Origin: Myxococcales bacterium 68-20
Lineage (GTDB): Bacteria > Myxococcota_A > Polyangia > Polyangiales > Polyangiaceae
Direction: 5' to 3'
Length of the DNA: 64,000 bases
Assembly (NCBI GenBank): GCA_001899635.1
Contig: MKVQ01000041.1
Span: 124,001-188,000, forward strand
The position numbers and the translations under genes are program-made. Of this stretch, positions 1 through 64,000 are shown piece after piece (position 1 is the stretch's first letter; each line of letters begins with the position of its first letter). The notes under the pieces were generated by a model, which was not told the DNA's origin, made no database searches, and saw only the letters and a list, made by a program, of their open reading frames with translations.

Positions 1-813
1 TTCATCGGCCGGCGCCTCTTCGGCCACGGCCACGCGTCGTCGCACACCGATGCGGAGAGCAAGAAGCTCGGCGTACGCGCGGTCCTGTCGAAGCAGAAGG
101 CGGAGGCTCGTCGCCCGACGCACTTCGAGCACCTCCCGAGCGAGTACCGCAAGTGGCTCGGTCAGATCCGCGAGGAGCCGCTCGTCGCGGGCAGCGCATA
201 CGTGCATCCGGCCGCCACCCTCATCGGCCGCGTCGTCGTCGGCGATCGCGCCCATATCGCTGCCGACACCTCGGTTCGCGCGGACGAGGGCTCGCCGTTC
301 CACATCGGCCCGAACACGAACATCCAGGACGGCGTCGTCCTCCACGCGCTCAAGGACAAGCACGTGATGGTCGCGGGCGAGCCCTGGGCGATCTACGTCG
401 GTAAGAACGTCTCGATCGCGCACGACGCGCTGGTGCACGGCCCCTGTTACATCGGCGACGAGACGTTCGTCGGATTCAAGGCCGTCGTGCACGACTCGGT
501 CGTCGGAGCGCACTGTTTCGTCGGCATCGGCGCCGTCGTGGTCGGAGTCGAGATCCCGGACGGACGCTTCGTCCCGCACGGGCGCATCGTCGACAGCGCC
601 GACGCGGTCGACGCCCTGCCGCTCGTCAGCGAGTCACACAAGGAATTCAACGAGGACGTCGTCGAGGTCAACCGCGGGCTCGCGGTCGCCTACCACGCGC
701 GTGATCGCGAGCGCGTCGGACATCGCCGCCCGAACGGCGAGGCCGACGACGTCACACGTCCCCCGGCCTGGGACGCGCGCTGGGCCACCGAGCTTCCGAA
801 GGAGAGGTTCTGA
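1..813 (+). CDS. Gamma-class carbonic anhydrase, CcmM-like (5' partial)
   Basis: The frame is open from base 1, so the start lies outside the window; 270 residues are visible. From about visible residue 68 the protein is a left-handed beta-helix built of hexapeptide repeats, closely resembling the N-terminal domain of carboxysomal CcmM. The zinc triad is present: the His of LHAL (about 115) and both His of IAHDALVHG (about 141 and 146), with the Gln of NIQD and the Arg of SVRADEG in family positions. It should therefore interconvert CO2 and bicarbonate. The first ~67 visible residues, which contain the stretch FEHLPSEYRKWL, are not part of the helix and I do not recognise them. The stop TGA overlaps the ATG of the next gene (TGATG), so the three genes 1-2664 are probably translationally coupled. 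Activity is inferred from the intact triad. Confidence 0.85.
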   Translation, partial: FIGRRLFGHGHASSHTDAESKKLGVRAVLSKQKAEARRPTHFEHLPSEYRKWLGQIREEPLVAGSAYVHPAATLIGRVVVGDRAHIAADTSVRADEGSPFHIGPNTNIQDGVVLHALKDKHVMVAGEPWAIYVGKNVSIAHDALVHGPCYIGDETFVGFKAVVHDSVVGAHCFVGIGAVVVGVEIPDGRFVPHGRIVDSADAVDALPLVSESHKEFNEDVVEVNRGLAVAYHARDRERVGHRRPNGEADDVTRPPAWDARWATELPKERF

Positions 814-1742
814 TGATCGAGATCGGTGTCGCAGCGGGGCTCGCGCTCTACTGCATCTACGCCTTCTATCGATGCAGCTTCCGCGTGGAGGAAGGCCACC
901 TCGCCGTCCTCGTCGCCTTCGGCAAGGCGGCGACGCACGACGGCCAGCGCCGGCTGAAGACCTACGGTCCCGGCATCCACTGGAAGAAGCCGTGGGAGCG
1001 CGCGGTGATCGTCTCGATGAAGGAGCAGACGCTCGACCTCAACCGCGAGGAAGGCGGCGGCAGCGCGATGGCCGACGACGGGACGATCCTCCGTCTCGAC
1101 TCGTTCGTCCGCTACGTGCCGGTGCAGAGCGAGCTCTACGAGTTCATGTTCGGGCTCGAGCGCCCGCTCGATCACATCACCGGCCTCTTCACCTGCCTGC
1201 TCCGGAACGAGATCGCCAACTTCCGCGGTAGCGAACCGGAGGTGGCGGGCGCGAAGGCCGCCAGCCTCGCGACCCGCTTCGACTTCGCGAGCCAGGCCGG
1301 CTCCTACGCTCTCATCCGCCAGCAGCGGCGACTCCTCAACGAACGGATCGAGTCGTTTTGCAGGCTGAAGATCGACGACCGATACGGCGTCCGCTTCAAC
1401 GCCGTCGACCTCGCCGACATCTTGCCTCCCGACGAGCTCGCGGACGCGCTCAACGCCGTCATCCAGGCACGCAGCGAGGCCGACGCCCTGCTCCATCGCG
1501 CGGAGGCGGAGTGCCAGCAGCGGATCGTCGCCGCCGAGCGCGGCGTCAGCGTCGCGACCGCACGCGCGCAGGCGATCGAGACGGAGATCCGGGCGCTCTG
1601 CGCCTTCCTCGACGACCTCGACGAGAAGGCCGTGCTCGAGGCTTACGTCGCACGACGTCGGGCGGAGGTGACGAGCGAGTCGCGCACGCTCTTCGTCAAG
1701 GAGCCCGCAACGAACGGCAAGCGCGTCGAGAGTGGAGCCTGA
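813..1742 (+). CDS. SPFH/band-7 domain membrane protein A
   Basis: This 309-residue protein has one N-terminal membrane segment (about residues 3-20). An SPFH (stomatin/prohibitin/flotillin/HflK) domain follows, recognisable by the FRVEEGHLAVLVAFGK entry strand and the YGPGIHWKKPW turn. The region after about residue 210 is rich in Ala, Glu and Arg and probably helical or coiled-coil, as expected of oligomerising SPFH proteins. Family members form large membrane-associated rings that scaffold proteases or transporters. The ATG overlaps the preceding carbonic anhydrase stop by one base, and the next SPFH gene starts 1 bp downstream. The partner is unknown, but the fixed context suggests a membrane platform for the carbonic anhydrase (inference). 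Confidence 0.82.
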   Translation: MIEIGVAAGLALYCIYAFYRCSFRVEEGHLAVLVAFGKAATHDGQRRLKTYGPGIHWKKPWERAVIVSMKEQTLDLNREEGGGSAMADDGTILRLDSFVRYVPVQSELYEFMFGLERPLDHITGLFTCLLRNEIANFRGSEPEVAGAKAASLATRFDFASQAGSYALIRQQRRLLNERIESFCRLKIDDRYGVRFNAVDLADILPPDELADALNAVIQARSEADALLHRAEAECQQRIVAAERGVSVATARAQAIETEIRALCAFLDDLDEKAVLEAYVARRRAEVTSESRTLFVKEPATNGKRVESGA

Positions 1743-1743
1743 G

Positions 1744-2664
1744 ATGAACCCCGAGATCCTGCGACTCGTCATCGGCATCACCATCGGTCTCGCGCTCGTT
1801 CCGCTGGTCGTGGCCCTCGTGAAGGGGACCACGATCACGGTGGAGGACGAGGAGGCCGTCCTCGTCACGAGCTTCGGCAAGCTCGTGAGCACGTACGACG
1901 CCCCTGGCCTTCACTTCGTCCCCGCGAAGCTGATGCCGTGGGTGAAGACCTCGCACGTGTCGCTCCGTCGCGACTTCCGGCACTTCAAGAACGTCCACGT
2001 CAACGACGCGCGCGGCACGACGGTCATCGTCGACCTCTGGGTGGAGCTCCGCGTCGCCGATCCGGCTAAGGCGATGTTCTCGGTGAGCGACTGGGATCAC
2101 GCCCTCCAGAACCTCGTCTCGCACGCGGCGACCTCGATCCTCGGCAGCCGCCAGTTCCGCGAGATCCTCTGCGACCGCACCGAGCTCAGCGAGCTGCTCG
2201 CGAAGGACATCGCTGCGGAGACGGACTCGTGGGGCCTCGCGATCGAGCTCGTCTTCATCCGGAACGTGAGCCTCCTTCCCGAGGTCTCGCGCCAGATGTT
2301 CGAGACGATCGCCGCGCGCCTCGAGCGCGCGAAGGCCGACGTGGCCGAGAACGGACGCCTCGACGTCGCGCAGCTCGAAGCCGACACCGCGATGCGCGTC
2401 GCGTCCCTCGTCGCCGAGGCGAAGGGCCAATACCCCGCCGCCGTCGGACGCGCCCTTGCGGACATCAAGACGGCGCGACCGAAGGTCTTCGCGGCGTACA
2501 ACGAGCTCTACGAGCTTTCACTCGTGCGCCCCCACCGGACGATCTCGTTCCGTGGCTTCGCCGACGGCGAACTGCGCGCCGCGGAGGCCGCGATGGTGCA
2601 GCTCGACGGAGGCCATGGCGCGAGCCTCCCGGCCCGCGCCGACGCGCTGGTGAAGCGAAGCTGA
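1744..2664 (+). CDS. SPFH/band-7 domain membrane protein B
   Basis: I place the start at ATG 1744, with GGAG at 1734-1737; a GTG at 1732 would add four residues. The protein has 306 residues: an N-terminal membrane helix (about 7-25), then an SPFH domain beginning VEDEEAVLVTSFGKLV, with APGLHFVPAKLMPW matching the family turn. An Ala/Glu-rich helical tail follows (about 190-290). It is a paralogue of the gene upstream, and the two are likely to hetero-oligomerise as HflK/HflC do. No protease gene adjoins them, so an HflKC role is not indicated. This is the last gene of the run that starts with the carbonic anhydrase. Confidence 0.82.
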   Translation: MNPEILRLVIGITIGLALVPLVVALVKGTTITVEDEEAVLVTSFGKLVSTYDAPGLHFVPAKLMPWVKTSHVSLRRDFRHFKNVHVNDARGTTVIVDLWVELRVADPAKAMFSVSDWDHALQNLVSHAATSILGSRQFREILCDRTELSELLAKDIAAETDSWGLAIELVFIRNVSLLPEVSRQMFETIAARLERAKADVAENGRLDVAQLEADTAMRVASLVAEAKGQYPAAVGRALADIKTARPKVFAAYNELYELSLVRPHRTISFRGFADGELRAAEAAMVQLDGGHGASLPARADALVKRS

Positions 2665-2971
2665 TCGCTCGCTTCGCGACGGCGCACGGAGGGGGCGTCG
2701 CCCGCAGACGAAGCGCCGGGGACGGGAGCGACGGCGGTGGAGCCTGCCGCCCGCCTCGTCCCCTTCGCTTGGTCGTGCCCTCGGTGCGAGCGGTTGCCGC
2801 TGACTGCCGTCCTCTGATCGCTGGCAGACCATGGACCTTCATTCCCCCAGGGCCAGGCGTCCGATCCGCGTAGGTGCGTGGAGCTGATGCCGGATCGACG
2901 CAGAAATCCGCCACCTCGCCCCTCCGGCGCGCTGGCCACGGATCTTGCATGACCCGACCCAGGGTCGAGCC
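2665..2971. other. Intergenic region with inverted repeats
   Basis: No convincing gene is seen. Just after the SPFH stop, imperfect nested complementary arms (CGCTTC near 2670 with GAAGCG near 2718, and GCGACG with CGTCGC inside) could fold into a terminator-like hairpin. A short CGACCC-A-GGGTCG inverted repeat lies a few bases before the zinc-ribbon gene and could be an operator. Neither has a clear T-run. Confidence 0.35.
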
Positions 2972-3985
2972 ATGGAAGTCAGCTGTCCTGCATGCGCGGC
3001 GCGGTACACCGCCGATGACGAGAAGCTCCGAGGCAAGACCGCCCGGATGCGATGCAAGGCCTGCAACACGGTCTGGATGGTCTCCGGCTCGGGCGCATTT
3101 GCAGCCCCCGCCGCGATGGCACACGCGCCGATCGAGCACGAGTCGTCGAGCAAGCGTGCGGCGGTGGTCAGGCGAGGCAGCGAGCGCGAGAAGCGTGATC
3201 TCTTCGCCGCGCGCGAGACGGACTACGGCTCGGTCAAGCAGACCCTCCGTCCGGCCCCGTCGTTCGGATTCACCGGCGGCGGCGGCGTCGGCGCGCGCAA
3301 CGAGAACTCGGTTCTCTTCCGCGTCGATCAGCTCGTCGGACCTTCCCGCGTGAACACGCCCGAGCCGACGAGGTCTCCGGCGATCGCGAGCCAATCCGGT
3401 CCGCTCCCGCTCGGCGGTGACGACGAGGGGATCATCGACCTCAATGCGCTCGCGAGCGTGCCGCCTCGAGGGGTCGGCATGCCGATCGCGCCGCTCTTCA
3501 GCGAGCCGCCGGGCGTCGCCGTCGACGTCCACGACTCCGCTCGGCGCCCGGTGGTGAAGCGGTCGAACAAGCTTCCGCTCATCGGCGGTCTCGCAGCTGC
3601 CGCCGCGTTCGTTCTCCTCGCCGGCTTCGGGATCTCACTCGCCTTCAAGGGCGAGGAGCCGGTCAAGCACACCGCTGCGCTCGTCGCTCCGACCCCGGCC
3701 ACGGTGGAGGCTCCTCCGCCGAAGGTCGAGCCCGCGCCGACCGCGGAGGCCGTGGCGACGGCCGACGACTCTTCGAGCCACGCCGACCACGCGACCGACG
3801 CGAAGCCCGCCAAGGCCAAGCGCGGCAAGGCCGGTACGGCCGCGAAAGGCAAGGCCACGAAGGGTCCGATCACGAGCAAGTCGCCGGCCCCGGCCCCGAA
3901 GCCCGTGAAGGCTGCCGATCCGTGCGGCTGCAAGGGCGACTTCAACTGCATCCTCGCCTGCACGGCCGGTCGCGGAAAGAAGTGA
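2972..3985 (+). CDS. Zinc-ribbon (MJ0042-type) single-pass membrane protein
   Basis: I chose ATG 2972 over an upstream in-frame TTG at 2945 because the zinc ribbon begins right after it. The 337-residue protein starts with an MJ0042-type ribbon with two CxxC pairs (Cys5/Cys8 and Cys28/Cys31). A long low-complexity linker, one membrane helix (about 203-225) and an Ala/Pro/Lys-rich segment follow. The last 20 residues contain four Cys (CGC, then CILAC). In myxobacteria, N-terminal ribbons of this type occur in membrane proteins such as the gliding protein GltJ, but there is no GYF or TonB-like part here, so I do not equate them. The topology would leave the ribbon cytoplasmic and the Cys tail outside. 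Function unknown. Confidence 0.8.
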   Translation: MEVSCPACAARYTADDEKLRGKTARMRCKACNTVWMVSGSGAFAAPAAMAHAPIEHESSSKRAAVVRRGSEREKRDLFAARETDYGSVKQTLRPAPSFGFTGGGGVGARNENSVLFRVDQLVGPSRVNTPEPTRSPAIASQSGPLPLGGDDEGIIDLNALASVPPRGVGMPIAPLFSEPPGVAVDVHDSARRPVVKRSNKLPLIGGLAAAAAFVLLAGFGISLAFKGEEPVKHTAALVAPTPATVEAPPPKVEPAPTAEAVATADDSSSHADHATDAKPAKAKRGKAGTAAKGKATKGPITSKSPAPAPKPVKAADPCGCKGDFNCILACTAGRGKK

Positions 3986-4133
3986 CGGGCGAGGCGCAAC
4001 TCGATTGCGCCGACATTGAATCGCAAGAGGCGATCGAATCACGGCGCCTTGACCGGAGAGCGCTGAAAGCACCGCCGCGAGTGACATGTTAAGCTTCCTC
4101 GTCCGTCCCACGGGGGCGATTGGGGGAAAGCAC

Positions 4134-5042
4134 ATGACCGCGCGATACCTTGCGCGATACCTTGCCTGGCCGCTCGTCTCCGCAACACTCTCGTTCGCCG
4201 GCGGAGTCGACGCCGGGACGACGGCAAAAGCGGAGAGATTCGTCCTCGAGATCGGCGGCGCTCGCGTCGAGGCCGACGAAGCGATCGTGAACGAGAAGCT
4301 CGGCGAGCGGGATCCACTCGTGCAGAAAGCGACCGGCGGCGGGCAGGAGGAGATCACGCTGCGCGGCGGCGCGGCGATGGCGAAGGACGTCTCCAAGCTC
4401 CTGGACGAAGCCTTCACGAAGGAGTGCGCGCGGCGCGTCGACGGAAGCCTCGTCTTCGCCGACAAGGACTACGTGGAGCTCTCGCGACTCACGTTCTCGT
4501 GGGGCGTCGTCACCGAGGTCTCTCTCCCCGCGCTCGATGCAAAGGCCAGGGACGCCGCATCGGTGACGCTCAAGGTCCAGCCGCAATATCCGCGACGCAT
4601 CGTGCAGCACGCCGAGAAGGTCACCCGGCCGGCGACCGGAACGGCATGGTCTCGCTCCTCGTTCAAACTCTCGATCGACGGGCTCGATGGCGCGCTCAAG
4701 TCGGTGAAGGAAGTCGGCGAGCTGCGCGTCGCGCAGGTGCCGAACGCGAGCAATCCGATTCAGTGCGCAACCACCACGATCTCGGACCTCACTTTCACGA
4801 TTCCATCCACGGACGCGGGCGGGCTCGCCGCATGGAAAGACCGCGCGGCCGTCCGCGGATCGCTCGACTACCTCGCCGCCGACGGCGCCGTGATGAAGGT
4901 CAGGCTCAACGGGTTGAAGAAGAAGTCGATCACGACGGACGGTGCGCTCACGAAGGTGACCGCGTCCGTGGACGCCGTCGTGTTCGGGCAAGCCGCCTCC
5001 TCGAAGGCGAGCTCGCCCCCGGGCGCTCCGCCGGCGAAGTGA
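4134..5042 (+). CDS. Exported protein with two tail-tube-like halves
   Basis: Start ATG 4134 follows a good GGGGGAAAG site at 4122-4130. The first ~30 residues look like a signal peptide (two Arg near the start, a hydrophobic core, Gly/Ala at the end). Of the 302 residues, the first half (about 38-165) carries the pattern of T4 gp19-type phage/injection-system tail-tube proteins: an ITLRGG strand, RVDGSLVFADKD, then LDAKARDAASVTLKVQP. The second half (about 180-290) begins FKLSIDGLDG and ends with a comparable strand pattern, suggesting an internal duplication of the fold. No sheath, baseplate or other tail gene is nearby. A normal tail tube is cytoplasmic, so a signal peptide is odd. The fold call is by pattern only. 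Confidence 0.6.
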   Translation: MTARYLARYLAWPLVSATLSFAGGVDAGTTAKAERFVLEIGGARVEADEAIVNEKLGERDPLVQKATGGGQEEITLRGGAAMAKDVSKLLDEAFTKECARRVDGSLVFADKDYVELSRLTFSWGVVTEVSLPALDAKARDAASVTLKVQPQYPRRIVQHAEKVTRPATGTAWSRSSFKLSIDGLDGALKSVKEVGELRVAQVPNASNPIQCATTTISDLTFTIPSTDAGGLAAWKDRAAVRGSLDYLAADGAVMKVRLNGLKKKSITTDGALTKVTASVDAVVFGQAASSKASSPPGAPPAK

Positions 5043-5078
5043 GCCCGGGCCCGCCATCGCGAGACGGCGGGCCCGGCT
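5042..5078. terminator. Bidirectional hairpin between convergent genes
   Basis: GGGCCCGCC (5047-5055) and GGCGGGCCC (5066-5074) form a perfect 9-bp stem with a 10-nt loop. AGCC (5042-5045) and GGCT (5075-5078) extend it past one bulged C. It starts at the stop codon of the tail-tube-like gene and separates it from a convergent minus-strand gene. There is no T-run on either side. Confidence 0.6.
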
Positions 5079-5092
5079 GGGTAAGCCGTCGG

Positions 5093-5704
5093 TCACTCGC
5101 GATCGATCGGGACGGACAGCACGCGGACCTGCGCGTCGGTGGTGTTGGCCGCGGCGCGCGCGGCTGCGTCGACGAACTTCCCGATCGCGGCGGGAGTCCC
5201 GAGGACGATGCGGATCTCGCGCGCATCCTCGAGCGCCCGCGCCGAGCCCGTCAGTCGAATCGCGCCGGCGGGCGCGATCTCGACCTTCGCATCGAGCGGC
5301 ACCGCCTCCGAGCTGGGCGTGCTGAACGTGAAGGCATAGGCGACGACCGGCTCCTCCGGCTGCGCCGCCGGGCGGAGGACCAGCTCGAAACGTGCGCCTC
5401 TCCCCGCGCTCTTCGCGAGGCGAAGGTGCGTCTCCGATACTGCAGAGCCGCCCGCCGGCGCGCCGGTCGCCGCCACCGTGTAGTCCGGGAGAGGGGGACC
5501 GTTCGGGCCACGCTGCCCGATCACGTAGACGAGCATCGCGCCCGCAAGCGCGAGCGGGCCGGCCACCGTGATCAGACGACGCTTCCAGGCGCCCGCGCCG
5601 TTGCTCGCCGCCGGGGCCTTCGCAGCGGCCTTCGACGGCGCCGCACCCTTCTGCTCTCCGGGCGCATTCACGTTCGCGCGCGGGAGGGACTCGTCCTCGG
5701 TCAT
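5093..5704 (-). CDS. Single-pass membrane protein of unknown function
   Basis: A 203-residue protein. An Ala/Pro/Lys-rich cytoplasmic N-terminus (about 1-40) precedes one membrane helix (about 43-62), followed by a ~140-residue extracytoplasmic domain rich in small residues and beta-prone segments such as FELVLRPAA and AYAFTF. I recognise no family. It stands alone, 101 bp downstream of the methyltransferase gene on the same strand and convergent with the tail-tube-like gene. It might be a sensor or an accessory of an envelope process, but nothing in the sequence decides this. Confidence 0.65.
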   Translation of the reverse strand: MTEDESLPRANVNAPGEQKGAAPSKAAAKAPAASNGAGAWKRRLITVAGPLALAGAMLVYVIGQRGPNGPPLPDYTVAATGAPAGGSAVSETHLRLAKSAGRGARFELVLRPAAQPEEPVVAYAFTFSTPSSEAVPLDAKVEIAPAGAIRLTGSARALEDAREIRIVLGTPAAIGKFVDAAARAAANTTDAQVRVLSVPIDRE

Positions 5705-5805
5705 GTCGTCTCCTCGGGTTCCTCTGCTCTCGCCTCTCTACTCCCTTCTCCACCCCGGCAGGAAGCGGGAGACGGAAGCGAGCGTCAGGCAAGGTCGAGC
5801 GAGCG

Positions 5806-6609
5806 TCAGCGACGACGAAGGGCGCGGGTCGCCTCGTGCAGCGCGATCCCGCTCGCAACGGCGACGTTGAGCGAGTCGAGCCCCGGCGCCATGTCGATGC
5901 GAACTCGGCGGGCGCGCGCCAGCACGTGCTCCGGAAGGCCCGGCCCTTCGGTGCCGAGGAGGAGCGCGCGCGGCGCAGGCGGGAGCGAGTCGATCGTCTC
6001 GTCACCGCGCGGCGTGAGCGCGATCGGCTCGATGTTCGCGTTCGCGAGGACCTCGAACATCTCGTCCACCGACGCGCAGCGCGCGAACGGTACGACGAGC
6101 GCGGCGCCGGCCGAGACGCGGATCGCCTTGCGATAGAGCGGGTCGCAGCTCGAAGGGTCGAGGAGGACGCCGTCGGCACCGAAGGCGGCGGCGTTGCGGA
6201 AGATGCTCCCGACGTTGTCGTGGTTCGTGAGCCCGACGAGCGCCACGAGCACGGTCGCCCCGCGCGCGAGCTTGGCGGGCGCGATGGGCTGCCCCCGCTC
6301 ACCGAGCGCGAGCACGCCACGATGGATCGAGAAGCCGACCACGCCGTCCATCACGTCCTGCGGTACGACGTACGCCGGCACGTCCTCCGGGAGGGCAGCG
6401 AGCACGTCCTTCACCGCCTCGACGCGCCGCTTCTCGAGGAGCAGCGATCGAACGGCGAACCTGCTCCGCGACACGAGCACGCGAACGACGACCTCGCCCT
6501 CGGCGACGAACAGTCCTTCGCGGCCGATGAGATCGCGCTCGCGCATCGCCGTATACGGCTGGAGCCCGGGATGCTCCGCGCTGCCCGTGGGGACGATGCG
6601 CGCGGCCAT
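5806..6609 (-). CDS. TrmH/SpoU-family 2'-O-ribose RNA methyltransferase
   Basis: A 267-residue SPOUT methyltransferase that should transfer a methyl from SAM to a ribose 2'-hydroxyl of tRNA or rRNA. The three SpoU motifs are present: motif 1 NVGSIFRNAAAFG (about 132-144, with the catalytic Arg), motif 2 LLGTEGPGLP, and motif 3 LDSLNVAVASGIALHE near the end, which form the trefoil-knot cofactor site. The N-terminal ~100 residues form the usual RNA-binding extension. The ATG overlaps the stop of the upstream cupin gene by one base, so the pair is probably coupled. The RNA target cannot be told from sequence. Confidence 0.88.
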   Translation of the reverse strand: MAARIVPTGSAEHPGLQPYTAMRERDLIGREGLFVAEGEVVVRVLVSRSRFAVRSLLLEKRRVEAVKDVLAALPEDVPAYVVPQDVMDGVVGFSIHRGVLALGERGQPIAPAKLARGATVLVALVGLTNHDNVGSIFRNAAAFGADGVLLDPSSCDPLYRKAIRVSAGAALVVPFARCASVDEMFEVLANANIEPIALTPRGDETIDSLPPAPRALLLGTEGPGLPEHVLARARRVRIDMAPGLDSLNVAVASGIALHEATRALRRR

Positions 6610-7163
6610 CAGGGCTCGATCGGCTCGGCCGCCGGAGCGGTCTCACGCGTGAGCCGCTTCACGATCTCGACGTGATCCGGCAAGAGCTGGAGCATCTCTT
6701 CGCGCGAAGGCATCTCGAAGTCCGCGAAGTCGAAGCCCGGCGAAACGGTGCATCCGCAGAGCGCCCATCGCGGGCCGAGCGGCACGGCCGCCTGCCACGC
6801 GCCCGCCGGCACGACGTGCTGCGGTCGCTGCCCCCGAGCGAGATCGCGACCGAGGATGAATGTCTGGTGCACACGCCCCTCGAGGACGTGGAGCTCGACC
6901 GGATCGCCGTCGTAGTGGTGCCAGACCTCGTCCGAGGCGACGCGATGAAGCGCCGAGAATGCTCCGGCCGGTAGGAGGAAGTAGATCGACGTCGACGCCG
7001 AGCGCGGCGCGCCGTGAGGCAGGCCGCCGAGGACGAGCGGCGATCGCCACGTCTCCCGGAACCATCCGCCCTCCGGATGCGGAGCGAGCCCGAGGAGCTC
7101 GACGAGCTTCGCCGCCTCGGGATCGAGCTCGTTGGTGAGTCGCTGCGCCTCTCGATCGACCAT
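6609..7163 (-). CDS. DUF985-type cupin protein
   Basis: A 184-residue protein starting at ATG 7163. It matches the cupin_5/DUF985 family: PHPEGGWFRETWRS near the start, IYFLLPAGAFSALHRVASDE, then WHHYDGDPVELHVL, and a Pro/Gly-rich final strand region around LGPRWALCGCTVSPGFDF. Metal-type His/Glu side chains sit in the first cupin motif. Members are small beta-barrels with no firmly known general reaction; some resemble sugar-processing or storage cupins. It is coupled by a one-base overlap to the RNA methyltransferase downstream. Confidence 0.85.
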   Translation of the reverse strand: MVDREAQRLTNELDPEAAKLVELLGLAPHPEGGWFRETWRSPLVLGGLPHGAPRSASTSIYFLLPAGAFSALHRVASDEVWHHYDGDPVELHVLEGRVHQTFILGRDLARGQRPQHVVPAGAWQAAVPLGPRWALCGCTVSPGFDFADFEMPSREEMLQLLPDHVEIVKRLTRETAPAAEPIEP

Positions 7164-7176
7164 CGTCGTGCTCCCT

Positions 7177-7350
7177 CTACTCGATCTTCGCGGCGCACGC
7201 CGTCTCGAGACGCGCCTGCGCGGGCGGCGCCGCGCGCTCGCCGCCCGCATCCACCAGCGTGACCGCGAGGCGGTGCACGCAGACGACGTCGTTCCGGCAG
7301 TCGCTCCCCTCGGCCGCGCACGCGTGACCGCGCAAAGATCGAAGCGTCAT
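7177..7350 (-). CDS. Possible small Cys-rich protein
   Basis: A 57-codon frame starts at ATG 7350 and ends 13 bp before the cupin start on the same strand. It contains closely spaced cysteines (HACAAEGSDC, then DVVC) and a hydrophobic/acidic remainder, and its codons favour G/C in third position. No signal peptide or known domain is seen. It could be a small first gene of the cupin-methyltransferase run or the decayed end of something larger. Confidence 0.33.
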   Translation of the reverse strand: MTLRSLRGHACAAEGSDCRNDVVCVHRLAVTLVDAGGERAAPPAQARLETACAAKIE

Positions 7351-7585
7351 GAGCGCGACCGTATCACCGATCGCGACACACACCAGGCGAGCCCCGCCCC
7401 GCGCGTTCGTACACGCACGGCTCGCAGTGTGGGAGAAGGCGCTCAGCGACCTGCAGCGTCACCTCTCCACGCTCGGGCTCGACGATCCAAACGGTCCCGT
7501 CGATTTGAGGGTGATACCCCGCAATGTTCGCGCGACCATTTTGGCCGCATGGTCCGACGGCAGTCCACTGAGCTACTCTGCGTCC

Positions 7586-9031
7586 ATGTCGACGCGAGGC
7601 CGCAACGCGCGTGACGTCACGAAGGCGAAGTGGGAAAACCCGCTGCTGACCGCGGATCACCGCGTCGAAGTAGAGCTCCCACGGCTGTACGTCCAGGTCG
7701 AGAGAGAGTGCGGGCGTGCCGCAGCACGCACGTATGTCCACGACGGCGAGATCTGTCGGGTCGGATCCGCAGCGTCGAACGATCTGGTGCTCGACGATCC
7801 GACGATCTCGCGCTTCCACTGCAGCATCCAGCGCGAAGGCAGCGCGTGGCGGATCGTCGATACGGGCTCGACGAACGGCACGCGTGTCGACGGCGTGCGC
7901 ATCCTCTCGGCTGAGCTCGAGAGCCAGGCCGTGCTCACGCTCGGCGACTCGCGCCTGCGCGTTCGTCCCGACCGCGGAGAGAGCGCGACGCTCCCCATCG
8001 TGAGCGCGTACGGCTCGCTCATCGGAACGAGCGCGGCCATGCAACGCATGTTCGCAACGCTCGAGCGTGTCGCCGCGAGCGACATCGACGCGCTCATCCA
8101 CGGCGAGAGCGGCACCGGCAAGGAGCTCGTAGCGACGGAGATCGTCCAGCGGAGCGCGCGCGCGCAGGGGCCGCTGGTCGTCGTCGACTGCGGGTCCATC
8201 TCCCCTGCCCTCGTGGAGAGCGAGCTCTTCGGCCACGTCCGCGGCGCGTTCACCGGCGCCGATCGCGATCGCGAGGGAGCCTTCGAGGCCGCCGACGGCG
8301 GCACCGTCTTCCTCGACGAGATCGGCGAGCTCCCGATCGAGCTCCAGCCGAAGCTCCTCCGCGCCCTCGAGCAGCGCGAGGTCCGCCGTGTCGGCACCAC
8401 GCGCGCCCGGCGCGTCGACGTCCGCGTGATCGCCGCGACCCACCGCGAGCTCGAGCGCGAGGTCAACCGAGGGCGCTTCCGCGACGACCTCTTCTATCGC
8501 CTCGCGAAGGTGAGCGTCCGCGTCCCGCCGCTCCGCGATCGCCTCGAGGACCTGCCGCTCCTCGTCGACTCGTTCCTCGCCGCATTCGGCCGCCGCGACG
8601 GTGGCCGGCTCTTCTCGCTCGAGGTCCTCGAGCAGATGAAGCAGCACGACTGGCCCGGCAACGTGCGCGAGCTCCGCAACTACGTCGAGCGCAGCATCGT
8701 GCTCGACGACGCGCCCCCACCGGCGATGCGCACGACGCGGAGCGGTACGATGTCCGTCGTCCGTGTCCCCGGTGAGGAGCGGCCGAGCGAGCCGCCCCAG
8801 CTCGCCGCCCCCTCGCCGCCTCCGGAGATCGACCGCTCGATCCCGTTCCGTCTCGCCAAGGAGCGCGCGATCGAGAAGTTCGAGCGCGCGTACATCGGTC
8901 CGCTGCTCGAGGAGTGCGAAGGCAACATGAGCAAGGCCGCCCGCACGGCGCGGATGGACCGCATGTACCTCCACCAGCTCGCGCAGAAATACGGCTTCCG
9001 GATCTCGCGCCGGACGCCCCCGGAGACGTGA
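7586..9031 (+). CDS. FHA-domain sigma-54-dependent activator
   Basis: From ATG 7586 the protein has 481 residues. An FHA domain (about 50-125: RVGSAASND, SRFHCS, GSTNGT) reads phosphothreonine. An AAA+ sigma-54 interaction domain follows, with Walker A GESGTGKE (173-180), the sigma-54-contact loop GAFTGA (220-225) and Walker B VFLDEIG (241-247). A Fis-type helix-turn-helix sits at the end (MSKAARTARMDRMYLHQLAQ). Proteins of this build couple Ser/Thr kinase signalling to sigma-54 promoters and are abundant in myxobacteria. A short segment 7384-7585 precedes it. The PrsW-like gene 43 bp downstream on the same strand may be cotranscribed. Confidence 0.93.
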   Translation: MSTRGRNARDVTKAKWENPLLTADHRVEVELPRLYVQVERECGRAAARTYVHDGEICRVGSAASNDLVLDDPTISRFHCSIQREGSAWRIVDTGSTNGTRVDGVRILSAELESQAVLTLGDSRLRVRPDRGESATLPIVSAYGSLIGTSAAMQRMFATLERVAASDIDALIHGESGTGKELVATEIVQRSARAQGPLVVVDCGSISPALVESELFGHVRGAFTGADRDREGAFEAADGGTVFLDEIGELPIELQPKLLRALEQREVRRVGTTRARRVDVRVIAATHRELEREVNRGRFRDDLFYRLAKVSVRVPPLRDRLEDLPLLVDSFLAAFGRRDGGRLFSLEVLEQMKQHDWPGNVRELRNYVERSIVLDDAPPPAMRTTRSGTMSVVRVPGEERPSEPPQLAAPSPPPEIDRSIPFRLAKERAIEKFERAYIGPLLEECEGNMSKAARTARMDRMYLHQLAQKYGFRISRRTPPET

Positions 9032-9074
9032 CGCGCCCGTCGGGACCGACCGACACCCCCGCGCCCGCGCTTGC

Positions 9075-10739
9075 TTGCGACGAGCCGCTGGCGGACGATG
9101 CGGCATCTTGCGTGCGCGTGGACTGCTCTTCACCCCGTATGGCGAGCCTCGTCTCGTCCTCCCCGGCCTCATCGGCGTCATCGCCGCGTTCGTCGTCGCT
9201 CTTGCGCTGATCACGTTCACGAACCGGCCACGCACCGAGGAGCAGCGCGCCGACGCGTTGATGCGGAGCGCGAAACCGGCGCAGGCCGAGCGCATCTACG
9301 CGCGCTTGCTCCGCGAGCAGGCGTCCGTCCCGCTCGCGCTCGCCTTGCTCGACGCTCACGATCAGGCGCTCTTGCTCCAGAACATCGCGAAGCTGCGGGA
9401 AGGCGCACACTCCCGCGGCCAGACGGGGCTGCCCGATCCCGAGACGCCGATGAGCGAGGAGGAGATCGAGCGGCTCGTCGGCGAGCTCCCCGAGGACGTC
9501 TCTCTCGTCGCACGCTTCTCGCGCGGCCTCCAGGCCCGTGACATCCCGCAAGACGTCCACGAGAAGATCGCCGCCGGCGCGTCGCGCGAGCCACCGATGC
9601 CGTGGGCCAACCACCTGCTCGGACGCGCGGCGCAGCGCCAGTCGAAGCACGCCGAGGCGGCGGCGTTCTTCGAGAAAGAAGGCGTCACCTTCGCCGAGCG
9701 CCGCGCGGACGTCGACACAGCGCTCCACATCTGGCTCGCCCTCGAGAACTGGGAGATGGTCCGAGACCGGCTCGCGGGCGGGCGTGTGGCGGCCGCTGCC
9801 GGACCGATCGTGAAGTACAAGCTCGCGGTCCACGATCAAGACTGGCGCGCCGCAGCGCGGTTCTTGCCACAGGTCTGGGCGCCACGACTGGGCGGAACCG
9901 GGCTCGCGATGAGCGCGATCACCGCCCTTGGCTGGGCCTTCTTCTGTGCGCGCCTCGGCAAGCTCGGGATGCGCGTGCGCTTCCGGCTCCCGATGTACCT
10001 CGCCGCGTTCGCGCTCGGGGTCGCGAGCGTCGTCCCCACCATCTTCCTCATCGCGATCGAGGAGGCGAAGCTCAGGCTCGTCGAGACGGGCGATCCCGCG
10101 CGCGACATCATCTTCTTCGTCTTCGGCGTCGGCCTGCGCGAGGAGGCGTCGAAGCTCCTTTTGTTCCTCCCGCTGCTCCCGATCCTCCGGAAGTGGGGAG
10201 ACAAGCTCGACGTGCTGGTCTGCGGGGCCCTGGTCGGCCTCGGCTTCGCCGCCGAGGAGAACTTGAACTACCTCGCGCAGGAGAATCTCCAGACGGGCCT
10301 CGGACGCTTCCTCACGGCGAACTTCTTCCACATGGCGATGACGGGGACGCTCGCCTCCGCCCTCGACGACTTCGTCGCAGACCGCGAGAAGCACGCCTCT
10401 GCGTTCATGCGGACGTCGCTCTTCGTCGTCGTCATCCACGGCGTCTACGACTTCCTCCTCTCGCACGAGTCGTTCGGCGGCACTTACTTCGCGATGACGG
10501 CGTTCGTCCTCCTCACGAAGCTCTTCCTCGAGTCCGTCGATTCCGCTCGCCGGCGCGCGGACCGCGGGCTCACGCCGCTGCACGCGTTCATCTTCGCGGT
10601 CTCGGTGGTAACGGGCGTGAGCCTCGCCTTCGCGACGGTTGCCGTCGGCCCGAAGGCAGCGCTCCTCGTCATGGGCGGCGGTCTGCTCGGACAGGCGATC
10701 ATCGTCTACATGTTCGTCCGCACTTTACGAACGATGTAA
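9075..10739 (+). CDS. PrsW-type intramembrane metalloprotease
   Basis: A multi-pass membrane protein of about 554 residues. The start is uncertain: TTG 9075 gives the longest frame, and another TTG at 9108 is possible. After one N-terminal membrane helix comes a ~200-residue soluble, helical, TPR-like region (PAQAERIYARLLREQ). Several helices follow that hold the PrsW/CPBP-type motifs: EEASK (about 356), GFAAEEN (about 390), FFHMAMTG (about 416) and HGVYDF (about 454). The Glu and His residues form the presumed active site. B. subtilis PrsW cleaves an anti-sigma factor; the substrate here is unknown. Its position behind a sigma-54 activator is suggestive only. Confidence 0.82.
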   Translation: MRRAAGGRCGILRARGLLFTPYGEPRLVLPGLIGVIAAFVVALALITFTNRPRTEEQRADALMRSAKPAQAERIYARLLREQASVPLALALLDAHDQALLLQNIAKLREGAHSRGQTGLPDPETPMSEEEIERLVGELPEDVSLVARFSRGLQARDIPQDVHEKIAAGASREPPMPWANHLLGRAAQRQSKHAEAAAFFEKEGVTFAERRADVDTALHIWLALENWEMVRDRLAGGRVAAAAGPIVKYKLAVHDQDWRAAARFLPQVWAPRLGGTGLAMSAITALGWAFFCARLGKLGMRVRFRLPMYLAAFALGVASVVPTIFLIAIEEAKLRLVETGDPARDIIFFVFGVGLREEASKLLLFLPLLPILRKWGDKLDVLVCGALVGLGFAAEENLNYLAQENLQTGLGRFLTANFFHMAMTGTLASALDDFVADREKHASAFMRTSLFVVVIHGVYDFLLSHESFGGTYFAMTAFVLLTKLFLESVDSARRRADRGLTPLHAFIFAVSVVTGVSLAFATVAVGPKAALLVMGGGLLGQAIIVYMFVRTLRTM

Positions 10740-10785
10740 AACGCAACGATGTGAAGACGCAGCGATGTGACGGCGCGACGATGTG
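10732..10785. repeat. Short imperfect tandem repeat, four units
   Basis: CGATGT followed by A or G occurs at 10732, 10747, 10763 and 10779, giving units of 15-16 bp around an ACGATGTGAAGACGC-like core. The first unit contains the stop codon of the PrsW-like gene, and the array fills the gap to a convergent gene. It is not a hairpin terminator. Confidence 0.5.
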
Positions 10786-10792
10786 ACGTCGG

Positions 10793-11389
10793 TCACTTCG
10801 CCTGCTTCTCGTAGGTCCCGACGAGCTCGCCCTTGGCGAGCACGTGACCGCTCATCGCCTTCTCGAGCGCGGCCTTCGTCGGCGTCCCGAGATCGGAGAG
10901 CACCGTATCGAGCGCGTAGACCTTGTGGAAGTAGCGATGGCGTCCCTTCGGCGGGCATGGCCCCTTCCAGCCGGTCTGCCCGAAGTCGTTCTTGCCGTCG
11001 CGTGCCCCGGCGCCGGCGTTCGCCGCGTTCTGCACGCCTTCGGGGAGCTCCTTGGTGGTCGGCGGGACGTCGTAGAGGACCCAGTGCACGAACACCATCT
11101 TCGGCGCCGCCGGATCGGGAGCGTCGGGATCGTCGACGATGACCGCGATGCTCTTGGTCCCCGTTGGGGGCTCGCTCCACGCGAGCGCCGGCGACGTCTC
11201 TTCGCCCTCGCAGGTGAACTTCGAGGCCATGGGCCCGTTCGGCGCGAACGACGCGGACGTGACCGTCAGCGTCCCGATCTGGACGCCGGACGGCGGATCG
11301 GGCGAATGCGCCGCGACCTCCTTCTTCGAGCAGCCGGCGCCGAGGACGAGAGCCCCGGCCAGGAACACGATCGCGCGCACGTCATCCAT
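10793..11389 (-). CDS. PEBP-family (YbhB/YbcL-like) lipoprotein
   Basis: A 198-residue protein whose signal peptide ends in a lipobox (LVLGAGC; lipidated Cys about 20). The rest is the phosphatidylethanolamine-binding-protein fold of the bacterial YbhB/YbcL type: AWSEPPTGTKSIAVIVDDPDAP, HWVLYDVP, then PPKGRHRYFHKVYAL, which line the anion-binding pocket. Bacterial members are exported or periplasmic and their ligand is mostly unknown. It is monocistronic and convergent with the PrsW-like gene. Confidence 0.9.
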   Translation of the reverse strand: MDDVRAIVFLAGALVLGAGCSKKEVAAHSPDPPSGVQIGTLTVTSASFAPNGPMASKFTCEGEETSPALAWSEPPTGTKSIAVIVDDPDAPDPAAPKMVFVHWVLYDVPPTTKELPEGVQNAANAGAGARDGKNDFGQTGWKGPCPPKGRHRYFHKVYALDTVLSDLGTPTKAALEKAMSGHVLAKGELVGTYEKQAK

Positions 11390-11595
11390 GCGCCCATCTT
11401 AGTCGACGCTGGACACGAGCAGGAGCGACGACGAGGCGCTGGGGCGCGAGCCCTCGCGCGGCATGCCGTCCACGGAGCCCCAGTGAGCATCACGCGACCC
11501 CCGTTCGCCACAGGATACGTTGCCGCTCTTCGAGCACAAGGTCTCGGCCCGAGCGCAGCCGAGGTCGCACGAACCCGTGCGCACGAGAAGAAGAC

Positions 11596-12903
11596 TCACA
11601 TCGCCCAGTACGCCTCGTCGTTGAGCCCCTCTTCGCGCTCCGGCAAGCCACGCGTGAGCCGCGGCGACGACTGCACGAGTACCTGGTAGCTGACGCGGTT
11701 CGCGTAGCGGCACACCTGGCTCATCGACGAGTAGGTGAGGAAGTCGCGGGCGTGCTTCGCGGAGCTCGGCACGCGCGCGCGGTGATAGCGGTTGGCGGAG
11801 ATGTCGTGGAGCAGCGCTGCCAGCGCGGCGTCACCGGCGCCGTTCGCGCTCGTGATCCGCGCCGGGCCGCCATGGTAGGGCGCGATGTGCGCGAAGACCT
11901 TGATCGGCTTTTCGCATCGCCTCCGCGGGATGGGCCGACTGAACTCGTAACGGTTGAACTCGGGGATCGCGCCCGGCAAGAGCGGGTAGTTGGTCGCACG
12001 CTTCACGGCGTCGTCGGTGTACCCGGCGAGGTAGAGGCCCGTGGGGCCCGCGGTGCAAAGCACGAGGTCGGCCCAGTCGAGCGTGCGCTCGCAGGCGAGG
12101 AGCGGATCGGGATATCCGGTCAGCGCCTCCCCTTCCTCCTCGTTCATGGCAACGACGTCGACGTGCTCCGCGATGAACGACCGCCAGAACTCCGGACGCT
12201 CGGCGATGATGAAGCTCGTGCCGAGCGTGAGGATCACGGGCACGCCGTGCGCCTTCGCGAGCGAGACGGCGCGCTGGGTCGTCGCAGGCATCGGGTCGCC
12301 CGCGTTGCCCCGCATCAGGTATGCGGAGATGACGAGGGCCGCGGCGTTCTCGAAGACCGCCGGTGGGATGCTCTCGGGACGAAGATCGTTCATCTTGCCC
12401 GCGCTGATCGCGAACGTGCGCTCGCCGTCGGGCGTGACCAGCGCGAAGCAGCGCCCGATCGGACCGTCGACCGGCTGGAGGTGGTCCAGGTTCACCCGGC
12501 TCGACGTGTTCGACAGGTACCGATACCCCGACGTGCCGACCCTGATCACCTCGCTCATCACGCCGAGGAGGATCGACGCGTCGTCGGCAAGCAGCGAGTA
12601 GTTGTGCATCGTGTTGCCGACGGTCCCGCCGGCGAACTCGTACGAGATCTGCTTTTGCGTGAAGAGCTCGTCGTAGAGCTGCGCCGCACGCTCACTCGGG
12701 ATCATGGTGGAGCCCCCCTTCGGGAGCTCGTACCGAGCGAGGAGCTCTTCGGTCACCCGCGCGTCGATGTCGACGAGCGTCTGATCGATGCCGACGACGT
12801 GGACCTTCGCTTCGGGAGCGTCGACGCCGGCGTGGTGGAGGAGCGGGTCACGCTCGTGAACGGGAAAGTAGTGCTTGTGCTTGCGTCGTCCGGGGAAGCG
12901 CAC
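11596..12903 (-). CDS. gsk: Inosine-guanosine kinase
   Basis: A 435-residue protein that resembles E. coli Gsk along its full length and is of almost the same length (434): the start MRFPGRRKHKHYFPVHERDP, VVGIDQTLVDI, FAGGTVGNTMHNYS, the PfkB signature NGAGDAALAALLHDI, and the C-terminal SPRLTRGLPERE. It phosphorylates inosine and guanosine with ATP in purine salvage. This clade of the PfkB superfamily is best known in gammaproteobacteria, so acquisition by transfer is possible, although base composition matches the neighbours. It is monocistronic. Confidence 0.95.
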   Translation of the reverse strand: MRFPGRRKHKHYFPVHERDPLLHHAGVDAPEAKVHVVGIDQTLVDIDARVTEELLARYELPKGGSTMIPSERAAQLYDELFTQKQISYEFAGGTVGNTMHNYSLLADDASILLGVMSEVIRVGTSGYRYLSNTSSRVNLDHLQPVDGPIGRCFALVTPDGERTFAISAGKMNDLRPESIPPAVFENAAALVISAYLMRGNAGDPMPATTQRAVSLAKAHGVPVILTLGTSFIIAERPEFWRSFIAEHVDVVAMNEEEGEALTGYPDPLLACERTLDWADLVLCTAGPTGLYLAGYTDDAVKRATNYPLLPGAIPEFNRYEFSRPIPRRRCEKPIKVFAHIAPYHGGPARITSANGAGDAALAALLHDISANRYHRARVPSSAKHARDFLTYSSMSQVCRYANRVSYQVLVQSSPRLTRGLPEREEGLNDEAYWAM

Positions 12904-13523
12904 GGGACCTTATCCGAAGCCTGACCCTACGGAGGCCCTTCGCGCAAGCTCGTAGAGCGCTCCGCCTCGCGAACGTCGCCCCTCGGCCACGGAGAAAGCG
13001 GGCGCGGGTCGCGGGACCGTAGGCTTCTTCACGCATTTCGCTCCCCGTCCCCGCGAGCCGAATGCGAGCGTCGCGCCATTGCGGGAGCGATGCAGCGATG
13101 TCCAAGCTGAGATTCGAGGGCCTCAATACGCGCCGGATTCGTCGTCTTCATCGCGAACGGCTGTTTGAATACCCTCGAGGGCTTCACCTAGGGTGAGGCT
13201 TGGCCAGAAACGATCGCGAGCCTCACGTTGCAAGACGAGCCCAACGCGAGCATCGGGCTCTCCGAACTTGCGTAGACCGTCGCTGTCGTGGAGGTGGCCG
13301 TTCGCGCGAGCGATTCGCTCACGCGTGCAGTTCGGGAGCCGCCGCCGCGTGCGGTGCCTCTCCACTCGAAGCCCCCTTAGCCGTTGCTACGGCAATCGGC
13401 GTCGCGTCGATCTTCTTGCTGCTGCGGTGAAGAACAGGAACGCGACGCCGATGCTCGAGAGGGCCCTCATGAGACAGTTCTACGGATTGGCCCAATCGCG
13501 GCCTTGAACTGCCTCGGCCTATC
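12904..13523. other. 620-bp region without a clear gene
   Basis: This lies between the gsk start and the DNA-binding-type protein. No frame with a recognised domain is seen. One short minus-strand frame (13123-13365) is listed separately. On the plus strand, a frame ending near 13430 encodes a hydrophobic tail preceded by a Cys (ACGASPLEAP), like the end of an exported protein but with no upstream body. Third-position G/C bias is weaker than in neighbouring genes, consistent with decayed sequence. Confidence 0.4.
13123..13365 (-). CDS. Doubtful 80-codon protein
   Basis: A frame from GTG 13365 to TGA. Its first third is Arg-rich and looks non-coding. The last ~50 residues (LRKFGEPDARVGLVLQREAR, ending in an acidic tail DEDDESGAY) look protein-like but use many A/T-ending codons, unlike the neighbours. 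It could be a fragment of a larger lost gene. No family recognised. Confidence 0.22.
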   Translation of the reverse strand: MERHRTRRRLPNCTRERIARANGHLHDSDGLRKFGEPDARVGLVLQREARDRFWPSLTLGEALEGIQTAVRDEDDESGAY

Positions 13524-13976
13524 TCACTTCTTCTTCGCCTTCGTGCCCCTCGCCTTCGGCGCTCCACCGCCCGCCCCCACCGTGTAGACCGTCGCCCTCT
13601 TCTGGCCGCTCTTCTTCAGCACACCCGACTTCAGGCCCTCGGCGATCGGCCTCGGAACCTCCCGCGTGTCGAGGTTCAGGGCTGCCTTGATCTGCTCGGC
13701 TCGGAGCCCCTCGGGGTGCGCGGTCAGGACGGCCACGATGTTGTCGAGGGTCCGGGCGATGTCCGTCGGAGACCGACGACCAAGCCGACCGGCCTTCTTG
13801 GCGGGCTTCGGAGCGGCAACGGTGGTCTTCGTGGCCGGCGCACGAGGAGAAGGAGCGCGGCCCCCACCGCTGGTGATGCTCACGAGCTCGTCGAGGCTGG
13901 CGCTACGGAGGGCCTGGACGATGGCGTTCGCGAACTGGACTGCCTGGGATTCGATGGTCTGACGGAGGTTACTCAT
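13524..13976 (-). CDS. Small basic protein with winged-helix-like domain
   Basis: From ATG 13976 the protein has 150 residues. The N-terminal ~35 residues (SNLRQTIESQAVQFANAI) are predicted helical, followed by an Ala/Pro/Lys linker. A ~55-residue domain (about 75-130) then has a helix-turn-helix-like plan: IVAVLTAHPEGLRAEQI, ALNLDTREVPRPIAEGL, VLKKSGQKRATVYTV. The tail is Lys-rich. It is probably a DNA-binding protein. A degraded copy of the same domain lies at 16855-17073 on the same strand, with long near-identical nucleotide stretches. It diverges from the S10 peptidase gene. Confidence 0.7.
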   Translation of the reverse strand: MSNLRQTIESQAVQFANAIVQALRSASLDELVSITSGGGRAPSPRAPATKTTVAAPKPAKKAGRLGRRSPTDIARTLDNIVAVLTAHPEGLRAEQIKAALNLDTREVPRPIAEGLKSGVLKKSGQKRATVYTVGAGGGAPKARGTKAKKK

Positions 13977-14047
13977 CGATCGCCCACGATACATAAGTGC
14001 CCCACAAAGGTGAACTGCCGCTTTCCATATACGTTCCGGTTTGAACA

Positions 14048-14063
14048 TCACCCCTTGGGGTGA
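14048..14063. promoter_or_regulatory. 16-bp palindrome between divergent genes
   Basis: TCACCCC-TT-GGGGTGA is a near-perfect dyad between the minus-strand DNA-binding-type gene (start 13976) and the plus-strand S10 peptidase (start 14178). Position and symmetry suit an operator; no regulator is identified. Confidence 0.35.
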
Positions 14064-14177
14064 GACGAGGCCAGCCCCCCCGGCCGTTCTGTCCAGGTCA
14101 CGGACCGTTCCGCCAGAATGGCGTGGCGGAGAGGGTTTCGGCCGGCCATCGGTGACCTAGGGGCCCCGTCTAAACCT

Positions 14178-15659
14178 ATGCAACTCGCTCGAATTGCTAC
14201 GTGCTTTCCCGTCCTGATTTGTCTCGCGTGCGGCGATACCGCCGCTTCAGCCCCGAGCACACCCGCGGAGGCTCCGGCAACGCCAGACAACGAGATGCCC
14301 GGCGTCGACAAGGGGCTGCCCGCCGCCGAAGCGGGATTCGTCGACGTACCGGCAGGTCCCTCGGGCGGCTCGCCGGCTGCGGGGCGCGTCTTCTATGCAT
14401 TTCGCGCTGCAGATGCAGACCCGGAATCGAAGCCGCTCGTCGTCGTTTTCAACGGCGGGCCGGGCTGGGCGACGACGGGGGGACTCTTCTTGCAAGGAAC
14501 CGGACCGTATTCGGTCGACATGCGCGGCCGCCCCGGCGCGCCTCTGGTGAAGAGCGCACGTAGCCTCACCGAGATCGCGAACGTGCTCCACATCGACGCA
14601 CGCAGCACCGGGTTCTCCTACGACTTCGGCACGGCGCCAAAGGGCTGCCACTTCCGTCCGACCGACGATGCTGCGGACTTTCTTCGCGTCGTCTTCACTT
14701 TCCTCGGCGAGCACCCGCGTCTTTCGAACGCGAAGCTCGTGCTTCTCGGCCAGAGCTACGGCGGGTTGCGCGTCACGGAAATGGTCAATCTGCTGCTCGA
14801 CTACACGTCGGATATCGCCAAACCCTACGATCTGGGACGGCTCGTCGAACGCTGGGCGGCGCGTGCAATCGGGCCGAAGCCCGTGGATGGGCCGTTTTCG
14901 AGCATCGCACTCGGCGAGCGCCTGGGCGGCGCCGTCCTCGTGCAACCGTTCATCTTCGGATCGGCGCAGCTCCGAGCTCAAGAGAAGCTCATCGCCGCAG
15001 ACCCCGATCTCGAGAAGGCCAGGCCGGACATGGATGAGTTCGACGTCCGGCGTTCGGCTACCGCGGCCGACGAGGTCTTGGCGCGGTCGGCCGCGGCCCT
15101 CGCGAACCATGAGACGACGACGACGCTGTTCGGCCTCGACCTCGACGGGGTACCCGGTTTGAAGCCCGCTGACCGCGTCGGGGCACGCCGCAGCCCGCAC
15201 ATCCCGGGCCCGCCGCTGCCGGGCGTCAATGAGGCCTTCGTCGCGCGTCTCGGCGCGCTCGAAGACGGCGACGCGTACTTTCATATCCACGGCGGCATCT
15301 GCAATCAGGTGGAGGCCAACGATCGGCATGAGCTCCCAGAATCGGCCGAGCGCTTCGACCGCGTCGCTGCGCATATGCCCTTGTTCATCACCAATGCGCG
15401 TTACGATCGGGTCGTCCATTCGCCAGCGATCTTGAAGGTCCTCGCCCAAACCAAGCGCGCGCCCGTAGCCGACGACGCGCCACGCCCCAACGTCGCGCGT
15501 CCAGGCTGGTTCACCTTCGACGTTCCGCTCGAAGACGGCATCGTGCGACGGGCGGAGGTCCGTTTCCCACACTACGAAGCGGGCCATGCCGTCCTCGAAA
15601 GCCAGGCTGCGAGCTTCGTGGAGGACCTCGCCGCTTGGTTCCACGATCACCAGCTGTAG
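14178..15659 (+). CDS. S10 serine carboxypeptidase-like lipoprotein
   Basis: From ATG 14178 the protein has 493 residues. The N-terminus has a short signal and lipobox (LICLAC), so it is probably outer-membrane or periplasmic. It follows the S10 carboxypeptidase plan: FNGGPG (about 91, oxyanion region), VLHIDARSTGFSYDF, the nucleophile box GQSYGG (Ser about 193), Asp in NARYDRVV (about 405), and His in EAGHAV (about 469). S10 enzymes remove C-terminal residues at acidic pH; many bacterial homologues are uncharacterised. Gln for Glu in the nucleophile box (GQSYGG rather than GESYGG) is the main departure. A role in scavenging or predation is inference. Confidence 0.85.
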   Translation: MQLARIATCFPVLICLACGDTAASAPSTPAEAPATPDNEMPGVDKGLPAAEAGFVDVPAGPSGGSPAAGRVFYAFRAADADPESKPLVVVFNGGPGWATTGGLFLQGTGPYSVDMRGRPGAPLVKSARSLTEIANVLHIDARSTGFSYDFGTAPKGCHFRPTDDAADFLRVVFTFLGEHPRLSNAKLVLLGQSYGGLRVTEMVNLLLDYTSDIAKPYDLGRLVERWAARAIGPKPVDGPFSSIALGERLGGAVLVQPFIFGSAQLRAQEKLIAADPDLEKARPDMDEFDVRRSATAADEVLARSAAALANHETTTTLFGLDLDGVPGLKPADRVGARRSPHIPGPPLPGVNEAFVARLGALEDGDAYFHIHGGICNQVEANDRHELPESAERFDRVAAHMPLFITNARYDRVVHSPAILKVLAQTKRAPVADDAPRPNVARPGWFTFDVPLEDGIVRRAEVRFPHYEAGHAVLESQAASFVEDLAAWFHDHQL

Positions 15660-15720
15660 GCAGCGCCGGGACGAGAGCTCCTCCCCAACATGCGGGCTCA
15701 ACGGCCTTGCGCGAGCTGCG

Positions 15721-16062
15721 TCAATCGACGCCCGAGCGCCGGGTCGTGTTCGCCGATGCGCGGGCGAGCCGCTGACTCAACGCGCGAAGACGGATCCAGG
15801 TCCAGCCCAACCACCCGAAGGGCGCCAGCAGGACGACGTAGGCGGCGCCCTCGAACAAGGCGACGTTCAAGACGAGCATCACGACGATGACGAACAGAGC
15901 GAGAACGATCTCCCGCTTCCGGACGGCGCTCTCGTCACGGAGCTGAGCCAGGTTCAGCGGAGCGTGGAGATCCTGCCCGCAACCATCACATACGGCGGCG
16001 GCCATTCGACAAGGCAGGTTGCACAGGGGACAGTGGATCACGTCCGTGGCGGGAGAGGGCAT
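15721..16062 (-). CDS. Zinc-ribbon protein with two membrane helices
   Basis: A protein of about 113 residues from ATG 16062; a GTG at 16086 would add eight. Near the start are two Cys pairs (CPLCNLPC and CDGCG), forming a small zinc ribbon. After a charged helix come two hydrophobic segments (IVLALFVIVVMLVLNVALF and AAYVVLLAPFGWLGWTWI). The tail is basic. No function is indicated, and the gene stands alone between the S10 peptidase and a lipoprotein gene. Confidence 0.65.
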   Translation of the reverse strand: MPSPATDVIHCPLCNLPCRMAAAVCDGCGQDLHAPLNLAQLRDESAVRKREIVLALFVIVVMLVLNVALFEGAAYVVLLAPFGWLGWTWIRLRALSQRLARASANTTRRSGVD

Positions 16063-16151
16063 CGCTGCGATTGGATGGTCGATCACTCACGTTGGACTTC
16101 GGCGACGAGGACCGTATCGAGTGCCGTCGCGCCTAGTCGACCGCGGACCGG

Positions 16152-16682
16152 TTACTTCTCCAAGGTGCACTTGTAGAAATAAGGGTGTGAGCCTTTCTCG
16201 GCGCAGGGCCACCTCCGAGTGGCAACCACCTCAGCGATGCATTGCAGCGCTGCCTCCTTGTTCGTCCCCCATTCGAGGACCAGGTCCGTGATACATCCCA
16301 TGTCGTCGACGGCGGCATTGAATCGGGTGCAGGGAGACATCTGTTCCTGTCCCTTCATGCACTCCCGGATGATGGTTTCGAGATCCGGACCCAGTGGGCC
16401 GAGCCCGACGGTGGAAATGCATCTCCCTCCCAATTCTCGGGAGGAGCAAGCCTCGCCACTGATGTGAATGGACGCGTCGGGCAGGTCGTTCGGCCCTCGA
16501 TGCGACGCGTCAGCGGGTCCCGAGCTCGTCGCCGCCTCACCTGGGCCCGCGTCAACCGTCCGTGAGGTGCCATCGGCGCTTCGGTCCCCCTCGGAAGCTT
16601 CGTCGGTCCGACCACCGCAAGCAACCACCGCGAAGAACGTGCCGAGCCCCATGACAATGCTACCCATCACTCGGCCGCGCAT
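16152..16682 (-). CDS. Small Cys-containing lipoprotein
   Basis: A 176-residue protein with a signal peptide ending in a lipobox (FFAVVAC; Cys about 22) and an acidic Ser/Asp/Gly linker (to about 70). The ~105-residue domain has six Cys (CSSRELGGRC, ECMKG, SPC, GCITDL, QCIAEV), probably disulphide-bonded. Its end (WPCAEKGSHPYFYKCTLEK) is also Cys-bearing. No family recognised. An envelope location is inferred from the signal. Confidence 0.68.
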   Translation of the reverse strand: MRGRVMGSIVMGLGTFFAVVACGGRTDEASEGDRSADGTSRTVDAGPGEAATSSGPADASHRGPNDLPDASIHISGEACSSRELGGRCISTVGLGPLGPDLETIIRECMKGQEQMSPCTRFNAAVDDMGCITDLVLEWGTNKEAALQCIAEVVATRRWPCAEKGSHPYFYKCTLEK

Positions 16683-16854
16683 CGAGGACTCCTTCCGCCC
16701 GTCTGACCATACACGACCGCATCGTCAGAAGGTCCTACGGACGACTCCTGCATCCAACTCCGAGCACTTCTCGGGTTTGCAAAACGAAGTCGCGATTGAG
16801 ATTCAATCGCGGCACGAGCCTCCACGGACGATGAAGAGTCGGGGGGCCCCTCGG

Positions 16855-17073
16855 TCATCGACTCGCGAGTGAGCCGTACTTCGAGCCGCGCTTCTTGCGG
16901 GTGACGGCGGAGTAGAACGTCGCGCATTGCTGTCCCCTCTTCTTGACCACGTCGGAGCAAAGGCCCTCAGCGATCGGCCGCGGAACCTCCCGCGTATCGA
17001 GGTTGAGAGCAGCATTGACCAACTCCGCTCGCCACGAGCTGCACCACCCGACGCCGACGTCGAGTGCGCCCAC
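16855..17073 (-). pseudogene. Decayed copy of the winged-helix-like protein
   Basis: The minus strand encodes ALNLDTREVPRPIAEGL followed by VVKKRGQQCATFYSAV. This matches the domain of the gene at 13524-13976 (identical over the first 17 residues, then similar). Nucleotide identity is also high across the ~45-bp core, near 16962-17006. The copy lacks the N-terminal helix and linker, and upstream sequence is unrelated in all frames, so it is truncated. Same orientation as the intact gene about 3.3 kb away, which suggests an old local duplication. Confidence 0.6.
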
Positions 17074-17317
17074 GACCTCCGAGCTTCAGGGAGCACGAGG
17101 AGGCTCGCTCGTGGCGACACCCGAATGGTCGTCCGCCAGGCGACCGCTGAGGCTCAGCAGCTGTACGTCCGCCGTCGCCGGGGCGACCTCTACGTCGGCG
17201 AGGCCGCGGACCTGGACGAGCTGGCGGAGCAGGTGTCCCCGCCCCTGCCTGCATCACGCGTTGGTGCCGCTGGGACGACGCGCGCGGGAGCGTCCAATCG
17301 TCCAGCCACAAAGCACC

Positions 17318-17341
17318 GAAGCCCTGGAGGTCCAGGGCTTC
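17318..17341 (-). terminator. Hairpin after tRNA-Val
   Basis: GAAGCCCTGG (17318-17327) and CCAGGGCTTC (17332-17341) form a perfect 10-bp stem with a 4-nt loop. It begins 4 nt past the tRNA 3' end. The following minus-strand sequence is only mildly T-rich. Confidence 0.7.
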
Positions 17342-17345
17342 TTAG

Positions 17346-17417
17346 TGGGCGCAGCAGGATTTGAACCTGCGACTTCAACCGTGTGAAGGTCGCACTCTAC
17401 CGCTGAGTTATGCGCCC
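17346..17417 (-). tRNA. tRNA-Val (anticodon CAC)
   Basis: The reverse complement folds as a 72-nt cloverleaf. The acceptor stem is GGGCGCA/TGCGCCC with discriminator A. The D-arm is ACTC..GAGT. The anticodon arm is CGACC-TTCACAC-GGTTG, with anticodon CAC reading GTG. The T-arm is GCAGG-TTCAAAT-CCTGC. CCA is not encoded. GTG is a frequent codon in this GC-rich genome. Confidence 0.95.
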
Positions 17418-17615
17418 TAGCGAGAGCCCAGACGAATAGCGCAGCCCCACGGCTCTTTCAAGCACGACTCGCACGCTTCGCTCGTTCACTTGCGTTTTGT
17501 CTTCAGGCTCTGCCGATCGCGAGCTCGCGCGCCACGAGCGAACGCGTCGTCCGGCAGAGGCGATCTCGGAAGGCCCCTCTGACGTCGACGCTGCTCTTTC
17601 AGCCGCGGGCGGGCG

Positions 17616-18458
17616 TCAGCGGCGCGAGAGCACCGCGTCGCAGGGATAGGCGCCGTTCTGCGCCTTCAGGTTGCCGCTGGCGTCTTGCTTGAAGAAGCGG
17701 ATCGCGGACTCGACGTCGCCGACCGTGAGCGCGTCGCCGCCGCTCCGCGGGCAGAAGCCGTGGGCCCAGCTCGCCTTCGAGAGGACCTCGTGGAGCTCCT
17801 TCGTCTTCGCGGAGGCGTCGGATGCCTCCTCTCCCGCAACGAGGAGGACCGGAGCTGGCGTCGACTTGGCCCCCGGGGCGCCGAGCGGTCCGCCGTTCAC
17901 GACGGCATAGGCCTGACCGGGGAAGATCGAGTGCATCGCGAGGTACGACGCGAAGAAGGCGCCGTTCGACGAGCCGAGGACGTAGCGCTTGTGCGTGCCG
18001 CCCTCGAGGAGGGCATCGACCTGCCAGAGGACGCGGTCCCACTCCTTGACGACGCTCTTCATCGTCTGCGTGTCCTCGGCGTCCTGAGGCCAGCAGTAGT
18101 GATCCTTCAGCTCGGCGCGCCACGCGCAAAGGCCGCGCTTGCCGCGCGGGATGACGACGGCGAAGCCGCGGTCGATCGCGACACTGACGGCGGACCACTC
18201 CTCCGGCGAGCCATGGCCTTGGTACATGCCGTGGAGGTAGACGAGAATCGGCGTGTCCTTGCTCGGGTTCTCGGGGATGGCGAAGCACGTGTCGGACGGC
18301 CCCGACTCGAAGCGCTCCGGGCACCACGTCTCGCCGGCGTTCGACAGCGCGGGCGTCTTCGGCTCGTGCGCCGCGCCCTTGCAGCCGCCGAGGACGGCCA
18401 ACGCGAGCGCCGCCGCTCCGGCAGAGATGACGACAGTGACGAAAGGCCCCCGCCTCAT
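17616..18458 (-). CDS. Alpha/beta-hydrolase lipoprotein (esterase-like)
   Basis: From ATG 18458 the protein has 280 residues. The signal peptide ends in a lipobox (LAVLGGC). The body is an alpha/beta-hydrolase of the PHB-depolymerase/esterase type: TPILVYLHGMYQG (oxyanion loop) and the nucleophile elbow GSSNGA. A late Asp (about 230) and His (in HGFCPRSG) are available for a triad. Substrate unknown; an exported lipoprotein esterase is the safest call. The gene lies 5 bp downstream of engB on the same strand, so the two may share a transcript. Confidence 0.78.
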   Translation of the reverse strand: MRRGPFVTVVISAGAAALALAVLGGCKGAAHEPKTPALSNAGETWCPERFESGPSDTCFAIPENPSKDTPILVYLHGMYQGHGSPEEWSAVSVAIDRGFAVVIPRGKRGLCAWRAELKDHYCWPQDAEDTQTMKSVVKEWDRVLWQVDALLEGGTHKRYVLGSSNGAFFASYLAMHSIFPGQAYAVVNGGPLGAPGAKSTPAPVLLVAGEEASDASAKTKELHEVLSKASWAHGFCPRSGGDALTVGDVESAIRFFKQDASGNLKAQNGAYPCDAVLSRR

Positions 18459-18463
18459 CGGGG

Positions 18464-19216
18464 TCACTCTACACGACATGCGTCGAGGATGCGCGCCCAG
18501 AGAGGGCCTCGACCGTCGCCGGTCTCCGCGCTCGTGGCGACGACCTCGAGCCGTTCGCCGTCGGGGCCCTGCGCCAGCTTGGTGAGGGCCGGCTTCTGCG
18601 CCGAACGGGAGAGCTTGTCGATCTTCGTGGCCGCAATGATGATGCGAATGCCCGGACGCTCGGCGAGGAACTCGACGAGATCCGCCTCCTCCTGCTCGAG
18701 CCCGCGCCGGATGTCGACGAGGATCACGACGGCGCGAAGGGTGGGCCGCTCGTGGAGGTACCCCTCGAGGAGCTGCTTCCACGCGGTCGCCTCGCTCTTC
18801 GAGACCTTCGCGTAGCCGTACCCGGGCAGGTCCGCGAACACGATCCGCGGCGGCGCCTCGAAGCGCTCGCTCGCGGCGAGCTGGATGTCGAAGAAATTGA
18901 TCTGCCGCGTGCAACCGGGCGTGCCGCTCGTGCGAGCGAGCCCCTTCCGCGACAGGATCATGTTGAGCAAGCTCGACTTCCCGACGTTCGAGCGCCCTGC
19001 AAAGGCGATCTCGGGAGCCTGCTCGAAGTGTGTCACGGACGGCACCTGATCGCGCCGTGCCGCGCCGGCCGCGAACTCCGCCTCCGCGACGCGAACACCG
19101 CCCTCTCCCTTGCCGGGCTTGGCCGGCCCGGCCTTGGCGGTCGTGGGCTTGGTGGTCCTCGACTTGGCGGTCGTGGGCTTGGCAGTCGCGGACTTGGCTT
19201 TTTGCGGTTGAGCCAC
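18464..19216 (-). CDS. engB: Ribosome-biogenesis GTPase EngB/YihA
   Basis: The start is GTG 19216 with AGGA four bases upstream; an in-frame ATG further upstream lacks such a site. The protein has about 250 residues. A ~50-residue Lys/Ala/Thr-rich N-terminus is made of near-repeats (AKPTTAK, TKPTTAK). The TrmE-Era-EngA-like GTPase follows: G1 GRSNVGKSS (about 73-81), G2 with Thr in SGTPGCTRQINFF, G3 DLPGYGYA, G4 TKID and G5 TSAETG. EngB assists late 50S assembly. The basic tail is an unusual extension for the family and may bind RNA. Confidence 0.93.
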   Translation of the reverse strand: MAQPQKAKSATAKPTTAKSRTTKPTTAKAGPAKPGKGEGGVRVAEAEFAAGAARRDQVPSVTHFEQAPEIAFAGRSNVGKSSLLNMILSRKGLARTSGTPGCTRQINFFDIQLAASERFEAPPRIVFADLPGYGYAKVSKSEATAWKQLLEGYLHERPTLRAVVILVDIRRGLEQEEADLVEFLAERPGIRIIIAATKIDKLSRSAQKPALTKLAQGPDGERLEVVATSAETGDGRGPLWARILDACRVE

Positions 19217-19454
19217 GGGATCCTTCTCGCCTTCCGCCTTACAACTGCGGCCTCCGAAGGGCCAGCAATTCGGACGGGAAGCGCCTCCCGGCACCTCGAT
19301 TCATCAGCTGGCCGCGTGATGGACGGACGACCTCCGGACGGCTCGGTCGGACCGATCAACCTCTTCGACAGGTTCGTTCGGCTCGGGCGCGCGCGGCGGT
19401 CGAGCCGAACGGAAGCCACGCCCGCTCGTCGTCCTCGACGAGCGTGAGCCGGCG

Positions 19455-20171
19455 TCAGGTCCCTCCGTCCGCCTTCGCGCCGCCGCACTGGCGGAGGATC
19501 GATCCGTCGACCGCGTACGTGCCAATCAAGCACGTCCTCGCGATCGCCTCCGGATCGGGCCCGCACTCCACGAGGTAATCGTTGGACGGCTCGTTGCAGG
19601 CGCCTCCTTCGTCACGCGCCGCCGAGGTGCAGGCCTGAATCTCCGAGTCCGAGCAGGCCCCGCAGGCCGTCTCCACGCAGGTATTGACTGCGTGAAACGC
19701 CTTGCCGCACGACGTCTTTCCGCTGACCACCGCGAAGCAGCCGCCGACGTTCTGGACGTATTCGTCGCTGCCCATCGCGACGATCGGCGCCCACGTGTCG
19801 CCGTCGGCCCCGAAGATGCACGCAGCGCACTCGGGATTGCGTTGCTTCACCAGCTGCTCGACCTGCGAGATCGAGACCTTCAGCCGCACCGTAGAGGAGA
19901 AGAACGCGCGATCCTCGTCCGTGCACGCCCCCGGAACGACCCTCGGCGGCTTGAACGGAAGTCCCGAGACGTCGACCTTCTCCGTCTTCGCGCACGTATC
20001 CGGCTCGCCAATCCCCGATGGAACGCCTCCCTTGTTGCCACCCTCGCCACTGCCTGCGTCCGCCGAGGCAACGCTCGTAGTGTCGGAAGAACATCCGACC
20101 ATTCCGACCGCGGATACGAGGCTCGCGAAAGCCGTGACACACGCAAGCGCAAACAAGTTTCTCTCGACCAT
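19455..20171 (-). CDS. Cys-rich lipoprotein of unknown function
   Basis: A 238-residue protein with a signal peptide and lipobox (GMVGC, Cys about 27), then a Ser/Asp/Gly linker. The ~170-residue domain has about a dozen Cys, including CAACIFGADGDTW, CVETACGACSDSEIQAC and ARTCLIG. Such Cys-rich lipoproteins are common at the myxobacterial surface. It lies 153 bp downstream of the IgGFc-binding-like gene on the same strand, so it may be the last gene of that operon or have its own promoter. Confidence 0.72.
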   Translation of the reverse strand: MVERNLFALACVTAFASLVSAVGMVGCSSDTTSVASADAGSGEGGNKGGVPSGIGEPDTCAKTEKVDVSGLPFKPPRVVPGACTDEDRAFFSSTVRLKVSISQVEQLVKQRNPECAACIFGADGDTWAPIVAMGSDEYVQNVGGCFAVVSGKTSCGKAFHAVNTCVETACGACSDSEIQACTSAARDEGGACNEPSNDYLVECGPDPEAIARTCLIGTYAVDGSILRQCGGAKADGGT

Positions 20172-20324
20172 ATCGATCTCCTGCTGTCCCCGCCCACGCC
20201 GCGACGAGGCCTCGCGATCGCGCGACCTCTCGAAGACGCCCGCATGGCTGTATTACCGCGGGGGTCGACGCTCATGACGTGAGCGTCGACCACTGTGAGA
20301 GCTTCGTTTCGGTGCGCTCGAGAT

Positions 20325-22130
20325 TCAGCGAATCGGCAGCTCGAACGACGTCGACCTGCGCAAGCCCATGCCGCCCGGATACGCGTAGCTGGCGCAGTTG
20401 CCGATCCCCCAGACGGTCATCGTGAAGGGACCTTCACTGGTGATGTGATGAGGACCGTCGGCGCACGTTCCACCCGGATAGGTCATCGGCTCCCACTGGC
20501 GAGAGAGCTCGACGTACGTCCACTCGTAGTCGTCGGTGATGCGCTCCCAGTCCCCGATCGCGCCGGAGCAGTCGAGCTTCACGTCGTGGAACACGCCGTT
20601 CGTTCTCTGGCGGGTCACGACGACGACGCTCCGTTGATACGTGTAGTCGGAGAAGAACCGGTACGAGTCGAGCCACTGCCGCGTCGGGACGTTCATCACG
20701 GTCTCGGGATCGCCCAGGGACTGATTCGTCGTCAGGGTCGCCGTGCCCGTCATCGCGGTCACCACGAAGAACGGGTGATCGCGATCTTGGCTTCGCACGA
20801 CGAACGGGTTGTTGGTGAAGAATCGGACCTCCTCGCCCGAGCGGAGCGTGCTCGGCGCGCCGACCGGCTGCAAGGGGTCGTAGACGAGCTCCGTACCGTC
20901 AGCAGCTCCCACGATCCTGATGACGCTGACGTCTTGCGAGCGATCCGACCGGGTCCCCGCGATCCGCGCGCGATCCGGAGCGGGCAGCACGGCGTATTCG
21001 CTCCCCCACGCCGAGAGCGGCGGGATCTGCTTGTTCTCGCTGTCGACGTACTGCACGCCGACAGGGAGCTGGATGCCCGTGTGTCCGCCGAACACGCCGA
21101 CCGGCTTGTCGCTCTCGAGCACGGAGCCCACGAGCTCCTTGTTCTGGATGATCTGCAGGACCTGGCCGCGCTGAAGCTGATAGGTCGCGACCTCGTTGGC
21201 CGAAGCGGCCGCAACTCCGCCGCCGCCGACGATGTCGACCTTCGGCAAGAGCTTGACCGACGTCTTGTCCTCGACCGCGACGATCTGCACCGTGGGCTTG
21301 CCCGGCTGAAGCCCGAACGTGTCGTTGAAGACGCCTCGACCGAAGACGTCGTCCTTACCTCCCCACGAGCTCACGAGGACGTAGTTGTTGCGAAAGGACG
21401 TCGTCGGAAGGAGCAGCGTGGCGCTCGGGGTGAAGCTCGCTGCGCCGCCATAGGGGAAGATCGAGTACATCGAAACGGGAACATCGGTGCTGGCAAAGAT
21501 CGCCGTTCCGATGGTGGTGACCGGACTGGTCAGCGACTTGTCGAAGATCGGAGTGACGCCCGCAGGGCAGCGAACCGCCGTGCTGCCTTCGACGACCTCG
21601 TTCGAGACGAACACCACGGCACCGCTCCCGGGCGGAATCGGGCCTTCGAGCTTCTTGTGGGTCACCTTGCCGTCCTCGACGACCGGAATCCACAAGGCCC
21701 CGTCGAGCGGCATGTCCTGCCCCTTGTGCGTGACGCGGACGGTGGCCGGAGACGTCCAGTCGTTCGCCACGAAGAACGCCGCGCAGCCTCCGCGCTGAGC
21801 ATCGCCGTCGACGGCAGCCGTCACCGCGAACGAACAGCCGAGCGACCCTTCGTTGGCGGCCGCCGCGTCACAAGGCGCGATGCACTCGCCGTTTCCGCAC
21901 GCCTTGTCGGCCGGACATTCCGTGACGAGATTGCCGTCGCAGTCTCGTACGGAGCGGAGGTCACGCGAGCACACGTGCCCCGAGCATTCGGGCTCGGCGG
22001 CGTCCGGAGTCGTCCCCGCATCGTCCGGAACCAACACCTCGGGCTTCGTCGTGAACTCTTCTCGACCGGAGCTGCACCCCACCCACCCAGCCGATCCGAC
22101 GAATAGAAGACAGAAGAGCTGCCTACGCAT
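20325..22130 (-). CDS. IgGFc-binding-like surface lipoprotein
   Basis: A 601-residue protein with a lipobox (AGWVGC, Cys about 19) and an Asp/Ala/Pro linker. A Cys-rich segment (about 48-90: CSGHVC, CDGNLVTECPADKACGNGEC) comes next. A large domain like the IgGFc-binding protein N-terminal family follows, with FVANDWTSPATVRVTHKG, VGVFGGHTGI and GSEYAVLPAP as landmarks. The family is beta-rich and widespread in secreted bacterial proteins, so the name does not imply binding IgG. It starts 24 bp after the RCC1 gene ends. Confidence 0.82.
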   Translation of the reverse strand: MRRQLFCLLFVGSAGWVGCSSGREEFTTKPEVLVPDDAGTTPDAAEPECSGHVCSRDLRSVRDCDGNLVTECPADKACGNGECIAPCDAAAANEGSLGCSFAVTAAVDGDAQRGGCAAFFVANDWTSPATVRVTHKGQDMPLDGALWIPVVEDGKVTHKKLEGPIPPGSGAVVFVSNEVVEGSTAVRCPAGVTPIFDKSLTSPVTTIGTAIFASTDVPVSMYSIFPYGGAASFTPSATLLLPTTSFRNNYVLVSSWGGKDDVFGRGVFNDTFGLQPGKPTVQIVAVEDKTSVKLLPKVDIVGGGGVAAASANEVATYQLQRGQVLQIIQNKELVGSVLESDKPVGVFGGHTGIQLPVGVQYVDSENKQIPPLSAWGSEYAVLPAPDRARIAGTRSDRSQDVSVIRIVGAADGTELVYDPLQPVGAPSTLRSGEEVRFFTNNPFVVRSQDRDHPFFVVTAMTGTATLTTNQSLGDPETVMNVPTRQWLDSYRFFSDYTYQRSVVVVTRQRTNGVFHDVKLDCSGAIGDWERITDDYEWTYVELSRQWEPMTYPGGTCADGPHHITSEGPFTMTVWGIGNCASYAYPGGMGLRRSTSFELPIR

Positions 22131-22154
22131 GAAAGACCTTCCTCGCTCGCCCCG

Positions 22155-23519
22155 TTACTGGAACACCACCGGGCCGGGCGCGTGGAGCTCCACGTCGCGA
22201 GCCCCGCGTCCGAGCTGACCGAGGAGGTTGTCTCCCCAGCACGTCACCGCGCCGCCTCGCAGAAGTGCGCACACCGATCGGTCCATCACGCCCAGCGCGA
22301 CGGCCGCTTCCGTCAGCCCGTCGATACGACGGGCGCTCGGCTGATCGACTCCCGCGGATCCGCCGACCTGCCCGCCGCCGTTCGCTCCCCAGCAGTGCAC
22401 GTCACCGCTCGACGCGATGATGCACGTGTTGTCGCCGCCCGCCGCCACGTCGACCGCGAGCACGCCCGACGGCAGGACCGCGCGGAGCGGGAGTGGCTGG
22501 TCTGCCACCGTCCCGGAGCCGAGCTGCCCATGCTCGTTCTTCCCCCAGCAATGGACCTGCGCGCGCCGGAGCGCGCACGCGTGCGAGGAGCCTGCAGCGA
22601 CGCGCGAGACCTCCGAGAGCGCGATCGGCGTGGGGACCGGATCACGCGTCAGCGACGAGAGCCGCCCGAGCGTCTCGAGCGTGGCCCCGCCCCACGATAG
22701 GAGCTCGCCGTTCGCGGAGACGACGAAGCTCGTCGTGGACGTCCCGGCGCACGATCGCGGCGTGAAGGAGATGCTCTCCGCTGGCGCCGGCGCGCTCGCC
22801 ACGCCAGCATCCACGGCGGTCGGGCGTGCGAGCTGATAGCCTTCGTTTGCTCCCCACGACCAGAGACGATCGTCGGTGCCGATCGCGAACGCGAACGTGC
22901 CGGCCAGCGTCACCGACTTCGCGCGGACGTCGGCGAGCTCGACGGCTTCGGGATGAGGCGTCGTCGAAGGCGCCTCGCCACGTCCGAGCTGGCCCGACGC
23001 GTCGGAGCCGAAACAGGACACGCTGCCACTGCCGGACACGACGCACGAGGTGCCGCGGTCCCTGTCGCCGCTCGCCGAGAGACCGACGGCGCCGGAGATA
23101 CCCGGTACTTCGGTCGGAGCGGCGACGAACACCGGCATCGCGCCGGCACCGTCGCCGGATTTGCCAACCTGTCCGAACGCGTTGGCCCCCCAGCAACGGA
23201 CGGAGCCCCCTCGGAGAATGGCGCACGCATGCGAGCCGCCGCGCGCGGCGAGTCGCGTGACGCAAGGCGCAGCCGTGCACTTCACCTCGAAGTCGTAAGG
23301 CGGAGTCTCGACCTCCACCTCACCACTGTCGATCCCTCCATCCGCCTCGGGCGTGCTCGAAGCATCGGGCTCGGTTGCTGTCTGCCCCGCGTCGCTCTCG
23401 GGGACCGGAAATGGCGAATCGTCGTTCGACGAAGAACAGGCGGTCATGGCAAGCGCCACGAAGGCCGGGGGCAGGAGCGGCCACCACGCGCGTCGAAGGA
23501 GAAGTCCTCGTGCGATCAT
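22155..23519 (-). CDS. RCC1-repeat lipoprotein
   Basis: A 454-residue lipoprotein (lipobox ALAMTAC) with an acidic linker and then a seven-bladed-propeller-type array of RCC1 repeats. The clearest blades read CAILRGGSVRCWGANAFGQVG, HACALRRAQVHCWGKNEHG, TCIIASSGDVHCWGANGGG and CALLRGGAVTCWGDNLLGQL. These Cys-containing CWG repeats are typical of secreted bacterial RCC1 proteins rather than Ran exchange factors. The ATG overlaps the stop of the upstream gene as ATGA (23516-23519). Confidence 0.88.
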   Translation of the reverse strand: MIARGLLLRRAWWPLLPPAFVALAMTACSSSNDDSPFPVPESDAGQTATEPDASSTPEADGGIDSGEVEVETPPYDFEVKCTAAPCVTRLAARGGSHACAILRGGSVRCWGANAFGQVGKSGDGAGAMPVFVAAPTEVPGISGAVGLSASGDRDRGTSCVVSGSGSVSCFGSDASGQLGRGEAPSTTPHPEAVELADVRAKSVTLAGTFAFAIGTDDRLWSWGANEGYQLARPTAVDAGVASAPAPAESISFTPRSCAGTSTTSFVVSANGELLSWGGATLETLGRLSSLTRDPVPTPIALSEVSRVAAGSSHACALRRAQVHCWGKNEHGQLGSGTVADQPLPLRAVLPSGVLAVDVAAGGDNTCIIASSGDVHCWGANGGGQVGGSAGVDQPSARRIDGLTEAAVALGVMDRSVCALLRGGAVTCWGDNLLGQLGRGARDVELHAPGPVVFQ

Positions 23520-24751
23520 GGCGTGGGTCCCTTCAGCGCGAAGCCGTTACCGACGAGCCAGCTCTCCGCCCCGTTGCCATGAATGCCGAATACTTCGCGC
23601 GGGACGAAGTCTCGGCCCATCGCGACCGAACCGGGCGTGAACGCGCTCCCGTTCCAGCGCATGATCTGGATGTAGACGTACGGTTCGGAGAACGGCAAAA
23701 GCACGTTGCTCCAGTCTTTCGCCCACATCGGTTGGCGCGGCGGAGGCACTGCCTCGGTTCCGTTCCACGACGTACGCCCGTTTGGCACCGAGAGCTCGTT
23801 CAGCCGGATCGGCGAGCTCGGCCCGAGCCGCATGTTCCTCCCTTTGAGGTCGAACCGGTCGTAGTAGGGGTTCCCGCTGTAGAGGTAACCGAAGAGGAAG
23901 ATCCGATCGCTCTCACTCGGCGCATCGGTGACCTGCGCGGACACCGGAACGAATCCCTTCACGGCGGTCGTCGTCGGCAGCGCCGCGTTGAACACGGTGG
24001 CGCCGTCCGCGGTGAGCTCGAGAACGTACGGGTAGCGGTTCGGAGGCTTGGCGACCGCCAATGGCGCCGGCGGGCCGTTGACGTAGCCCGCCGCGTAGGT
24101 CGCGGAGGGCCCGCTGAAGACGGTCATCACGCGAAGGTCGGCGATGTCGATCGGATGCGGGCGCAGCGCCGTCCCGTCGTAGTGGTCGACGTGCCCATCG
24201 TCGCTCGAGAACCAAACGTCGGCGTCACCCCTCCCGGAGATCGAGCGAAGGTTCGACGTATGCCCCGTCTCGACGAGACTCCACTTCCCCGCCGCGTTTC
24301 GATTCAGGAGGAGCCCGAGCTCGCCGCCGACCCAAACGCTCGTAGCCGTGGCCCATACGACCGAGAGCGCGTGGTTCGCACGGAACTCCGTCTTCCAAGC
24401 GGCGCCGTCGTAGTGGAGCACCAAGCCGTCGGCGCTCACGCTCCAGACGTCGTTCGAGGCAACGACCCAGACGCTCTGGAGCGAGAGGGGCAGACCGGTC
24501 TCCGACGCAGGCAGCTTCGTCTCGCAGAAGCCCGCGTCACCGCAGATGAGCGGTCGCTCCGCGTCGGGAACGCCCGCATCCGGTATCGGATCGACCGCCG
24601 TTGCGTCCTCTTCCTCCACGCCCCCGGCGTCGACGACCGGAGCTCCGCCGTCCTCGCCGGCATTCGGGCTGGGCGGATCCTCGGCTCCGCTGGCGGAGCA
24701 GGCCGCGATCGTGGCGAGCAGCGCCGCCGCTGCATGGCTCATGTACCTCAT
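23516..24751 (-). CDS. Propeller-like lipoprotein B
   Basis: From ATG 24751 (GGGGAG seven bases upstream) the protein has 411 residues. A signal ends in a lipobox-like IAAC, then an Asp/Glu/Pro-rich linker. The body has repeats of the type seen in YCF48/beta-propeller proteins: SLQSVWVVASNDVWSVSADG, VLHYDGAAWKTEF, SVVWATATSVWVGGE, and LRSISGRGDADVWFSSDDG with VDHYDGT. Function unknown. The repeats match those of the gene upstream, so the two are likely duplicates. Both its ends are ATGA overlaps. Confidence 0.78.
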   Translation of the reverse strand: MRYMSHAAAALLATIAACSASGAEDPPSPNAGEDGGAPVVDAGGVEEEDATAVDPIPDAGVPDAERPLICGDAGFCETKLPASETGLPLSLQSVWVVASNDVWSVSADGLVLHYDGAAWKTEFRANHALSVVWATATSVWVGGELGLLLNRNAAGKWSLVETGHTSNLRSISGRGDADVWFSSDDGHVDHYDGTALRPHPIDIADLRVMTVFSGPSATYAAGYVNGPPAPLAVAKPPNRYPYVLELTADGATVFNAALPTTTAVKGFVPVSAQVTDAPSESDRIFLFGYLYSGNPYYDRFDLKGRNMRLGPSSPIRLNELSVPNGRTSWNGTEAVPPPRQPMWAKDWSNVLLPFSEPYVYIQIMRWNGSAFTPGSVAMGRDFVPREVFGIHGNGAESWLVGNGFALKGPTP

Positions 24752-25923
24752 GGAAGTGCTCCCCAGTGGAACAGCCCAGCATCGCCCCCGAACCACACGT
24801 CGTCGGACGCCCCTCCCCAGACGGCCCTCAGCGTGCCGTCATGGCCAGTAGCGACGGACGACCACTGCGCGCCGTCGAAGTGCAGCGCCGTCCCGCCCTC
24901 TCCGACAGCCCAGATGTCGTTCGGCGCGATGCCGAAGACGGCATGGAGCGTCGACGTCGTCCCGGTGTCGGCAAGATCCCACGACGCTCCGTCGAAGTGA
25001 GCGACCGTCCCATTCTCGCCGACGGCCCAGAGGTGCTCGTCGTAGCCCCAGGCCGCGCGGAGGCTCACCTGCGATGCGACCGGCACCATGACGCCTCGTT
25101 CGAGGCTCGGGGCCCCCGCATCATTCGATGACGACACGGCATAGCGAGCCACTGCCGCGCGATCGCCGACGAGCCAGAGCGCCTTGCCGGGCACGAGGTG
25201 GACCGCACGCACGCCGAGCTCGGTCTCCGGCTGGTTGCTCAGCGGATTGAGGGCATCGGGCTGGTAGGTGACGCTCGCGGAGTCCGGGTCGACCTTCCCC
25301 AGGTACTTCGCCTTGTAGTACGCGAAGGACGTAGCGCCGGGCGCGAGCCCGAGGAACACGTCCCCGCTCGGCATCACCGCGACGCCGGCGATGGCACGGT
25401 AGTTACTGGTGCCCTCGACCACCTCCTTGATCCGTGCGGTACGCACCGTATCGGCGGCGAGGCCCCTTCGCAGGACCAGCGTACCCGCGGTGGCCCACAT
25501 CGCATCGGGCGTCAGGAACATGCTGGTGAACGTCTCGTTGACGCTCGACTCGAGCGCGCTCCAATCGCTCCCGTTCCAGTGCAAGACCGCACCGCGGGAG
25601 CCCGTCGCCCAGACATCGTTCTTCGAACGCCCGTTGATGGCGGCGACCGCGGCGGACGCGATTGGGCTCGTCACCCTGCAGATGTTCCCGACAGCGCACG
25701 GCACGACCGCGACCTCGCCGTCGCTGTCCGAGCCATCGAGCGACGGCCCCGCATCGTCCGACGGGATGATGGCGCTTCCGTCTTCCTCGGGCGGAGTCGT
25801 GTCTTCCGAGTCGGCACACGCCGCGATGGAGAGAACGGAGAGGATCGTGAGGGCGGCAAGGCCTGATACCGAAGCCAACGGAAGGGTGTGCCTGAGCCGA
25901 CGCAAAAGGGATTCAGGCTTCAT
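24748..25923 (-). CDS. Propeller-like lipoprotein A
   Basis: From ATG 25923 the protein has 391 residues. Its long hydrophobic signal ends in a lipobox-like SIAAC, followed by an acidic Ser/Asp linker. Propeller-type repeats include AAINGRSKNDVWATGSRG, VLHWNGSDWSAL, LRAAWGYDEHLWAVGENG, HAVFGIAPNDIWAVGEGG and LRAVWGGASDDVWFGGDAG. It is paralogous to propeller-like lipoprotein B downstream. ATGA overlaps join it to both neighbours, suggesting fixed stoichiometry. Confidence 0.78.
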   Translation of the reverse strand: MKPESLLRRLRHTLPLASVSGLAALTILSVLSIAACADSEDTTPPEEDGSAIIPSDDAGPSLDGSDSDGEVAVVPCAVGNICRVTSPIASAAVAAINGRSKNDVWATGSRGAVLHWNGSDWSALESSVNETFTSMFLTPDAMWATAGTLVLRRGLAADTVRTARIKEVVEGTSNYRAIAGVAVMPSGDVFLGLAPGATSFAYYKAKYLGKVDPDSASVTYQPDALNPLSNQPETELGVRAVHLVPGKALWLVGDRAAVARYAVSSSNDAGAPSLERGVMVPVASQVSLRAAWGYDEHLWAVGENGTVAHFDGASWDLADTGTTSTLHAVFGIAPNDIWAVGEGGTALHFDGAQWSSVATGHDGTLRAVWGGASDDVWFGGDAGLFHWGALP

Positions 25924-27122
25924 TTTGCAGTGGTCTCCGGTCCGCCCTCGCACGGCGCGACGAGGCACTTGCCCTCTGCGCAGACCTGACCGGGCGCGCA
26001 CGCGCTTCCGCACGCGCCGCAGTGACGGCTATCGATCCGGAAGTCGATCTCGCATCCGTTGTCCGGCAGCCCATCGCAGTCGGCGTAGCCCGTCTCGCAC
26101 TTGCCGCCGCAGACCCCTTTCGTACAGGTCGCGGCGTAGTGTGGTGAGAAGGTGCCCGGACAGACGTTGTTGCACGCACCGCAGTTCGTCGGATCCTGGT
26201 CGAGGACCTGACACGTATCCCCGCAGAGCGTCTCGCTGTCGTCCTCGCAGGTGCAGCGGTAGACGTTGCCGTTTCCCAGCAAGCATTGTTTGCCGGGTGC
26301 ACACGTGTCACCGCAATACCCGCAGTGCTCGTTCGTATGGAGCGTGGCCTCGCAGCCATCGCTCTTGTCACCGTTGCAGTTCGCCTTGCTCGGATCGTTG
26401 CACTTCGAGGCTCCGCACTTGGCGCCCGAGCAGCCGTAGTGCATGTCGCTCGGCAACGCGGGCAAGTCCGGTCCTGTCGGGTCGCAAACGTTCCCGCAGC
26501 CGCCGCAGTTGGCGTCGTCATAGTTGAAGTTCGTACAGACGAAGTCGCCGCAGGAATCCGGCATGCCGGCGTACAGGCCCATCAGGTCGCAAAGCGAGAA
26601 GCATTGGCCGAGCGTGCAGGACTTCCCAGCCGGACAGGCGTAGCCGCAGGCACCGCAATTGTTGGCATCGAAGAGCGTGTTGACCTCACAGCCGTTGGTG
26701 GGGTCGTTGTCGCAATCCGCTCCCTGAGTGCCAGGGCCGAGATCGGCATTGCCGCAGGCGAACGTGCATTTGCCTTCGACGCACCTCCAGTTCGAGTCGA
26801 ACGCGCCGCCACAACGGATCCCGCATCCTCCGCAATTCTCGTTGTCGTTCAGCAGATCGACGTCACACGGGAACGCGGACGTCGAGCACGTCGCGCGCGG
26901 AGCCGTGCACGTCGTGACCGGGCACATCGGGCCGTCCTCCGGCGTCACCGCCGCGGCGTCGCTCCCCGCATCCGGCGACACGAAACCGATGTCGTCGTTG
27001 CAGAAGCCCCGCTCGCAATCCTGTCCGACGAAGACGTCCCTACCGCTACTGCATGCGGAGGCCGCGATGATCGACAGAACGAGGGTGGCGGCCCAGCCGA
27101 GGCGAGAGAGAGAGAGGTTCAT
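25920..27122 (-). CDS. Cys-rich repeat lipoprotein
   Basis: A 400-residue lipoprotein (lipobox ASAC) with an Asp/Ala linker and then about seven Cys-rich modules of the form NENCGGCGIRC...C..GKC, for example ANNCGACGYACPAGKSC, HCGYCGDTCAPGKQC and RHCGACGSACAPGQVC. NCGxCGxxC modules of this kind are frequent in myxobacterial surface proteins and probably form disulphide-stabilised rods. It is the first lipoprotein gene after the sigma-factor pair, joined by ATGA overlaps on both sides. Confidence 0.85.
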   Translation of the reverse strand: MNLSLSRLGWAATLVLSIIAASACSSGRDVFVGQDCERGFCNDDIGFVSPDAGSDAAAVTPEDGPMCPVTTCTAPRATCSTSAFPCDVDLLNDNENCGGCGIRCGGAFDSNWRCVEGKCTFACGNADLGPGTQGADCDNDPTNGCEVNTLFDANNCGACGYACPAGKSCTLGQCFSLCDLMGLYAGMPDSCGDFVCTNFNYDDANCGGCGNVCDPTGPDLPALPSDMHYGCSGAKCGASKCNDPSKANCNGDKSDGCEATLHTNEHCGYCGDTCAPGKQCLLGNGNVYRCTCEDDSETLCGDTCQVLDQDPTNCGACNNVCPGTFSPHYAATCTKGVCGGKCETGYADCDGLPDNGCEIDFRIDSRHCGACGSACAPGQVCAEGKCLVAPCEGGPETTAK

Positions 27123-27886
27123 TTCGCAGCCTTCGTGATGGAGTCGCCCGCGCAGCTCGCCTCGACACGGCGTGTGAGCGGGCTCTTCGGGCGGCTCTGG
27201 AGGAACACCGTTGCCTCCTTCTCCGCCTCGGCGCGGCGACCGAGGCTGCAGAGGACGACGATCCGCTCGGCGGCTCGGTCAGCGGCGAACCAGCCGTTCG
27301 GGAACAGCCTTGCATGCTCGGCGAGGCGCGCCAGCGCCTTGTCACCGTCACCATGCTCGAGGGCGAGTCGCGCATCGGTGATGAGGCGCGCCTCCTGCTG
27401 CAGCGTATCGCTCGATGCCCCGGCCGGTGCGGTCGCCGGCGCGTCCCCAGCGGTGATCGCTGCGGACGACTTCTTCGACGGAGCGCGCGTCGACGGAGGG
27501 ATCTCGGCGACGCTCGGCAACGAGTCGACCGAGACCGAAGGGACCGCGACCACGGGCTCCGTCTCCTGCGCCGCCTCGCTCGGCGGCACGACGGCCATCG
27601 GTGACGCCACGGCGGACGGGGCGATGACAGGAGGAGCCTCGACTCCGGACGAGAGATGGATGCTCACACCGACGAGCGCCAGCGCCGCGCATGTCGACCC
27701 GAGGAGGAGCGACAGCTTGCCGGTGCCGCTCCGGGCAGTGGCGGATACCGGCGACGTCGTGCCAGCATCTTGCGAGTACGCCGTCTGGATCTTGGAGAGG
27801 ATGCGGTCGGCCCCCTCCTTCGTGAGCTCGTACTGATCGGCGAGCGGCGCGAGGAGGGACGGCTTCTTCTCGGGTTCGAGGCTCAT
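27119..27886 (-). CDS. Transmembrane partner of the ECF sigma factor
   Basis: From ATG 27886 the protein has 255 residues. A short cytoplasmic N-terminus (about 1-50) is followed by one membrane helix (LSLLLGSTCAALALVGVSI) and a Ser/Pro/Val-rich linker. A helical TPR-like C-terminus (DARLALEHGDGDKALARLAE, then GRRAEAEKEATVFLQ) ends the protein. Position and topology suit an anti-sigma factor, but no zinc HxxxCxxC motif is seen, so this is inference. ATGA overlaps couple it to the sigma factor and to the Cys-rich lipoprotein. Confidence 0.72.
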   Translation of the reverse strand: MSLEPEKKPSLLAPLADQYELTKEGADRILSKIQTAYSQDAGTTSPVSATARSGTGKLSLLLGSTCAALALVGVSIHLSSGVEAPPVIAPSAVASPMAVVPPSEAAQETEPVVAVPSVSVDSLPSVAEIPPSTRAPSKKSSAAITAGDAPATAPAGASSDTLQQEARLITDARLALEHGDGDKALARLAEHARLFPNGWFAADRAAERIVVLCSLGRRAEAEKEATVFLQSRPKSPLTRRVEASCAGDSITKAAK

Positions 27887-28581
27887 TTGTATCTCCAGCC
27901 GTCGCGTGCGCGACGTCTGCTCAGTGCGGCCTCGACCTGCTCGCGCGCGAGGCGCAGCCGGCTCGTGGCGGTGCTTGCATTGATTCCCAAGATCACGGCG
28001 ATCTCGCTGAGCGGCTTCTCCTCCAGCTCCGCGAGGACGAGCACTGCGCGGCGCTCGGGCTCGAGACCGTCGAGGATTTCCTCGAGGATGCGGACGTTCT
28101 CGTTGTTCTCGGCACGTCTGTCCGGAGCCGCCTCCATGGCGCCGGGCAAGACCTCCAGGTCCACACCGTCCTCGGTGCGAGAGCTCCGGCGTTGGTTGGA
28201 TCTCCGGTTGTGTTGAACGACACGGAAGAGAATGGAGAAGAGCCAAGCGCGCTCCGAGCCGATCTCCGGATACGAACCGGTCAGCCGGAGCGCCCTCAGG
28301 AAGGTCTCCTGCACGACGTCGTCGGCCTCGGCCGCAGGCACGCCGAGTCGACGCGCGCTCGTCCACACGTACCCGACGTGGGCACGGTAGAGCTCGATGA
28401 AAGCTCGTGACGTCGGGTCGCTTGCTTCGCGAATGGCCACGCTCGAACTGCTCGCGGCGGCGCTCGGAGGAGGTGTCGGCACGACGTCGGGTTCGAGAGC
28501 GAAGGCCCGATCGGCGCGGAGATGCCCGCTCCAAGAAAGACTCATCGGGCTATAGCTCCCGGGACCGCCGTCTTTCATCAC
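27883..28581 (-). CDS. ECF-type sigma-70 factor
   Basis: A 232-residue protein with an unstructured ~55-residue N-terminus (the true start may be the Met in SPMSLSW). Region 2 covers about 60-125 (FIELYRAHVGYVWTSARRLG, DDVVQETFLRAL). Region 4 covers about 165-220 (LDGLEPERRAVLVLAELEEK, SEIAVILGINASTATSRLRL). It should direct RNA polymerase to its own class of promoters, presumably including the one before this operon. The next gene overlaps it as ATGA. I could not identify its promoter motif. Confidence 0.92.
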   Translation of the reverse strand: MMKDGGPGSYSPMSLSWSGHLRADRAFALEPDVVPTPPPSAAASSSSVAIREASDPTSRAFIELYRAHVGYVWTSARRLGVPAAEADDVVQETFLRALRLTGSYPEIGSERAWLFSILFRVVQHNRRSNQRRSSRTEDGVDLEVLPGAMEAAPDRRAENNENVRILEEILDGLEPERRAVLVLAELEEKPLSEIAVILGINASTATSRLRLAREQVEAALSRRRARDGWRYK

Positions 28582-28699
28582 GAAAAGGACGGGCGCGACG
28601 TAGCTCCGACGTCCGGATGAGCTTCGTCGCCGCGCTACAGCGGCGCTCGAGGGCGACCGGCGAGCGGGCTCGGCCCCGTGCGCTCAGGGCCCGGTGCCG

Positions 28700-29743
28700 T
28701 CAGCGAAAGACGACCGCAACGCCGAGGCTCAGACGAGGCGACGCTCTGCCCGGCGAATGGAGGCGAACCGCCTCCCCGGCCGTCGCGGTCGCGAGCGAGA
28801 ACCTCGGAGCGTCGATCGGAAGGAGCAGCTCGGCCGCCGCAAAGAGGCTGAGCCACTTCATTGCGCGGGCCTCGACTCGGCCACCAAGCGCGGGCGTCAA
28901 CCATACGGCGGACGTCTCCCACGGCTGCCGGATGCCGAAGCCGCGAGCCCGGACGTGCGTCGCCGCGACGCTCACGCTGGGACCGAACGCGAAGACACCG
29001 ACCGGCACCATGTATCCGCCGAAAGCGCCCGCTTCGACCATGTCGAACGTGGCCCCTGCGCTCCGCTCGAAGCGCGCGTCCTGCGAGAGCGACACGGCCG
29101 CGAGCGCTCCGACACGGAACCGATCGATGCGAGCCCCGAGCGAGAGGACGGGCCCGACGCTCGCCTCCGGAAGCGGGCCCCACACCACGAACCCTCCGAG
29201 GCCGATCTCCGGGCGCACCAGCACGCTCGACGCGGCGGAGCGCCGTGGAGTCGACTCATCCTTCGTCGGCGCCACGGGCGGTGCCGACGACTGCTCCACA
29301 CGCGGTGACCCCGGCGGCTCCGGTGACGCGGGGGACTCCGGCGATGCTGGAGCGGGCACTTCGCTGCCGCGGAGCTCCTTGTTCGGATCGACGGTCGAGT
29401 CGATCGCGAGCGCGACGACGACGGCAAAGGCTTCGGCGAGCGTGCTGCAGGAGGCGGCGTCCACCGTCCGGACATCCTCGACGTCGCCCGTGCGTACGGC
29501 CATCGCGAGGCGAAACCGGCCTTCGGGCAACGTCTCGATCCTCCCTGTCGCGACGGCGCTGGTCGGCTTGACGACCGACGCGCGAAGGATCTGCCCGATC
29601 CGACGGCGAACGCTCTCGGCCCCCGGACACGCCTCCGGCGCTTCCCACGTGAGCTCGAGCGGGAGCGGCGGCGGCTGTGCGCTCGCGAGACGCGACGTGC
29701 TCAGGATCGCGACTCCCGCGAGGGCCGACCACGCCTTTCTCAC
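28700..29743 (-). CDS. Exported, probably outer-membrane beta-barrel protein
   Basis: A 347-residue protein with a classical signal peptide (cleavage near SRLASA-Q). A periplasmic part (about 25-105) opens with LELTWEAPEACPGAE and a conserved Cys pair. A Pro/Ser/Glu linker (about 120-165) leads to a C-terminal region (about 170-347) of alternating amphipathic strands with Gly/Ala (IGLGGFVVWGPL, LSLGVAVVFR at the end), ending in Phe-Arg. It lies 118 bp upstream of the ECF sigma gene on the same strand, an arrangement that suggests one regulon. No T-run is seen between the two. Confidence 0.7.
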   Translation of the reverse strand: MRKAWSALAGVAILSTSRLASAQPPPLPLELTWEAPEACPGAESVRRRIGQILRASVVKPTSAVATGRIETLPEGRFRLAMAVRTGDVEDVRTVDAASCSTLAEAFAVVVALAIDSTVDPNKELRGSEVPAPASPESPASPEPPGSPRVEQSSAPPVAPTKDESTPRRSAASSVLVRPEIGLGGFVVWGPLPEASVGPVLSLGARIDRFRVGALAAVSLSQDARFERSAGATFDMVEAGAFGGYMVPVGVFAFGPSVSVAATHVRARGFGIRQPWETSAVWLTPALGGRVEARAMKWLSLFAAAELLLPIDAPRFSLATATAGEAVRLHSPGRASPRLSLGVAVVFR

Positions 29744-29824
29744 GGCACGAGCCTAACGCGCCTTTCTACCGAGCGTTGCGCGAACGTGAAGAGCCCCCCG
29801 TATGCCAACCGCACGGCGGAGTCG

Positions 29825-31453
29825 TTACCGCCGACGCAATCGGCGCCGGATCGGCGCCGCGACCTCGGCGAGCTCGTGCGCCCCGAGCCCCCACGCCGAG
29901 GTGAGGAAGAGGACGCCGAACAGGACCGCCGACGCGAGGCCCGGCAGCGCTCGCCCGATGCTCCCAGGCACCGCGCCCGTGAGCAGGTACGCCAGCGCTC
30001 CGCTCGCTGCCCCCGCGATGGCCGACGCCGCGAGCACACGCACGCCGGACGCGGCGATCTCGCCACCGCGGAGCGAGCCGAGCCGTCTCCGGAGGCCGAC
30101 GAAGAGGAGGACCATCTGCACCGCGCTCGAGCCGGCAACGGCGACGCTGATCCCGACGTGCCCGAGCGGGCCACGCAGCGCCAGCGCCAGAACGATGAAC
30201 GCGACGAGGTCGATCGCGCTCACGACGACGGGCGTGCGCGTGTCACCGAGCGCGTGGAACGCGGGAACGAGCTGCCGCGTTGCTGCCACCGTGAAGATCG
30301 CCCCGCCCTGCCATGCGAGCGCGCGCGCCGTCTGGTGCGACGACTCGGGATCGAAGTGCCCGCGCTCGAAGAGCAACACCACGAGCGGCTCGCCGAGAAC
30401 GACGAGCGCGACGCTGCACGGGATCGCGACGAACATCGCGAGGCGCATGCCGTGGGCCCAGGTCGTGACGAGCTCGTCGGTCTCGTTCTTCGCGGCAAAG
30501 GTCGCGAGCGACGGGAGCGTCGCGCTCGAGATCGCCATCACGAAGATCCCCTGCGGGAGATCGCATAGGCGCGAGGCCCACGAGAACCAGCTCTGAGCGC
30601 CCTCGCCGAGCTCGGAGAGGAAGCGGCGCGAGAGGACGAGGTCGACGTAGTAGACCCCGAGACCGAACGTCATCGGGAGGATGCGCTTGAGCATCTCCCG
30701 CACGTGCGGGTCGCGAAAATCGAAGCGCGGAAGCGACGCGTAGCCGATCTTGCGCAGCGCCGGGATCTGCGCGACCACCTGCATCACGCCCCCGGCGAGG
30801 ACGCCGATCGCAAGCGTCATCGCGGGATCGATCCCGCGCTCGGCGAGCGGCTCGCGGAGGAGAAACGCAGCGCCGACGATGCCGACGCTGAAGAGCGCAG
30901 GCGCGAACGCGGCGACGGCGAAGCGCCGCTTCGCGTTGAGCGCGGCCATCCCGAGCGCCGCCGTCCCCATGAAGAGGATGTACGGGAACATCACGCGCGT
31001 CAGGCTGGTCGTGAGCTCGAACTTCTCACCACCGGAGTACCCGGACGCGAAGAGCCACGTGAGCTCGCGCGCGAACACGATGCCGAGGAGGGTGACGACG
31101 AGGAGCGCCACGATCGAGACGCCGCGCGCGCGGGCGAAGAACGGCCGCGCGACCTCGTCACCGCCCTTCGCGAGCCGCTCGCTGAGGACCGGCACGACCG
31201 CGCTCGACACGGCGCCCTCGGCGAGGAGCTGCCGGAGCGCGTTCGGGATCGTGAGCGCGACCCAGAACGCGTCGGTCTCGCGTCGCGTGAAGAGCGCGGC
31301 GATGACGGCGTCGCGGCCGAAGCCGAGGATGCGAGAGAGGAGCGTTCCGGCGCCGACGATGCCGGCGCGCCCGACGATCTTCTCGCGCTCCTTGCTCCCC
31401 TCGCTCGCGGTCGACCCGACGGCGCGCGGCTCGGCGCGGTCCGGCTCGGTCAT
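29825..31453 (-). CDS. murJ: Lipid II flippase MurJ
   Basis: A 542-residue protein of the MOP superfamily with about 14 membrane helices. MurJ signatures are clear: a short cytoplasmic N-terminus, then GTLLSRILGFGRDAVIAALF, RETDAFWVALTIPNALRQLLAEGA, an Arg in FPYILFMG helix 4, and YVDLVLSRRFLSELGEGA. It moves lipid II across the inner membrane for peptidoglycan synthesis. It starts three bases after the stop of the DUF971 gene, so the pair is probably cotranscribed. The C-terminus is basic (RRRLRRR). Confidence 0.93.
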   Translation of the reverse strand: MTEPDRAEPRAVGSTASEGSKEREKIVGRAGIVGAGTLLSRILGFGRDAVIAALFTRRETDAFWVALTIPNALRQLLAEGAVSSAVVPVLSERLAKGGDEVARPFFARARGVSIVALLVVTLLGIVFARELTWLFASGYSGGEKFELTTSLTRVMFPYILFMGTAALGMAALNAKRRFAVAAFAPALFSVGIVGAAFLLREPLAERGIDPAMTLAIGVLAGGVMQVVAQIPALRKIGYASLPRFDFRDPHVREMLKRILPMTFGLGVYYVDLVLSRRFLSELGEGAQSWFSWASRLCDLPQGIFVMAISSATLPSLATFAAKNETDELVTTWAHGMRLAMFVAIPCSVALVVLGEPLVVLLFERGHFDPESSHQTARALAWQGGAIFTVAATRQLVPAFHALGDTRTPVVVSAIDLVAFIVLALALRGPLGHVGISVAVAGSSAVQMVLLFVGLRRRLGSLRGGEIAASGVRVLAASAIAGAASGALAYLLTGAVPGSIGRALPGLASAVLFGVLFLTSAWGLGAHELAEVAAPIRRRLRRR

Positions 31454-31456
31454 GGC

Positions 31457-31816
31457 TCACATGCGCGGGAGCTCACCGCGGTCGTCCTTCATGCTGCCCG
31501 GGCGGCACTCATCGCAATGGCAGAGCGCGCGCAGGTACTTGTACGAGTAGAGACCGCTGCCGTGGCCGTCGAACCAGACGAGCCGGAGCGCGTAGTTGCC
31601 GACGGGCTCGATCTGGTCGAGCTCGGTCTGGATGTCGCCGCTCGGCTCGATGAACGAGATCGTTCCCGTGTGCCCCTGGCAGCCGGCGCACGGGCAGTAG
31701 CCGCGCAGGATCGTGTGCGGGTAGATGCCCGTGTGGCCGTCGCCCCAGTCGATCTCGGTCACCTTCGCGCCGCGTGGGGAGCGCACTGCCTTGCACCGCG
31801 TTCGCGCGTCTTGCAT
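31457..31816 (-). CDS. DUF971 domain protein
   Basis: A 119-residue protein of the DUF971 family (the N-terminal domain of gamma-butyrobetaine hydroxylase-like proteins): VTEIDWGDGHTGIYPHTILR, then CPCAGCQG, GNYALRLVWFDGHGSGLYSY and LCHCDEC. The Cys cluster suggests metal or Fe-S binding; in many bacteria it is encoded beside Fe-S carrier genes. The last three bases before murJ separate the two genes. Function otherwise unknown. Confidence 0.85.
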   Translation of the reverse strand: MQDARTRCKAVRSPRGAKVTEIDWGDGHTGIYPHTILRGYCPCAGCQGHTGTISFIEPSGDIQTELDQIEPVGNYALRLVWFDGHGSGLYSYKYLRALCHCDECRPGSMKDDRGELPRM

Positions 31817-31859
31817 GACTCGCTCTTATAACGCCTATGACGCTGCAGGAGGCGCCCGT

Positions 31860-32852
31860 TTACCCCTTCTTCGATGCAGAAAGTCGGGATTTGACGTCGT
31901 CGAGCCTCGTCAGCCCGGTCGTCGCACCGAGCGCGGCCACGGCCTTGGCGCCGAGGAGGTGACCGACCTCGAGCGCGCGCGTCCAGAGCTTGGCGTCCTT
32001 CCATTCCGCACCGCCGGGCTTGGCGCCGGCCTTCACGAGCACCGCGAGGAGGCCCGCGACGAAGGCGTCTCCCCCACCCGAACGATCGATGCAACGGACG
32101 CGCTTGGTCGGCGCCGTCGCCTGACCGTGCGCACCGACCGCCGCCGCGCCGTTCTCTCCGCGGGTCAGGATCCACGTCGCCTGCTTCGCGTTCTCCTCGA
32201 GCCACGACATGCCGCGTTTGCCGGCGAGCGCGTTGAAGTCGCGCTCCGAGCCCTTGACCAGCGCGGCGCGCGCGACGAGCGCCTTCGTCGCGCTGCGCAT
32301 CTCATCGCTGTCCGGCCAGAGGTGAGCGCGCACGTTGAGATCGACGATGAGCGTCCCCTTCGCCTTCTCGACGGCGGCGAGGAGCTTCTCGGTCGCCGCG
32401 CGCGTGCTCGCCATCATGCTGGTGGACGACACCAGGGTGAACGGCGCCTTGCCCATCGCTGCCGTGATGTCGCCCTCGCCGAGCTTCTGGTCGGCCGTCC
32501 CGCCGCGGTACGGGATGAACGAAGCATCGCCGGTCGCGCTGTGCGTGACGAACGTGATACCCGTCGGCGCCGCGAGGCGGACGACATGCTCGACGTCGAC
32601 GCCCTCCGCAGTGAGCGCCGACTCGATTGCGGCGCCGAGCTTGTCGTTGCCGACGCCGCCGATCGCCGCGCTCTTCACCCCGAGACGCGCGAGCGTCACC
32701 GCTACGTTGGCCGATGCTCCGCCGAGCTCACGACGGAACTGGCGCGCGATCGGCTCCTTGCCATCCCCCTTCGATTCAGCCTCGTAGAAGTCCCAAAGAA
32801 GCTCGCCGAAGCACGCTACGTCGATGCCGCTTTCCACTCCTCGATGTTCCAT
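31860..32852 (-). CDS. PfkB-family sugar kinase (fructokinase-like)
   Basis: From ATG 32852 the protein has 330 residues. It is of the ribokinase fold: FGELLWDFYE near the start, RRELGGASANVAVTLARLG (sugar site), a mid-protein DLNVRAHLW strand, and the C-terminal GGGDAFVAGLLAVLV anion-hole/catalytic Asp motif. FRRELGGA...N and DLN fit fructokinase-like members, but substrate specificity is uncertain. It is followed on the same strand by DUF971 and murJ. Confidence 0.87.
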   Translation of the reverse strand: MEHRGVESGIDVACFGELLWDFYEAESKGDGKEPIARQFRRELGGASANVAVTLARLGVKSAAIGGVGNDKLGAAIESALTAEGVDVEHVVRLAAPTGITFVTHSATGDASFIPYRGGTADQKLGEGDITAAMGKAPFTLVSSTSMMASTRAATEKLLAAVEKAKGTLIVDLNVRAHLWPDSDEMRSATKALVARAALVKGSERDFNALAGKRGMSWLEENAKQATWILTRGENGAAAVGAHGQATAPTKRVRCIDRSGGGDAFVAGLLAVLVKAGAKPGGAEWKDAKLWTRALEVGHLLGAKAVAALGATTGLTRLDDVKSRLSASKKG

Positions 32853-32983
32853 CGGATCGCGCGTTCCCACAAGCACCGTCCTCAGGCGCCTCGGGAAGCT
32901 CTCGCGAGGTGTTCGACCACCTCGCGCGCCCGCACGGCCTCGCCTTCACCCGACCGAAGCCGGCGAGACGTGCGACGACGTGA

Positions 32984-33715
32984 TCAGGTGCGCCCTTGCA
33001 AGCTCGGATCGAAATCGGCGTGCGCGGCCATCGCCTCCTCGGCGATCTCGATGATCTCGCCGGCGATCTCCCACGACAGCAAGACCGACTCCGCGCGCTG
33101 GGCGCGCGCCGCGAGCACGCGAAGCTCGCCACTGATCGTTCGCCGTGCGCCGCCGCAGCTCGTGCAGACGATCCCGCCGCCGGCGGCGTCGATGAACGCC
33201 GAGCGCCCCTCGGGACAGACCCGCGCGCAACGAATGCAGCGATCGAGCTCGAGAGCGTAGCCCATATCCGTCAGCAGCCGCAGGCCGAAGATCGCGAGAT
33301 GGCGCCTCGCCTCGCTCGCGCTCCGTACCCCCTCGGTATCGAGCGCCTCGAGGACGTCCTCCAGCGAGCGCCACGCTGCCGGCTCCGGAGTGCGGGCGGG
33401 ACAGAGGTGGCGGACCCAGCGGAGCGCCTGCCCGGCCGCCTCCATGGCTTCGAGGTTCGTCGCGATCCCGGTGCGCGGCCGCTGGATGCGCGCTTCCTTG
33501 AGGACGCAGAGCTCTTTGCCCTTGTCCTCGAGCGTCACCACAAGCTCGTGGATCGGCTCGAGCGCGCCTCCGAAGCGCTTGGTCGACTTGCGGGCGCCGC
33601 GAACGACGGCCGAGAGCTTTCCGCTCTCGCGGGTGAAGAACGTGGCGATGACGTCCGCTTCGCCGTAGGCGACGCTGCGTACGAGCAGCGCGGCGGAGTC
33701 GATGCGCCGGATCAC
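32984..33715 (-). CDS. recO: DNA repair protein RecO
   Basis: A 243-residue protein starting at GTG 33715, which overlaps the stop of the upstream HTH gene as GTGA. An N-terminal OB-fold (SAALLVRSVAYGEADVIATF, GKLSAVVRGARK) is followed by a helical region and a zinc-finger-type CIRCARVC...CTSCGG. RecO promotes RecA loading with RecF/RecR and anneals SSB-coated strands. All expected parts are present. Confidence 0.9.
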   Translation of the reverse strand: MIRRIDSAALLVRSVAYGEADVIATFFTRESGKLSAVVRGARKSTKRFGGALEPIHELVVTLEDKGKELCVLKEARIQRPRTGIATNLEAMEAAGQALRWVRHLCPARTPEPAAWRSLEDVLEALDTEGVRSASEARRHLAIFGLRLLTDMGYALELDRCIRCARVCPEGRSAFIDAAGGGIVCTSCGGARRTISGELRVLAARAQRAESVLLSWEIAGEIIEIAEEAMAAHADFDPSLQGRT

Positions 33716-34170
33716 ACGATGGTGATAGCGCGGGACGAGCTCTGGGACAGCTCCGAGGGCATGTCACGACCGCGGGGCTTCAGCACGATCGACAGCGCGA
33801 GCGTGAAGAGGATGAGCAGGAGGACCAGCGCGATCGCGACCCCGAAGCGACGGCCCTGCCCGCCGTGAGCAGCCTGGACGGGCGACGCCACCGGGAGCGG
33901 CGTGACCATGGCGACTCGGCGGCTCGCAGTGTAGCGGGCGACGATGTCCTCGGGCCCGAGCCCGAGCGTCTGGGCGTAGGACTTCAGGAAGCCCTTAACG
34001 AAGACCTCACCAGGGAGGTCGTCGAAGTGATCCTGCTCGATGGACTCGAGGGTAGCCATGGGAATGCGCGTCACGCGCGACACCTCCGCGAGCCCCATGC
34101 GCTTCTTCTCGCGCTGCTGCCGCAGGGTGGTTCCGACGGTCTCGATTCCGCTCACTTCTTCCCTCGTCAT
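33712..34170 (-). CDS. RodZ-like helix-turn-helix membrane protein
   Basis: From ATG 34170 the protein has 152 residues. An N-terminal HTH of the Cro/RodZ type (TLRQQREKKRMGLAEVSRVT, then VKGFLKSYAQTLGL) is followed by a basic linker and one membrane helix (VAIALVLLLILFTLALSIV). The short tail lacks the periplasmic beta domain of E. coli RodZ. RodZ-type proteins link MreB to the membrane. It overlaps recO as GTGA and starts 10 bp after the TPR lipoprotein gene. Confidence 0.82.
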   Translation of the reverse strand: MTREEVSGIETVGTTLRQQREKKRMGLAEVSRVTRIPMATLESIEQDHFDDLPGEVFVKGFLKSYAQTLGLGPEDIVARYTASRRVAMVTPLPVASPVQAAHGGQGRRFGVAIALVLLLILFTLALSIVLKPRGRDMPSELSQSSSRAITIV

Positions 34171-34180
34171 TCGCTTGGGT

Positions 34181-35170
34181 TCACTTCCGGTCAATCAGCT
34201 CGCGGCCGGCTGAGGATGGGGCCCCCGCGGATACTTCGTCGACTCGAGCGTAGACCGCGCCTCCAGCCGCGGTCGCCGCCCCTGCGAGCTTCGCCAGCTC
34301 GCGAACGCAGATCTTTCCCGTCTGCGTTTCCTTGGAGATCTCGACACAGCGCTCGTAGTCCGAGCGCGCTTCGCCGACCTTGCCGAGCTTGAGACGCACG
34401 CGGGCGCGTGCCTCCCACGCGTCCTGCAGGTCGGTGCACTGCTGATCGTCGACCGAGACAGCGCTCGTAAAGCTCTGCTCGGCCTGCCCCGGATCGCCCT
34501 TCTTCTCGAAGCCGACTCCGAGGCGGTAGTGACCGACGCAGAAGCGCGGCTCGGTCACGGCGTTCTTCAGGGAGGCGATCCCGGCATCGAGCTGGCCGTC
34601 GAGGACCTGCGCCCAACCGAGGTTCCCCCACGCGAAGTACGGATGGACGTACGCGGGGTCCTTCGTGAGCGGCTCGAGGACGCCGATGGCCTCCCGGTAC
34701 TTCTTCTGGTTGATGAGGACCTGGCCCAGCAGGTTTTTTGCGTCGCGGAAGTCCGTGTTGTACTTGATCGCGGACCGGGCGCTCTTCTCGACCTCGCCGA
34801 GCTTGCAGTCGGGCGCCTCGAATGCCTGCGGGCCCGAACAGAACGCGAGAAGGATCGCCGCCTTCAGGTAATGAGCGCGGTCGTTCTCCTCGTTGAGCGC
34901 GAGCGACTTCTGGATGTGGTCGAGCGCGAGACGGGCGTCACCCTTCTGGAAGAGATCGCGAGCGATGTCGTACTCGGCGTCGCTCTGGCGTTCCGGGCTC
35001 TGGGCTCCAGGCTGCTGCCCCTTGCCGCCGGCGCATGCGGTCACCGCCGCGGCGAGTAGCACGATCGCCACACTCGCGAGCCCTGCTGTTCGCGCTCCAC
35101 GCAAAGTCGAGCTGCGCGCAGCCGCGGCGGCGCAAGGTGCTGCGACTCGGGATGTCGGGAGCGAGCGCAT
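34181..35170 (-). CDS. TPR lipoprotein (PilF/Tgl-like plan)
   Basis: A 329-residue protein with an Arg-rich start, a hydrophobic segment and a lipobox (AAAVTAC, Cys about 46). TPR repeats run from about 65 to 270: YDIARDLFQKGDARLALDHI, AIKYNTDFRDAKNLLGQVLI, NQKKYREAIGVLEPL, WGNLGWAQVLDGQLDAGI, and GFEKKGDPGQAEQSFTSAV. Lipoproteins of this plan include the pilotins PilF/PilW and Myxococcus Tgl, which assemble the type IV pilus secretin; whether this one does is not shown by context. It heads the rodZ-like/recO run. Confidence 0.78.
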   Translation of the reverse strand: MRSLPTSRVAAPCAAAAARSSTLRGARTAGLASVAIVLLAAAVTACAGGKGQQPGAQSPERQSDAEYDIARDLFQKGDARLALDHIQKSLALNEENDRAHYLKAAILLAFCSGPQAFEAPDCKLGEVEKSARSAIKYNTDFRDAKNLLGQVLINQKKYREAIGVLEPLTKDPAYVHPYFAWGNLGWAQVLDGQLDAGIASLKNAVTEPRFCVGHYRLGVGFEKKGDPGQAEQSFTSAVSVDDQQCTDLQDAWEARARVRLKLGKVGEARSDYERCVEISKETQTGKICVRELAKLAGAATAAGGAVYARVDEVSAGAPSSAGRELIDRK

Positions 35171-35333
35171 GAGCCTCGTGCCAGCGGAAGTACTCTACCG
35201 CTTTCGCGTCGTCAACCCCGAATGGCTATGCACCAAGGGTCCGTGACTGTTCGCTTTTTTGGCTTCGGGGCCGTCGCAAAGCACATCGCTTGACGCGTTG
35301 CACCACTCACGCGTTCCGACGGGGAACCGAGCA

Positions 35334-35362
35334 ATGAAGAGCGCTTACACAACGCTCTTCAT
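35334..35362. other. 10-bp perfect inverted repeat
   Basis: ATGAAGAGCG (35334-35343) and CGCTCTTCAT (35353-35362) with a 9-nt spacer. It lies between the Crp-like gene's 3' end (35381) and the TPR gene's 5' region. It could terminate the Crp-like transcript or act as an operator. No T-run follows on the minus strand. Confidence 0.4.
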
Positions 35363-35380
35363 CGAATACCTCAGGTTGGG

Positions 35381-36112
35381 TCAGCGCTCGCCGCGAAGCT
35401 CGTCTTTTGTCCCCAGGAGGGCGTAAAGGCGGCGCAGGGCGTCCACGTCCGGGATCTCCACCCGCTCGCCGACGATCCGGAGGTACTGCTGGTCGCGGAG
35501 GCGCTGGACCGTGCGCTTCACCGTCTCGACGTCCAGCCCGACACGACTCGAGAGGTCGACCGGTGAGACCGTGAGCTCGACCGGACCGGGCTGGTTGCGC
35601 GCCATCTTGAGGAGAGCGCTCACGACCTTCGACTGCGTGTCGCGGAGCATGAGCACCTCGATCTGGTCCTCGGCGTCGCGCAGGCGGCGGACGAGCTGGG
35701 CGAGGATGCGCTCGGCGAGCTGTGGAAAACGCTCGACGATGGCGCGCAGTGCCGTCCGGTCGAGCGACAGCATGATCCCATCCGAGAGCGCGACCGCCGT
35801 CGACATCCGGACTGCGCCGTCGATGATCGCACCCTCGCCGAAGAGATCGCCGGGCCGGAGGACGGAAAGGCTGCGCTCCACCATACGGACGCGCTTGAGC
35901 AAGCGCACCCGCCCTTGATGGAGCAGGAACGCGTGCGTCGAGGGCTCCCCTTCACGGAACAGGATGTCCCCCTGCACGAAGGGGCGCCCGTATTGCTCGA
36001 TCAGATGTCGAGACGTCGCGTCGAGCCCCTGCCCCTCGCCGTAGCCGTCGTCATCCGCTCGAGCTTCCTGCGTCACGCGAGGACGATAGAGGATCGGCGA
36101 TGGGCGCCGCAA
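35381..36112 (-). CDS. Crp/Fnr-family transcription regulator
   Basis: A 243-residue protein. A cyclic-nucleotide-binding fold (about 40-150: GDILFREGEPSTHAFLLHQG, GDLFGEGAI) and the long C-helix precede a winged helix (about 170-235) with the HTH LSSRVGLDVETVKRTVQRL. The phosphate-binding cassette region (GEGAIIDGAVRMSTAVAL) lacks a clear RxxxE match, so the effector may not be cAMP. It diverges closely from hisB (starts 39 bp apart). Confidence 0.88.
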   Translation of the reverse strand: MRRPSPILYRPRVTQEARADDDGYGEGQGLDATSRHLIEQYGRPFVQGDILFREGEPSTHAFLLHQGRVRLLKRVRMVERSLSVLRPGDLFGEGAIIDGAVRMSTAVALSDGIMLSLDRTALRAIVERFPQLAERILAQLVRRLRDAEDQIEVLMLRDTQSKVVSALLKMARNQPGPVELTVSPVDLSSRVGLDVETVKRTVQRLRDQQYLRIVGERVEIPDVDALRRLYALLGTKDELRGER

Positions 36113-36150
36113 TCTTTGGTGATTGGAGCCTCTCGTGGGAAAGTGCGCCC

Positions 36151-36735
36151 GTGCGCCTAGGTCGGGAAGAGAGAACCACGAAGGAAACGTCGATCGTCGT
36201 CGAGATCGAGCTCGATGGCAGCGGCAAGAGCCAGATCAGTACGCCGATCCCGTTCCTCTCCCACATGCTCGATCAGATCGGGAAACACGGTCTGTTCGAC
36301 CTCACGGTGAACGCCACCGGGGACGTCGAGATCGACGGGCACCACACGACCGAGGACGTCGGGATCGTGCTCGGTCGTGCCGTCGCCAGCGCGCTCGGGG
36401 ACAAGGCCGGCATCGCGCGCTACGGCTGGGCGACGCTCCCGATGGACGAGGCCCGAGCCACCTGCACGATCGATCTGTCGGGGCGGCAGTACTTCGTCTG
36501 GGAGGTCCCGATGCCGAAGGCGAAGCTCGGCGACTGGGACACCGAGCTCGCGGAGGTCTTCTTCGAGGGGTTCGCTCGCGGCGCCGCCGCGAACCTCCAC
36601 GTCGTCCTCCACGCAGGGACGAACCTCCATCACATGACGGAGATCTGCTTCAAGGCGTTCGCCAAGGCACTCCGCGCCGCGACGACGATCGACCCGCGCG
36701 CCGTGGGCGTCCCCTCCACCAAGGGCAGCCTCTAA
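36151..36735 (+). CDS. hisB: Imidazoleglycerol-phosphate dehydratase
   Basis: GTG 36151 gives the usual length (194 residues); a longer in-frame start would overlap the divergent gene. All signatures are present: RTTKETSI near the start, HMLDQIGKHGLFDL, DGHHTTEDVGIVLG with the metal-binding His/Glu, and LHVVLHAGTNLHHMTEICFKAF. It catalyses step seven of histidine synthesis. It stands alone rather than in a his operon. Confidence 0.95.
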   Translation: MRLGREERTTKETSIVVEIELDGSGKSQISTPIPFLSHMLDQIGKHGLFDLTVNATGDVEIDGHHTTEDVGIVLGRAVASALGDKAGIARYGWATLPMDEARATCTIDLSGRQYFVWEVPMPKAKLGDWDTELAEVFFEGFARGAAANLHVVLHAGTNLHHMTEICFKAFAKALRAATTIDPRAVGVPSTKGSL

Positions 36736-36774
36736 ATGACCGAGCATGATTGCAATCATGCTCGGCCCATTTAG
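36732..36774 (+). terminator. Strong palindromic hairpin at the hisB stop
   Basis: A perfect 26-bp palindrome (36740-36765; arms CCGAGCATGATTG and its complement) has no required loop. Outer arms CTAAATG (36732-36738) and CATTTAG (36768-36774) extend it. The hisB stop TAA (36733-36735) is in the left outer arm. A CTTCTT stretch follows. Most likely the hisB terminator. Confidence 0.75.
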
Positions 36775-36788
36775 CTTCTTGTCATCAC

Positions 36789-36837
36789 GGGGCGGCGGCG
36801 CGCGCCGCCCCGCCCCGAAAGAGCGCGGTCTTTCGGG
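36789..36837. repeat. Two further hairpins behind hisB
   Basis: GGGGCGGC (36789-36796) with GCCGCCCC (36804-36811), then CCCGAAAGA (36814-36822) with TCTTTCGGG (36829-36837). Both stems are perfect. With the preceding palindrome they make three consecutive hairpins in a 203-bp gap between convergent genes. They may be terminators or a REP-like element. Confidence 0.55.
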
Positions 36838-36938
36838 ATCCCCACCCCGCCCCGTCGCGCGCGCGATCTCGAGGGTCGCGAATCAAGGGCCGCTGACTTG
36901 GAGCCCGCGGCCCGTGCCGGTCGGGCACGAAGCCGGGC

Positions 36939-37682
36939 TCAGCGCTTCGTCGCCGCGATGACCACGTGCGGGTACGGAAGCACGTCGGGGACACGCACCA
37001 TCCGCACGTGGAACCCGAGTGACGCGAGCATCTCGCCCCACTCGCGGTGGTGGCGGTAGCGGAGCGGCTCGTCCCAGCCGACCATCACGCGATCGAGCAG
37101 GCGCGTGAACTCGAGACCGAACGTGGGCACCGTGGTGATGTCCTTCACGACGAGCACGCCGCGAGGCGCGAGGAGATCGCGCAGGCGCGTCAACATCGGG
37201 AGCTGGTCCTGCTCCGGGATGTGATGCATCACATCGAGGACGTAGGCCCCCGCGAACGGTCCCTCGAGCCCGACGTCACGCGCATCGCCGGCGATGAACT
37301 CGTTGCCGCGAAGGCCGACCGACTCGGAGACCCGCCGCGCCAGCTCGATCCGCCGTGCGTTCGGGTCGACTCCGACGATGCGACGCCCGGGCTGGGTTTG
37401 CCCGAAGTACGCGGCGAACAGCCCGAAGCCGCAGCCGATGTCGAGGATGGGCCCCTCGTCCGGGAGCAGGAGATCCATGACGCTGAGGAGCTTCGGGCGG
37501 AGGATCGAGAAGCGGATGTTCGCGTAGGCGCGCTCGATCGGCGGGAGCGCCCGCGCGATGCGCGAGATGGCCTCGCGCCCGTACACCTCGGGCGCCTCGA
37601 ACCGCTGCGGCGAGGGGCGCGGCCCACGTGACAGCGCACGGATGAAACGCGTCGAAACAGGCTCGCGTTCGGTCACGGGCAT
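36939..37682 (-). CDS. Class I SAM-dependent methyltransferase
   Basis: From ATG 37682 the protein has 247 residues; a GTG at 37700 would add six. The Rossmann methyltransferase motifs are clear: ILDIGCGFGLFAAYF (motif I), VGVDPNARRIELAR (motif II), and a mid-protein YVLDVMHHIPEQDQL. The N-terminal ~65 residues contain an IARALPPIERAYANIRFSIL helix that may bind membrane. The substrate is unknown. It lies 45 bp downstream of the cyclic-nucleotide-binding gene. Confidence 0.85.
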   Translation of the reverse strand: MPVTEREPVSTRFIRALSRGPRPSPQRFEAPEVYGREAISRIARALPPIERAYANIRFSILRPKLLSVMDLLLPDEGPILDIGCGFGLFAAYFGQTQPGRRIVGVDPNARRIELARRVSESVGLRGNEFIAGDARDVGLEGPFAGAYVLDVMHHIPEQDQLPMLTRLRDLLAPRGVLVVKDITTVPTFGLEFTRLLDRVMVGWDEPLRYRHHREWGEMLASLGFHVRMVRVPDVLPYPHVVIAATKR

Positions 37683-37727
37683 CGGGCGGCCGATTAGCAC
37701 GGCGACCGGAGGCGGTCACCTCCGCCG

Positions 37728-38738
37728 TCAGATCCCGGGGCGAGCGCCGTCCGCGCGCCCCTCCGGGCCCCCTTCCAGGGACGACGAGGAGCGACGCGAA
37801 GACGAGCCGGCGAGCGCAGCCTCCGCCCGCCGGTCCCACGCCATGAGGCAGAAGCTCGCGACCATCGAGAGGAAGTCGAGCGCGACGTCGAGATCGTCCT
37901 CGAGCATGTCGATGAACGACTCGCGACTTCCATGGAGGAAGACGGCGGGCTCGACCGTGACGAGGTCGTTCCACCGTGGTCGGTTCGCGATCGCCTCTCC
38001 ACCTCCGACGATGTAGCCGGGCCCCACCACCTGGACGAACCGCCGCCCCGACTCGGCGTCGTGCCACGAGCTCTCCATCTTCCCCTTCACCAGGAAGAGG
38101 ATGTTCGTCGCGCGATCGCCAGCCCGCCAGAGCGTCGTGCCTGCGTCGACGCGGACCTCCTTCATCGCGCGCACGAGGCGGGCCGTCGAGTTCACGTTCG
38201 CGTGCTCGAACCCAACGGTCCGGCGCAGGAGGAAAATCCGCTCGACGATGCCGAGCTCGCGCTCGCCGACCAGCCGATCGAAGCCGTCCGCGGGAGGGAC
38301 GTACGGTGGCGGCTCCTGGGTCATGCTCTCCTGGATGAGCCACTCGATGACCCAGCGCAGCGTCGCGAGGAGCACCGCGAAGTGATCCTCGAACAGCTCG
38401 TGGATCGCGTCCGCCCGAAGCTCGAACGTCTCGGTGCGCGTCTCGGCGACCGCCTCCGTGCCGCCGCTGGTGCGCGCGAGGAGCGAGAGGAAGCCGACCC
38501 CGCCGGGCGCGGAGATCGTCCGGAGGACGTTCCCTCGTCGCCGGATCGTGACGGCACCGGTCAAGAGCAGGTGGAAGGACTTCGGGGGCTCGTCCTCGCG
38601 GAGGATGACCTCGCCCTTCTCGAAGGTCGCCGAGCGCATGGACGCGGCGAGCGGCGCGAGCTCACTCGCCGTCATCGCACGGAAGACCGGAACGGCGCGG
38701 AGGAGCAGGATGCGCTCCGTCAGATCATGCCTGCGCAC
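37728..38738 (-). CDS. Double cyclic-nucleotide-binding-domain protein
   Basis: A 336-residue protein with two cNMP-binding-type domains. The first is at about 20-110 (FRAMTASELAPLAASM, GEVILREDEPPKSFHLLLTGAVTI). The second is at about 195-300 (GTTLWRAGDRATNILFLVKGKM, GPGYIVGGGEAI). Between them is a helical linker. There is no DNA-binding domain, so it is not a Crp-type regulator. The tail is Ser/Gly/Arg-rich. Its start overlaps the transporter/HEAT gene by 14 bp, which points to a joint role, perhaps as a regulatory subunit. Confidence 0.8.
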   Translation of the reverse strand: MRRHDLTERILLLRAVPVFRAMTASELAPLAASMRSATFEKGEVILREDEPPKSFHLLLTGAVTIRRRGNVLRTISAPGGVGFLSLLARTSGGTEAVAETRTETFELRADAIHELFEDHFAVLLATLRWVIEWLIQESMTQEPPPYVPPADGFDRLVGERELGIVERIFLLRRTVGFEHANVNSTARLVRAMKEVRVDAGTTLWRAGDRATNILFLVKGKMESSWHDAESGRRFVQVVGPGYIVGGGEAIANRPRWNDLVTVEPAVFLHGSRESFIDMLEDDLDVALDFLSMVASFCLMAWDRRAEAALAGSSSRRSSSSLEGGPEGRADGARPGI

Positions 38739-41664
38739 GGCTCACTCCTGTCGGTTCGGGCACGAGCGGGCGCGGGTCGGGCGCGACGAGATCGCGCGCG
38801 CGGTCCCTGAGCCGCTTGCCCAGGCGCTCGATCGCGGGCACCTGCGGCGACGTCGCGCCGACGATCGCGCCGACGTTCAGACCGAGCTCGAGCGCACGGT
38901 ACTCGGCAAGCGTCCGCAGGGTGGTGCTGCCCTTCCGGAGGATCTCCGCGAGCACGTCCTCGTACGGCAGCGGCGCCTCCACCTCCACGCCCGGATCCCC
39001 GACGAGGGCGAGGATCCGCGACCGGTACGGCGGCCGAACGATGTTCTCGATGAGCTCGAGGCTGCTCGCACGCGTCTTCGGGCTCTCGCTCTTGAGACCG
39101 CGCTCGATGTCGTCGAAGTCCTCCCCATGGAGCAGCTCGAAGAGCATGAAGAGCCGCTGCCGCGCGTGGAGCTCCTTGTCGCGGACGAGATCGAGGAGGA
39201 GATGATGCCCCGCCCGGAGCGGATCGGGCCCGACGAGGGACACTGGGGGCGAAGCGGCCTCGTCGACACCGGCGAGCCCGGTCCCCCAGCGCCGGAGCTC
39301 CTCGGCGATGTCGAGCGTGCTCTCGACGACGCGGCGGAGGATGGTGTCCTCGAGGAACAGCTTCGGGTTGGCTCGACGAAGCTTCACCAGCGCGCGGAGG
39401 ACCTTGAAGCGCACGGCGCCGTCCCTCTCCGAGACGAGGTGGCCGATCAGCTTGCGAGCCGCGGCATCCGGCTCGAAGAGCACCATGGTGCGCGGCAGGT
39501 GCACGCGGACCTCACGGGGGAAGTCACTCCGGCGCATGGCGTCGTCGACGAACTCGAGCGCGCCCGGGATGAGCGCGATGGCGTCGCGAGCGGCCCTTCG
39601 GAGCTCGTGGCGGCTCAACATGCCCACGAGGAGCGGGAGAAACGCTGGGCTCTTGCGCGTGGCCATCGCACGCGCAACCTCGAGCCGGACGCGAACCTCC
39701 GGCGCCAACTCCAATGCGAGCCGCGCAAGCGCCTTCGTCCCGGCGTCGCGCGCCTCGCCCGTACCTGCGCCCTCGCCTTCCCGGTCCCCTTCGACGGCGG
39801 CCTCGTTCGGCAGAGCACATGGGACGTCCTGGAACGTGGCCCCCTCGTGCGCGAGGCCGATCAGGAGCGCATCGAACCGCTCCTGCGCCCAGGCGCTCGT
39901 CACCTCCGCGTCGGCGATGTCTCGGATCGCCCTCGCGAGCTCCGACGCATTCTGCCAGGAGCGCGTCGCGAGCGACTCGCGAATCCGCCGGTCGGCCTCC
40001 TCCGGCTCGATCCAGTCGCGCGCCATCAGCGCGACGAGCGCCGTTGCCGATACCTGCGGGCAGCCGTCGGCGAAGCGCCGCTCGAGGAGCGCCCGATCGG
40101 GAGCGACCGCGGTGCGTGCACGGAGCGCCGCGGCCGCCACCTCGCGATCGGGATGACGATCGAGCCGGTCGGCGATCGGCACGAAGTCGGTCCGCCCGCC
40201 TTGCCTGAAGATGTGGAGCGCGCGGAGGACGACGTCACGGCTCGGGTGGTACAGAATGAGCGCAGGGATCAGCCGCGCGCGATGTTGCTCGGCGAGGAGC
40301 TCGAGCGATGCGAGGACCTCGCCATCGCGGCTGCTGTTCAGCCCGGCGAAGAGCATCTCGAGCGCGCCGAGATCGAGCGCGGGTAGCTCGACGTCCCCGC
40401 TGAGGCCACCCGAGCGGAGCGTCTCGCGGAACACGTCGAGGTAGTGACCGCGAATCATCACGACGTTCGCGAGCCAGAAGACGGTGAGCCCGACGACGAA
40501 CGCGCCGATCACGAGGGCGCTCGAGGCACCGGCGGCGACGAGGGCGAGGATGACGACCGACGCCAGCGCCTGCCCGCCTCTCGTCCCGAGAAGCTCGATG
40601 ATCGGCTTGATCCGCTCGCGCGTACCGTCGGGGACCGGCACGAGCAAGAGCTCCATGCTCGTCTTGTGGACGGAGTAGCGGAGGGACCCGTCGAGGCCCT
40701 TCAGCAGCACCGCCGCGGCCAGCGCGCCACCCGACACGAGGATCCCGCTCGACGCGCCGAAGAGGAGCAGCGGGAAGAGGAAGAGCGCTCGCTGGACACC
40801 GGCAGTGCGGAAAATCCACGGACCGACGATCACCTGCGCGACGAGGGCGACCGAGTTGACGACGGCATAAAACGTCGAGAGCTGTGCCGCGAGCTCGTGC
40901 GAGTCGGTGTACGCCGCCGCCATGCGCGACTTGAAGAGGAACTCGGTCAGCGTGACCGTCACCGTCGCCACCAAGACGATGCCGAGAACGCGACGCGCGA
41001 AGACGTTGCGCCAGAGAAGGCTCGCGCCGGTCATCATCGCCGGCGCGCGCGTCTTCCCGGCCGGGGCGATCACGCCGGACGACACCGGTGGGATCCGGAT
41101 CGCCAGGACCGGCACGGTCGCGATCGCAAAGAGCGCCGCCGAGGTGAGCAGCATCGCGCGCGGCGGCATGAAGGCGAGCGCCGCGCGCGCCGTGAAGGCA
41201 CCGACGACCGCACCCAGCACGGCACCGGCGCCGATGAACCCGTAGAGGCGCTTGGCCTGGGTCATCGTGTGGACACGGCCGAGCAGCGTCCAGAACTGGA
41301 TCATGACCCAGGAGGCGAACAGCCCCGTCCAGATGTAGAGGCCGTGGAGACCGAGCTTCGCGAACGCACCGTCGCCGGTGAGGAACCAGAAACCCGACGT
41401 CGCTCCGGCGCCGACGAGGAGGGCACCGACGATGACGCGCTTGTCGTCGGCCGTCCGGAGCCGCGCGAGCACGAGCGAGAGCGCGGCAATGACGAGGTAC
41501 ATCCACGGGAGCTGAGCCGCCGGGAGCTTCGTCAGGAACAGCGCGTCACGCGCCGTCTCGAGCAGGGTGTGCCCCGACGTGATCGCGAGCAGCGTCGCGA
41601 ACGATGCGAACGTGTTTCGCCGCTCGTCGGGCCGAACGTCGATGAGGCCGAGCAGCGTGCTCAT
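38725..41664 (-). CDS. Nucleotide-transporter-like membrane protein fused to HEAT repeats
   Basis: From ATG 41664 the protein has 979 residues. The first ~420 are a 12-helix transporter domain of the MFS/ATP-ADP antiporter (NTT) type: NTFASFATLLAITSGHTLLE, SWVMIQFWTLLGRVHTMTQA, RLYGFIGAGAVLGAVVGAF, and KGLDGSLRYSVHKTSMELLL with PVPDGTRERIKPIIE. The latter parts are characteristic of this family. Residues about 450-900 form HEAT-like helical repeats. The downstream gene adds cyclic-nucleotide domains. NTT-HEAT-cNMP combinations are known in some free-living bacteria; ADP/ATP exchange itself is not shown here. Confidence 0.78.
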   Translation of the reverse strand: MSTLLGLIDVRPDERRNTFASFATLLAITSGHTLLETARDALFLTKLPAAQLPWMYLVIAALSLVLARLRTADDKRVIVGALLVGAGATSGFWFLTGDGAFAKLGLHGLYIWTGLFASWVMIQFWTLLGRVHTMTQAKRLYGFIGAGAVLGAVVGAFTARAALAFMPPRAMLLTSAALFAIATVPVLAIRIPPVSSGVIAPAGKTRAPAMMTGASLLWRNVFARRVLGIVLVATVTVTLTEFLFKSRMAAAYTDSHELAAQLSTFYAVVNSVALVAQVIVGPWIFRTAGVQRALFLFPLLLFGASSGILVSGGALAAAVLLKGLDGSLRYSVHKTSMELLLVPVPDGTRERIKPIIELLGTRGGQALASVVILALVAAGASSALVIGAFVVGLTVFWLANVVMIRGHYLDVFRETLRSGGLSGDVELPALDLGALEMLFAGLNSSRDGEVLASLELLAEQHRARLIPALILYHPSRDVVLRALHIFRQGGRTDFVPIADRLDRHPDREVAAAALRARTAVAPDRALLERRFADGCPQVSATALVALMARDWIEPEEADRRIRESLATRSWQNASELARAIRDIADAEVTSAWAQERFDALLIGLAHEGATFQDVPCALPNEAAVEGDREGEGAGTGEARDAGTKALARLALELAPEVRVRLEVARAMATRKSPAFLPLLVGMLSRHELRRAARDAIALIPGALEFVDDAMRRSDFPREVRVHLPRTMVLFEPDAAARKLIGHLVSERDGAVRFKVLRALVKLRRANPKLFLEDTILRRVVESTLDIAEELRRWGTGLAGVDEAASPPVSLVGPDPLRAGHHLLLDLVRDKELHARQRLFMLFELLHGEDFDDIERGLKSESPKTRASSLELIENIVRPPYRSRILALVGDPGVEVEAPLPYEDVLAEILRKGSTTLRTLAEYRALELGLNVGAIVGATSPQVPAIERLGKRLRDRARDLVAPDPRPLVPEPTGVSRAQA

Positions 41665-41800
41665 AGGTGGAGCTTCCGGGACGCGAGCGTAGCCGACGCG
41701 CCCCAGTCCCTCGACCCTTTGATGCTCATGCAGCGCTCGGGGTCGCCCGCCAGCCTCCGAACGCGACCACGTTGCTCCGGCGGCGACTCGAGCGGCCGAG

Positions 41801-42886
41801 TCAGACGACGAAGCCGACGGCCGCGACGACCGCCGCGATGCCGGCCGCCACCACGGTGACGAGGAGGGCGATCCCCTTCGCCGCCGCCGGTCCGTTCGCA
41901 CATTCGAGGGCCGCCTCGTAGAGCGCGACGTCCTGCGGTCGATGCGCACGTGCGACTGTCAGCCCGGCACGAAGCACGCGCTTCCTTGCGATCACGCGAA
42001 GCGCGTAGGCAGGCATGTCCGTCAGGTTCTCGGGCGGGATCCCGAAGCCGGCGAAGGCGACGATGCCTGGCCTCGGATCGAGCGGCGCTGGCGGCGCAAG
42101 GGCGGGCTCGAAGCACACCGGCGCCGGGGCCATCGGCTCGAGCTCGAGCATCGCGGGGCCGGACATCCGACCGCCGCTTGCCGGCGTGCGCCCGCTCGAC
42201 GTCGGCGCGACCGCCGGCATCTCCCGCGACGAGCGCGCGACGGGAGCCTCCGGTTCCACCGCCGCGAGCGACGACGACGACGCGAAGCGGACCGAGCGAG
42301 GGACCTTCCTGCCGGCGATGGTCTCGATCGCGACGTGACCGGCCGGCAGCGCGCCGAGCTCGAGCGCGACGGGCGGGTGCGACGGCGAGAGGAAATCGAG
42401 ATCGTCGAGCATGCGGGGGCTCGGCGGCGGCGGCACGTCCTCGAACGGCCGGACCGCGTGCATCCGCAGCGTGCCCGTACGGCGCACGCTGCTCCCCGGA
42501 TGGTTCGGCGCAACATCGACGACGCCATCGGCGCGCCGCATGCTCCGCGGAGCACCATACGTCGGACTCGGGGCTCCCGCCCCGACCTCCCGCAGTGGTG
42601 CACCTTCGGCGTTCATCGTGTTGGATGCGACGAGACCGGGCTGCGTTGCACGTCGGGGATCCGCGCTCGCGCTCGGCGACTGCTGGATCGCCGTCGCAGG
42701 CCGCACCGCGTGCATCGAGGGAAGCGTCGGCGTCGTCGGCGTCGTCGGTCGTGCCCACATCTTCACCGTCTCACGGCGCTGCTCGCCGACGCGGTACGCG
42801 CCGGATCGCTCCGGCACCGACGGGCTGACCTCTTCGTCGACCGGCTCGGCGGCGTCGATGCGCTGCGGACGTCTCAGGATGGGCAT
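41801..42886 (-). CDS. Low-complexity protein with C-terminal membrane helix
   Basis: From ATG 42886 the protein has 361 residues, mostly Pro/Ala/Ser-rich and probably disordered. A more ordered part near the end (VIARKRVLRAGLTVARAHRP, ALYEAALECANGPAAAKG) precedes one membrane helix (IALLVTVVAAGIAAVVAAV) at the C-terminus. It is probably a tail-anchored membrane protein. No family recognised. Confidence 0.6.
   Translation of the reverse strand: MPILRRPQRIDAAEPVDEEVSPSVPERSGAYRVGEQRRETVKMWARPTTPTTPTLPSMHAVRPATAIQQSPSASADPRRATQPGLVASNTMNAEGAPLREVGAGAPSPTYGAPRSMRRADGVVDVAPNHPGSSVRRTGTLRMHAVRPFEDVPPPPSPRMLDDLDFLSPSHPPVALELGALPAGHVAIETIAGRKVPRSVRFASSSSLAAVEPEAPVARSSREMPAVAPTSSGRTPASGGRMSGPAMLELEPMAPAPVCFEPALAPPAPLDPRPGIVAFAGFGIPPENLTDMPAYALRVIARKRVLRAGLTVARAHRPQDVALYEAALECANGPAAAKGIALLVTVVAAGIAAVVAAVGFVV
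42567..42602. repeat. Dispersed palindromic repeat, copy 1
   Basis: CTCGGGGCTCCCGCCCCGAC, then CCCGCAGTGGTGCAC. A close variant lies at 61698-61733 (TTGGGGCTCGCGCCCCAAC, then CCGCAGTGGGTGC). Both have a GGGGC/GCCCC hairpin followed by CGCAGTGG. This copy is inside the low-complexity gene. Confidence 0.45.
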
Positions 42887-43268
42887 CGCGTGGGAGATCG
42901 AACGGCCCGATCGCGCTGCAGTTAAGGCACGATCGCTCCGGCAGCCCGCGCGCAGCTCGAGGAGAGACCTCCACGGTACGTACGTCGCCAAGCTGGGTTC
43001 GTGCTTCCCAGCGCGACACGATTCGACCGACCTCACCTCGGCCGCTTCCGGTCGGAACGGCGTCATCCGACCGGCTGCGCTCGCTCTCGCCCTCGCTCCC
43101 GCGCTCCACGTCGACCTCACCACGGAGGCCGAGGCGGTCGTGTGGCCCAAGGCTCCGTCCGCGGCGCGAGGACGTTTTCGTCACGCGACTCGAGCGAGGG
43201 ATCCCGGCGAAAACGAGAGCGCGCACGAGAGGCACTGGGCTTGCGTTCCTCCTCGCCGAGGACGAGCG
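42887..43268. other. 382-bp divergent intergenic region
   Basis: It separates the minus-strand low-complexity gene from the plus-strand lipoprotein at 43269. I see no coding frame with protein-like character beyond chance, no strong hairpin and no clear promoter hexamers. It presumably holds both promoters. Confidence 0.35.
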
Positions 43269-43697
43269 ATGTCAGGGTTGCCGATCACGTTCGTGTGCAT
43301 CGCCGCGTTGATCGCGGCCGCTGCAGCCTCCGCGGGTTGTACCGTGCGCGCACGCGCGACCCCCGTCGGCCACGCCGAGCTCCACTACGCCACCACGTAT
43401 CGATCCTACCCGCACACGTACTACGACGGCCGCGACGTCTACTACGTCAGCGGTCGCTGGATGTACCTCGACGGCGACGTGTGGACCTCCTATCCGAGCG
43501 AGCCGGCGCCGCTCTATCGCTACCGCACGGCGATCGAGGAAGCGCCGCCGGCGCCACGCTACTACCCAGGCTCGAGCGGCTACGTCCAGCCACCGGCGCC
43601 GCGCTACTACCCGGACTCGAGCGGCTACGTCCAGCCACCGGCGCCAGCGCCGGTCCCCGCGCCGTATACGGCTCCTGCTCCGGAGCGCGTGCGCTGA
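43269..43697 (+). CDS. Tyr/Pro-rich repeat lipoprotein
   Basis: A 142-residue protein with a signal peptide and lipobox (ASAGC, Cys about 23). A Tyr-rich segment follows (HATTYRSYPHTYYDGRDVYY-like spacing of YY, and VSGRWMYLDGDVWTSYPSE). Two tandem 15-residue repeats (PPAPRYYPGSSGYVQ and PPAPRYYPDSSGYVQ) precede a Pro/Ala tail. It may be a small surface or outer-membrane-associated protein. Function unknown. Confidence 0.72.
   Translation: MSGLPITFVCIAALIAAAAASAGCTVRARATPVGHAELHYATTYRSYPHTYYDGRDVYYVSGRWMYLDGDVWTSYPSEPAPLYRYRTAIEEAPPAPRYYPGSSGYVQPPAPRYYPDSSGYVQPPAPAPVPAPYTAPAPERVR
43545..43634 (+). repeat. Two 45-bp tandem repeats inside the lipoprotein gene
   Basis: Copies at 43545-43589 and 43590-43634 differ at a few bases and encode the two 15-residue PPAPRYYP repeats. 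A third copy starts at 43635 but diverges after about 12 bp. The array is in-frame and could expand by slippage. Confidence 0.8.
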
Positions 43698-43711
43698 TCT
43701 CGTGATCTCCG

Positions 43712-43738
43712 GTTGTCTCAGTTGTCTCGGTTGTCTCG
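43712..43738. repeat. Three 9-bp tandem repeats
   Basis: GTTGTCTCA, GTTGTCTCG and GTTGTCTCG in a row, 14 bp after the Tyr/Pro-rich lipoprotein stop. It is followed by a pyrimidine-rich stretch. Confidence 0.6.
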
Positions 43739-43799
43739 CCTCGCCTCCGTCTCTCGCTTGCGCCGCCTTGGCTCAGACCTCTAGCTGAAGGTGATCATC

Positions 43800-44231
43800 A
43801 TGAACCGCGCGGCACTGCTCTTCATGGTGTTGGGTCTCGGCGCGAGCGGGTGCGTCTTCGAGAGCGAGCGCACAGAGCCGCCGGTCGCAGCCCAGCCGAA
43901 CGTCCCGTTCGTGGCCACGACGGGCACGCTGAGATTGCGATGGGCGATCGACGGCCGCAAAGACCCGGACGAGTGCATCAAGGCAGAAGCCGCGAACGCG
44001 GAGGTCTCCGTCGTCGATCGCTCGGGTCGCGAGGTCGGTGCATGGCAGCAGCCGTGCGGGTACTTCACGATGGACGTCACGCTCGGCACCGGCACCTACA
44101 CCGGCTCGGCGGTGCTGCTCGACAAGGAGGGCCGCCCGCGGACGACGCGCGTCAACATCGAGACGTTCTCACTTCGAGCGCGCGATGTGCTCGACATCCC
44201 GGTCGACTTCCCGGCGTCATCGTTCCGATGA
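43800..44231 (+). CDS. Small lipoprotein with beta-sandwich-like domain
   Basis: From ATG 43800 (AAGGTGA just upstream) the protein has 143 residues. The signal ends in a lipobox (LGASGC). The ~100-residue domain has a carboxypeptidase-regulatory-like pattern: GTLRLRWAIDGRKDPDEC, ANAEVSVVDRSGREVG, MDVTLGTGTYTGSAVLLDKEG, ending in a VDIPVDFP-like strand. Two Cys (ECIKAE and QQPCGY) could pair. Function unknown. Confidence 0.7.
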   Translation: MNRAALLFMVLGLGASGCVFESERTEPPVAAQPNVPFVATTGTLRLRWAIDGRKDPDECIKAEAANAEVSVVDRSGREVGAWQQPCGYFTMDVTLGTGTYTGSAVLLDKEGRPRTTRVNIETFSLRARDVLDIPVDFPASSFR

Positions 44232-44348
44232 CCGCCCGACCCGACGCGAAATCGTAGGTCGTCTCCGCCATCCCGACACACGAGCTGAAAACGAGCGGCG
44301 CCAAGGAACAGCCTGTCCGGGCGCGAGACCGAAGAATACGATGACCGC

Positions 44349-47300
44349 ATGTTGGCCGTTCGCGTCCGCATGCTCGTCCTGGCCCTGTTCTCGATGCTCA
44401 TCGTCGGTCGTTCCCCCGCGCCTGCGAAGGAGGAACCGACCACCGCGTCGACGTTGCAGCCGAACGCACGTGCCGCCGGCGCTGCACTGGCCAGGATTCC
44501 GGTCGCATTCGAAGCGAACGCCGGCCAGCACGCCAGCGAGATCCGCTTCGTCGCACGGCGAGGCACGGCTTCCGTCGCTCTCCGTGACGACGGCGCGACC
44601 CTCGTCGTCGTCCAAGAGTCCGCCGTTCGGAAGGATCGCGGCGCGAGGAAGCGAAGCGCAGCCCGCGCGATCATCGGTCTCAAGGTCGACGGCGGACGCG
44701 CCGTCGCTCCCCAGGCGAGCGAGGAGCTCGTCACCAAGGTGAACTACTTCACCGGCAAGGACCCGGAGAAGTGGCGCACGAACGTGCCGACATACGCGAA
44801 GGTGACGTATCCGTCGGTCCTCGATGGAGTCGACCTCGTCTATCACGGCGAGGGCGGCGCCCTCGAGTACGACTTCGTCGTTGCGCCCGGCGCGGAGGTC
44901 GACCGCGTGGCGATGACCGTCGAGGGCGCGAATCGGATGTCGATCACGGAGAAGGGCGAGCTCCGGATCCAGACCGCCACCGGCGATGTCATCCAGCCGC
45001 CGCCCGTCGTCTACCAGCGTGATGCGAGCGGCGCGAAGCACACGATCGCGTCGAGCTATCGCATCGTCGGGGAGCGTTCGGTCGGCTTCGTGGTCAGCGC
45101 CTACGATCGAACGAAGGCGCTCGTCATCGATCCGGTCCTCGCGTTCGCGACGTACATCGGCGGCACCAGCAACGACGTCCTCAACGCCGTCGCCGCCGAT
45201 GCCAACGGCAACACGTACGTATCCGGGCACACGAGGTCGACCGACTTCCCGACCCAAAACGCCTACGACGCCCAGCTTGCGCCCAGCTGTGTGGAGTGCG
45301 GCGAGACGAGCGACGTCTTCATCTCCAAGCTCGACGCGAGCGGGATGCACCTCGTCTACTCCACGTACATCGGCGGGGAGTCCAACGACAGCGCGACGGG
45401 CATCGCGGTGGGAGCCGACGGGACCGCCTACCTCACGGGCACGACGACCTCGCCGGACTTCCCTCTCGTCAACGCCATCAACGCTGCAAACGAGACCACC
45501 AACGGGTTCGTCGCGCGACTCAACGCTGCCGGAAACGTCCTCGTGTATTCGACCTACCTCTCCGGCTCCGGCGATGACGAGCCGGCGGGGATTGCGGTCG
45601 ATGCGTCGGGCATCTACGTCGCGGGCTCGACGCGATCGAGCGACCTCGGTCAGAACGGCGGCAACGGACAACAGCCGGCCAACGCGTACGATGCCTTCGT
45701 CGCGAAGCTGACCCCCACCGGCAGCGAGGTCACGTGGGTGAAGTACCTGGGCGGGAGCAGCGAGGATGTCGCGACCGGGATCGCGAGCGACGGCTCGGGC
45801 AACGCGTACATCAGCGGCTACACCACCTCGGGGAGTAGCTTCCCTCAGACCGCGGCACCGCTGAAGCCCGCGTGTCAGGAGCAGGCCCGCGATGCGTTCG
45901 TCGCCAAGGTCAACGCGACCGGCAGGGTCTACGCGACCTGCCTCGGCGGCGCGGGCGAAGATCGTGCGATGGCGATCGCGGTCGACGCGAGCGGGAGCGC
46001 GTACGTGGCCGGCTACACGACCTCGAGTGACTTCGCGCCCGCCCCGATCCGCCCCTTCGGCGGTGTGGGTGACGCGTTCGTCGCGAAGCTGACCCCTGCC
46101 GGCACGGCGCTCGAGTACTCCACCGTCATCGGTGGCAGCGACGACGACGGCGCGTCCGCCATCGCCATCGACTCCGCCAGGACTGCGTGGATCACGGGCT
46201 TCACTGCATCCGCCGACTTCCCGTCGGTCGTCCCGATCCAGGCCGCGTTCGCCGGCGGCGGCGAACATCCGTACGACGCGTTCGTGAGCCGCATCGACGC
46301 CACCGGCACGCAGATCGTCTTCTCCAGCTTCTACGGCGGCGCCATCGACTACGACGACGGCGCCGCCCTCGCCGTCAACGGCTCCCGCGTCCATCTCGGC
46401 GGCAACACCTTCTCGACGGACCTCCCCTTCGTCAACGGGCGCCAGCAGGCCAACGCAGGCCATCAGGACGGCTTCGTCGCGACGCTCGGCGTCCCGCCCC
46501 TCCTCATCGCGCCGACGAACGTTTCCCTCTTCGTGGGAGAGCCCCAGCAGTTCACGGCCGCAGGCGGCGCGGGCCTCGGCTACGCCTTCTCCCTCCAGAC
46601 GAACGCCTCCGGCGCCACCATCACGCCGGATGGCGCGTACACCGCCGGCGACAACGGTGGAACCATCGACATCGTACGCGTCACCGACGCGAGCGGTGTC
46701 ACCGCCACGGCGACGGTGCAGGTCGGGCAGCGGCCGACCCCGCTCGCCATCAACCCGACGAGCGCTACCCTCGCGCCGAAGGGCTCGCACGCGTTCACGG
46801 CGAGTGGAGGCGTCGCTCCATATACGTTCTCGTTGCTCTCGAACGCCTCCGGCGGTGTCATCACACCGTCCGGCAACTACACCGCCGGGCCCAACGGCGG
46901 CGTCGTCGACGTGATCCGGCTGTCCGACTCGGCGGGCAGCAGCGTCAACGCGACCGTCACCGTCGGTCCTTCGATCACGATCTCGCCCGCACAGCCAAAG
47001 GCCCCGCCAAACGGCTCGGTGAGCTTCTCGGCAACGGGCGGCAGCGGCAGCGGCTACGTCTGGGCGATCACGAAGAACGGCTCCAACGGCTCGATCGGCG
47101 CCTCCACCGGTAGCTACAAGGCGGGAAGCGGAGCGAGCACGGTCGACACCGTGCAGGTCACCGACTCGCTCGGAAACACGGCCTCCGTCAACGTGTCCGT
47201 CGGCGGCGGGCTCGCGATCTCCCCGGCCGATCCGACGACCAGCACCCGCGGATCGATCGCGTTCACAGCCATCGGCGGCTCGGGCTCGTACACCTGGTCG

Positions 47301-47891
47301 CTCACGACCGCTCCCTCGGGCGGAACGATCGACGGAGCGAGCGGCGCTTACGTCGCCGGCGTCACCGGCAACACCATCGACACGGTCCGCGTCCAGGACT
47401 CCTTGGGCAACAGCTCCAGCGTCCAGGTCACGGTCGGTCCGGGCCTCACGATCAACCCGCCCGAAGCCACGGTGGTCACCGGCGGCACCGTCACGTTCGG
47501 CGGGGCCGGCGGCAGCGGCACGGGTTACGCCTTCACGCTCACCACGAACGCGTCCGGAGGCTCCATCAGCACCGACGGCGTGTACGTCGCCGGCGAAGCC
47601 GCGGGGATCGACGTCGTACGCCTCCGTGACTCGCTCGGCAGCACCGCCGATGCGAAGGTCACCGTCACCGTCACCGCCACCACGCCGCCCGCGACGAGCC
47701 CGGACGGCGGCGCGGCCCCCGACTTCGACGCCGGGCCGATCCCGGGCCTCAACATCGGCGGCGGCGGCGTGAGCGCGGACTGCACGTGCCACGCGGTCGG
47801 AGCTCCGACAGGCAGCGCGCCGGGCACGACGGCCGGCGTCGCGGCGCTCGCCGTCGTGTTCGGCATCGTGCGCCGCCGGCGTCGTTCCTAA
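44349..47891 (+). CDS. Large SBBP-repeat and Ig-like surface protein with MYXO-CTERM-like tail
   Basis: A 1180-residue exported protein. The signal peptide is followed by an N-terminal domain (about 48-250: AFEANAGQHASEIRFVARRG, then YHGEGGALEYDFVVAPGA) that usually precedes SBBP repeats. SBBP beta-propeller repeats run from about 265 to 700 (TYIGGTSNDVLNAVAADANG, DAFVAKLTPTG, TGIASDGSGNAYISGYTT). About five Ig-like repeats follow (715-1130), each with an NASGG..I..G..YTAG core. The C-terminus has a Cys pair (about 1144-1146), a hydrophobic stretch and RRRRRS, as in MYXO-CTERM sorting signals. A surface location is inferred from that. Confidence 0.88.
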   Translation: MLAVRVRMLVLALFSMLIVGRSPAPAKEEPTTASTLQPNARAAGAALARIPVAFEANAGQHASEIRFVARRGTASVALRDDGATLVVVQESAVRKDRGARKRSAARAIIGLKVDGGRAVAPQASEELVTKVNYFTGKDPEKWRTNVPTYAKVTYPSVLDGVDLVYHGEGGALEYDFVVAPGAEVDRVAMTVEGANRMSITEKGELRIQTATGDVIQPPPVVYQRDASGAKHTIASSYRIVGERSVGFVVSAYDRTKALVIDPVLAFATYIGGTSNDVLNAVAADANGNTYVSGHTRSTDFPTQNAYDAQLAPSCVECGETSDVFISKLDASGMHLVYSTYIGGESNDSATGIAVGADGTAYLTGTTTSPDFPLVNAINAANETTNGFVARLNAAGNVLVYSTYLSGSGDDEPAGIAVDASGIYVAGSTRSSDLGQNGGNGQQPANAYDAFVAKLTPTGSEVTWVKYLGGSSEDVATGIASDGSGNAYISGYTTSGSSFPQTAAPLKPACQEQARDAFVAKVNATGRVYATCLGGAGEDRAMAIAVDASGSAYVAGYTTSSDFAPAPIRPFGGVGDAFVAKLTPAGTALEYSTVIGGSDDDGASAIAIDSARTAWITGFTASADFPSVVPIQAAFAGGGEHPYDAFVSRIDATGTQIVFSSFYGGAIDYDDGAALAVNGSRVHLGGNTFSTDLPFVNGRQQANAGHQDGFVATLGVPPLLIAPTNVSLFVGEPQQFTAAGGAGLGYAFSLQTNASGATITPDGAYTAGDNGGTIDIVRVTDASGVTATATVQVGQRPTPLAINPTSATLAPKGSHAFTASGGVAPYTFSLLSNASGGVITPSGNYTAGPNGGVVDVIRLSDSAGSSVNATVTVGPSITISPAQPKAPPNGSVSFSATGGSGSGYVWAITKNGSNGSIGASTGSYKAGSGASTVDTVQVTDSLGNTASVNVSVGGGLAISPADPTTSTRGSIAFTAIGGSGSYTWSLTTAPSGGTIDGASGAYVAGVTGNTIDTVRVQDSLGNSSSVQVTVGPGLTINPPEATVVTGGTVTFGGAGGSGTGYAFTLTTNASGGSISTDGVYVAGEAAGIDVVRLRDSLGSTADAKVTVTVTATTPPATSPDGGAAPDFDAGPIPGLNIGGGGVSADCTCHAVGAPTGSAPGTTAGVAALAVVFGIVRRRRRS

Positions 47892-47926
47892 GAGGCATCG
47901 CTATCGATGCGAGAGCGAGAACGAAA

Positions 47927-47957
47927 ACGCCCGCGCTCGGGTTCCCGGCGCGGGCGT
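47927..47957 (+). terminator. Hairpin behind the SBBP gene
   Basis: ACGCCCGCGC (47927-47936) and GCGCGGGCGT (47948-47957) pair perfectly. The loop TCGGGTTCCCG pairs internally (CGGG with CCCG), making an almost continuous stem with one bulged T. No T-run follows. It lies 36 bp after the stop codon. Confidence 0.6.
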
Positions 47958-48060
47958 CGTCGTTCTGCAGAGCGCGTCCATCACGACGCGCATACCCGAC
48001 CGGCTGCAGGGGTCGGGCTTCGGCCCGCATGCGCGAGCCAACCCAGGGACTGAAATGAAG

Positions 48061-48083
48061 AAAGCCTGCACGGGGCAGGCTTT
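48061..48083 (-). terminator. Hairpin after tRNA-Leu
   Basis: AAAGCCTGC (48061-48069) and GCAGGCTTT (48075-48083) form a perfect 9-bp stem with a 5-nt loop. On the minus strand it ends in TTTCTTCATTT, so it is a good Rho-independent terminator for the tRNA, 15 bp downstream of it. Confidence 0.82.
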
Positions 48084-48097
48084 CCATCATCAGGCAG

Positions 48098-48179
48098 TGC
48101 GAAGGAGGGGACTTGAACCCCTACGGTGTTACCCGCTAGCACCTCAAGCTAGTGCGTCTGCCAATTCCGCCACCTTCGC
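48098..48179 (-). tRNA. tRNA-Leu (anticodon GAG)
   Basis: The reverse complement is an 82-nt class II tRNA. The acceptor stem is GCGAAGG/CCTTCGC with discriminator A, and the D-loop contains AATTGGCAGA. The anticodon arm is CTAGC-TTGAGGT-GCTAG, with anticodon GAG reading CTC/CTT. A variable arm and T-arm GGGG-TTCAAGT-CCCC follow. CCA is not encoded. Confidence 0.95.
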
Positions 48180-48223
48180 GTCTCGAAGTTGAGGCGGAAA
48201 CTAGTCTCATCGATCCCACCCCG

Positions 48224-49297
48224 TCAAGCCTTCTTCGTGAGTGCAGTGAGAATCTCTGCCAGCTCGAAAGGCTTTCGGACGAGCTTGATCGTCTCGGAGG
48301 CAACGGCGTCCGGCAAGCGGTCGGCGCTTCCGGTGATGAGGACGAGCTCGATTCCAGGAGAGCTGCTCCTCAACCGCGCGATCGCGGAAGAAGCATCGGC
48401 GGCGATCGGAGACAGATCGACGAGCGCCGCGTCGTACGGCGCCTTCTCCATCGCGGCTGTCAGCTCGACGCTGGTGGAGGCGAGCGTGACGTCCGCTCCC
48501 CTGCCCTCGAGCGCGGTCTCGAGCAGCTGGGTCACCGCCGCGTCATCTTCGACGAGGAGCACACGAAGGCCAGCGAGCTCACGGACACGGGATGCGGAGA
48601 CGGGCGGCCGCGGAATGGCATCGACGCGAGGCCAGCTCACACGGAAGCGCGCGCCTCCCGCGGGAACAGGTGGGAGGAGCTCGACATCACCACCCGATGC
48701 CCGCGCGAGCTCGCGCGAGTGACGGAGCCCGACGCCGGTGCCACCCGGCCGGAGCGACTCTCCGCGGAAGATGTCCCCGCGGCGCGACTCCGGAACGCCC
48801 GGCCCCCTGTCGACGACGACGATCAAGACACGCTCGTCGTCGGCCGTGACATCGACGGTGATCTCGCTACCGCGCGGCGCGTACGCGAGCGCGTTCATGA
48901 CGAGGTTAGTCAGCACCTGCGAGACGTCGAGCGAGCCGGCGACCTTGGCGCTCTGGTCCTCGCCGACGACGACCATGGTGACGCCGACACGGCCCGCTTC
49001 GACGGCGAGCGCGTCGACGACCTCGCGTGCGATCTCTCCCGCAGGGAGCTGCTCGTCGATGCGCGGGCTTCCGATCGCGTGCCGGGCGAGGTCACGGGCG
49101 ATACGCGCGCGCTGCTCGATGATCGTGAGCGCGTAGGCGGTCGTCTCCGGCGTCGCGTCCGGCGCCCGCGCTTCGCTGACCCAGCCGAGCAGGACGGTGA
49201 GCGCGTTGGAGACGTCGTGGAGGACACCCGCGAGATCGCGATGCGGATCTCCGCCTTCAGAGCTCTTCGGCTTGTCCTCGTCCCGCCGATCCGTCAC
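48224..49297 (-). CDS. Soluble hybrid histidine kinase with receiver domain
   Basis: A 357-residue protein with no membrane segment. The short N-terminus carries the H-box LHDVSNALTVLLGW (His27). The ATPase domain (about 80-220) has the N-box LTNLVMNALAYA, G1 DRGPGVP and G2 GGTGVGLRHS. The C-terminal receiver (about 243-355) begins LRVLLVEDDAAV, with acceptor Asp in AALVDLSP and Lys in VRKPF. It lacks a sensor domain, so its input must come from a partner. The separate response regulator at 56674 is a possible but unproven target. It lies 111 bp downstream of the mevalonate genes. Confidence 0.88.
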   Translation of the reverse strand: MTDRRDEDKPKSSEGGDPHRDLAGVLHDVSNALTVLLGWVSEARAPDATPETTAYALTIIEQRARIARDLARHAIGSPRIDEQLPAGEIAREVVDALAVEAGRVGVTMVVVGEDQSAKVAGSLDVSQVLTNLVMNALAYAPRGSEITVDVTADDERVLIVVVDRGPGVPESRRGDIFRGESLRPGGTGVGLRHSRELARASGGDVELLPPVPAGGARFRVSWPRVDAIPRPPVSASRVRELAGLRVLLVEDDAAVTQLLETALEGRGADVTLASTSVELTAAMEKAPYDAALVDLSPIAADASSAIARLRSSSPGIELVLITGSADRLPDAVASETIKLVRKPFELAEILTALTKKA

Positions 49298-49408
49298 GAC
49301 CCCGCACGCTACGCCAAGTCGCGTTTCACGTCATCCGCGGGCTGGGACCGCGGCGCGGGGACGCCTTTCGGGGAAATCGTCACCGCGGCGCTGCGGTGTG
49401 CGCTGCTC

Positions 49409-50755
49409 CTACTCTGCGTTCGCGGTGTTCTCACCGTCGGACGGGCCGGCCGGCGAAGAAGAGGAGCGGCGCTCCTTGCGGACGATGCCGAGGGCTCGGC
49501 GCGCCGCCTCGAGCGTGATGTCACGCGCCTCGACGATGAGGGCTGCGATGCGCTCGACCTCGGCCCCGACAGCGCCGGCCGCGAGAGCGACCGAGCGCGC
49601 ATGAAGCGCCATGTGCCCGCGCTGGATCCCGTCCGTCGCGAGGGCGCGAACGGCGGCGAGGTTCGACGCGAGCCCGACCGAGGCGGCGACCGCCGCGAGG
49701 TCGGCGGCCTCGGAGACGCCCATGACGTCGAGCGAGAGGCGGGCGCTCGGATGGACGCGGAGCGTACCGCCGACGGTGCCGAGCGCGAGCGGCAGCTCGA
49801 GGAAGCCGGTGAGCGCATCGCCGTCGCGACGCCAGATCGACAGCGGGCGGTACGTCCCGCTCCGCGCCGCGAACGCATGCGCGCCGGCCTCGACCGCGCG
49901 CCAGTCGTTGCCGGTCGCGATCACGACGGCGTCGATGCCGTTCATGATGCCCTTGTTGTGGGTCGCCGCGCGGTACGGATCGAGCTCGGCGAAGCGCGAG
50001 GCGTTGACGATGCCGTCGATCACGGCCTGGCCGTCCATCTGATCCGTCGCGAGCACCTCGGCGGGCACGCGGCAGCGCACGCGGACACAGCGCTTGTCGC
50101 AGAGGTTCGTGAGGATGCGGAGGCCGACGGTGCCCTTCGCGAGCGCCGCGAGACGATCGGCGACCGCCTCGGCGACGGTGTTGATCAGGTTCGCGCCCAT
50201 CGCGTCGCGACAGTCGACGAGGATGTGCGCGACGATCATCCGGTCTTCCGGCTGACCGAGCTCGCGCACCTCGAGCCCGCGCGCGCCGCCGCCACGCCCC
50301 ACCAGCCCAGGAACGGCCGCGTCCGCGAGCGCGAGGATCTCGTCCTTGGCCTCGAGGATCGCGCGCGCCGCGGCGGCGCGGTCCTCGACGTCGACGAGCT
50401 GCACCTGGCTGATCATCACCGGTGCGTCCACCTCGACCTGGAAGCCTCCGCCGGAGCGGACCATCTTCGCCGCGTTCGACGCCGCTGCGACGACGCTCGG
50501 CTCCTCGACCACCATCGGCGCGACGTGATCCTGGCCGTTCACGCGGACGTTGAGCGTGACGCCGTAGGGGAGCCCGTACGTACCGAGGACGTTCTCGACG
50601 AACTTGTCCGCGGTGTCGGCGCTGAGACCTCCGCCATCGAGCGCGGATGCCATCGTCGCGGCGGAGACGCCCGTCGCCTCGCTGATGAGATTGCGGCGCT
50701 CATCGACGGTGACCTTGTAGAAGCCGGGGAGCTGAGAGGTGCGCTTGATCTTCAT
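49409..50755 (-). CDS. mvaA: Class II HMG-CoA reductase
   Basis: A 448-residue class II enzyme: the catalytic Glu in EEPSVVAAAS (about 84), DAMGANLINTV (184-194, substrate site), Lys in THNKGIMNG (268), Asp in ATGNDWRAVE (284) and His in RGHMALHAR (381). These positions line up closely with Pseudomonas mevalonii HMGR. It has no membrane domain. It makes mevalonate from HMG-CoA; class II enzymes can prefer NADH or NADPH, which sequence does not settle. It is the last gene of the mevalonate run, starting 6 bp after the phosphomevalonate kinase stop. Confidence 0.94.
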   Translation of the reverse strand: MKIKRTSQLPGFYKVTVDERRNLISEATGVSAATMASALDGGGLSADTADKFVENVLGTYGLPYGVTLNVRVNGQDHVAPMVVEEPSVVAAASNAAKMVRSGGGFQVEVDAPVMISQVQLVDVEDRAAAARAILEAKDEILALADAAVPGLVGRGGGARGLEVRELGQPEDRMIVAHILVDCRDAMGANLINTVAEAVADRLAALAKGTVGLRILTNLCDKRCVRVRCRVPAEVLATDQMDGQAVIDGIVNASRFAELDPYRAATHNKGIMNGIDAVVIATGNDWRAVEAGAHAFAARSGTYRPLSIWRRDGDALTGFLELPLALGTVGGTLRVHPSARLSLDVMGVSEAADLAAVAASVGLASNLAAVRALATDGIQRGHMALHARSVALAAGAVGAEVERIAALIVEARDITLEAARRALGIVRKERRSSSSPAGPSDGENTANAE

Positions 50756-50761
50756 GTTTGC

Positions 50762-51694
50762 TCAGGAAGCGCCATGCGACGTCTCGGCCAGGGCCGGGGC
50801 CGCGTGCGCGATCCTCACTCCTTTGTTGTCCAGCGAGAGGTCGAGCGAGAAAAGCCCGAGCGCGTGCACGCGCTCGACGAAGTCGGGTGAAGGCTCCGAT
50901 GGTCCGACGTACACGGCGACGTCGCCGCCGCCAGCACCGGAGACGGAGAACGAGGCATCCTCGCGCGCAGCGAGCGCCTCGAGCGTGTCGAATCCTGCAG
51001 GCACGATGCCGACATCTGCGGCCGTGCCGAGGCGTGCGAGCGCGCGAGCCGTCCGACGGAGAGCGCCGACGAACGCCGGCGCGTCACCGGTCTCAGCCGC
51101 TCCCGCAGCGTCGTTCGCGATCGCCACGAGGTCGTCCATGCAGCCTCGATGCGCGGCAGGGTCGTCGTGCGCGAGCCGATCGACCTTCGCGCGGAGCTCG
51201 CTCGTACGAGCGCTCGTCCCGCACGCGAACACGCGCACGAGGAGGCCGCCGGGCAGAAGACCAACACGCTTCACCGGCTGCCCCATCACGTACTGGATGG
51301 TGCCGCCGTGGACGCTCACCGCAACGTCGACGCCGCTGCCCCCACCTTGCGCCGTCGCATGAGCGGCGCGCGCGAGGGCGAAGAGCCTCTCGCGGACCGC
51401 GAGGCTCGAGAGATCCGCACCGGCCTTGGCCTCGATGGCCGCGACCGAGGCGACGAGGATCGCCGCGCTCGCGCCGAGGCCGAGCTTGCGCGTGCCCACG
51501 AACATCGCGGAGGCGTCGGCCTGCGGGGCCGGCCGCTCGCCGAGCGCGGCCGCGACCTCGGGCGTGGGGGTGACGGCTGCGCGCGAGGCGTCGGCATACG
51601 CGCCGCGGCTGACCGCGACGGAGATCGACGGCGCCCCTTCGAGCACGGCGTAGGCGCCGGTCAGGACGAGCTTTCCGGGCGCGAACGTCCTCAC
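50762..51694 (-). CDS. Phosphomevalonate kinase (GHMP family)
   Basis: The start is GTG 51694, overlapping the decarboxylase stop as GTGA. The 310-residue protein is a GHMP kinase: FAPGKLVLTGAYAVLEGAP near the start, LGLGASAAILVASVAAI (ATP loop) and SFSVSGAGGGDVAVYV near the end. Similarity alone could fit other GHMP kinases, but the position between decarboxylase and HMGR, with mevalonate kinase also present, makes phosphomevalonate kinase the best call. It would make mevalonate 5-diphosphate. Confidence 0.85.
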   Translation of the reverse strand: MRTFAPGKLVLTGAYAVLEGAPSISVAVSRGAYADASRAAVTPTPEVAAALGERPAPQADASAMFVGTRKLGLGASAAILVASVAAIEAKAGADLSSLAVRERLFALARAAHATAQGGGSGVDVAVSVHGGTIQYVMGQPVKRVGLLPGGLLVRVFACGTSARTSELRAKVDRLAHDDPAAHRGCMDDLVAIANDAAGAAETGDAPAFVGALRRTARALARLGTAADVGIVPAGFDTLEALAAREDASFSVSGAGGGDVAVYVGPSEPSPDFVERVHALGLFSLDLSLDNKGVRIAHAAPALAETSHGAS

Positions 51695-52665
51695 GATCGA
51701 GGTTCCTCCGCGTCGTCGATGATCCGCGCGCCCTCTCCCGCGACTGCCTCGATGATGCGGAGCACCCCCGGCGTCTGCGCCAGGCGCTCTTTCGCGCGGG
51801 CTGCGTCGCGGGCGTGAACGAGACACTTGAGGTGCGGGCCGGCATCCATCGTCGCGTAGGCGATGATGCCGTCGCGCCGGAGCGCGCGCACGGTCGCCAG
51901 CGCCTCGAGCGTCGCGCCGGACACGTAGACGATCCCGGCGGCGAACGCAGAGGCGTGCATCGCGAGCGCGCTCTGCTCGGCGAGCGCGCAGGTCGTCTCG
52001 AGATCGCCGGCCAGGAGCGCGGCGCGGAGCTCGGCGTGCAGGCGCGGCGCGGTCTCGAGCCAGCCGGCGTAGTACGGGCTCTTCGCGGCCGTCACGGCCA
52101 TCCCGTCCCTCGACGAGACGGCCTTCGCCGCCTCGGTCGTCACGCAGACGAGGACCTTCAACGGGATCTGGTCCGGCCCGGCGACGGGCCGCGCGACCTC
52201 ACCCTCGAGCGCGACGAAGCCACCGAAGATGCTGCGCGCCGCACTGGCGGAGCTCCGACGCGCGAGGTCGGCCACGCGCTCGGCCGGCCAGTCGAGATCG
52301 GCGGCACGCACCGCCGCGAGCGCCAGGGCCGCGAAGCCGGACGCGCTCGATGCGAGACCGCTCGCCGTCGGGAAATCGTTGGTCGAGACCACGCTCGCGC
52401 GCGCACGCAGACCCGAGGCCTCGCGGACGCGATCGAGGAGCTCCGTCGCCCGGCCGACGGCGGCATCGGCCGCGGGGACGCCGTTCAAGAGCAGCGTGTC
52501 CGCCGCGAGCGCGTCGTCGAAAGTGACACGCGTCGTGGTCGCGAGCCCGGCGAGCGTGACCGATAGGCTCGGCACGGCAGGGACGTTGCCACCCCCCTCG
52601 CGCTTCCCCCAGTACTTGGAGAGCGCGATGTTCGGATGTGCCAGCGAGACCGCAGAACGTTTCAC
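51691..52665 (-). CDS. mvaD: Diphosphomevalonate decarboxylase
   Basis: From GTG 52665 (GTGA overlap with the mevalonate kinase stop) the protein has 324 residues. It matches the family: AHPNIALSKYWGKREGG at the start, PSLSVTLAGLATTT, NDFPTASGLASSASGFAALA (phosphate loop), and ARRSSASAARSIFGGFV with the catalytic-region Ser/Arg. Near the end comes ATMDAGPHLKCL with the Asp used in catalysis. It turns mevalonate diphosphate into isopentenyl diphosphate. Confidence 0.94.
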   Translation of the reverse strand: MKRSAVSLAHPNIALSKYWGKREGGGNVPAVPSLSVTLAGLATTTRVTFDDALAADTLLLNGVPAADAAVGRATELLDRVREASGLRARASVVSTNDFPTASGLASSASGFAALALAAVRAADLDWPAERVADLARRSSASAARSIFGGFVALEGEVARPVAGPDQIPLKVLVCVTTEAAKAVSSRDGMAVTAAKSPYYAGWLETAPRLHAELRAALLAGDLETTCALAEQSALAMHASAFAAGIVYVSGATLEALATVRALRRDGIIAYATMDAGPHLKCLVHARDAARAKERLAQTPGVLRIIEAVAGEGARIIDDAEEPRS

Positions 52666-53636
52666 GGTGCGCTCTCCATCAAGGTCGACGTGCGACGGCC
52701 GAGATCGGGGGCGCCGAACGACGTCAGGAAGCCGTCGAAGCCATCGCTCTTCCAGGCGGAGAGGACCTTCGCACCGACTTCGGGGTGATCGACCAGCGCC
52801 ACGACGCACCCGCCGCCGCCCGCGCCGGTGAGCTTCGCGCCGAGCGCACCGGCCGCGCGCGCCGTGCTGCACATCTGCTCGATGTCGGGCGTCGAGACGA
52901 ACAGCCCTGAGAGGAGCATCTGGTTCAAATCGAGGAGCTGTCCGACAGCTCTGCGATCCGCGGCTTCGATCGCGAGGCGCGCGTTCTTCACCAGCGTGTG
53001 GATCGCGTCGAACGCCTTCTGCGTCGTCTCCGGACGGCGCTCGCGGAGACGCGCCACCGACTCGACCATCGAGCGCGTGCTCGACGCCTGCCCGCTGTTG
53101 CCGATGCAGAGGTGCACCACACCCGGGGCGCGGATGCGCGTGATGGTCGACCCGACAGGAGCTCCCCGCTCGAACAACACGCAACCGCCGAGCGACGCGA
53201 CGGCAGCGTCGACGCCGGAGGCATTGCCGTGGAAGACCGCCTCCCAGGCGCCGGCGCGCTCGGCGATGACCTCGGCGGGAGCCTCGGGATCGAGCGCGCG
53301 AGCGACCGCGACGCCGAGCGCGGCCGAGCAGCCGAGCCCGCCGCCAGGAGGCAGATCCGCCGCCGCCTCGACCGACACCGCGGAGACCGCGACACCGGCA
53401 TCCCTCGTGACGCGGAGCAGGTCACCGAACGCGCGTGCGAGCGGTGTCTCGGGATCGTCCTCGCGGACGCACAGGTTCCAGTCGGCGACGCGGAGGGTAC
53501 TCGGCCCGCTCTCGAGAGCGACGGCCTTCGCGCGCGCACCGCGGTCGATGCCCACGGCGATCGCCGGGATCCCGTAGACCACCGCATGCTCGCCGAACAG
53601 AATGACCTTGCCGTGCGCGACGCCTTCCGTGCTCAT
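52662..53636 (-). CDS. mvk: Mevalonate kinase
   Basis: From ATG 53636 (ATGA overlap with the polyprenyl synthase stop) the protein has 324 residues. It is a GHMP kinase with AHGKVILFGEHAVVYGIPAI, the ATP loop LPPGGGLGCSAALGVAVA, the catalytic Asp in ASGVDAAVASLGG, and the C-terminal KLTGAGGGGCVVAL. It phosphorylates mevalonate at C5. The Gly-rich loop and the HGNASGVD motif are those of true mevalonate kinases. Confidence 0.94.
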   Translation of the reverse strand: MSTEGVAHGKVILFGEHAVVYGIPAIAVGIDRGARAKAVALESGPSTLRVADWNLCVREDDPETPLARAFGDLLRVTRDAGVAVSAVSVEAAADLPPGGGLGCSAALGVAVARALDPEAPAEVIAERAGAWEAVFHGNASGVDAAVASLGGCVLFERGAPVGSTITRIRAPGVVHLCIGNSGQASSTRSMVESVARLRERRPETTQKAFDAIHTLVKNARLAIEAADRRAVGQLLDLNQMLLSGLFVSTPDIEQMCSTARAAGALGAKLTGAGGGGCVVALVDHPEVGAKVLSAWKSDGFDGFLTSFGAPDLGRRTSTLMESAP

Positions 53637-54793
53637 CGAGACCGCTCCCCAAGCGCTGCGACGGAACCGGAAAGCCAACTGCGCCCCGACTCCGACATCG
53701 TCGGCGCCATCGCGTCGAGCACGCGGCGCGCCTCACCACAAAGCTCACGCACGCGGGCCTCGACCCGACTGCGCGCGCCTGAATCCTCCATCGCCCGAAC
53801 GACCGCTTCGAGGTCGACCTCGCGCGCGTCCGGCTTGCCGAACACGCGGGCGAGCAGGTCCTCCACGCGTTTGTCACCGCGGAGCTCGGCGATGAGCGCC
53901 GTCCGCTTGCCCTGACGGATGTCGTTCCAGACGGGCTTGCCGGTAGCCGACGGATCACCGAACACGCCGAGCAAGTCGTCGCGAAGCTGGAATGCGATCC
54001 CGAGCGGACGGCCGAAGCGCTCGAGCTCGGCGCAACGCGCGTCGTCGGCACCGGCCAGCGCGGCTCCGAGAAGCAGCGGCCCCGTCACCGTGTAGCTCGC
54101 CGTCTTGAGCGCGTGGATCGTCTCGACGCTCGGCAGTCCCGCCGAGCCGCCCGGCAGGGAACCGCCGAACACGCTCGGACGAGCCGCAGCGCGCATCTCG
54201 GCGAGCTGCCCGGTGACGACCTCGACCTGGATGCGCGCGAAGGCGCGGGATGCACGAAGGACGCGCTCGGCGGGGAGCTCCGACTCGAGCAGCGCCTCCT
54301 GCGCGTAGCCCGACGCGAGGTCGCCGGCGAGGATCGCCGCGGCGTCGCCGAGCGCGCGCGCCCCGAGCTTCTGGCGAAGGAGGACGTGCACCGAGGGACC
54401 GCCGCGACGAACGTCGTCGTCATCCATCCAGTCGTCGTGGATGAGCAGGTACGTCTGGAGCAGCTCCACGGCCATCATGGCCGGCTCGCATGCGGACCAC
54501 GAGCATGCGCCTGCCGTCACCGGCGCGGCTGCAGAGGCGGTCGACCGAGCCTCGAAGCCGGCCGCGACGAGCGCCGCACGCATGCGCTTGCCACCACGAA
54601 GCGCGAGGTCCTGCACCGCGGAGGCTACGGTCCCGACCTCTTCGCTGATCTGGGTCGCCGCCGCCACACGCGGCCGGAGCCATTGGCCGAGCCGTTCGTC
54701 GATGCGCGCTCGGACGTCACCGAGCAGCGCGCCAAAGTCATGTGCGCCTTCGCTCGAAGGCGCTGCGCGCTCATCATCGTTCGATGCGGTCAT
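53633..54793 (-). CDS. Polyprenyl diphosphate synthase (FPP/GGPP type)
   Basis: From ATG 54793 the protein has 386 residues. It is an (E)-prenyltransferase with the first Asp-rich motif DDWMD (120-124) in LLIHDDWMDDDDVRRGGPSV, GGKRMR (about 68) and the second motif DDLLG with GKPVWNDIRQGKRT. A Tyr sits five residues before the first motif, as in short-chain (C15/C20) enzymes, so FPP or GGPP is likely. The N-terminal ~60 residues are an extension. It is preceded by an overlapping leader ORF and heads the mevalonate operon. Confidence 0.9.
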   Translation of the reverse strand: MTASNDDERAAPSSEGAHDFGALLGDVRARIDERLGQWLRPRVAAATQISEEVGTVASAVQDLALRGGKRMRAALVAAGFEARSTASAAAPVTAGACSWSACEPAMMAVELLQTYLLIHDDWMDDDDVRRGGPSVHVLLRQKLGARALGDAAAILAGDLASGYAQEALLESELPAERVLRASRAFARIQVEVVTGQLAEMRAAARPSVFGGSLPGGSAGLPSVETIHALKTASYTVTGPLLLGAALAGADDARCAELERFGRPLGIAFQLRDDLLGVFGDPSATGKPVWNDIRQGKRTALIAELRGDKRVEDLLARVFGKPDAREVDLEAVVRAMEDSGARSRVEARVRELCGEARRVLDAMAPTMSESGRSWLSGSVAALGERSR

Positions 54794-54864
54794 CGCGCGA
54801 ACCGCCCTCGGCCTTGCGCGACCGCCACCAGCAGATTGATTCCGGAGAACATCTCTTGGTTCAT
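54790..54864 (-). CDS. 24-residue leader ORF coupled to the prenyl synthase
   Basis: ATG 54864 is preceded by a good GGAGG site at 54870-54874 with a 5-nt gap. The frame encodes 24 residues starting MNQEMFSGINLLVAVAQ and ending in a basic tail. Its TGA (54792-54790) overlaps the synthase ATG as ATGA. No helical pause motif or amino-acid run is evident. It could be a coupling leader or a small protein. The SD and the overlap make it better than chance, but coding is unproven. Confidence 0.5.
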   Translation of the reverse strand: MNQEMFSGINLLVAVAQGRGRFAR

Positions 54865-55351
54865 GACGACCTCCGACTGCAAGGCCAACGCCAGCCAACA
54901 ACGCGCGAATGTGCCGCCATTTGACAACAAGTCGACTCCACCCCGCCCGTGCCCGCACGTTCGCCCGCGTGCGCGCGCACGTCTCGAGCGCGGAGGCGAA
55001 CACCAGCAGGCGCTCGGCATGGGCCCGTGGGACCATGGACTCGCCTCCGGCCGTATGCCACTGTCGAACGGTCGAACGGTCGAGGCCGCAATGCGAGCGG
55101 CCCGCGTCCGACAGCGACGATGGTGCGACGCGAGCATCTCATGGGCAGCGCGGCAACTCTTAGGGGTGCACCCCACCCGTGTCAATCGTCGTTAGAGAAT
55201 AATTTGCTTTCAAATTCAGCATGTTTCAGTTTTCTTTGAAGAATGTAGCAACCAGGGCGGTCGCATTTCCGCCCGGGTACCAACCGGCAGCGCGCGGCAT
55301 CCAGCAACCGAGAGCCACCGGGCGCGTTGCGATGGAGGGTGGGCACGACGG
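54865..55351. other. Divergent control region of the isoprenoid genes
   Basis: This lies between the leader ORF and the isomerase gene. An AT-rich stretch (55186-55250) stands out against the GC-rich surroundings. A TTGACA promoter is listed separately. A plus-strand frame from ATG 55221 (44 codons) also ends in an ATGA overlap with the isomerase start at 55352, but it has no ribosome-binding site and may be chance. No clear plus-strand promoter was found. Confidence 0.45.
55157..55185 (-). promoter_or_regulatory. Sigma-70-type promoter with palindromic spacer
   Basis: On the minus strand a perfect -35 TTGACA (55185-55180) is followed after exactly 17 bp by TAAGAG (55162-55157), a weak -10. 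The spacer contains the perfect 12-bp palindrome GGGGTGCACCCC (55163-55174), touching the -10. A repressor or activator could act there. It points toward the leader ORF and synthase, about 290 bp and 360 bp away. Confidence 0.5.
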
Positions 55352-56410
55352 ATGACGACGATTGGGCAGCGCAAGGCAGATCATCTCGCGCTCTGCGCGA
55401 CGGACGAGGTCGCGTTCAAGAACAAGTCGACGCTGCTCGAGCAGGTGCGCTTCATCCATGATGCGCTCCCGGATCTCGATGCGGACGCGCTCGACCTCTC
55501 CGCACAGGTCCTCGGCAAGACGCTCCGCGCCCCGATCGTGATCGCGGCGATGACGGGCGGCACCGAGGAGGCGGCGCGGGTGAACCGCGAGCTCTCCTCG
55601 ATCGCGGAGGAGCGCGGCTATGGCTTCGGTCTCGGCAGCCAGCGCGCGATGCACGTGCGTGCCGAATCGACGCCCACGTACGCCGTTCGAGAAGGCGCCC
55701 CGACGACGCTGATCCTCGGGAACATCGGGGTCGTCCAGGCGCGTGAGATGAAGACGGAGGACGTGCTCGCGCTCGTCCGAGGCGTCGGCGCCGATGCGCT
55801 CTGCATCCACTTGAACCCGGCGATGGAGCTCGTGCAGCCCGGAGGCGATCGTGACTTCCGCGGCGGGCTCGACACGATCCGGCGGCTCGTGCAGGAGCTT
55901 CCCGTCCCCGTCATCGTGAAGGAGACGGGCTGCGGTCTGTCGAGCCACGTCGGCAAGCGGCTCGTCGAGGCGGGCGTCCGGCACGTCGACACCTCGGGCG
56001 CCGGCGGAACCTCTTGGGTCGCCGTGGAGACCAAGCGCGCCGAAGCCGCCAGCGACATGACCGCCCGCGCGCTCGGCGAGGCGTTCTGGGACTGGGGCAT
56101 CCCCACCGGCGCGTCCGTCGGGGTGCTCGCGCCGCTCGGCTTCGATACGGTCATCGCGACCGGTGGCATCATGACGGGGCTCGACGTGGCCCGCGCCATC
56201 GCGCTCGGCGCGCACGCCGCCGGCATCGCGCGCCCTGCGCTGAAGGCGCTCGTCGCGGGCGGAAGAGCTGGGGCGGTGCGCTTCTTCGAGAGCGTCGAGG
56301 ACGAGCTGCGCGCGGTGATGCTCCTCACGGGGAGCTCGAACGTCGCGGCCCTGAGGAAGGCCCCCCGCATCGTGGGCTCCGAGCTGCGCGCCTGGCTCGA
56401 GCACGCCTGA
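55352..56410 (+). CDS. fni: Type 2 isopentenyl-diphosphate isomerase
   Basis: A 352-residue FMN-dependent isomerase: RKADHLALCATDEVAFKNKS near the start, APIVIAAMTGGTEEAARVN, FGLGSQRAM, LHLNPAMELVQPGGDRDF-like substrate/metal motif (about 150-165), and VKETGCGLS. DTSGAGGTSW binds the FMN phosphate. It interconverts IPP and DMAPP, complementing the divergent mevalonate operon. Start ATG 55352 follows GGAGGG about 15 bp upstream. Confidence 0.95.
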   Translation: MTTIGQRKADHLALCATDEVAFKNKSTLLEQVRFIHDALPDLDADALDLSAQVLGKTLRAPIVIAAMTGGTEEAARVNRELSSIAEERGYGFGLGSQRAMHVRAESTPTYAVREGAPTTLILGNIGVVQAREMKTEDVLALVRGVGADALCIHLNPAMELVQPGGDRDFRGGLDTIRRLVQELPVPVIVKETGCGLSSHVGKRLVEAGVRHVDTSGAGGTSWVAVETKRAEAASDMTARALGEAFWDWGIPTGASVGVLAPLGFDTVIATGGIMTGLDVARAIALGAHAAGIARPALKALVAGGRAGAVRFFESVEDELRAVMLLTGSSNVAALRKAPRIVGSELRAWLEHA

Positions 56411-56673
56411 TCGGGATACGGGAGACGCCTCCCCTCGGACGGGCGGTCTCGAACCACGCTGCAGGGTCGTCGCGGCCCGCAGCGACCCCGACCGAGGAGG
56501 CCTTCGGCCGCGCCGGTTCGGTCCCGCCTTCCGGTCCTCGCGTGGCCTCGTCCGGTGTCGCGTCGGGCGCGGCGCCGCTGCCGGACCTGGGCTCTGCCGA
56601 CGCGCCGCGGTCTCCGTCGCCCTCGCCGCGCCCGCGCTCTAGAGGCTCGCCGCCGGCGCGCCGTTTGGGTAAC

Positions 56674-57117
56674 GTGGGTCTCGACGTGGCTCTCACTTCC
56701 CCGCCGCCCGAGTACCAGTGCCTCATCGTCGAAGACTCGCCGATGATGCGGCAGCTCTTGGTGTTTGCGCTCTCGCGCGTGAAGCAGATCAGGGTGACCG
56801 AGGCCGATGACGGCGTCGACGGTCTGAAGAAGCTCGCCGCCGGGAAGTTCGACATCATCCTGACGGACATCAACATGCCGATCATGGATGGCCTCAAGCT
56901 CGTGAAGCGCGTCCGAACGGACCCGGTCCACAAGGACGTTCCGATCGTGATCATCACGACGGAGAGCGCGGAGGAGGACCGGCAGCGCGCCCTCTCTCTC
57001 GGCGCGAACGCGTACATCACGAAGCCAATCCAGGCTCCGCAGGTGATCGCGAAGGTGCGCGAGCTGCTCGGGATCGAAGCGCCGCCGAGCTCGATGCCGA
57101 GCATTCCGCCAACGTGA
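56674..57117 (+). CDS. Single-domain response regulator (CheY-like)
   Basis: Start GTG 56674 or GTG 56686; about 143-147 residues. A CheY-like receiver with the acidic pocket LIVEDSPMM, phospho-acceptor Asp in ILTDINMPIMDG, Thr in IITTES and Lys in ITKP. A short Ser/Pro-rich tail follows. It has no output domain, so it acts by protein contact, for example in phosphorelay or motility control. It is 7 bp upstream of trpF and may be cotranscribed. Confidence 0.85.
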   Translation: MGLDVALTSPPPEYQCLIVEDSPMMRQLLVFALSRVKQIRVTEADDGVDGLKKLAAGKFDIILTDINMPIMDGLKLVKRVRTDPVHKDVPIVIITTESAEEDRQRALSLGANAYITKPIQAPQVIAKVRELLGIEAPPSSMPSIPPT

Positions 57118-57124
57118 GCGCGCC

Positions 57125-57748
57125 ATGGTGCATGTCAAGATCTGCGGCGTGACCACCGTGGACGACGCCCGCGCATGCGCGGAGCTCGGCGCGAGCGCGA
57201 TCGGCCTGAACTTCGTCCCGAGCTCCCCTCGCCGCGTCACGATCGAGCGCGCGAGGGAGATCGCGCGAGCGCTCCAGTCGTCGAAGGTCCTCGTCGTCGG
57301 CGTCGTTGCCGATATGGACGTCGATGCGATGCGCGCCCTCGTCCGCGACGCAGAGCTCGGCTGCCTCCAGCTCCACGGCGACGAGAAGCCCGAGACCCTG
57401 GCGCCGCTCCTCCCCCACGCCTACAAGGCGGTGCGCATCGCGACGAAAGACGACGTGGCCCACGCACGCAGCTTCGGAGGCGAATACCTCCTCGCCGACG
57501 CCAAGGTGACCGGCGCGCTCGGGGGCACGGGCGAGACGTTCGACTGGTCGCTGGTGAAGGACCTGGCCCGCGAGCGAAAGCTGACCCTCGCCGGCGGCCT
57601 CCGTCCGGACAACGTCGCGCAGGCCGTCGCGGAGGTCGACCCCTGGTGCGTCGACGTCGCGAGCGGCGTCGAGCGCGCGCCCGGCATCAAGGATCTCGAC
57701 GCGGTCCGCGCCTTCATCGCCGAAGCCAATGTTCGTCGACGACGGTGA
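57125..57748 (+). CDS. trpF: Phosphoribosylanthranilate isomerase
   Basis: A 207-residue TIM barrel with the catalytic Cys in VKICGVTTVDDA (Cys7), LGLNFVPSSPR-type phosphate loop (here IGLNFVPSSPRRV), catalytic Asp in LLADAK, and the C-terminal LAGGLRPDNV and VASGVE phosphate motifs. It acts in tryptophan synthesis. It is separated from other trp genes, sitting between a response regulator and a SUFU-domain gene with which it overlaps by 20 bp. Confidence 0.94.
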   Translation: MVHVKICGVTTVDDARACAELGASAIGLNFVPSSPRRVTIERAREIARALQSSKVLVVGVVADMDVDAMRALVRDAELGCLQLHGDEKPETLAPLLPHAYKAVRIATKDDVAHARSFGGEYLLADAKVTGALGGTGETFDWSLVKDLARERKLTLAGGLRPDNVAQAVAEVDPWCVDVASGVERAPGIKDLDAVRAFIAEANVRRRR

Positions 57749-58784
57749 GACCGCGATCGCGCGTGCGCTCCTCGAGGCCCACCCAGGCTCGAAGCTGCTG
57801 CGGCTCGGCGAGCCGCGGCCGGGGAAGCGCGCGCGCCTCGGGTGCGTCGCGATCCGCGCCTCTGCGCCGGTTCCTCATTGGCTCGTCGTCAGTCGCGGGT
57901 TCACGGAGCTCGACGAGAAGGTCGAGGACGATCCGGAGCTGTCGGGTTGGGGCTTCGAGATCACGTGCCGACTCCCCGTGCGCGCGACGAAGCGCGACCT
58001 CGCGTGGGCCCTCGGCCGGATGCAGGGCGTCGCCGACCACCTCGCCGACGCGGTCTCGTTCCTCGAGTCGTACCACCACATGCCGGCGCCGGCAGCGACC
58101 GCCAAGGACGACATCGCCGGGCTCGTCTTCGTGGAGGACAGCGAGCTCCCCACGACACGCTCACGGAACGGCGTATTCGCGTTCTTCCAGATGATCGGCC
58201 TCACGACCGCCGAATACGAGGCGCTCGGGGCATGGGACTGCCGCGGGCTGGTCGATCTCGTCCGCGAGCGCGACCCGCTCTTTCTCCTCGAGTCGACGCG
58301 CGCGAGCTACCTCTCGGATCCGAGCTTCGCGCTCGCCGTGGAGGAAGGCCGTGAGCGCGAGGGCTCGTCGACCGGCGCACTCCACGGCGTCGCGATCCGC
58401 TGGTTCGCCGCGCGGGACGAGCTCCAGGTCCACCTCAGCGTCGCCACCGCCGGCCTCGTGAGAGCCGCGGTGAAGGCCCGCCTCTCGCACGGCAAGCCAA
58501 TGTCCTTCTTCGGCGATCGCCTCCGGACCGTACGTCCCGACGGCAGCCTCACGCTCAACTCGCAGGTGAACGTCGAGCTTCGAGCCGAAGGCGGTGCGGC
58601 CGAGATCGCCGATGCCGAGGACGGAGGCAGGACATGCCTGATCCGGCTCGGGAGAAAAGCAGTCGCCGAGCTCGAGACCGTGCTCCGCGATAGCCCCGGC
58701 ACGTACGTGCTCCCGAGCCTCCCCGCCGTTCGCTTCGTGGTGGTCACCGCCGAGCGCCTGAGCGATCCCGCCTATCCGCGCTGA
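57729..58784 (+). CDS. Suppressor-of-fused (SUFU) domain protein
   Basis: A 351-residue protein. The first ~180 residues match the SUFU family, best at WLVVSRGFTELDEK and GWGFEITCRLP, with the LESYHHMPAPA segment typical of bacterial members. The C-terminal ~170 residues are less familiar, with HFxVATAG-type strands. Bacterial SUFU proteins include immunity proteins against toxins but many have unknown roles; no toxin is visible nearby. It overlaps trpF by 20 bp. Confidence 0.75.
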   Translation: MFVDDGETAIARALLEAHPGSKLLRLGEPRPGKRARLGCVAIRASAPVPHWLVVSRGFTELDEKVEDDPELSGWGFEITCRLPVRATKRDLAWALGRMQGVADHLADAVSFLESYHHMPAPAATAKDDIAGLVFVEDSELPTTRSRNGVFAFFQMIGLTTAEYEALGAWDCRGLVDLVRERDPLFLLESTRASYLSDPSFALAVEEGREREGSSTGALHGVAIRWFAARDELQVHLSVATAGLVRAAVKARLSHGKPMSFFGDRLRTVRPDGSLTLNSQVNVELRAEGGAAEIADAEDGGRTCLIRLGRKAVAELETVLRDSPGTYVLPSLPAVRFVVVTAERLSDPAYPR

Positions 58785-58796
58785 CCGTCGTGAGGT

Positions 58797-60173
58797 TCAG
58801 CCGGTGCCGAGATCGCAGCGCCGGATGATCTCGGCGCGCATGTCGGGCACGTGCTCGATCCCTTCGAGGAGGCGATCGGCCGGCGTCTTCCCCTCCGCGA
58901 CGAGCGCCTCGAGGTGCGTGAGGTGCGCGCGCTCGTCCTTGCCCGAGTTGGTGGACTGGTAGGCGCGACGCTCGAGGCCGCCCTTCGCAATCTCGATCAG
59001 CTTCTCGGCGAGCGGCTGGAGCGTGCCCGCGCGGAACTTCGCGTCGAGGCCCTTCTGCCAGACCTCCTTGCGCGAAGCGTTGACCTCGTCGTGGGTCCAG
59101 TCGGCGGTCATCGCGTCGGCGGCAGCGAGCGCCTTCTCGTCGTAGAGGATGCCGGTCCAGAGCGCGGGCAGCGTGCAGGCCAGGTCGGCCCCCTGCGCGT
59201 CGGCACCGCGGACCTCGATCGTCTTCTTGAGGCGCACCTCGGGGAAGAGCGTGTTGAGGTGCGTCTGCCAGTCGGACATCGTCGGCTTGTGGCCGGAGAA
59301 GCCGCTCTTCCAGAAGCTGCGGAACGTCTGGCCGGTGTTGACGACCCTCTCGCCGTTCCGCTTGAACATGAACATCGGGACATCGAGCGCCCACTCGACG
59401 TAGTCGACGAACGAGGCGTTCTTCTTCCAGAGCGAAGGGAGGAGGCCCGAACGATCGGGATCGGTATCGAGCCACACCTTCGCGCGGTAGCTCTTCCCGC
59501 CGAACGGCTTCCCTTCGTAAAAGGGCGAGTTGGCGAACATCGCCGTCGTGAGCGGCGAGAGCTTGAGCGCGACGCGCATCTTCGTCATCGCGTCGGCTTC
59601 GGAGAGGTAGTCGTAGTTCGCTTGCACCGTCGCGGTGCGAAGCATCATGTCGAGCGCGAGGCTCCCGCGCGTAGGGAGGTACTCCCGCATGATCGCGTAC
59701 CGCTGCTTCGGCACCATCGTATACGCGTCGCGCGCCGCGAACGGGTGGAACCCGACCCCGAGCCAGTGGATCTTCTTCTCCTCCGAGAACGTCGCGATCT
59801 CGGAGAGATGACCACGGAACTCGGCGCAGATCTGATGCGCGTGGAGGAGCGGGGCGCCGGAGAGCTCGAGCTGGCTCCCTGGCTCGAGCGTCACACTCGC
59901 GCCATCTCGGAGGAGCGCGATGAGCGGGCCACCCTCGGTCTCGGCCTCGGGCTTCCAGCCCTTCTTGGCGAGCTCCTCGAGGATCGCGCGGACGCCGCTG
60001 TCACCCTCGTAGGGAATCGGCGTGCCGTCCTCGTAGACCCCGAACTTCTCCATCTCCGCGCCGACACGAAACTCGGACGCCGGTTTGAGCGCCGCATGAA
60101 AGAGAGAGAGGAAGTCGTCGTACGACGCGATCGGCTTGTCGTTCAGGGTCTCCGCAGTCACGGCGTTGGCCAT
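58797..60173 (-). CDS. gshA: Glutamate-cysteine ligase (GCS2 family)
   Basis: From ATG 60173 the protein has 458 residues. It belongs to the plant/alphaproteobacterial-type glutamate-cysteine ligases: FRVGAEMEKFGVYEDGTPIP, VTLEPGSQLELSGAPL, ATVQANYDYLSEADA, then NTLFPEVRLKKTIEVRGAD. It makes gamma-glutamylcysteine, the first step of glutathione synthesis. It converges with the SUFU gene. The AGAGGG right before the ATG is too close to be an ideal ribosome site, so the start is less sure. Confidence 0.92.
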   Translation of the reverse strand: MANAVTAETLNDKPIASYDDFLSLFHAALKPASEFRVGAEMEKFGVYEDGTPIPYEGDSGVRAILEELAKKGWKPEAETEGGPLIALLRDGASVTLEPGSQLELSGAPLLHAHQICAEFRGHLSEIATFSEEKKIHWLGVGFHPFAARDAYTMVPKQRYAIMREYLPTRGSLALDMMLRTATVQANYDYLSEADAMTKMRVALKLSPLTTAMFANSPFYEGKPFGGKSYRAKVWLDTDPDRSGLLPSLWKKNASFVDYVEWALDVPMFMFKRNGERVVNTGQTFRSFWKSGFSGHKPTMSDWQTHLNTLFPEVRLKKTIEVRGADAQGADLACTLPALWTGILYDEKALAAADAMTADWTHDEVNASRKEVWQKGLDAKFRAGTLQPLAEKLIEIAKGGLERRAYQSTNSGKDERAHLTHLEALVAEGKTPADRLLEGIEHVPDMRAEIIRRCDLGTG

Positions 60174-60558
60174 CCCTCTGTCGATGCCGCCGCGCTTGCG
60201 ACGGTTTCTCTCTTCCCCGAAACACCCGGCCCAACAGCCCAAAACCCGGGCGATGACGCATCGATGGGGAGTAACGGGTCGTCTTATATAGCCTGGGACC
60301 GTAAATCCGCCGTCACGAAAAACGCCGAGTCGGGGTCTCGTGCCTACGAACGTAGCGGGGCCGGGATCCCGGCCGTCGGTCGCCGATCGCGGCCGTCCGC
60401 GGCGACGGGCTGAGCCCTGGGTCGTCATCGGTCGGTCGGTCGAGCAGCACGCATCGAACCTCGGTCGAGCGGCGCGCACCGGGTTCCAGCGAGCCCAGCC
60501 CGTCGCTCTGCTCGAGCCTCGTCGGCCGCGGTCGAGCCGCGGTCGATGTCGAGCTCGG
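60174..60558. other. 385-bp region upstream of gshA
   Basis: No gene is convincing. A minus-strand TATATA (60290-60285), within TATATAAG, is a good -10 candidate for gshA, about 110 bp before its start, but no clear -35 sits at 17 bp. The rest holds short GGTCG/CGGTC direct and inverted repeats around 60435-60530. Confidence 0.35.
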
Positions 60559-61212
60559 TCACTTCTTCGCGAGGTCGTCGAGCGGGACCTCGCCGCTCGG
60601 TCCCTTCCAACTGACCACGAGGTCCTTCGCCCCCCACGCCTTCGCCAGCGAGCGGAGCTGCTTCTCGGCGGTGGCCTTCGCCGCCTCGAGCGCGCGCGGG
60701 TCGCGTCCGGCAGCCGCGAACGCTGCGAGCGCCTCCCTGCGCGCGGCGCCTTCGAGCCCCTCGTTCCGGCGCGCGAGCAGATCGGTCTTGCGCGTGTGCA
60801 CGTAAGAGCGTGTCTCATCGAACCGCGTCGACAGCACCTCGGGCGCCGGGAGCTCGACGTAGGCGATGCCGGTCGCGGGATCCGATCGGACGTCTGCCTC
60901 GGCGAGCTTCGAGAGGTCGACGCCGAGCACGACTTCCCCCACGGCGACGAAGAGGAGCGAGTCATCCGCGTCGACCAGACCACGAAGGCGCTGCTGATGA
61001 TCGCTCAGCGCGATGACCTTCTCGACGTGCATCGAGCTGGTCTCGAGACGTGAGAGCGAACGGAGCTCGCGGACGACCGTCGCGCCGGCGTGATCGACGC
61101 GCACCTCGGAGGTCGGCGCGCTCGGCTTCGGTTCACGGAGGTAGCCGAAGCCCATCGCCGCGATCGCGACGAACGCCGCCGGCCACGCGAATCGCGCGAC
61201 GGTCGAGGTCAT
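60559..61212 (-). CDS. DUF4230 membrane-anchored protein
   Basis: From ATG 61212 the protein has 217 residues. One N-terminal membrane helix (VARFAWPAAFVAIAAMGFGY) is followed by the DUF4230 domain: VRELRSLSRLETSSMHVEKV, DSLLFVAVGEVVLGVDLSKL, and ITYVELPAPEVLSTRFDETR-type motif (here GIAYVELPAPEVL). A helical tail follows. The family's function is unknown. It diverges from the zinc-finger gene at 61363. Confidence 0.85.
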   Translation of the reverse strand: MTSTVARFAWPAAFVAIAAMGFGYLREPKPSAPTSEVRVDHAGATVVRELRSLSRLETSSMHVEKVIALSDHQQRLRGLVDADDSLLFVAVGEVVLGVDLSKLAEADVRSDPATGIAYVELPAPEVLSTRFDETRSYVHTRKTDLLARRNEGLEGAARREALAAFAAAGRDPRALEAAKATAEKQLRSLAKAWGAKDLVVSWKGPSGEVPLDDLAKK

Positions 61213-61362
61213 GGTCGGAGCGAGCTTCGTAGGCGACGATTCGGGCGCGCGTGGTTCCACGGGAATCTCAACCTCCGCAGCTTTGCTCCCATTCCCTGGC
61301 CTCCACCGCCGATCGGGCACGGAGGCGGAGGGACGAGCGCGATTGGTCTATAGGATACGAGC

Positions 61363-61647
61363 GTGAGCGGCCAGCTCCAGACGGTCGGCGATGACGGCCC
61401 CGAGCGCTGCGCGTTCTGCAGCGCCGAGGCAGCAGGGCCGTGCGCATCCTGCCGTCGCTCGGTGTGCGGTGACTGCTGCACGCTCACCGAAGGCGGCGCG
61501 AGGACGTGGGCGATCTGCCTCGACTGCGATCGGAAGAAAGGACGCTCGCTCGGCGGCGCGTGGCGCGGCCTAGGCATCTGGCTCGTGGGGCTCCTCGTCG
61601 CACTGGCTGCGATCGTCGCCCTGATGGAGTGGCTCGCCCCGTCGTGA
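61363..61647 (+). CDS. Small zinc-finger membrane protein
   Basis: The likely start is GTG 61363. A 94-residue protein with a treble-clef/B-box-like set of Cys (CAFCSAEAAGPCASC, CGDCC, CLDC) and a C-terminal membrane helix (GIWLVGLLVALAAIVALME). It is probably tail-anchored with a cytoplasmic zinc domain. Function unknown. Confidence 0.7.
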   Translation: MSGQLQTVGDDGPERCAFCSAEAAGPCASCRRSVCGDCCTLTEGGARTWAICLDCDRKKGRSLGGAWRGLGIWLVGLLVALAAIVALMEWLAPS

Positions 61648-61697
61648 TCGTAGGCGCATGTAGGACACCGCGCCTGCTCGCTGAAATCACGACCGAA

Positions 61698-61733
61698 CTT
61701 GGGGCTCGCGCCCCAACAACCGCAGTGGGTGCC
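61698..61733. repeat. Dispersed palindromic repeat, copy 2 (possible terminator)
   Basis: TTGGGGC (61699-61705) and GCCCCAA (61710-61716) pair with a 4-nt loop, and ACCGCAGTGGG follows. The related copy is at 42567-42602. A second GCCCCAACCACTCGCAGTG half-copy lies directly behind (61731-61749). It may terminate the zinc-finger gene. Confidence 0.5.
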
Positions 61734-61838
61734 CCAACCACTCGCAGTGAAACGCGGTCCCTCTGCGGCCATCGGCCCCGGATCGCGAGGCGTGGTGACC
61801 CGACCCGACCCCGGCAGCGACTTTGCTAGGAGCCGACC

Positions 61839-63065
61839 ATGCTTGTCTCCACCCTTCGCCAGCGCATCCTCGGGACCCTCGCCACGTCGACGCTCTTCAC
61901 GGTGGCGTGCAGCGGGCAGACGACCCCGACGACCACGAGCACCGCCTCCGGGCCGCCGAGCGTGTCGAGCGCACCGGGCTCGAGCTCAGGCAAGACTGCG
62001 GAGGACGCGAGCTCGAGCGCACCGGCGCCGGCCGCATCGTGCGTCGACGGTCGCAAGGAGCGTACGTGCTTCGCACCGGAGAGCATCCTCACCAAGAATT
62101 CGGGCTACGGGGGCCGTCCCGATCGCGACGCGGCGCCTCCGCCGCCGCCGACACGCGACGCGAACGGCTGCGTCGTCCTCGAAGAGGTCATGAACGGCTG
62201 CTGCAACGAGGCCATCTCCGGGCCCACGCTCGAGGACGGCAAGTGTTGCTACGAGTTCTGCGCCGGCTCCTGCTGTGGGCGCCCGCTGGTGATCGACGGG
62301 CTCGCGCGCGTGGCGGAGCCGGCGACGCGCTGGGACTGGGCGTTCGCCCATGCACGCGCCGAGGTCGTCGGGCCGCCCCGCGCCGCGCTCCGTGAAGCTT
62401 GGACCCGTGACGCGCTCCTCGAGCACGCGTCGATCGCCTCGTTCGCGACGTTCACGCTCGAGCTTCTCGCGCTCGGAGCGCCGCCCGACCTCGTGCGCGG
62501 CGCACAGGCGGCGATCGCAGACGAGATCGATCATGCGCGACTGACGTTCGCGATCGCCAGCAGCCACGCCGATGCGCCGCTCGGACCGAGCGCGCTCGAC
62601 GTCGGCGGGGTTGCGCCCCAGACGAGCCTCGCCGCCGTGGCCGCCGCGTGCGTGCGCGACGGCTGCGTGAACGAGACGATCGCCTCCGCGATCGCGGGTG
62701 CGCAGGCGAAGAACGCGGTCGACCCCGAGCTTCGCGCCACGCTCGAGCGCATCGCCGAGGACGAGAGCCGGCACGCAGAGCTCGGATGGCGCTTCGTCCA
62801 GTGGGCGCTCTCGCTCGGGAAGGCGGATGTCCGCGAGGCCGTGCGCGCAGCGTTCGAAGCCCCCGTCGCGGAAGCGCCGTCGATCCCCGAGGGTGTCGAC
62901 GTCGCCGTCTGGCGAGCGAACGGACGCCTCTTGCCGTCGGAGCACGCGAGCGTCGTCCGGTCCGTCATGGAGCAGGTGATCGCGCCGTGCCGCGATCTCC
63001 TCATGTTCTGCTCGGCGTCGCCCGCCATGGACGACCGCCGAGCGACGACCTCCGCGCGCTCCTGA
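61839..63065 (+). CDS. Ferritin-like domain lipoprotein
   Basis: A 408-residue protein with a lipobox (TLFTVAC, Cys about 24), a Ser/Thr/Pro linker, and a Cys-rich segment (about 105-150: NGCCNEAI, CCYEFCAGSCCG). The ferritin-like four-helix domain (about 185-345) contains metal-type motifs: LLEHASIASFATFTLELL, DEIDHARLTF, NETIASAIA and AEDESRHAELGW. It probably binds a di-iron or similar centre outside the cytoplasm. The Cys segment may be a second metal site. Function unknown. Confidence 0.8.
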   Translation: MLVSTLRQRILGTLATSTLFTVACSGQTTPTTTSTASGPPSVSSAPGSSSGKTAEDASSSAPAPAASCVDGRKERTCFAPESILTKNSGYGGRPDRDAAPPPPPTRDANGCVVLEEVMNGCCNEAISGPTLEDGKCCYEFCAGSCCGRPLVIDGLARVAEPATRWDWAFAHARAEVVGPPRAALREAWTRDALLEHASIASFATFTLELLALGAPPDLVRGAQAAIADEIDHARLTFAIASSHADAPLGPSALDVGGVAPQTSLAAVAAACVRDGCVNETIASAIAGAQAKNAVDPELRATLERIAEDESRHAELGWRFVQWALSLGKADVREAVRAAFEAPVAEAPSIPEGVDVAVWRANGRLLPSEHASVVRSVMEQVIAPCRDLLMFCSASPAMDDRRATTSARS

Positions 63066-63184
63066 TCGAACGCCCGATTCGAAACTCCTCCGCTCACTCG
63101 CAGTCTGATGCTGCGGTGGCCAGCTGCAACCACGTGCAGCGCGACTTCAGTGAGAGTGACTCTCGCGAGCGACGACACGACTCG

Positions 63185-63210
63185 GTCGAGGAGCGCCTTC
63201 GCTCCTCGAC
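63185..63210. terminator. 11-bp hairpin between convergent genes
   Basis: GTCGAGGAGCG (63185-63195) and CGCTCCTCGAC (63200-63210) pair perfectly with a CCTT loop. It lies between the ferritin-like gene (ends 63065) and the thioredoxin-like gene (ends 63357), so it could serve either. There is no T-run. Confidence 0.55.
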
Positions 63211-63356
63211 GTCGTGGATGAGGACGTACCGGCTCTGATGGGCGCGCGCAGCCCAATCGGCGTGCGCGCGCTTCGTGCTTCCGGGTCAGGCGCAGATGGT
63301 GTCGAGGCCTCGACGCGACCGCCCCGCGTTCACGTCGCGAACGACCCGCCAGGCGC

Positions 63357-64000
63357 TCACTTCTTCTTGGTCGCCTTCTTCCCACCCTTCTTGGTGGGCT
63401 TGCCCTTCCCGGCGGCCTTCTTTGCTGCCTTCTTCTTCGGGGGCGGCGGCGCCGCCTCGGCCTCGTCCTCGTCGTTCGACGCGCTCGCTGTGGGCGCGCT
63501 CTTCGAGCTGCCGTGAGCGTCGTCGCTGGAGTCGGACTTCACGTCGTGCGTCGACGGCTCCTTGTCGTTCTTCGCGACGCGCGTGTCCGCGTCGCTGGCA
63601 GGAGCGTCCTCGAACAGCGAGGCAATCTCCTTCTCCATCTCCTTCGTTTCGCCGTCGTGGTAGCCGCCGTGGATGAAGCGGACCTTGCCGCTTCGATCGA
63701 CGATGAACGTCGTCGGCATCTTCTCGACCTTCCACCGGCTCGCGATGGTGTGGCCCTCGTCCCAGCCGATCGCGAACGTCGCGCCGTTCTCCTTGGCGAA
63801 CTCGACGATGCCCTTCTTCTCGTCGTCGACGGAGATCCCGACGACCTCCACCTTGTCGCCGACCCGCTTCGAAAGCTCCTCGAGCTTCGGGAACGACGCT
63901 CGACACGGCTCGCACCACGTCGCCCAGAAGTCGACGACGAGGACCTTGCCCTTCGATGCCTCGAGCGAGATCGGCCCCTTGCCGTTCAGAGACTCGAGCG
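63357..64000 (-). CDS. Thioredoxin-fold TlpA/ResA-like protein (5' partial)
   Basis: The frame runs off the right edge; 214 codons are visible. The thioredoxin-fold domain has VLVVDFWATWCEPCRASFPK with the redox pair Cys-Glu-Pro-Cys, ISVDDEKKGIVEFAKENGA, and the cis-Pro in VEKMPTTFIVDRSGKV. It should act as a periplasmic thiol-disulphide reductase, although the signal is outside the window. The C-terminal ~75 residues form a Ser/Asp/Ala then Lys-rich (KKKAAKKAAGKG) low-complexity tail, unusual for the family. Confidence 0.87.
   Translation of the reverse strand, partial: LESLNGKGPISLEASKGKVLVVDFWATWCEPCRASFPKLEELSKRVGDKVEVVGISVDDEKKGIVEFAKENGATFAIGWDEGHTIASRWKVEKMPTTFIVDRSGKVRFIHGGYHDGETKEMEKEIASLFEDAPASDADTRVAKNDKEPSTHDVKSDSSDDAHGSSKSAPTASASNDEDEAEAAPPPPKKKAAKKAAGKGKPTKKGGKKATKKK

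Follow-up and report, generated by a model that had tools for sequence, protein, structure and literature searches.

Sequence comparison points to an amplified, two-part family of sigma factor-lipoprotein operons in Myxococcales bacterium 68-20

Closest described systems

Control by ECF sigma and anti-sigma factors is known from the SusC/SusD loci of Bacteroidota, which occur in many paralogs per genome. In FecA-FecR-FecI cell-surface signaling, a TonB-dependent 22-strand receptor is combined with an inner-membrane protein and an ECF sigma factor, and antigenic variation of the vls and pilE/S types relies on one expressed locus and silent cassettes. These systems and vlhA serve here as general background, as does the Lol rule.

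The operon found in the window (the whole 64,000-nucleotide stretch that was analyzed, positions 124,001 to 188,000 of contig MKVQ01000041.1) resembles each of them in part. Like the SusC/SusD loci, it belongs to many paralogous operons per genome, each with an ECF sigma factor, a membrane partner, a predicted outer-membrane barrel, and surface lipoproteins, but the barrel is of the 8-strand type, the operon encodes no TonB receptor or glycan enzyme, the five lipoproteins are of other families, and its upstream part (head) and downstream part (cassette) recombine. As in FecA-FecR-FecI, an outer-membrane barrel with a periplasmic domain, an inner-membrane protein, and an ECF sigma factor form one co-inherited block; however, the barrel is of OmpA/NspA size and the inner-membrane proteins match tetratricopeptide (TPR) families, not FecR. 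The likeness to vlsE, pilE/pilS, and vlhA lies in surface parts swapped behind a different upstream part, the border falling close to where the surface gene starts; in contrast, there is no single expression site with silent cassettes but 109 complete operons that have their own sigma heads and a five-gene cassette. Single parts have homologs in the MXAN_6577-like Cys-rich protein (NF041328), PF17517, and RCC1 families. In other genera, PF17517 genes occur without the present operon, or near a gene for the inner-membrane partner in 2/95 (loci and genomes examined). In a literature search that left most subscription papers outside, no such operon family was described among the matches listed, no paper joining ECF sigma factors, myxobacteria, and RCC1 was found, and PF17517 was mentioned only in mussel work. 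We consider it probable that the window operon belongs to an amplified surface system of two-part units, comprising more than 100 separately switched lipoprotein assemblies diversified by cassette exchange between heads, with a switch mechanism and a use (in dealings with phages, prey, kin, or nutrients) that we infer.

Gene content and coupling of the window operon

The features of the window operon are as follows.

28700..29743, minus strand: B, barrel protein with a signal peptide, periplasmic alpha/beta domain, Pro-rich linker, and predicted outer-membrane barrel; head module
28546..28590, minus strand: promoter-like element before S; TTTTCGTGAT from 28586, then GCTATAGC, then ATG 28545
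27883..28545, minus strand: S, ECF-type sigma factor, 220 aa from ATG 28545; the ORF is open to GTG 28581
27119..27886, minus strand: T, single-pass inner-membrane protein, putative sigma partner; topology and TPR matches from paralogs; 4-bp overlap with S
27053..27122, minus strand: signal peptide of C with its lipobox; lipid-bearing Cys at residue 24; head part by descent
26928..27052, minus strand: C linker, D/A/P/S-rich; predicted head/cassette exchange joint, placed from paralogs and unit L268 of a second species, not from the window copy
25920..26927, minus strand: C mature part, Cys-rich rod with Stig1-type repeats; first cassette gene; first Cys block from 26927
24748..25923, minus strand: P1, propeller-like lipoprotein; lipobox; weak Ycf48/Hyd_WA matches below the cut-off
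23516..24751, minus strand: P2, propeller-like lipoprotein; lipobox; one profile was built from P1 and P2
22155..23519, minus strand: R, RCC1-repeat lipoprotein (PF00415, PF25390)
20325..22130, minus strand: I, IgGFc_binding lipoprotein (PF17517); the cassette ends (3') at its stop codon
19455..20171, minus strand: L, Cys-rich lipoprotein after I; beside only 5 copies, hence accessory

The genes follow in the order S-T-C-P1-P2-R-I, with B upstream and L downstream. The initial annotation had claimed five 4-bp ATGA junctions from the sigma factor to the RCC1 protein, and all five are present on the minus strand, at 27886-27883 (S/T), 27122-27119 (T/C), 25923-25920 (C/P1), 24751-24748 (P1/P2), and 23519-23516 (P2/R). 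The IgGFc-binding-like lipoprotein indeed begins after a 24-bp gap (R stop at 22155, I start at 22130), the downstream Cys-rich lipoprotein lies 153 bp past the I stop, and the upstream barrel-type protein corresponds to B, whose stop (28700) precedes S by 118 bp if S starts at GTG 28581 or 154 bp if it starts at ATG 28545. The latter is favored because a conserved promoter-like element precedes it. The family motif CGATTTTgTGATcA was detected before S in 86 of the 109 complete operons at a score of >4, and the nearest paralog of this promoter DNA agrees with that of S in 20/109 operons and with that of I in 0/109. A second block downstream of the first was weak (score of 51 versus 23 for one shuffle), with spacing not fixed, and a motif upstream of B was not clearly beyond two shuffles.

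The promoter-like element fits production on demand, as had been proposed, and the coupled operon with its kept gene order is borne out. What that reading missed is the membership in a set of more than 100 paralogs, the division into two modules of differing history, which means that no assembly is tied to one regulator, and the place of the barrel in the head module.

With its five overlaps, the window operon is ordinary among the copies: four overlaps were found in 57 operons, five in 29, and six in 5. In the gene models of the 109 operons, the 4-bp overlap is present at 106 C/P1, 107 P1/P2, 85 S/T, and 38 T/C junctions, as well as at 36/117 R junctions and 81/110 I junctions when extra R and I genes are counted. 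These models chose an overlapping start if there was any within ≤150 bp of the profile's start, and TGA in the window is preceded by A, G, or T in 79% of cases (by A in 23%). Because of this permissive start rule and the frequent NTG-type context of TGA, the T/C and P2/R overlap rates may be little above chance, whereas those at C/P1 and P1/P2, with ATG as the start codon in 107/124 and 95/123 overlaps, respectively, are clearly above it.

Protein families and predicted folds

The sigma factor S scored 46 bits with PF04542, 45 bits with PF08281, and 81 bits with TIGR02937 (cut-off, 42.9), which places it among the ECF (group 4) sigma factors. Matches above the curated thresholds were also obtained for I (PF17517, 281 bits versus a cut-off of 25.6) and R (RCC1 repeats; PF00415, 117 bits versus 21.7; PF25390, 195 bits). 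The whole C protein, with 53 Cys residues, matched the Stig1 family (PF04885, 36.6 bits; cut-off, 24.1), and a match to NF041328 (83.9 bits) fell below the curated cut-off of 100 bits. The Pfam search gave no match for P2, T, B, or L of the window operon and only weak propeller matches for P1. A search of the PDB with the AlphaFold model of I (pLDDT, 89) returned no useful fold (best E value, 1.7e-4; probability, 0.21; TM, 0.11), which is not evidence of a new fold.

The T paralogs are single-pass proteins with a short cytoplasmic N terminus and a TPR-like periplasmic C terminus. The 102 T proteins that match 17 Pfam families at E values up to 0.01 include 22 with TPR_14 and 19 with YfiO; none of the 17 is an anti-sigma family (zinc anti-sigma, RskA, or FecR), so any action of T on S is putative.

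The AlphaFold model of B (pLDDT of 86 on 78 paralogs) consists of a periplasmic alpha/beta domain (residues 29 to 115), a Pro-rich linker, and a barrel of ∼170 residues (residues 176 to 345), in which we count 8 strands. According to Foldseek and VIA, the barrel resembles OmpA, NspA, and OmpW (Z of about 17), and the N-terminal domain has only middling matches of the ribosome-hibernation-factor type (Z of about 8). B is therefore predicted to be an outer-membrane barrel. It has no Pfam match, and its model fits 8-strand barrels rather than a TonB-dependent 22-strand receptor with a plug. This composition bears on the possibility that every operon serves the uptake of, or attachment to, a single polymer or ion of its own, in the manner of the ECF-controlled SusCD loci of Bacteroidota; re-pairing of heads and cassettes would then represent drift or regulatory rewiring and not a means of diversification in itself. 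The parts follow the same logic (ECF-type sigma factor, inner-membrane partner, outer-membrane barrel, coupled lipoproteins, and very many paralogs), but no degradative enzyme or TonB-type receptor is found among the nine proteins of the operon, Pfam and NCBIfam revealing no SusC-type receptor, SusD lipoprotein, or glycan enzyme, and B fits the small barrels. Such a nutrient-capture repertoire appears rather unlikely.

Census of the operon family

The 11.9-Mb genome (a draft assembly of 52 contigs with 4.2% contamination) contains 141 PF17517 matches. Profile-based comparison identified 109 paralogous operons with the complete S-T-C-P-P-R-I set; they are distributed over 34 contigs and span 1.01 Mb, or 8.5% of the genome; genes of the operon families make up 10.0%. 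An ordinary single operon is thereby rejected. Mean protein identity between the copies is 0.22 to 0.46. B was detected upstream of 83 of the 109 operons and not found at the other 26, for some of which the fetched flanks were perhaps too short. Seven C-P-P-R-I units lack a same-strand head; one of these starts at a contig end and one adjoins an inverted head. The fetched neighborhoods contain 128 sigma genes of the S family; a 2015 review (PMC4598750) puts the number of sigma factors in Sorangium cellulosum at 109 and that of ECF sigma factors in Gemmata obscuriglobus at "over 115."

Separate histories of head and cassette

Judging from paralog comparisons, the operon is bipartite: B, S, T, and the C signal peptide form the head, and mature C, P1, P2, R, and I form the cassette. 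The cassette tree conflicts with 63 of the 64 head splits that are supported and shares the remaining 1. Mantel z values are 12 to 38 among B, S, and T (B tracks S and T across the paralogs) and 22 to 27 among the cassette genes versus 0 to 3 between B/S/T and the mature cassette. Similarly, the nearest paralogs of S and I agree in 3/109 operons and those of C, P1, P2, or R and I in 60 to 66. For the C signal peptide, the nearest paralog agrees with that of S in 18/109 cases, T in 18 to 23/109, and B in 14/83, versus 6/109 for mature C and 4/109 for I. In these comparisons, a specific fit of S to T is inseparable from their linkage. The disagreement of nearest paralogs and tree splits between head and cassette also rejects simple duplication of whole operons.

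Most close cassette pairs have ∼6.85 kb in common, which run from the linker after the C lipobox as far as the I stop; the heads in front are usually unrelated, and S identity is at background (median of 0.32 over all 50 pairs, >0.5 in 6). Among 40 such pairs, the shared DNA starts 115 to 226 bp into C in 28 and in P2 or R in 10, and it ends between -16 and +86 bp from the I stop in 38. These borders, with the differing histories, show that head and cassette blocks have changed partners: the joint falls in the linker past the C lipobox, and the I stop marks the other end. Conflicts also occur within the head (11/38 S splits contradicted by T) and within the cassette (16/64 mature C-P1 splits contradicted by P2-R); the modules are therefore not strictly indivisible.

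A second species of the genus

In 23 units analyzed in a second species, nearest paralogs agree in 15 for S and T, in 11 to 17 among cassette genes, and in 1 to 3 across modules; the correlation between S and cassette genes is not nil (Pearson, 0.17 to 0.20, reached by 2 to 8 of 500 permutations). With these units and the 109 copies in the genome of the window, the gene order proved conserved, so that the refuting outcome named in the initial annotation, homologs scattered with no conserved order, does not apply. Clear reciprocal best hits for both modules were available for 17 units, of which 12 keep head and cassette together; in the other 5, head and cassette match different operons of the window genome. 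The clearest case, L268, has a head like that of unit u104 and a 6.77-kb cassette with 91.7% DNA identity to that of u114, one clean swap, its joint again lying in the C linker.

The independent assembly repeats the pattern, and this, together with the strong agreement inside each module and the spread of 109 diverged copies over 34 contigs, leaves almost no room for an artifact, in which misassembly, contamination, or poorly resolved trees mimic shuffling, despite the draft state of the 52-contig assembly and its contamination. Concerted evolution, in which gene conversion homogenizes cassettes within the genome while heads diverge, would alone uncouple the trees. It could account for some groups of alike cassettes, three of which stand in one tandem array on contig C17, and for the 20 of 109 I proteins that have a paralog with >0.8 identity. 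However, close relatives among the cassettes are mostly found on different contigs, and the cassettes of this genome share a mean identity of only 0.30 to 0.46 versus 80 to 92% for the best matches in another species, the opposite of general homogenization. Homogenization only is thus rejected, and gene conversion as the main cause seems very unlikely.

Genomic placement

The window operon sits between murJ and engB, which lack it in all six other genomes of the genus searched. This is most simply read as whole operons also coming to occupy new places. Aligned orthologous operons have no DNA in common outside their ends and few have related flanking ORFs, although short flanks limit this comparison. 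Both observations would be expected of a selfish mobile element that spreads as a whole operon with the surface genes as cargo. Nevertheless, among flanking ORFs of at least 130 aa, the 14 largest clusters contained no recurrent recombinase, transposase, or integrase, and we read the recurrent ORFs as operon genes of neighboring copies or antisense shadows; a conserved sequence sought after the I stop was not found, and no conserved ends were seen before B. A selfish origin is accordingly judged highly improbable.

Proposed mechanism and significance

Under the favored reading of separately switched, exchangeable surface assemblies, B (with its periplasmic domain), T (with its periplasmic TPRs), and S would form an envelope-spanning switch. 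Once free, S would drive transcription of the operon that encodes it from the promoter directly upstream of its gene, and the five coupled lipoproteins, after lipidation, would reach the outer membrane together as a single assembly. A cassette moved to another head would pair the displayed surface with a new trigger, and the genome would thus have at its disposal more than 100 variant coats under separate regulation; their most likely use would be to vary contact with phages, prey, or neighbors. A bolder version appears improbable, namely, programmed surface variation at the operon scale, with more than 100 insulated sigma heads as private channels and dedicated recombination at the C linker that moves whole five-protein cassettes in living lineages and thereby gives sister cells different pairings of coat and signal.

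If the favored reading is correct, one surface system of two recombining halves would take up roughly a tenth of this large bacterial genome, a case of diversification acting on whole operons and not on single surface genes. It would provide a natural experiment on how more than 100 related sigma factors stay separate and would supply many head-cassette pairs with which to probe sigma-promoter and sigma-partner specificity.

The window operon and its copies in the genome

Re-reading of the coordinates bore out all nine genes and the junctions of the initial annotation, which had described an ECF sigma operon of surface lipoproteins with serial ATGA overlaps. The genes for an ECF-type sigma factor (S), a TPR membrane protein (T), a Cys-rich lipoprotein (C), two propeller-like lipoproteins (P1 and P2), and an RCC1 lipoprotein (R) are chained by five such overlaps. 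The gene for an IgGFc-binding lipoprotein (I) follows R after 24 bp, that for another Cys-rich lipoprotein (L) follows I after 153 bp, and the gene for a barrel protein (B) lies upstream of S. Matches in Pfam and NCBIfam identified S as an ECF-type sigma factor, Stig1 repeats in C, RCC1 in R, and PF17517 in I; P1 had weak propeller matches only, and B, T, P2, and L had no Pfam match. The operon is flanked by two genes, named here from their translations:

18464-19294: engB, neighbor of the operon
29825-31453: murJ, neighbor of the operon

The 11.9-Mb genome to which the window belongs contains 141 PF17517 matches, of which 137 are full length or close to it. The neighborhoods of all these matches were fetched (131 stretches, 1.87 Mb), and their ORFs were searched with profiles built from the window proteins and their first matches (E < 1e-10), which recognized 128 ORFs for sigma, 118 for T, 128 for C, 254 for the propellers, 137 for RCC1, 140 for I, and 92 for B. 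Ordered along the DNA, these ORFs form 109 complete operons (76 BSTCPPRI, 21 STCPPRI, and 12 with additions to these orders); the remaining units are partial. The complete operons cover 1.01 Mb, or 8.5% of the genome, and all genes in these families sum to 10.0%. They are found on 34 contigs, 56 on the plus and 53 on the minus strand, with 11 tandem neighbor pairs. Mean identity between copies ranges from 0.22 (B) to 0.46 (I), and the median identity to the nearest paralog is 0.46 to 0.68, depending on the gene. The most conserved junctions are the overlaps at C/P1 (106/109) and P1/P2 (107/109); the rates at T/C and P2/R might be about what the start rule yields by chance. A decaying I gene lies at C48:255528-256006, where both of two PF17517 fragments are interrupted by an internal stop. 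The same genome encodes at least 150 sigma-70-family proteins over the TIGR02937 cutoff (150 of 280 candidates scored), by a model that also matches non-ECF sigmas.

Separate histories of head and cassette

Pairwise identities, compared gene against gene across the 109 operons, fall into two groups. Spearman correlations are 0.33 to 0.37 among B, S, and T and 0.66 to 0.81 among C, P1, P2, R, and I, versus −0.01 to 0.10 between the two groups, referred to here as the head and the cassette. The nearest paralogs of S and I agree in 3 of the 109 operons and those of C and I in 60. The signal peptide of C tracks the head, agreeing with S in 18/109, T in 18 to 23/109, and B in 14/83 cases, versus 6/109 with the rest of C. 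Splits with a support of at least 0.9 (FastTree's own measure, on quick MAFFT alignments) gave the same picture: the S and T trees have 18 splits in common, with 11 of 38 S splits contradicted, and parts of the cassette have 34 to 39 in common, with 9 to 16 contradicted. The S+T tree (64 splits) and the cassette tree (78) have a single split in common, and 63 of the 64 are contradicted.

Borders of the exchanged DNA

Comparison of every operon with every other by blastn yielded 50 pairs that share ≥2.5 kb at ≥74%. Ten of these, at 100% and each reaching the end of the extracted flank, were read as overlapping flanks of tandem neighbors and set aside. In 28 of the other 40, the common DNA starts within C, 115 to 226 bp from its start (median, 165); in the rest, it starts in P2 (5 pairs), in R (5), upstream of the operon (1), or in a gap (1). 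It ends between −16 and +86 bp from the I stop in 38/40 pairs. Identity of S over all 50 pairs has a median of 0.32, which is background, and exceeds 0.5 in 6; pairs were inspected individually for the best 30 of the 50. The joint falls in a linker, rich in Asp, Ala, Gly, and Pro, that separates the first Cys block from the lipidated Cys. At the other end, the final 120 nt of I carry 3 to 10 bits per 10 nt and the DNA past the stop 0.1 to 0.3, i.e., no information.

A four-operon tandem array (copies u21, u20, u19, and u18) starts at C17 position 56076; in the first three, the I proteins are 0.74 to 0.82 identical versus 0.28 to 0.39 for S. Two units of this genome (C44:191787-201329 and C23:239222-248910) and two (L259 and L292) of G003, a second species of the genus, have head parts on the strand opposite to the cassette, one module being inverted relative to its partner. 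The C44 unit is arranged head to head, with ∼300 bp from the C start to the B start, and the C23 unit has S-T inverted within it. Downstream of I, an extra RCC1 gene is present in 7 units of the window's genome (e.g., u14 and u122) and in L285, L286, and L291 of G003.

The second species

Among the loci fetched from G003, 23 units contain S, T, C, P1, R, and I. Nearest paralogs agree in 15/23 for S-T, in 11 to 17 among cassette genes, and in 1 to 3 across modules. S shows a weak but nonzero relation to the cassette genes (reached by 2 to 8 of 500 permutations), and T a weaker one (34 to 208 of 500). For 17 of the 23 units, comparison with the window's genome gave two or more reciprocal best hits in both modules, with reciprocity judged within the loci fetched. 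The hits lead to a single operon for 12 of these units and to different operons for 5; in three of the 5 (L262+1, L275, and L293), cassette hits are spread over at least two operons.

L268 is the clearest case of head and cassette matching different operons. Its head resembles u104 (B, 60%; S, 73%; T, 50%) and its cassette u114 (80 to 90%). At the DNA level, the match to u114 is confined to 6,773 columns (91.7%) that open 148 bp into C and close at the I stop; the match to u104 runs from B to the C joint at 69.5%, followed by pieces only. L290 combines a u9-like head with a u118-like cassette at the same border, the cassettes of u9 and u118 themselves being alike. The head of L293 is closest to u92, and its C, P2, and I are closest to u86, the window operon (49 to 61%, with small margins).

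Position and distribution

The distance between murJ and engB is 10.5 kb in the window. Six further genomes of the genus have the matched portions of MurJ and EngB separated by ∼28, 32, 58, 1,476, 1,551, and 3,167 bp, gaps too small for the operon, which is found there in none of the six. The operon would thus have either arrived at this place as one unit or been lost in all six. The closest MurJ proteins (85 to 86%) come from two Labilithrix records. In two Labilithrix records (L192 and L193), the gap is filled by an antisense gene that, from its sequence, is hydrolase-like. In four orthologous operon pairs, no blastn match of at least 150 bp was found outside the operons in flanks of ∼1.5 to 4 kb, and related flanking ORFs are few.

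A first look at 183 genomes of the order gave 144 PF17517 candidates in the window's genome, 47 in G003 (46 matches in the full search), 22 in G033, and no more than 17 in any other genome. Of the 108 genomes in the taxonomic family, 98 have a match to the T family, so the S-T head, judged from these T matches, is probably common there. In G006, where coordinates were read by eye, 9 of 11 I genes among the matches listed above 290 bits have a same-strand T match 4.9 to 6.8 kb upstream, as in the window operon. In eight genomes of other genera, a count by eye (T scored for at most 150 candidates per genome) found a same-strand T within 8 kb before 2 of 95 I matches; four loci fetched from other genera (L295 to L298) contain I, and the operon was not found in them. 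In one of the 2 cases outside the genus, at C2:3025214-3027779 of G117, T directly precedes I, perhaps a simpler ancestral pairing.

Regulation and envelope placement

The motif CGATTTTgTGATcA, fitted over 14 bases, precedes S in 86/109 operons (score, >4), and 45 of these have it at positions −45 to −41 relative to the S start chosen; the window copy is TTTTCGTGAT at 28586. Shuffle controls were run on a 13-base version of this block, which scored 201, versus 86 and 76 for two shuffles. Promoter similarity tracks S (20/109 nearest neighbors) and T (18), with 0/109 for I, P1, and C. T has a single strong membrane segment in 98/109 copies (median start, residue 64), with K/R enrichment on its N side in 95/98, and B is modeled as a barrel with a periplasmic domain. 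Promoter tracking, T topology, and the B barrel make a B-T-S switch spanning the envelope plausible but unproven.

The residue at position +2 of a lipoprotein bears on outer-membrane sorting (the usual Lol rule). Among proteins with a recognized lipobox, Asp occupies this position in 1/102 P2 and 2/100 R and in no C or P1; the tally for I covers all but two of 103 residues. The rarity of Asp, read with the Lol rule, suggests an outer-membrane location.

Each half of the operon, head and cassette, resembles known kinds, and none of the known systems compared has all of its own defining features here. The operons are an amplified surface-type family that combines a regulatory head with an exchangeable five-lipoprotein cassette. 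Exchange between head and cassette is well supported; the head would act as the switch, and the lipoproteins may be located at the surface and serve as a coat.
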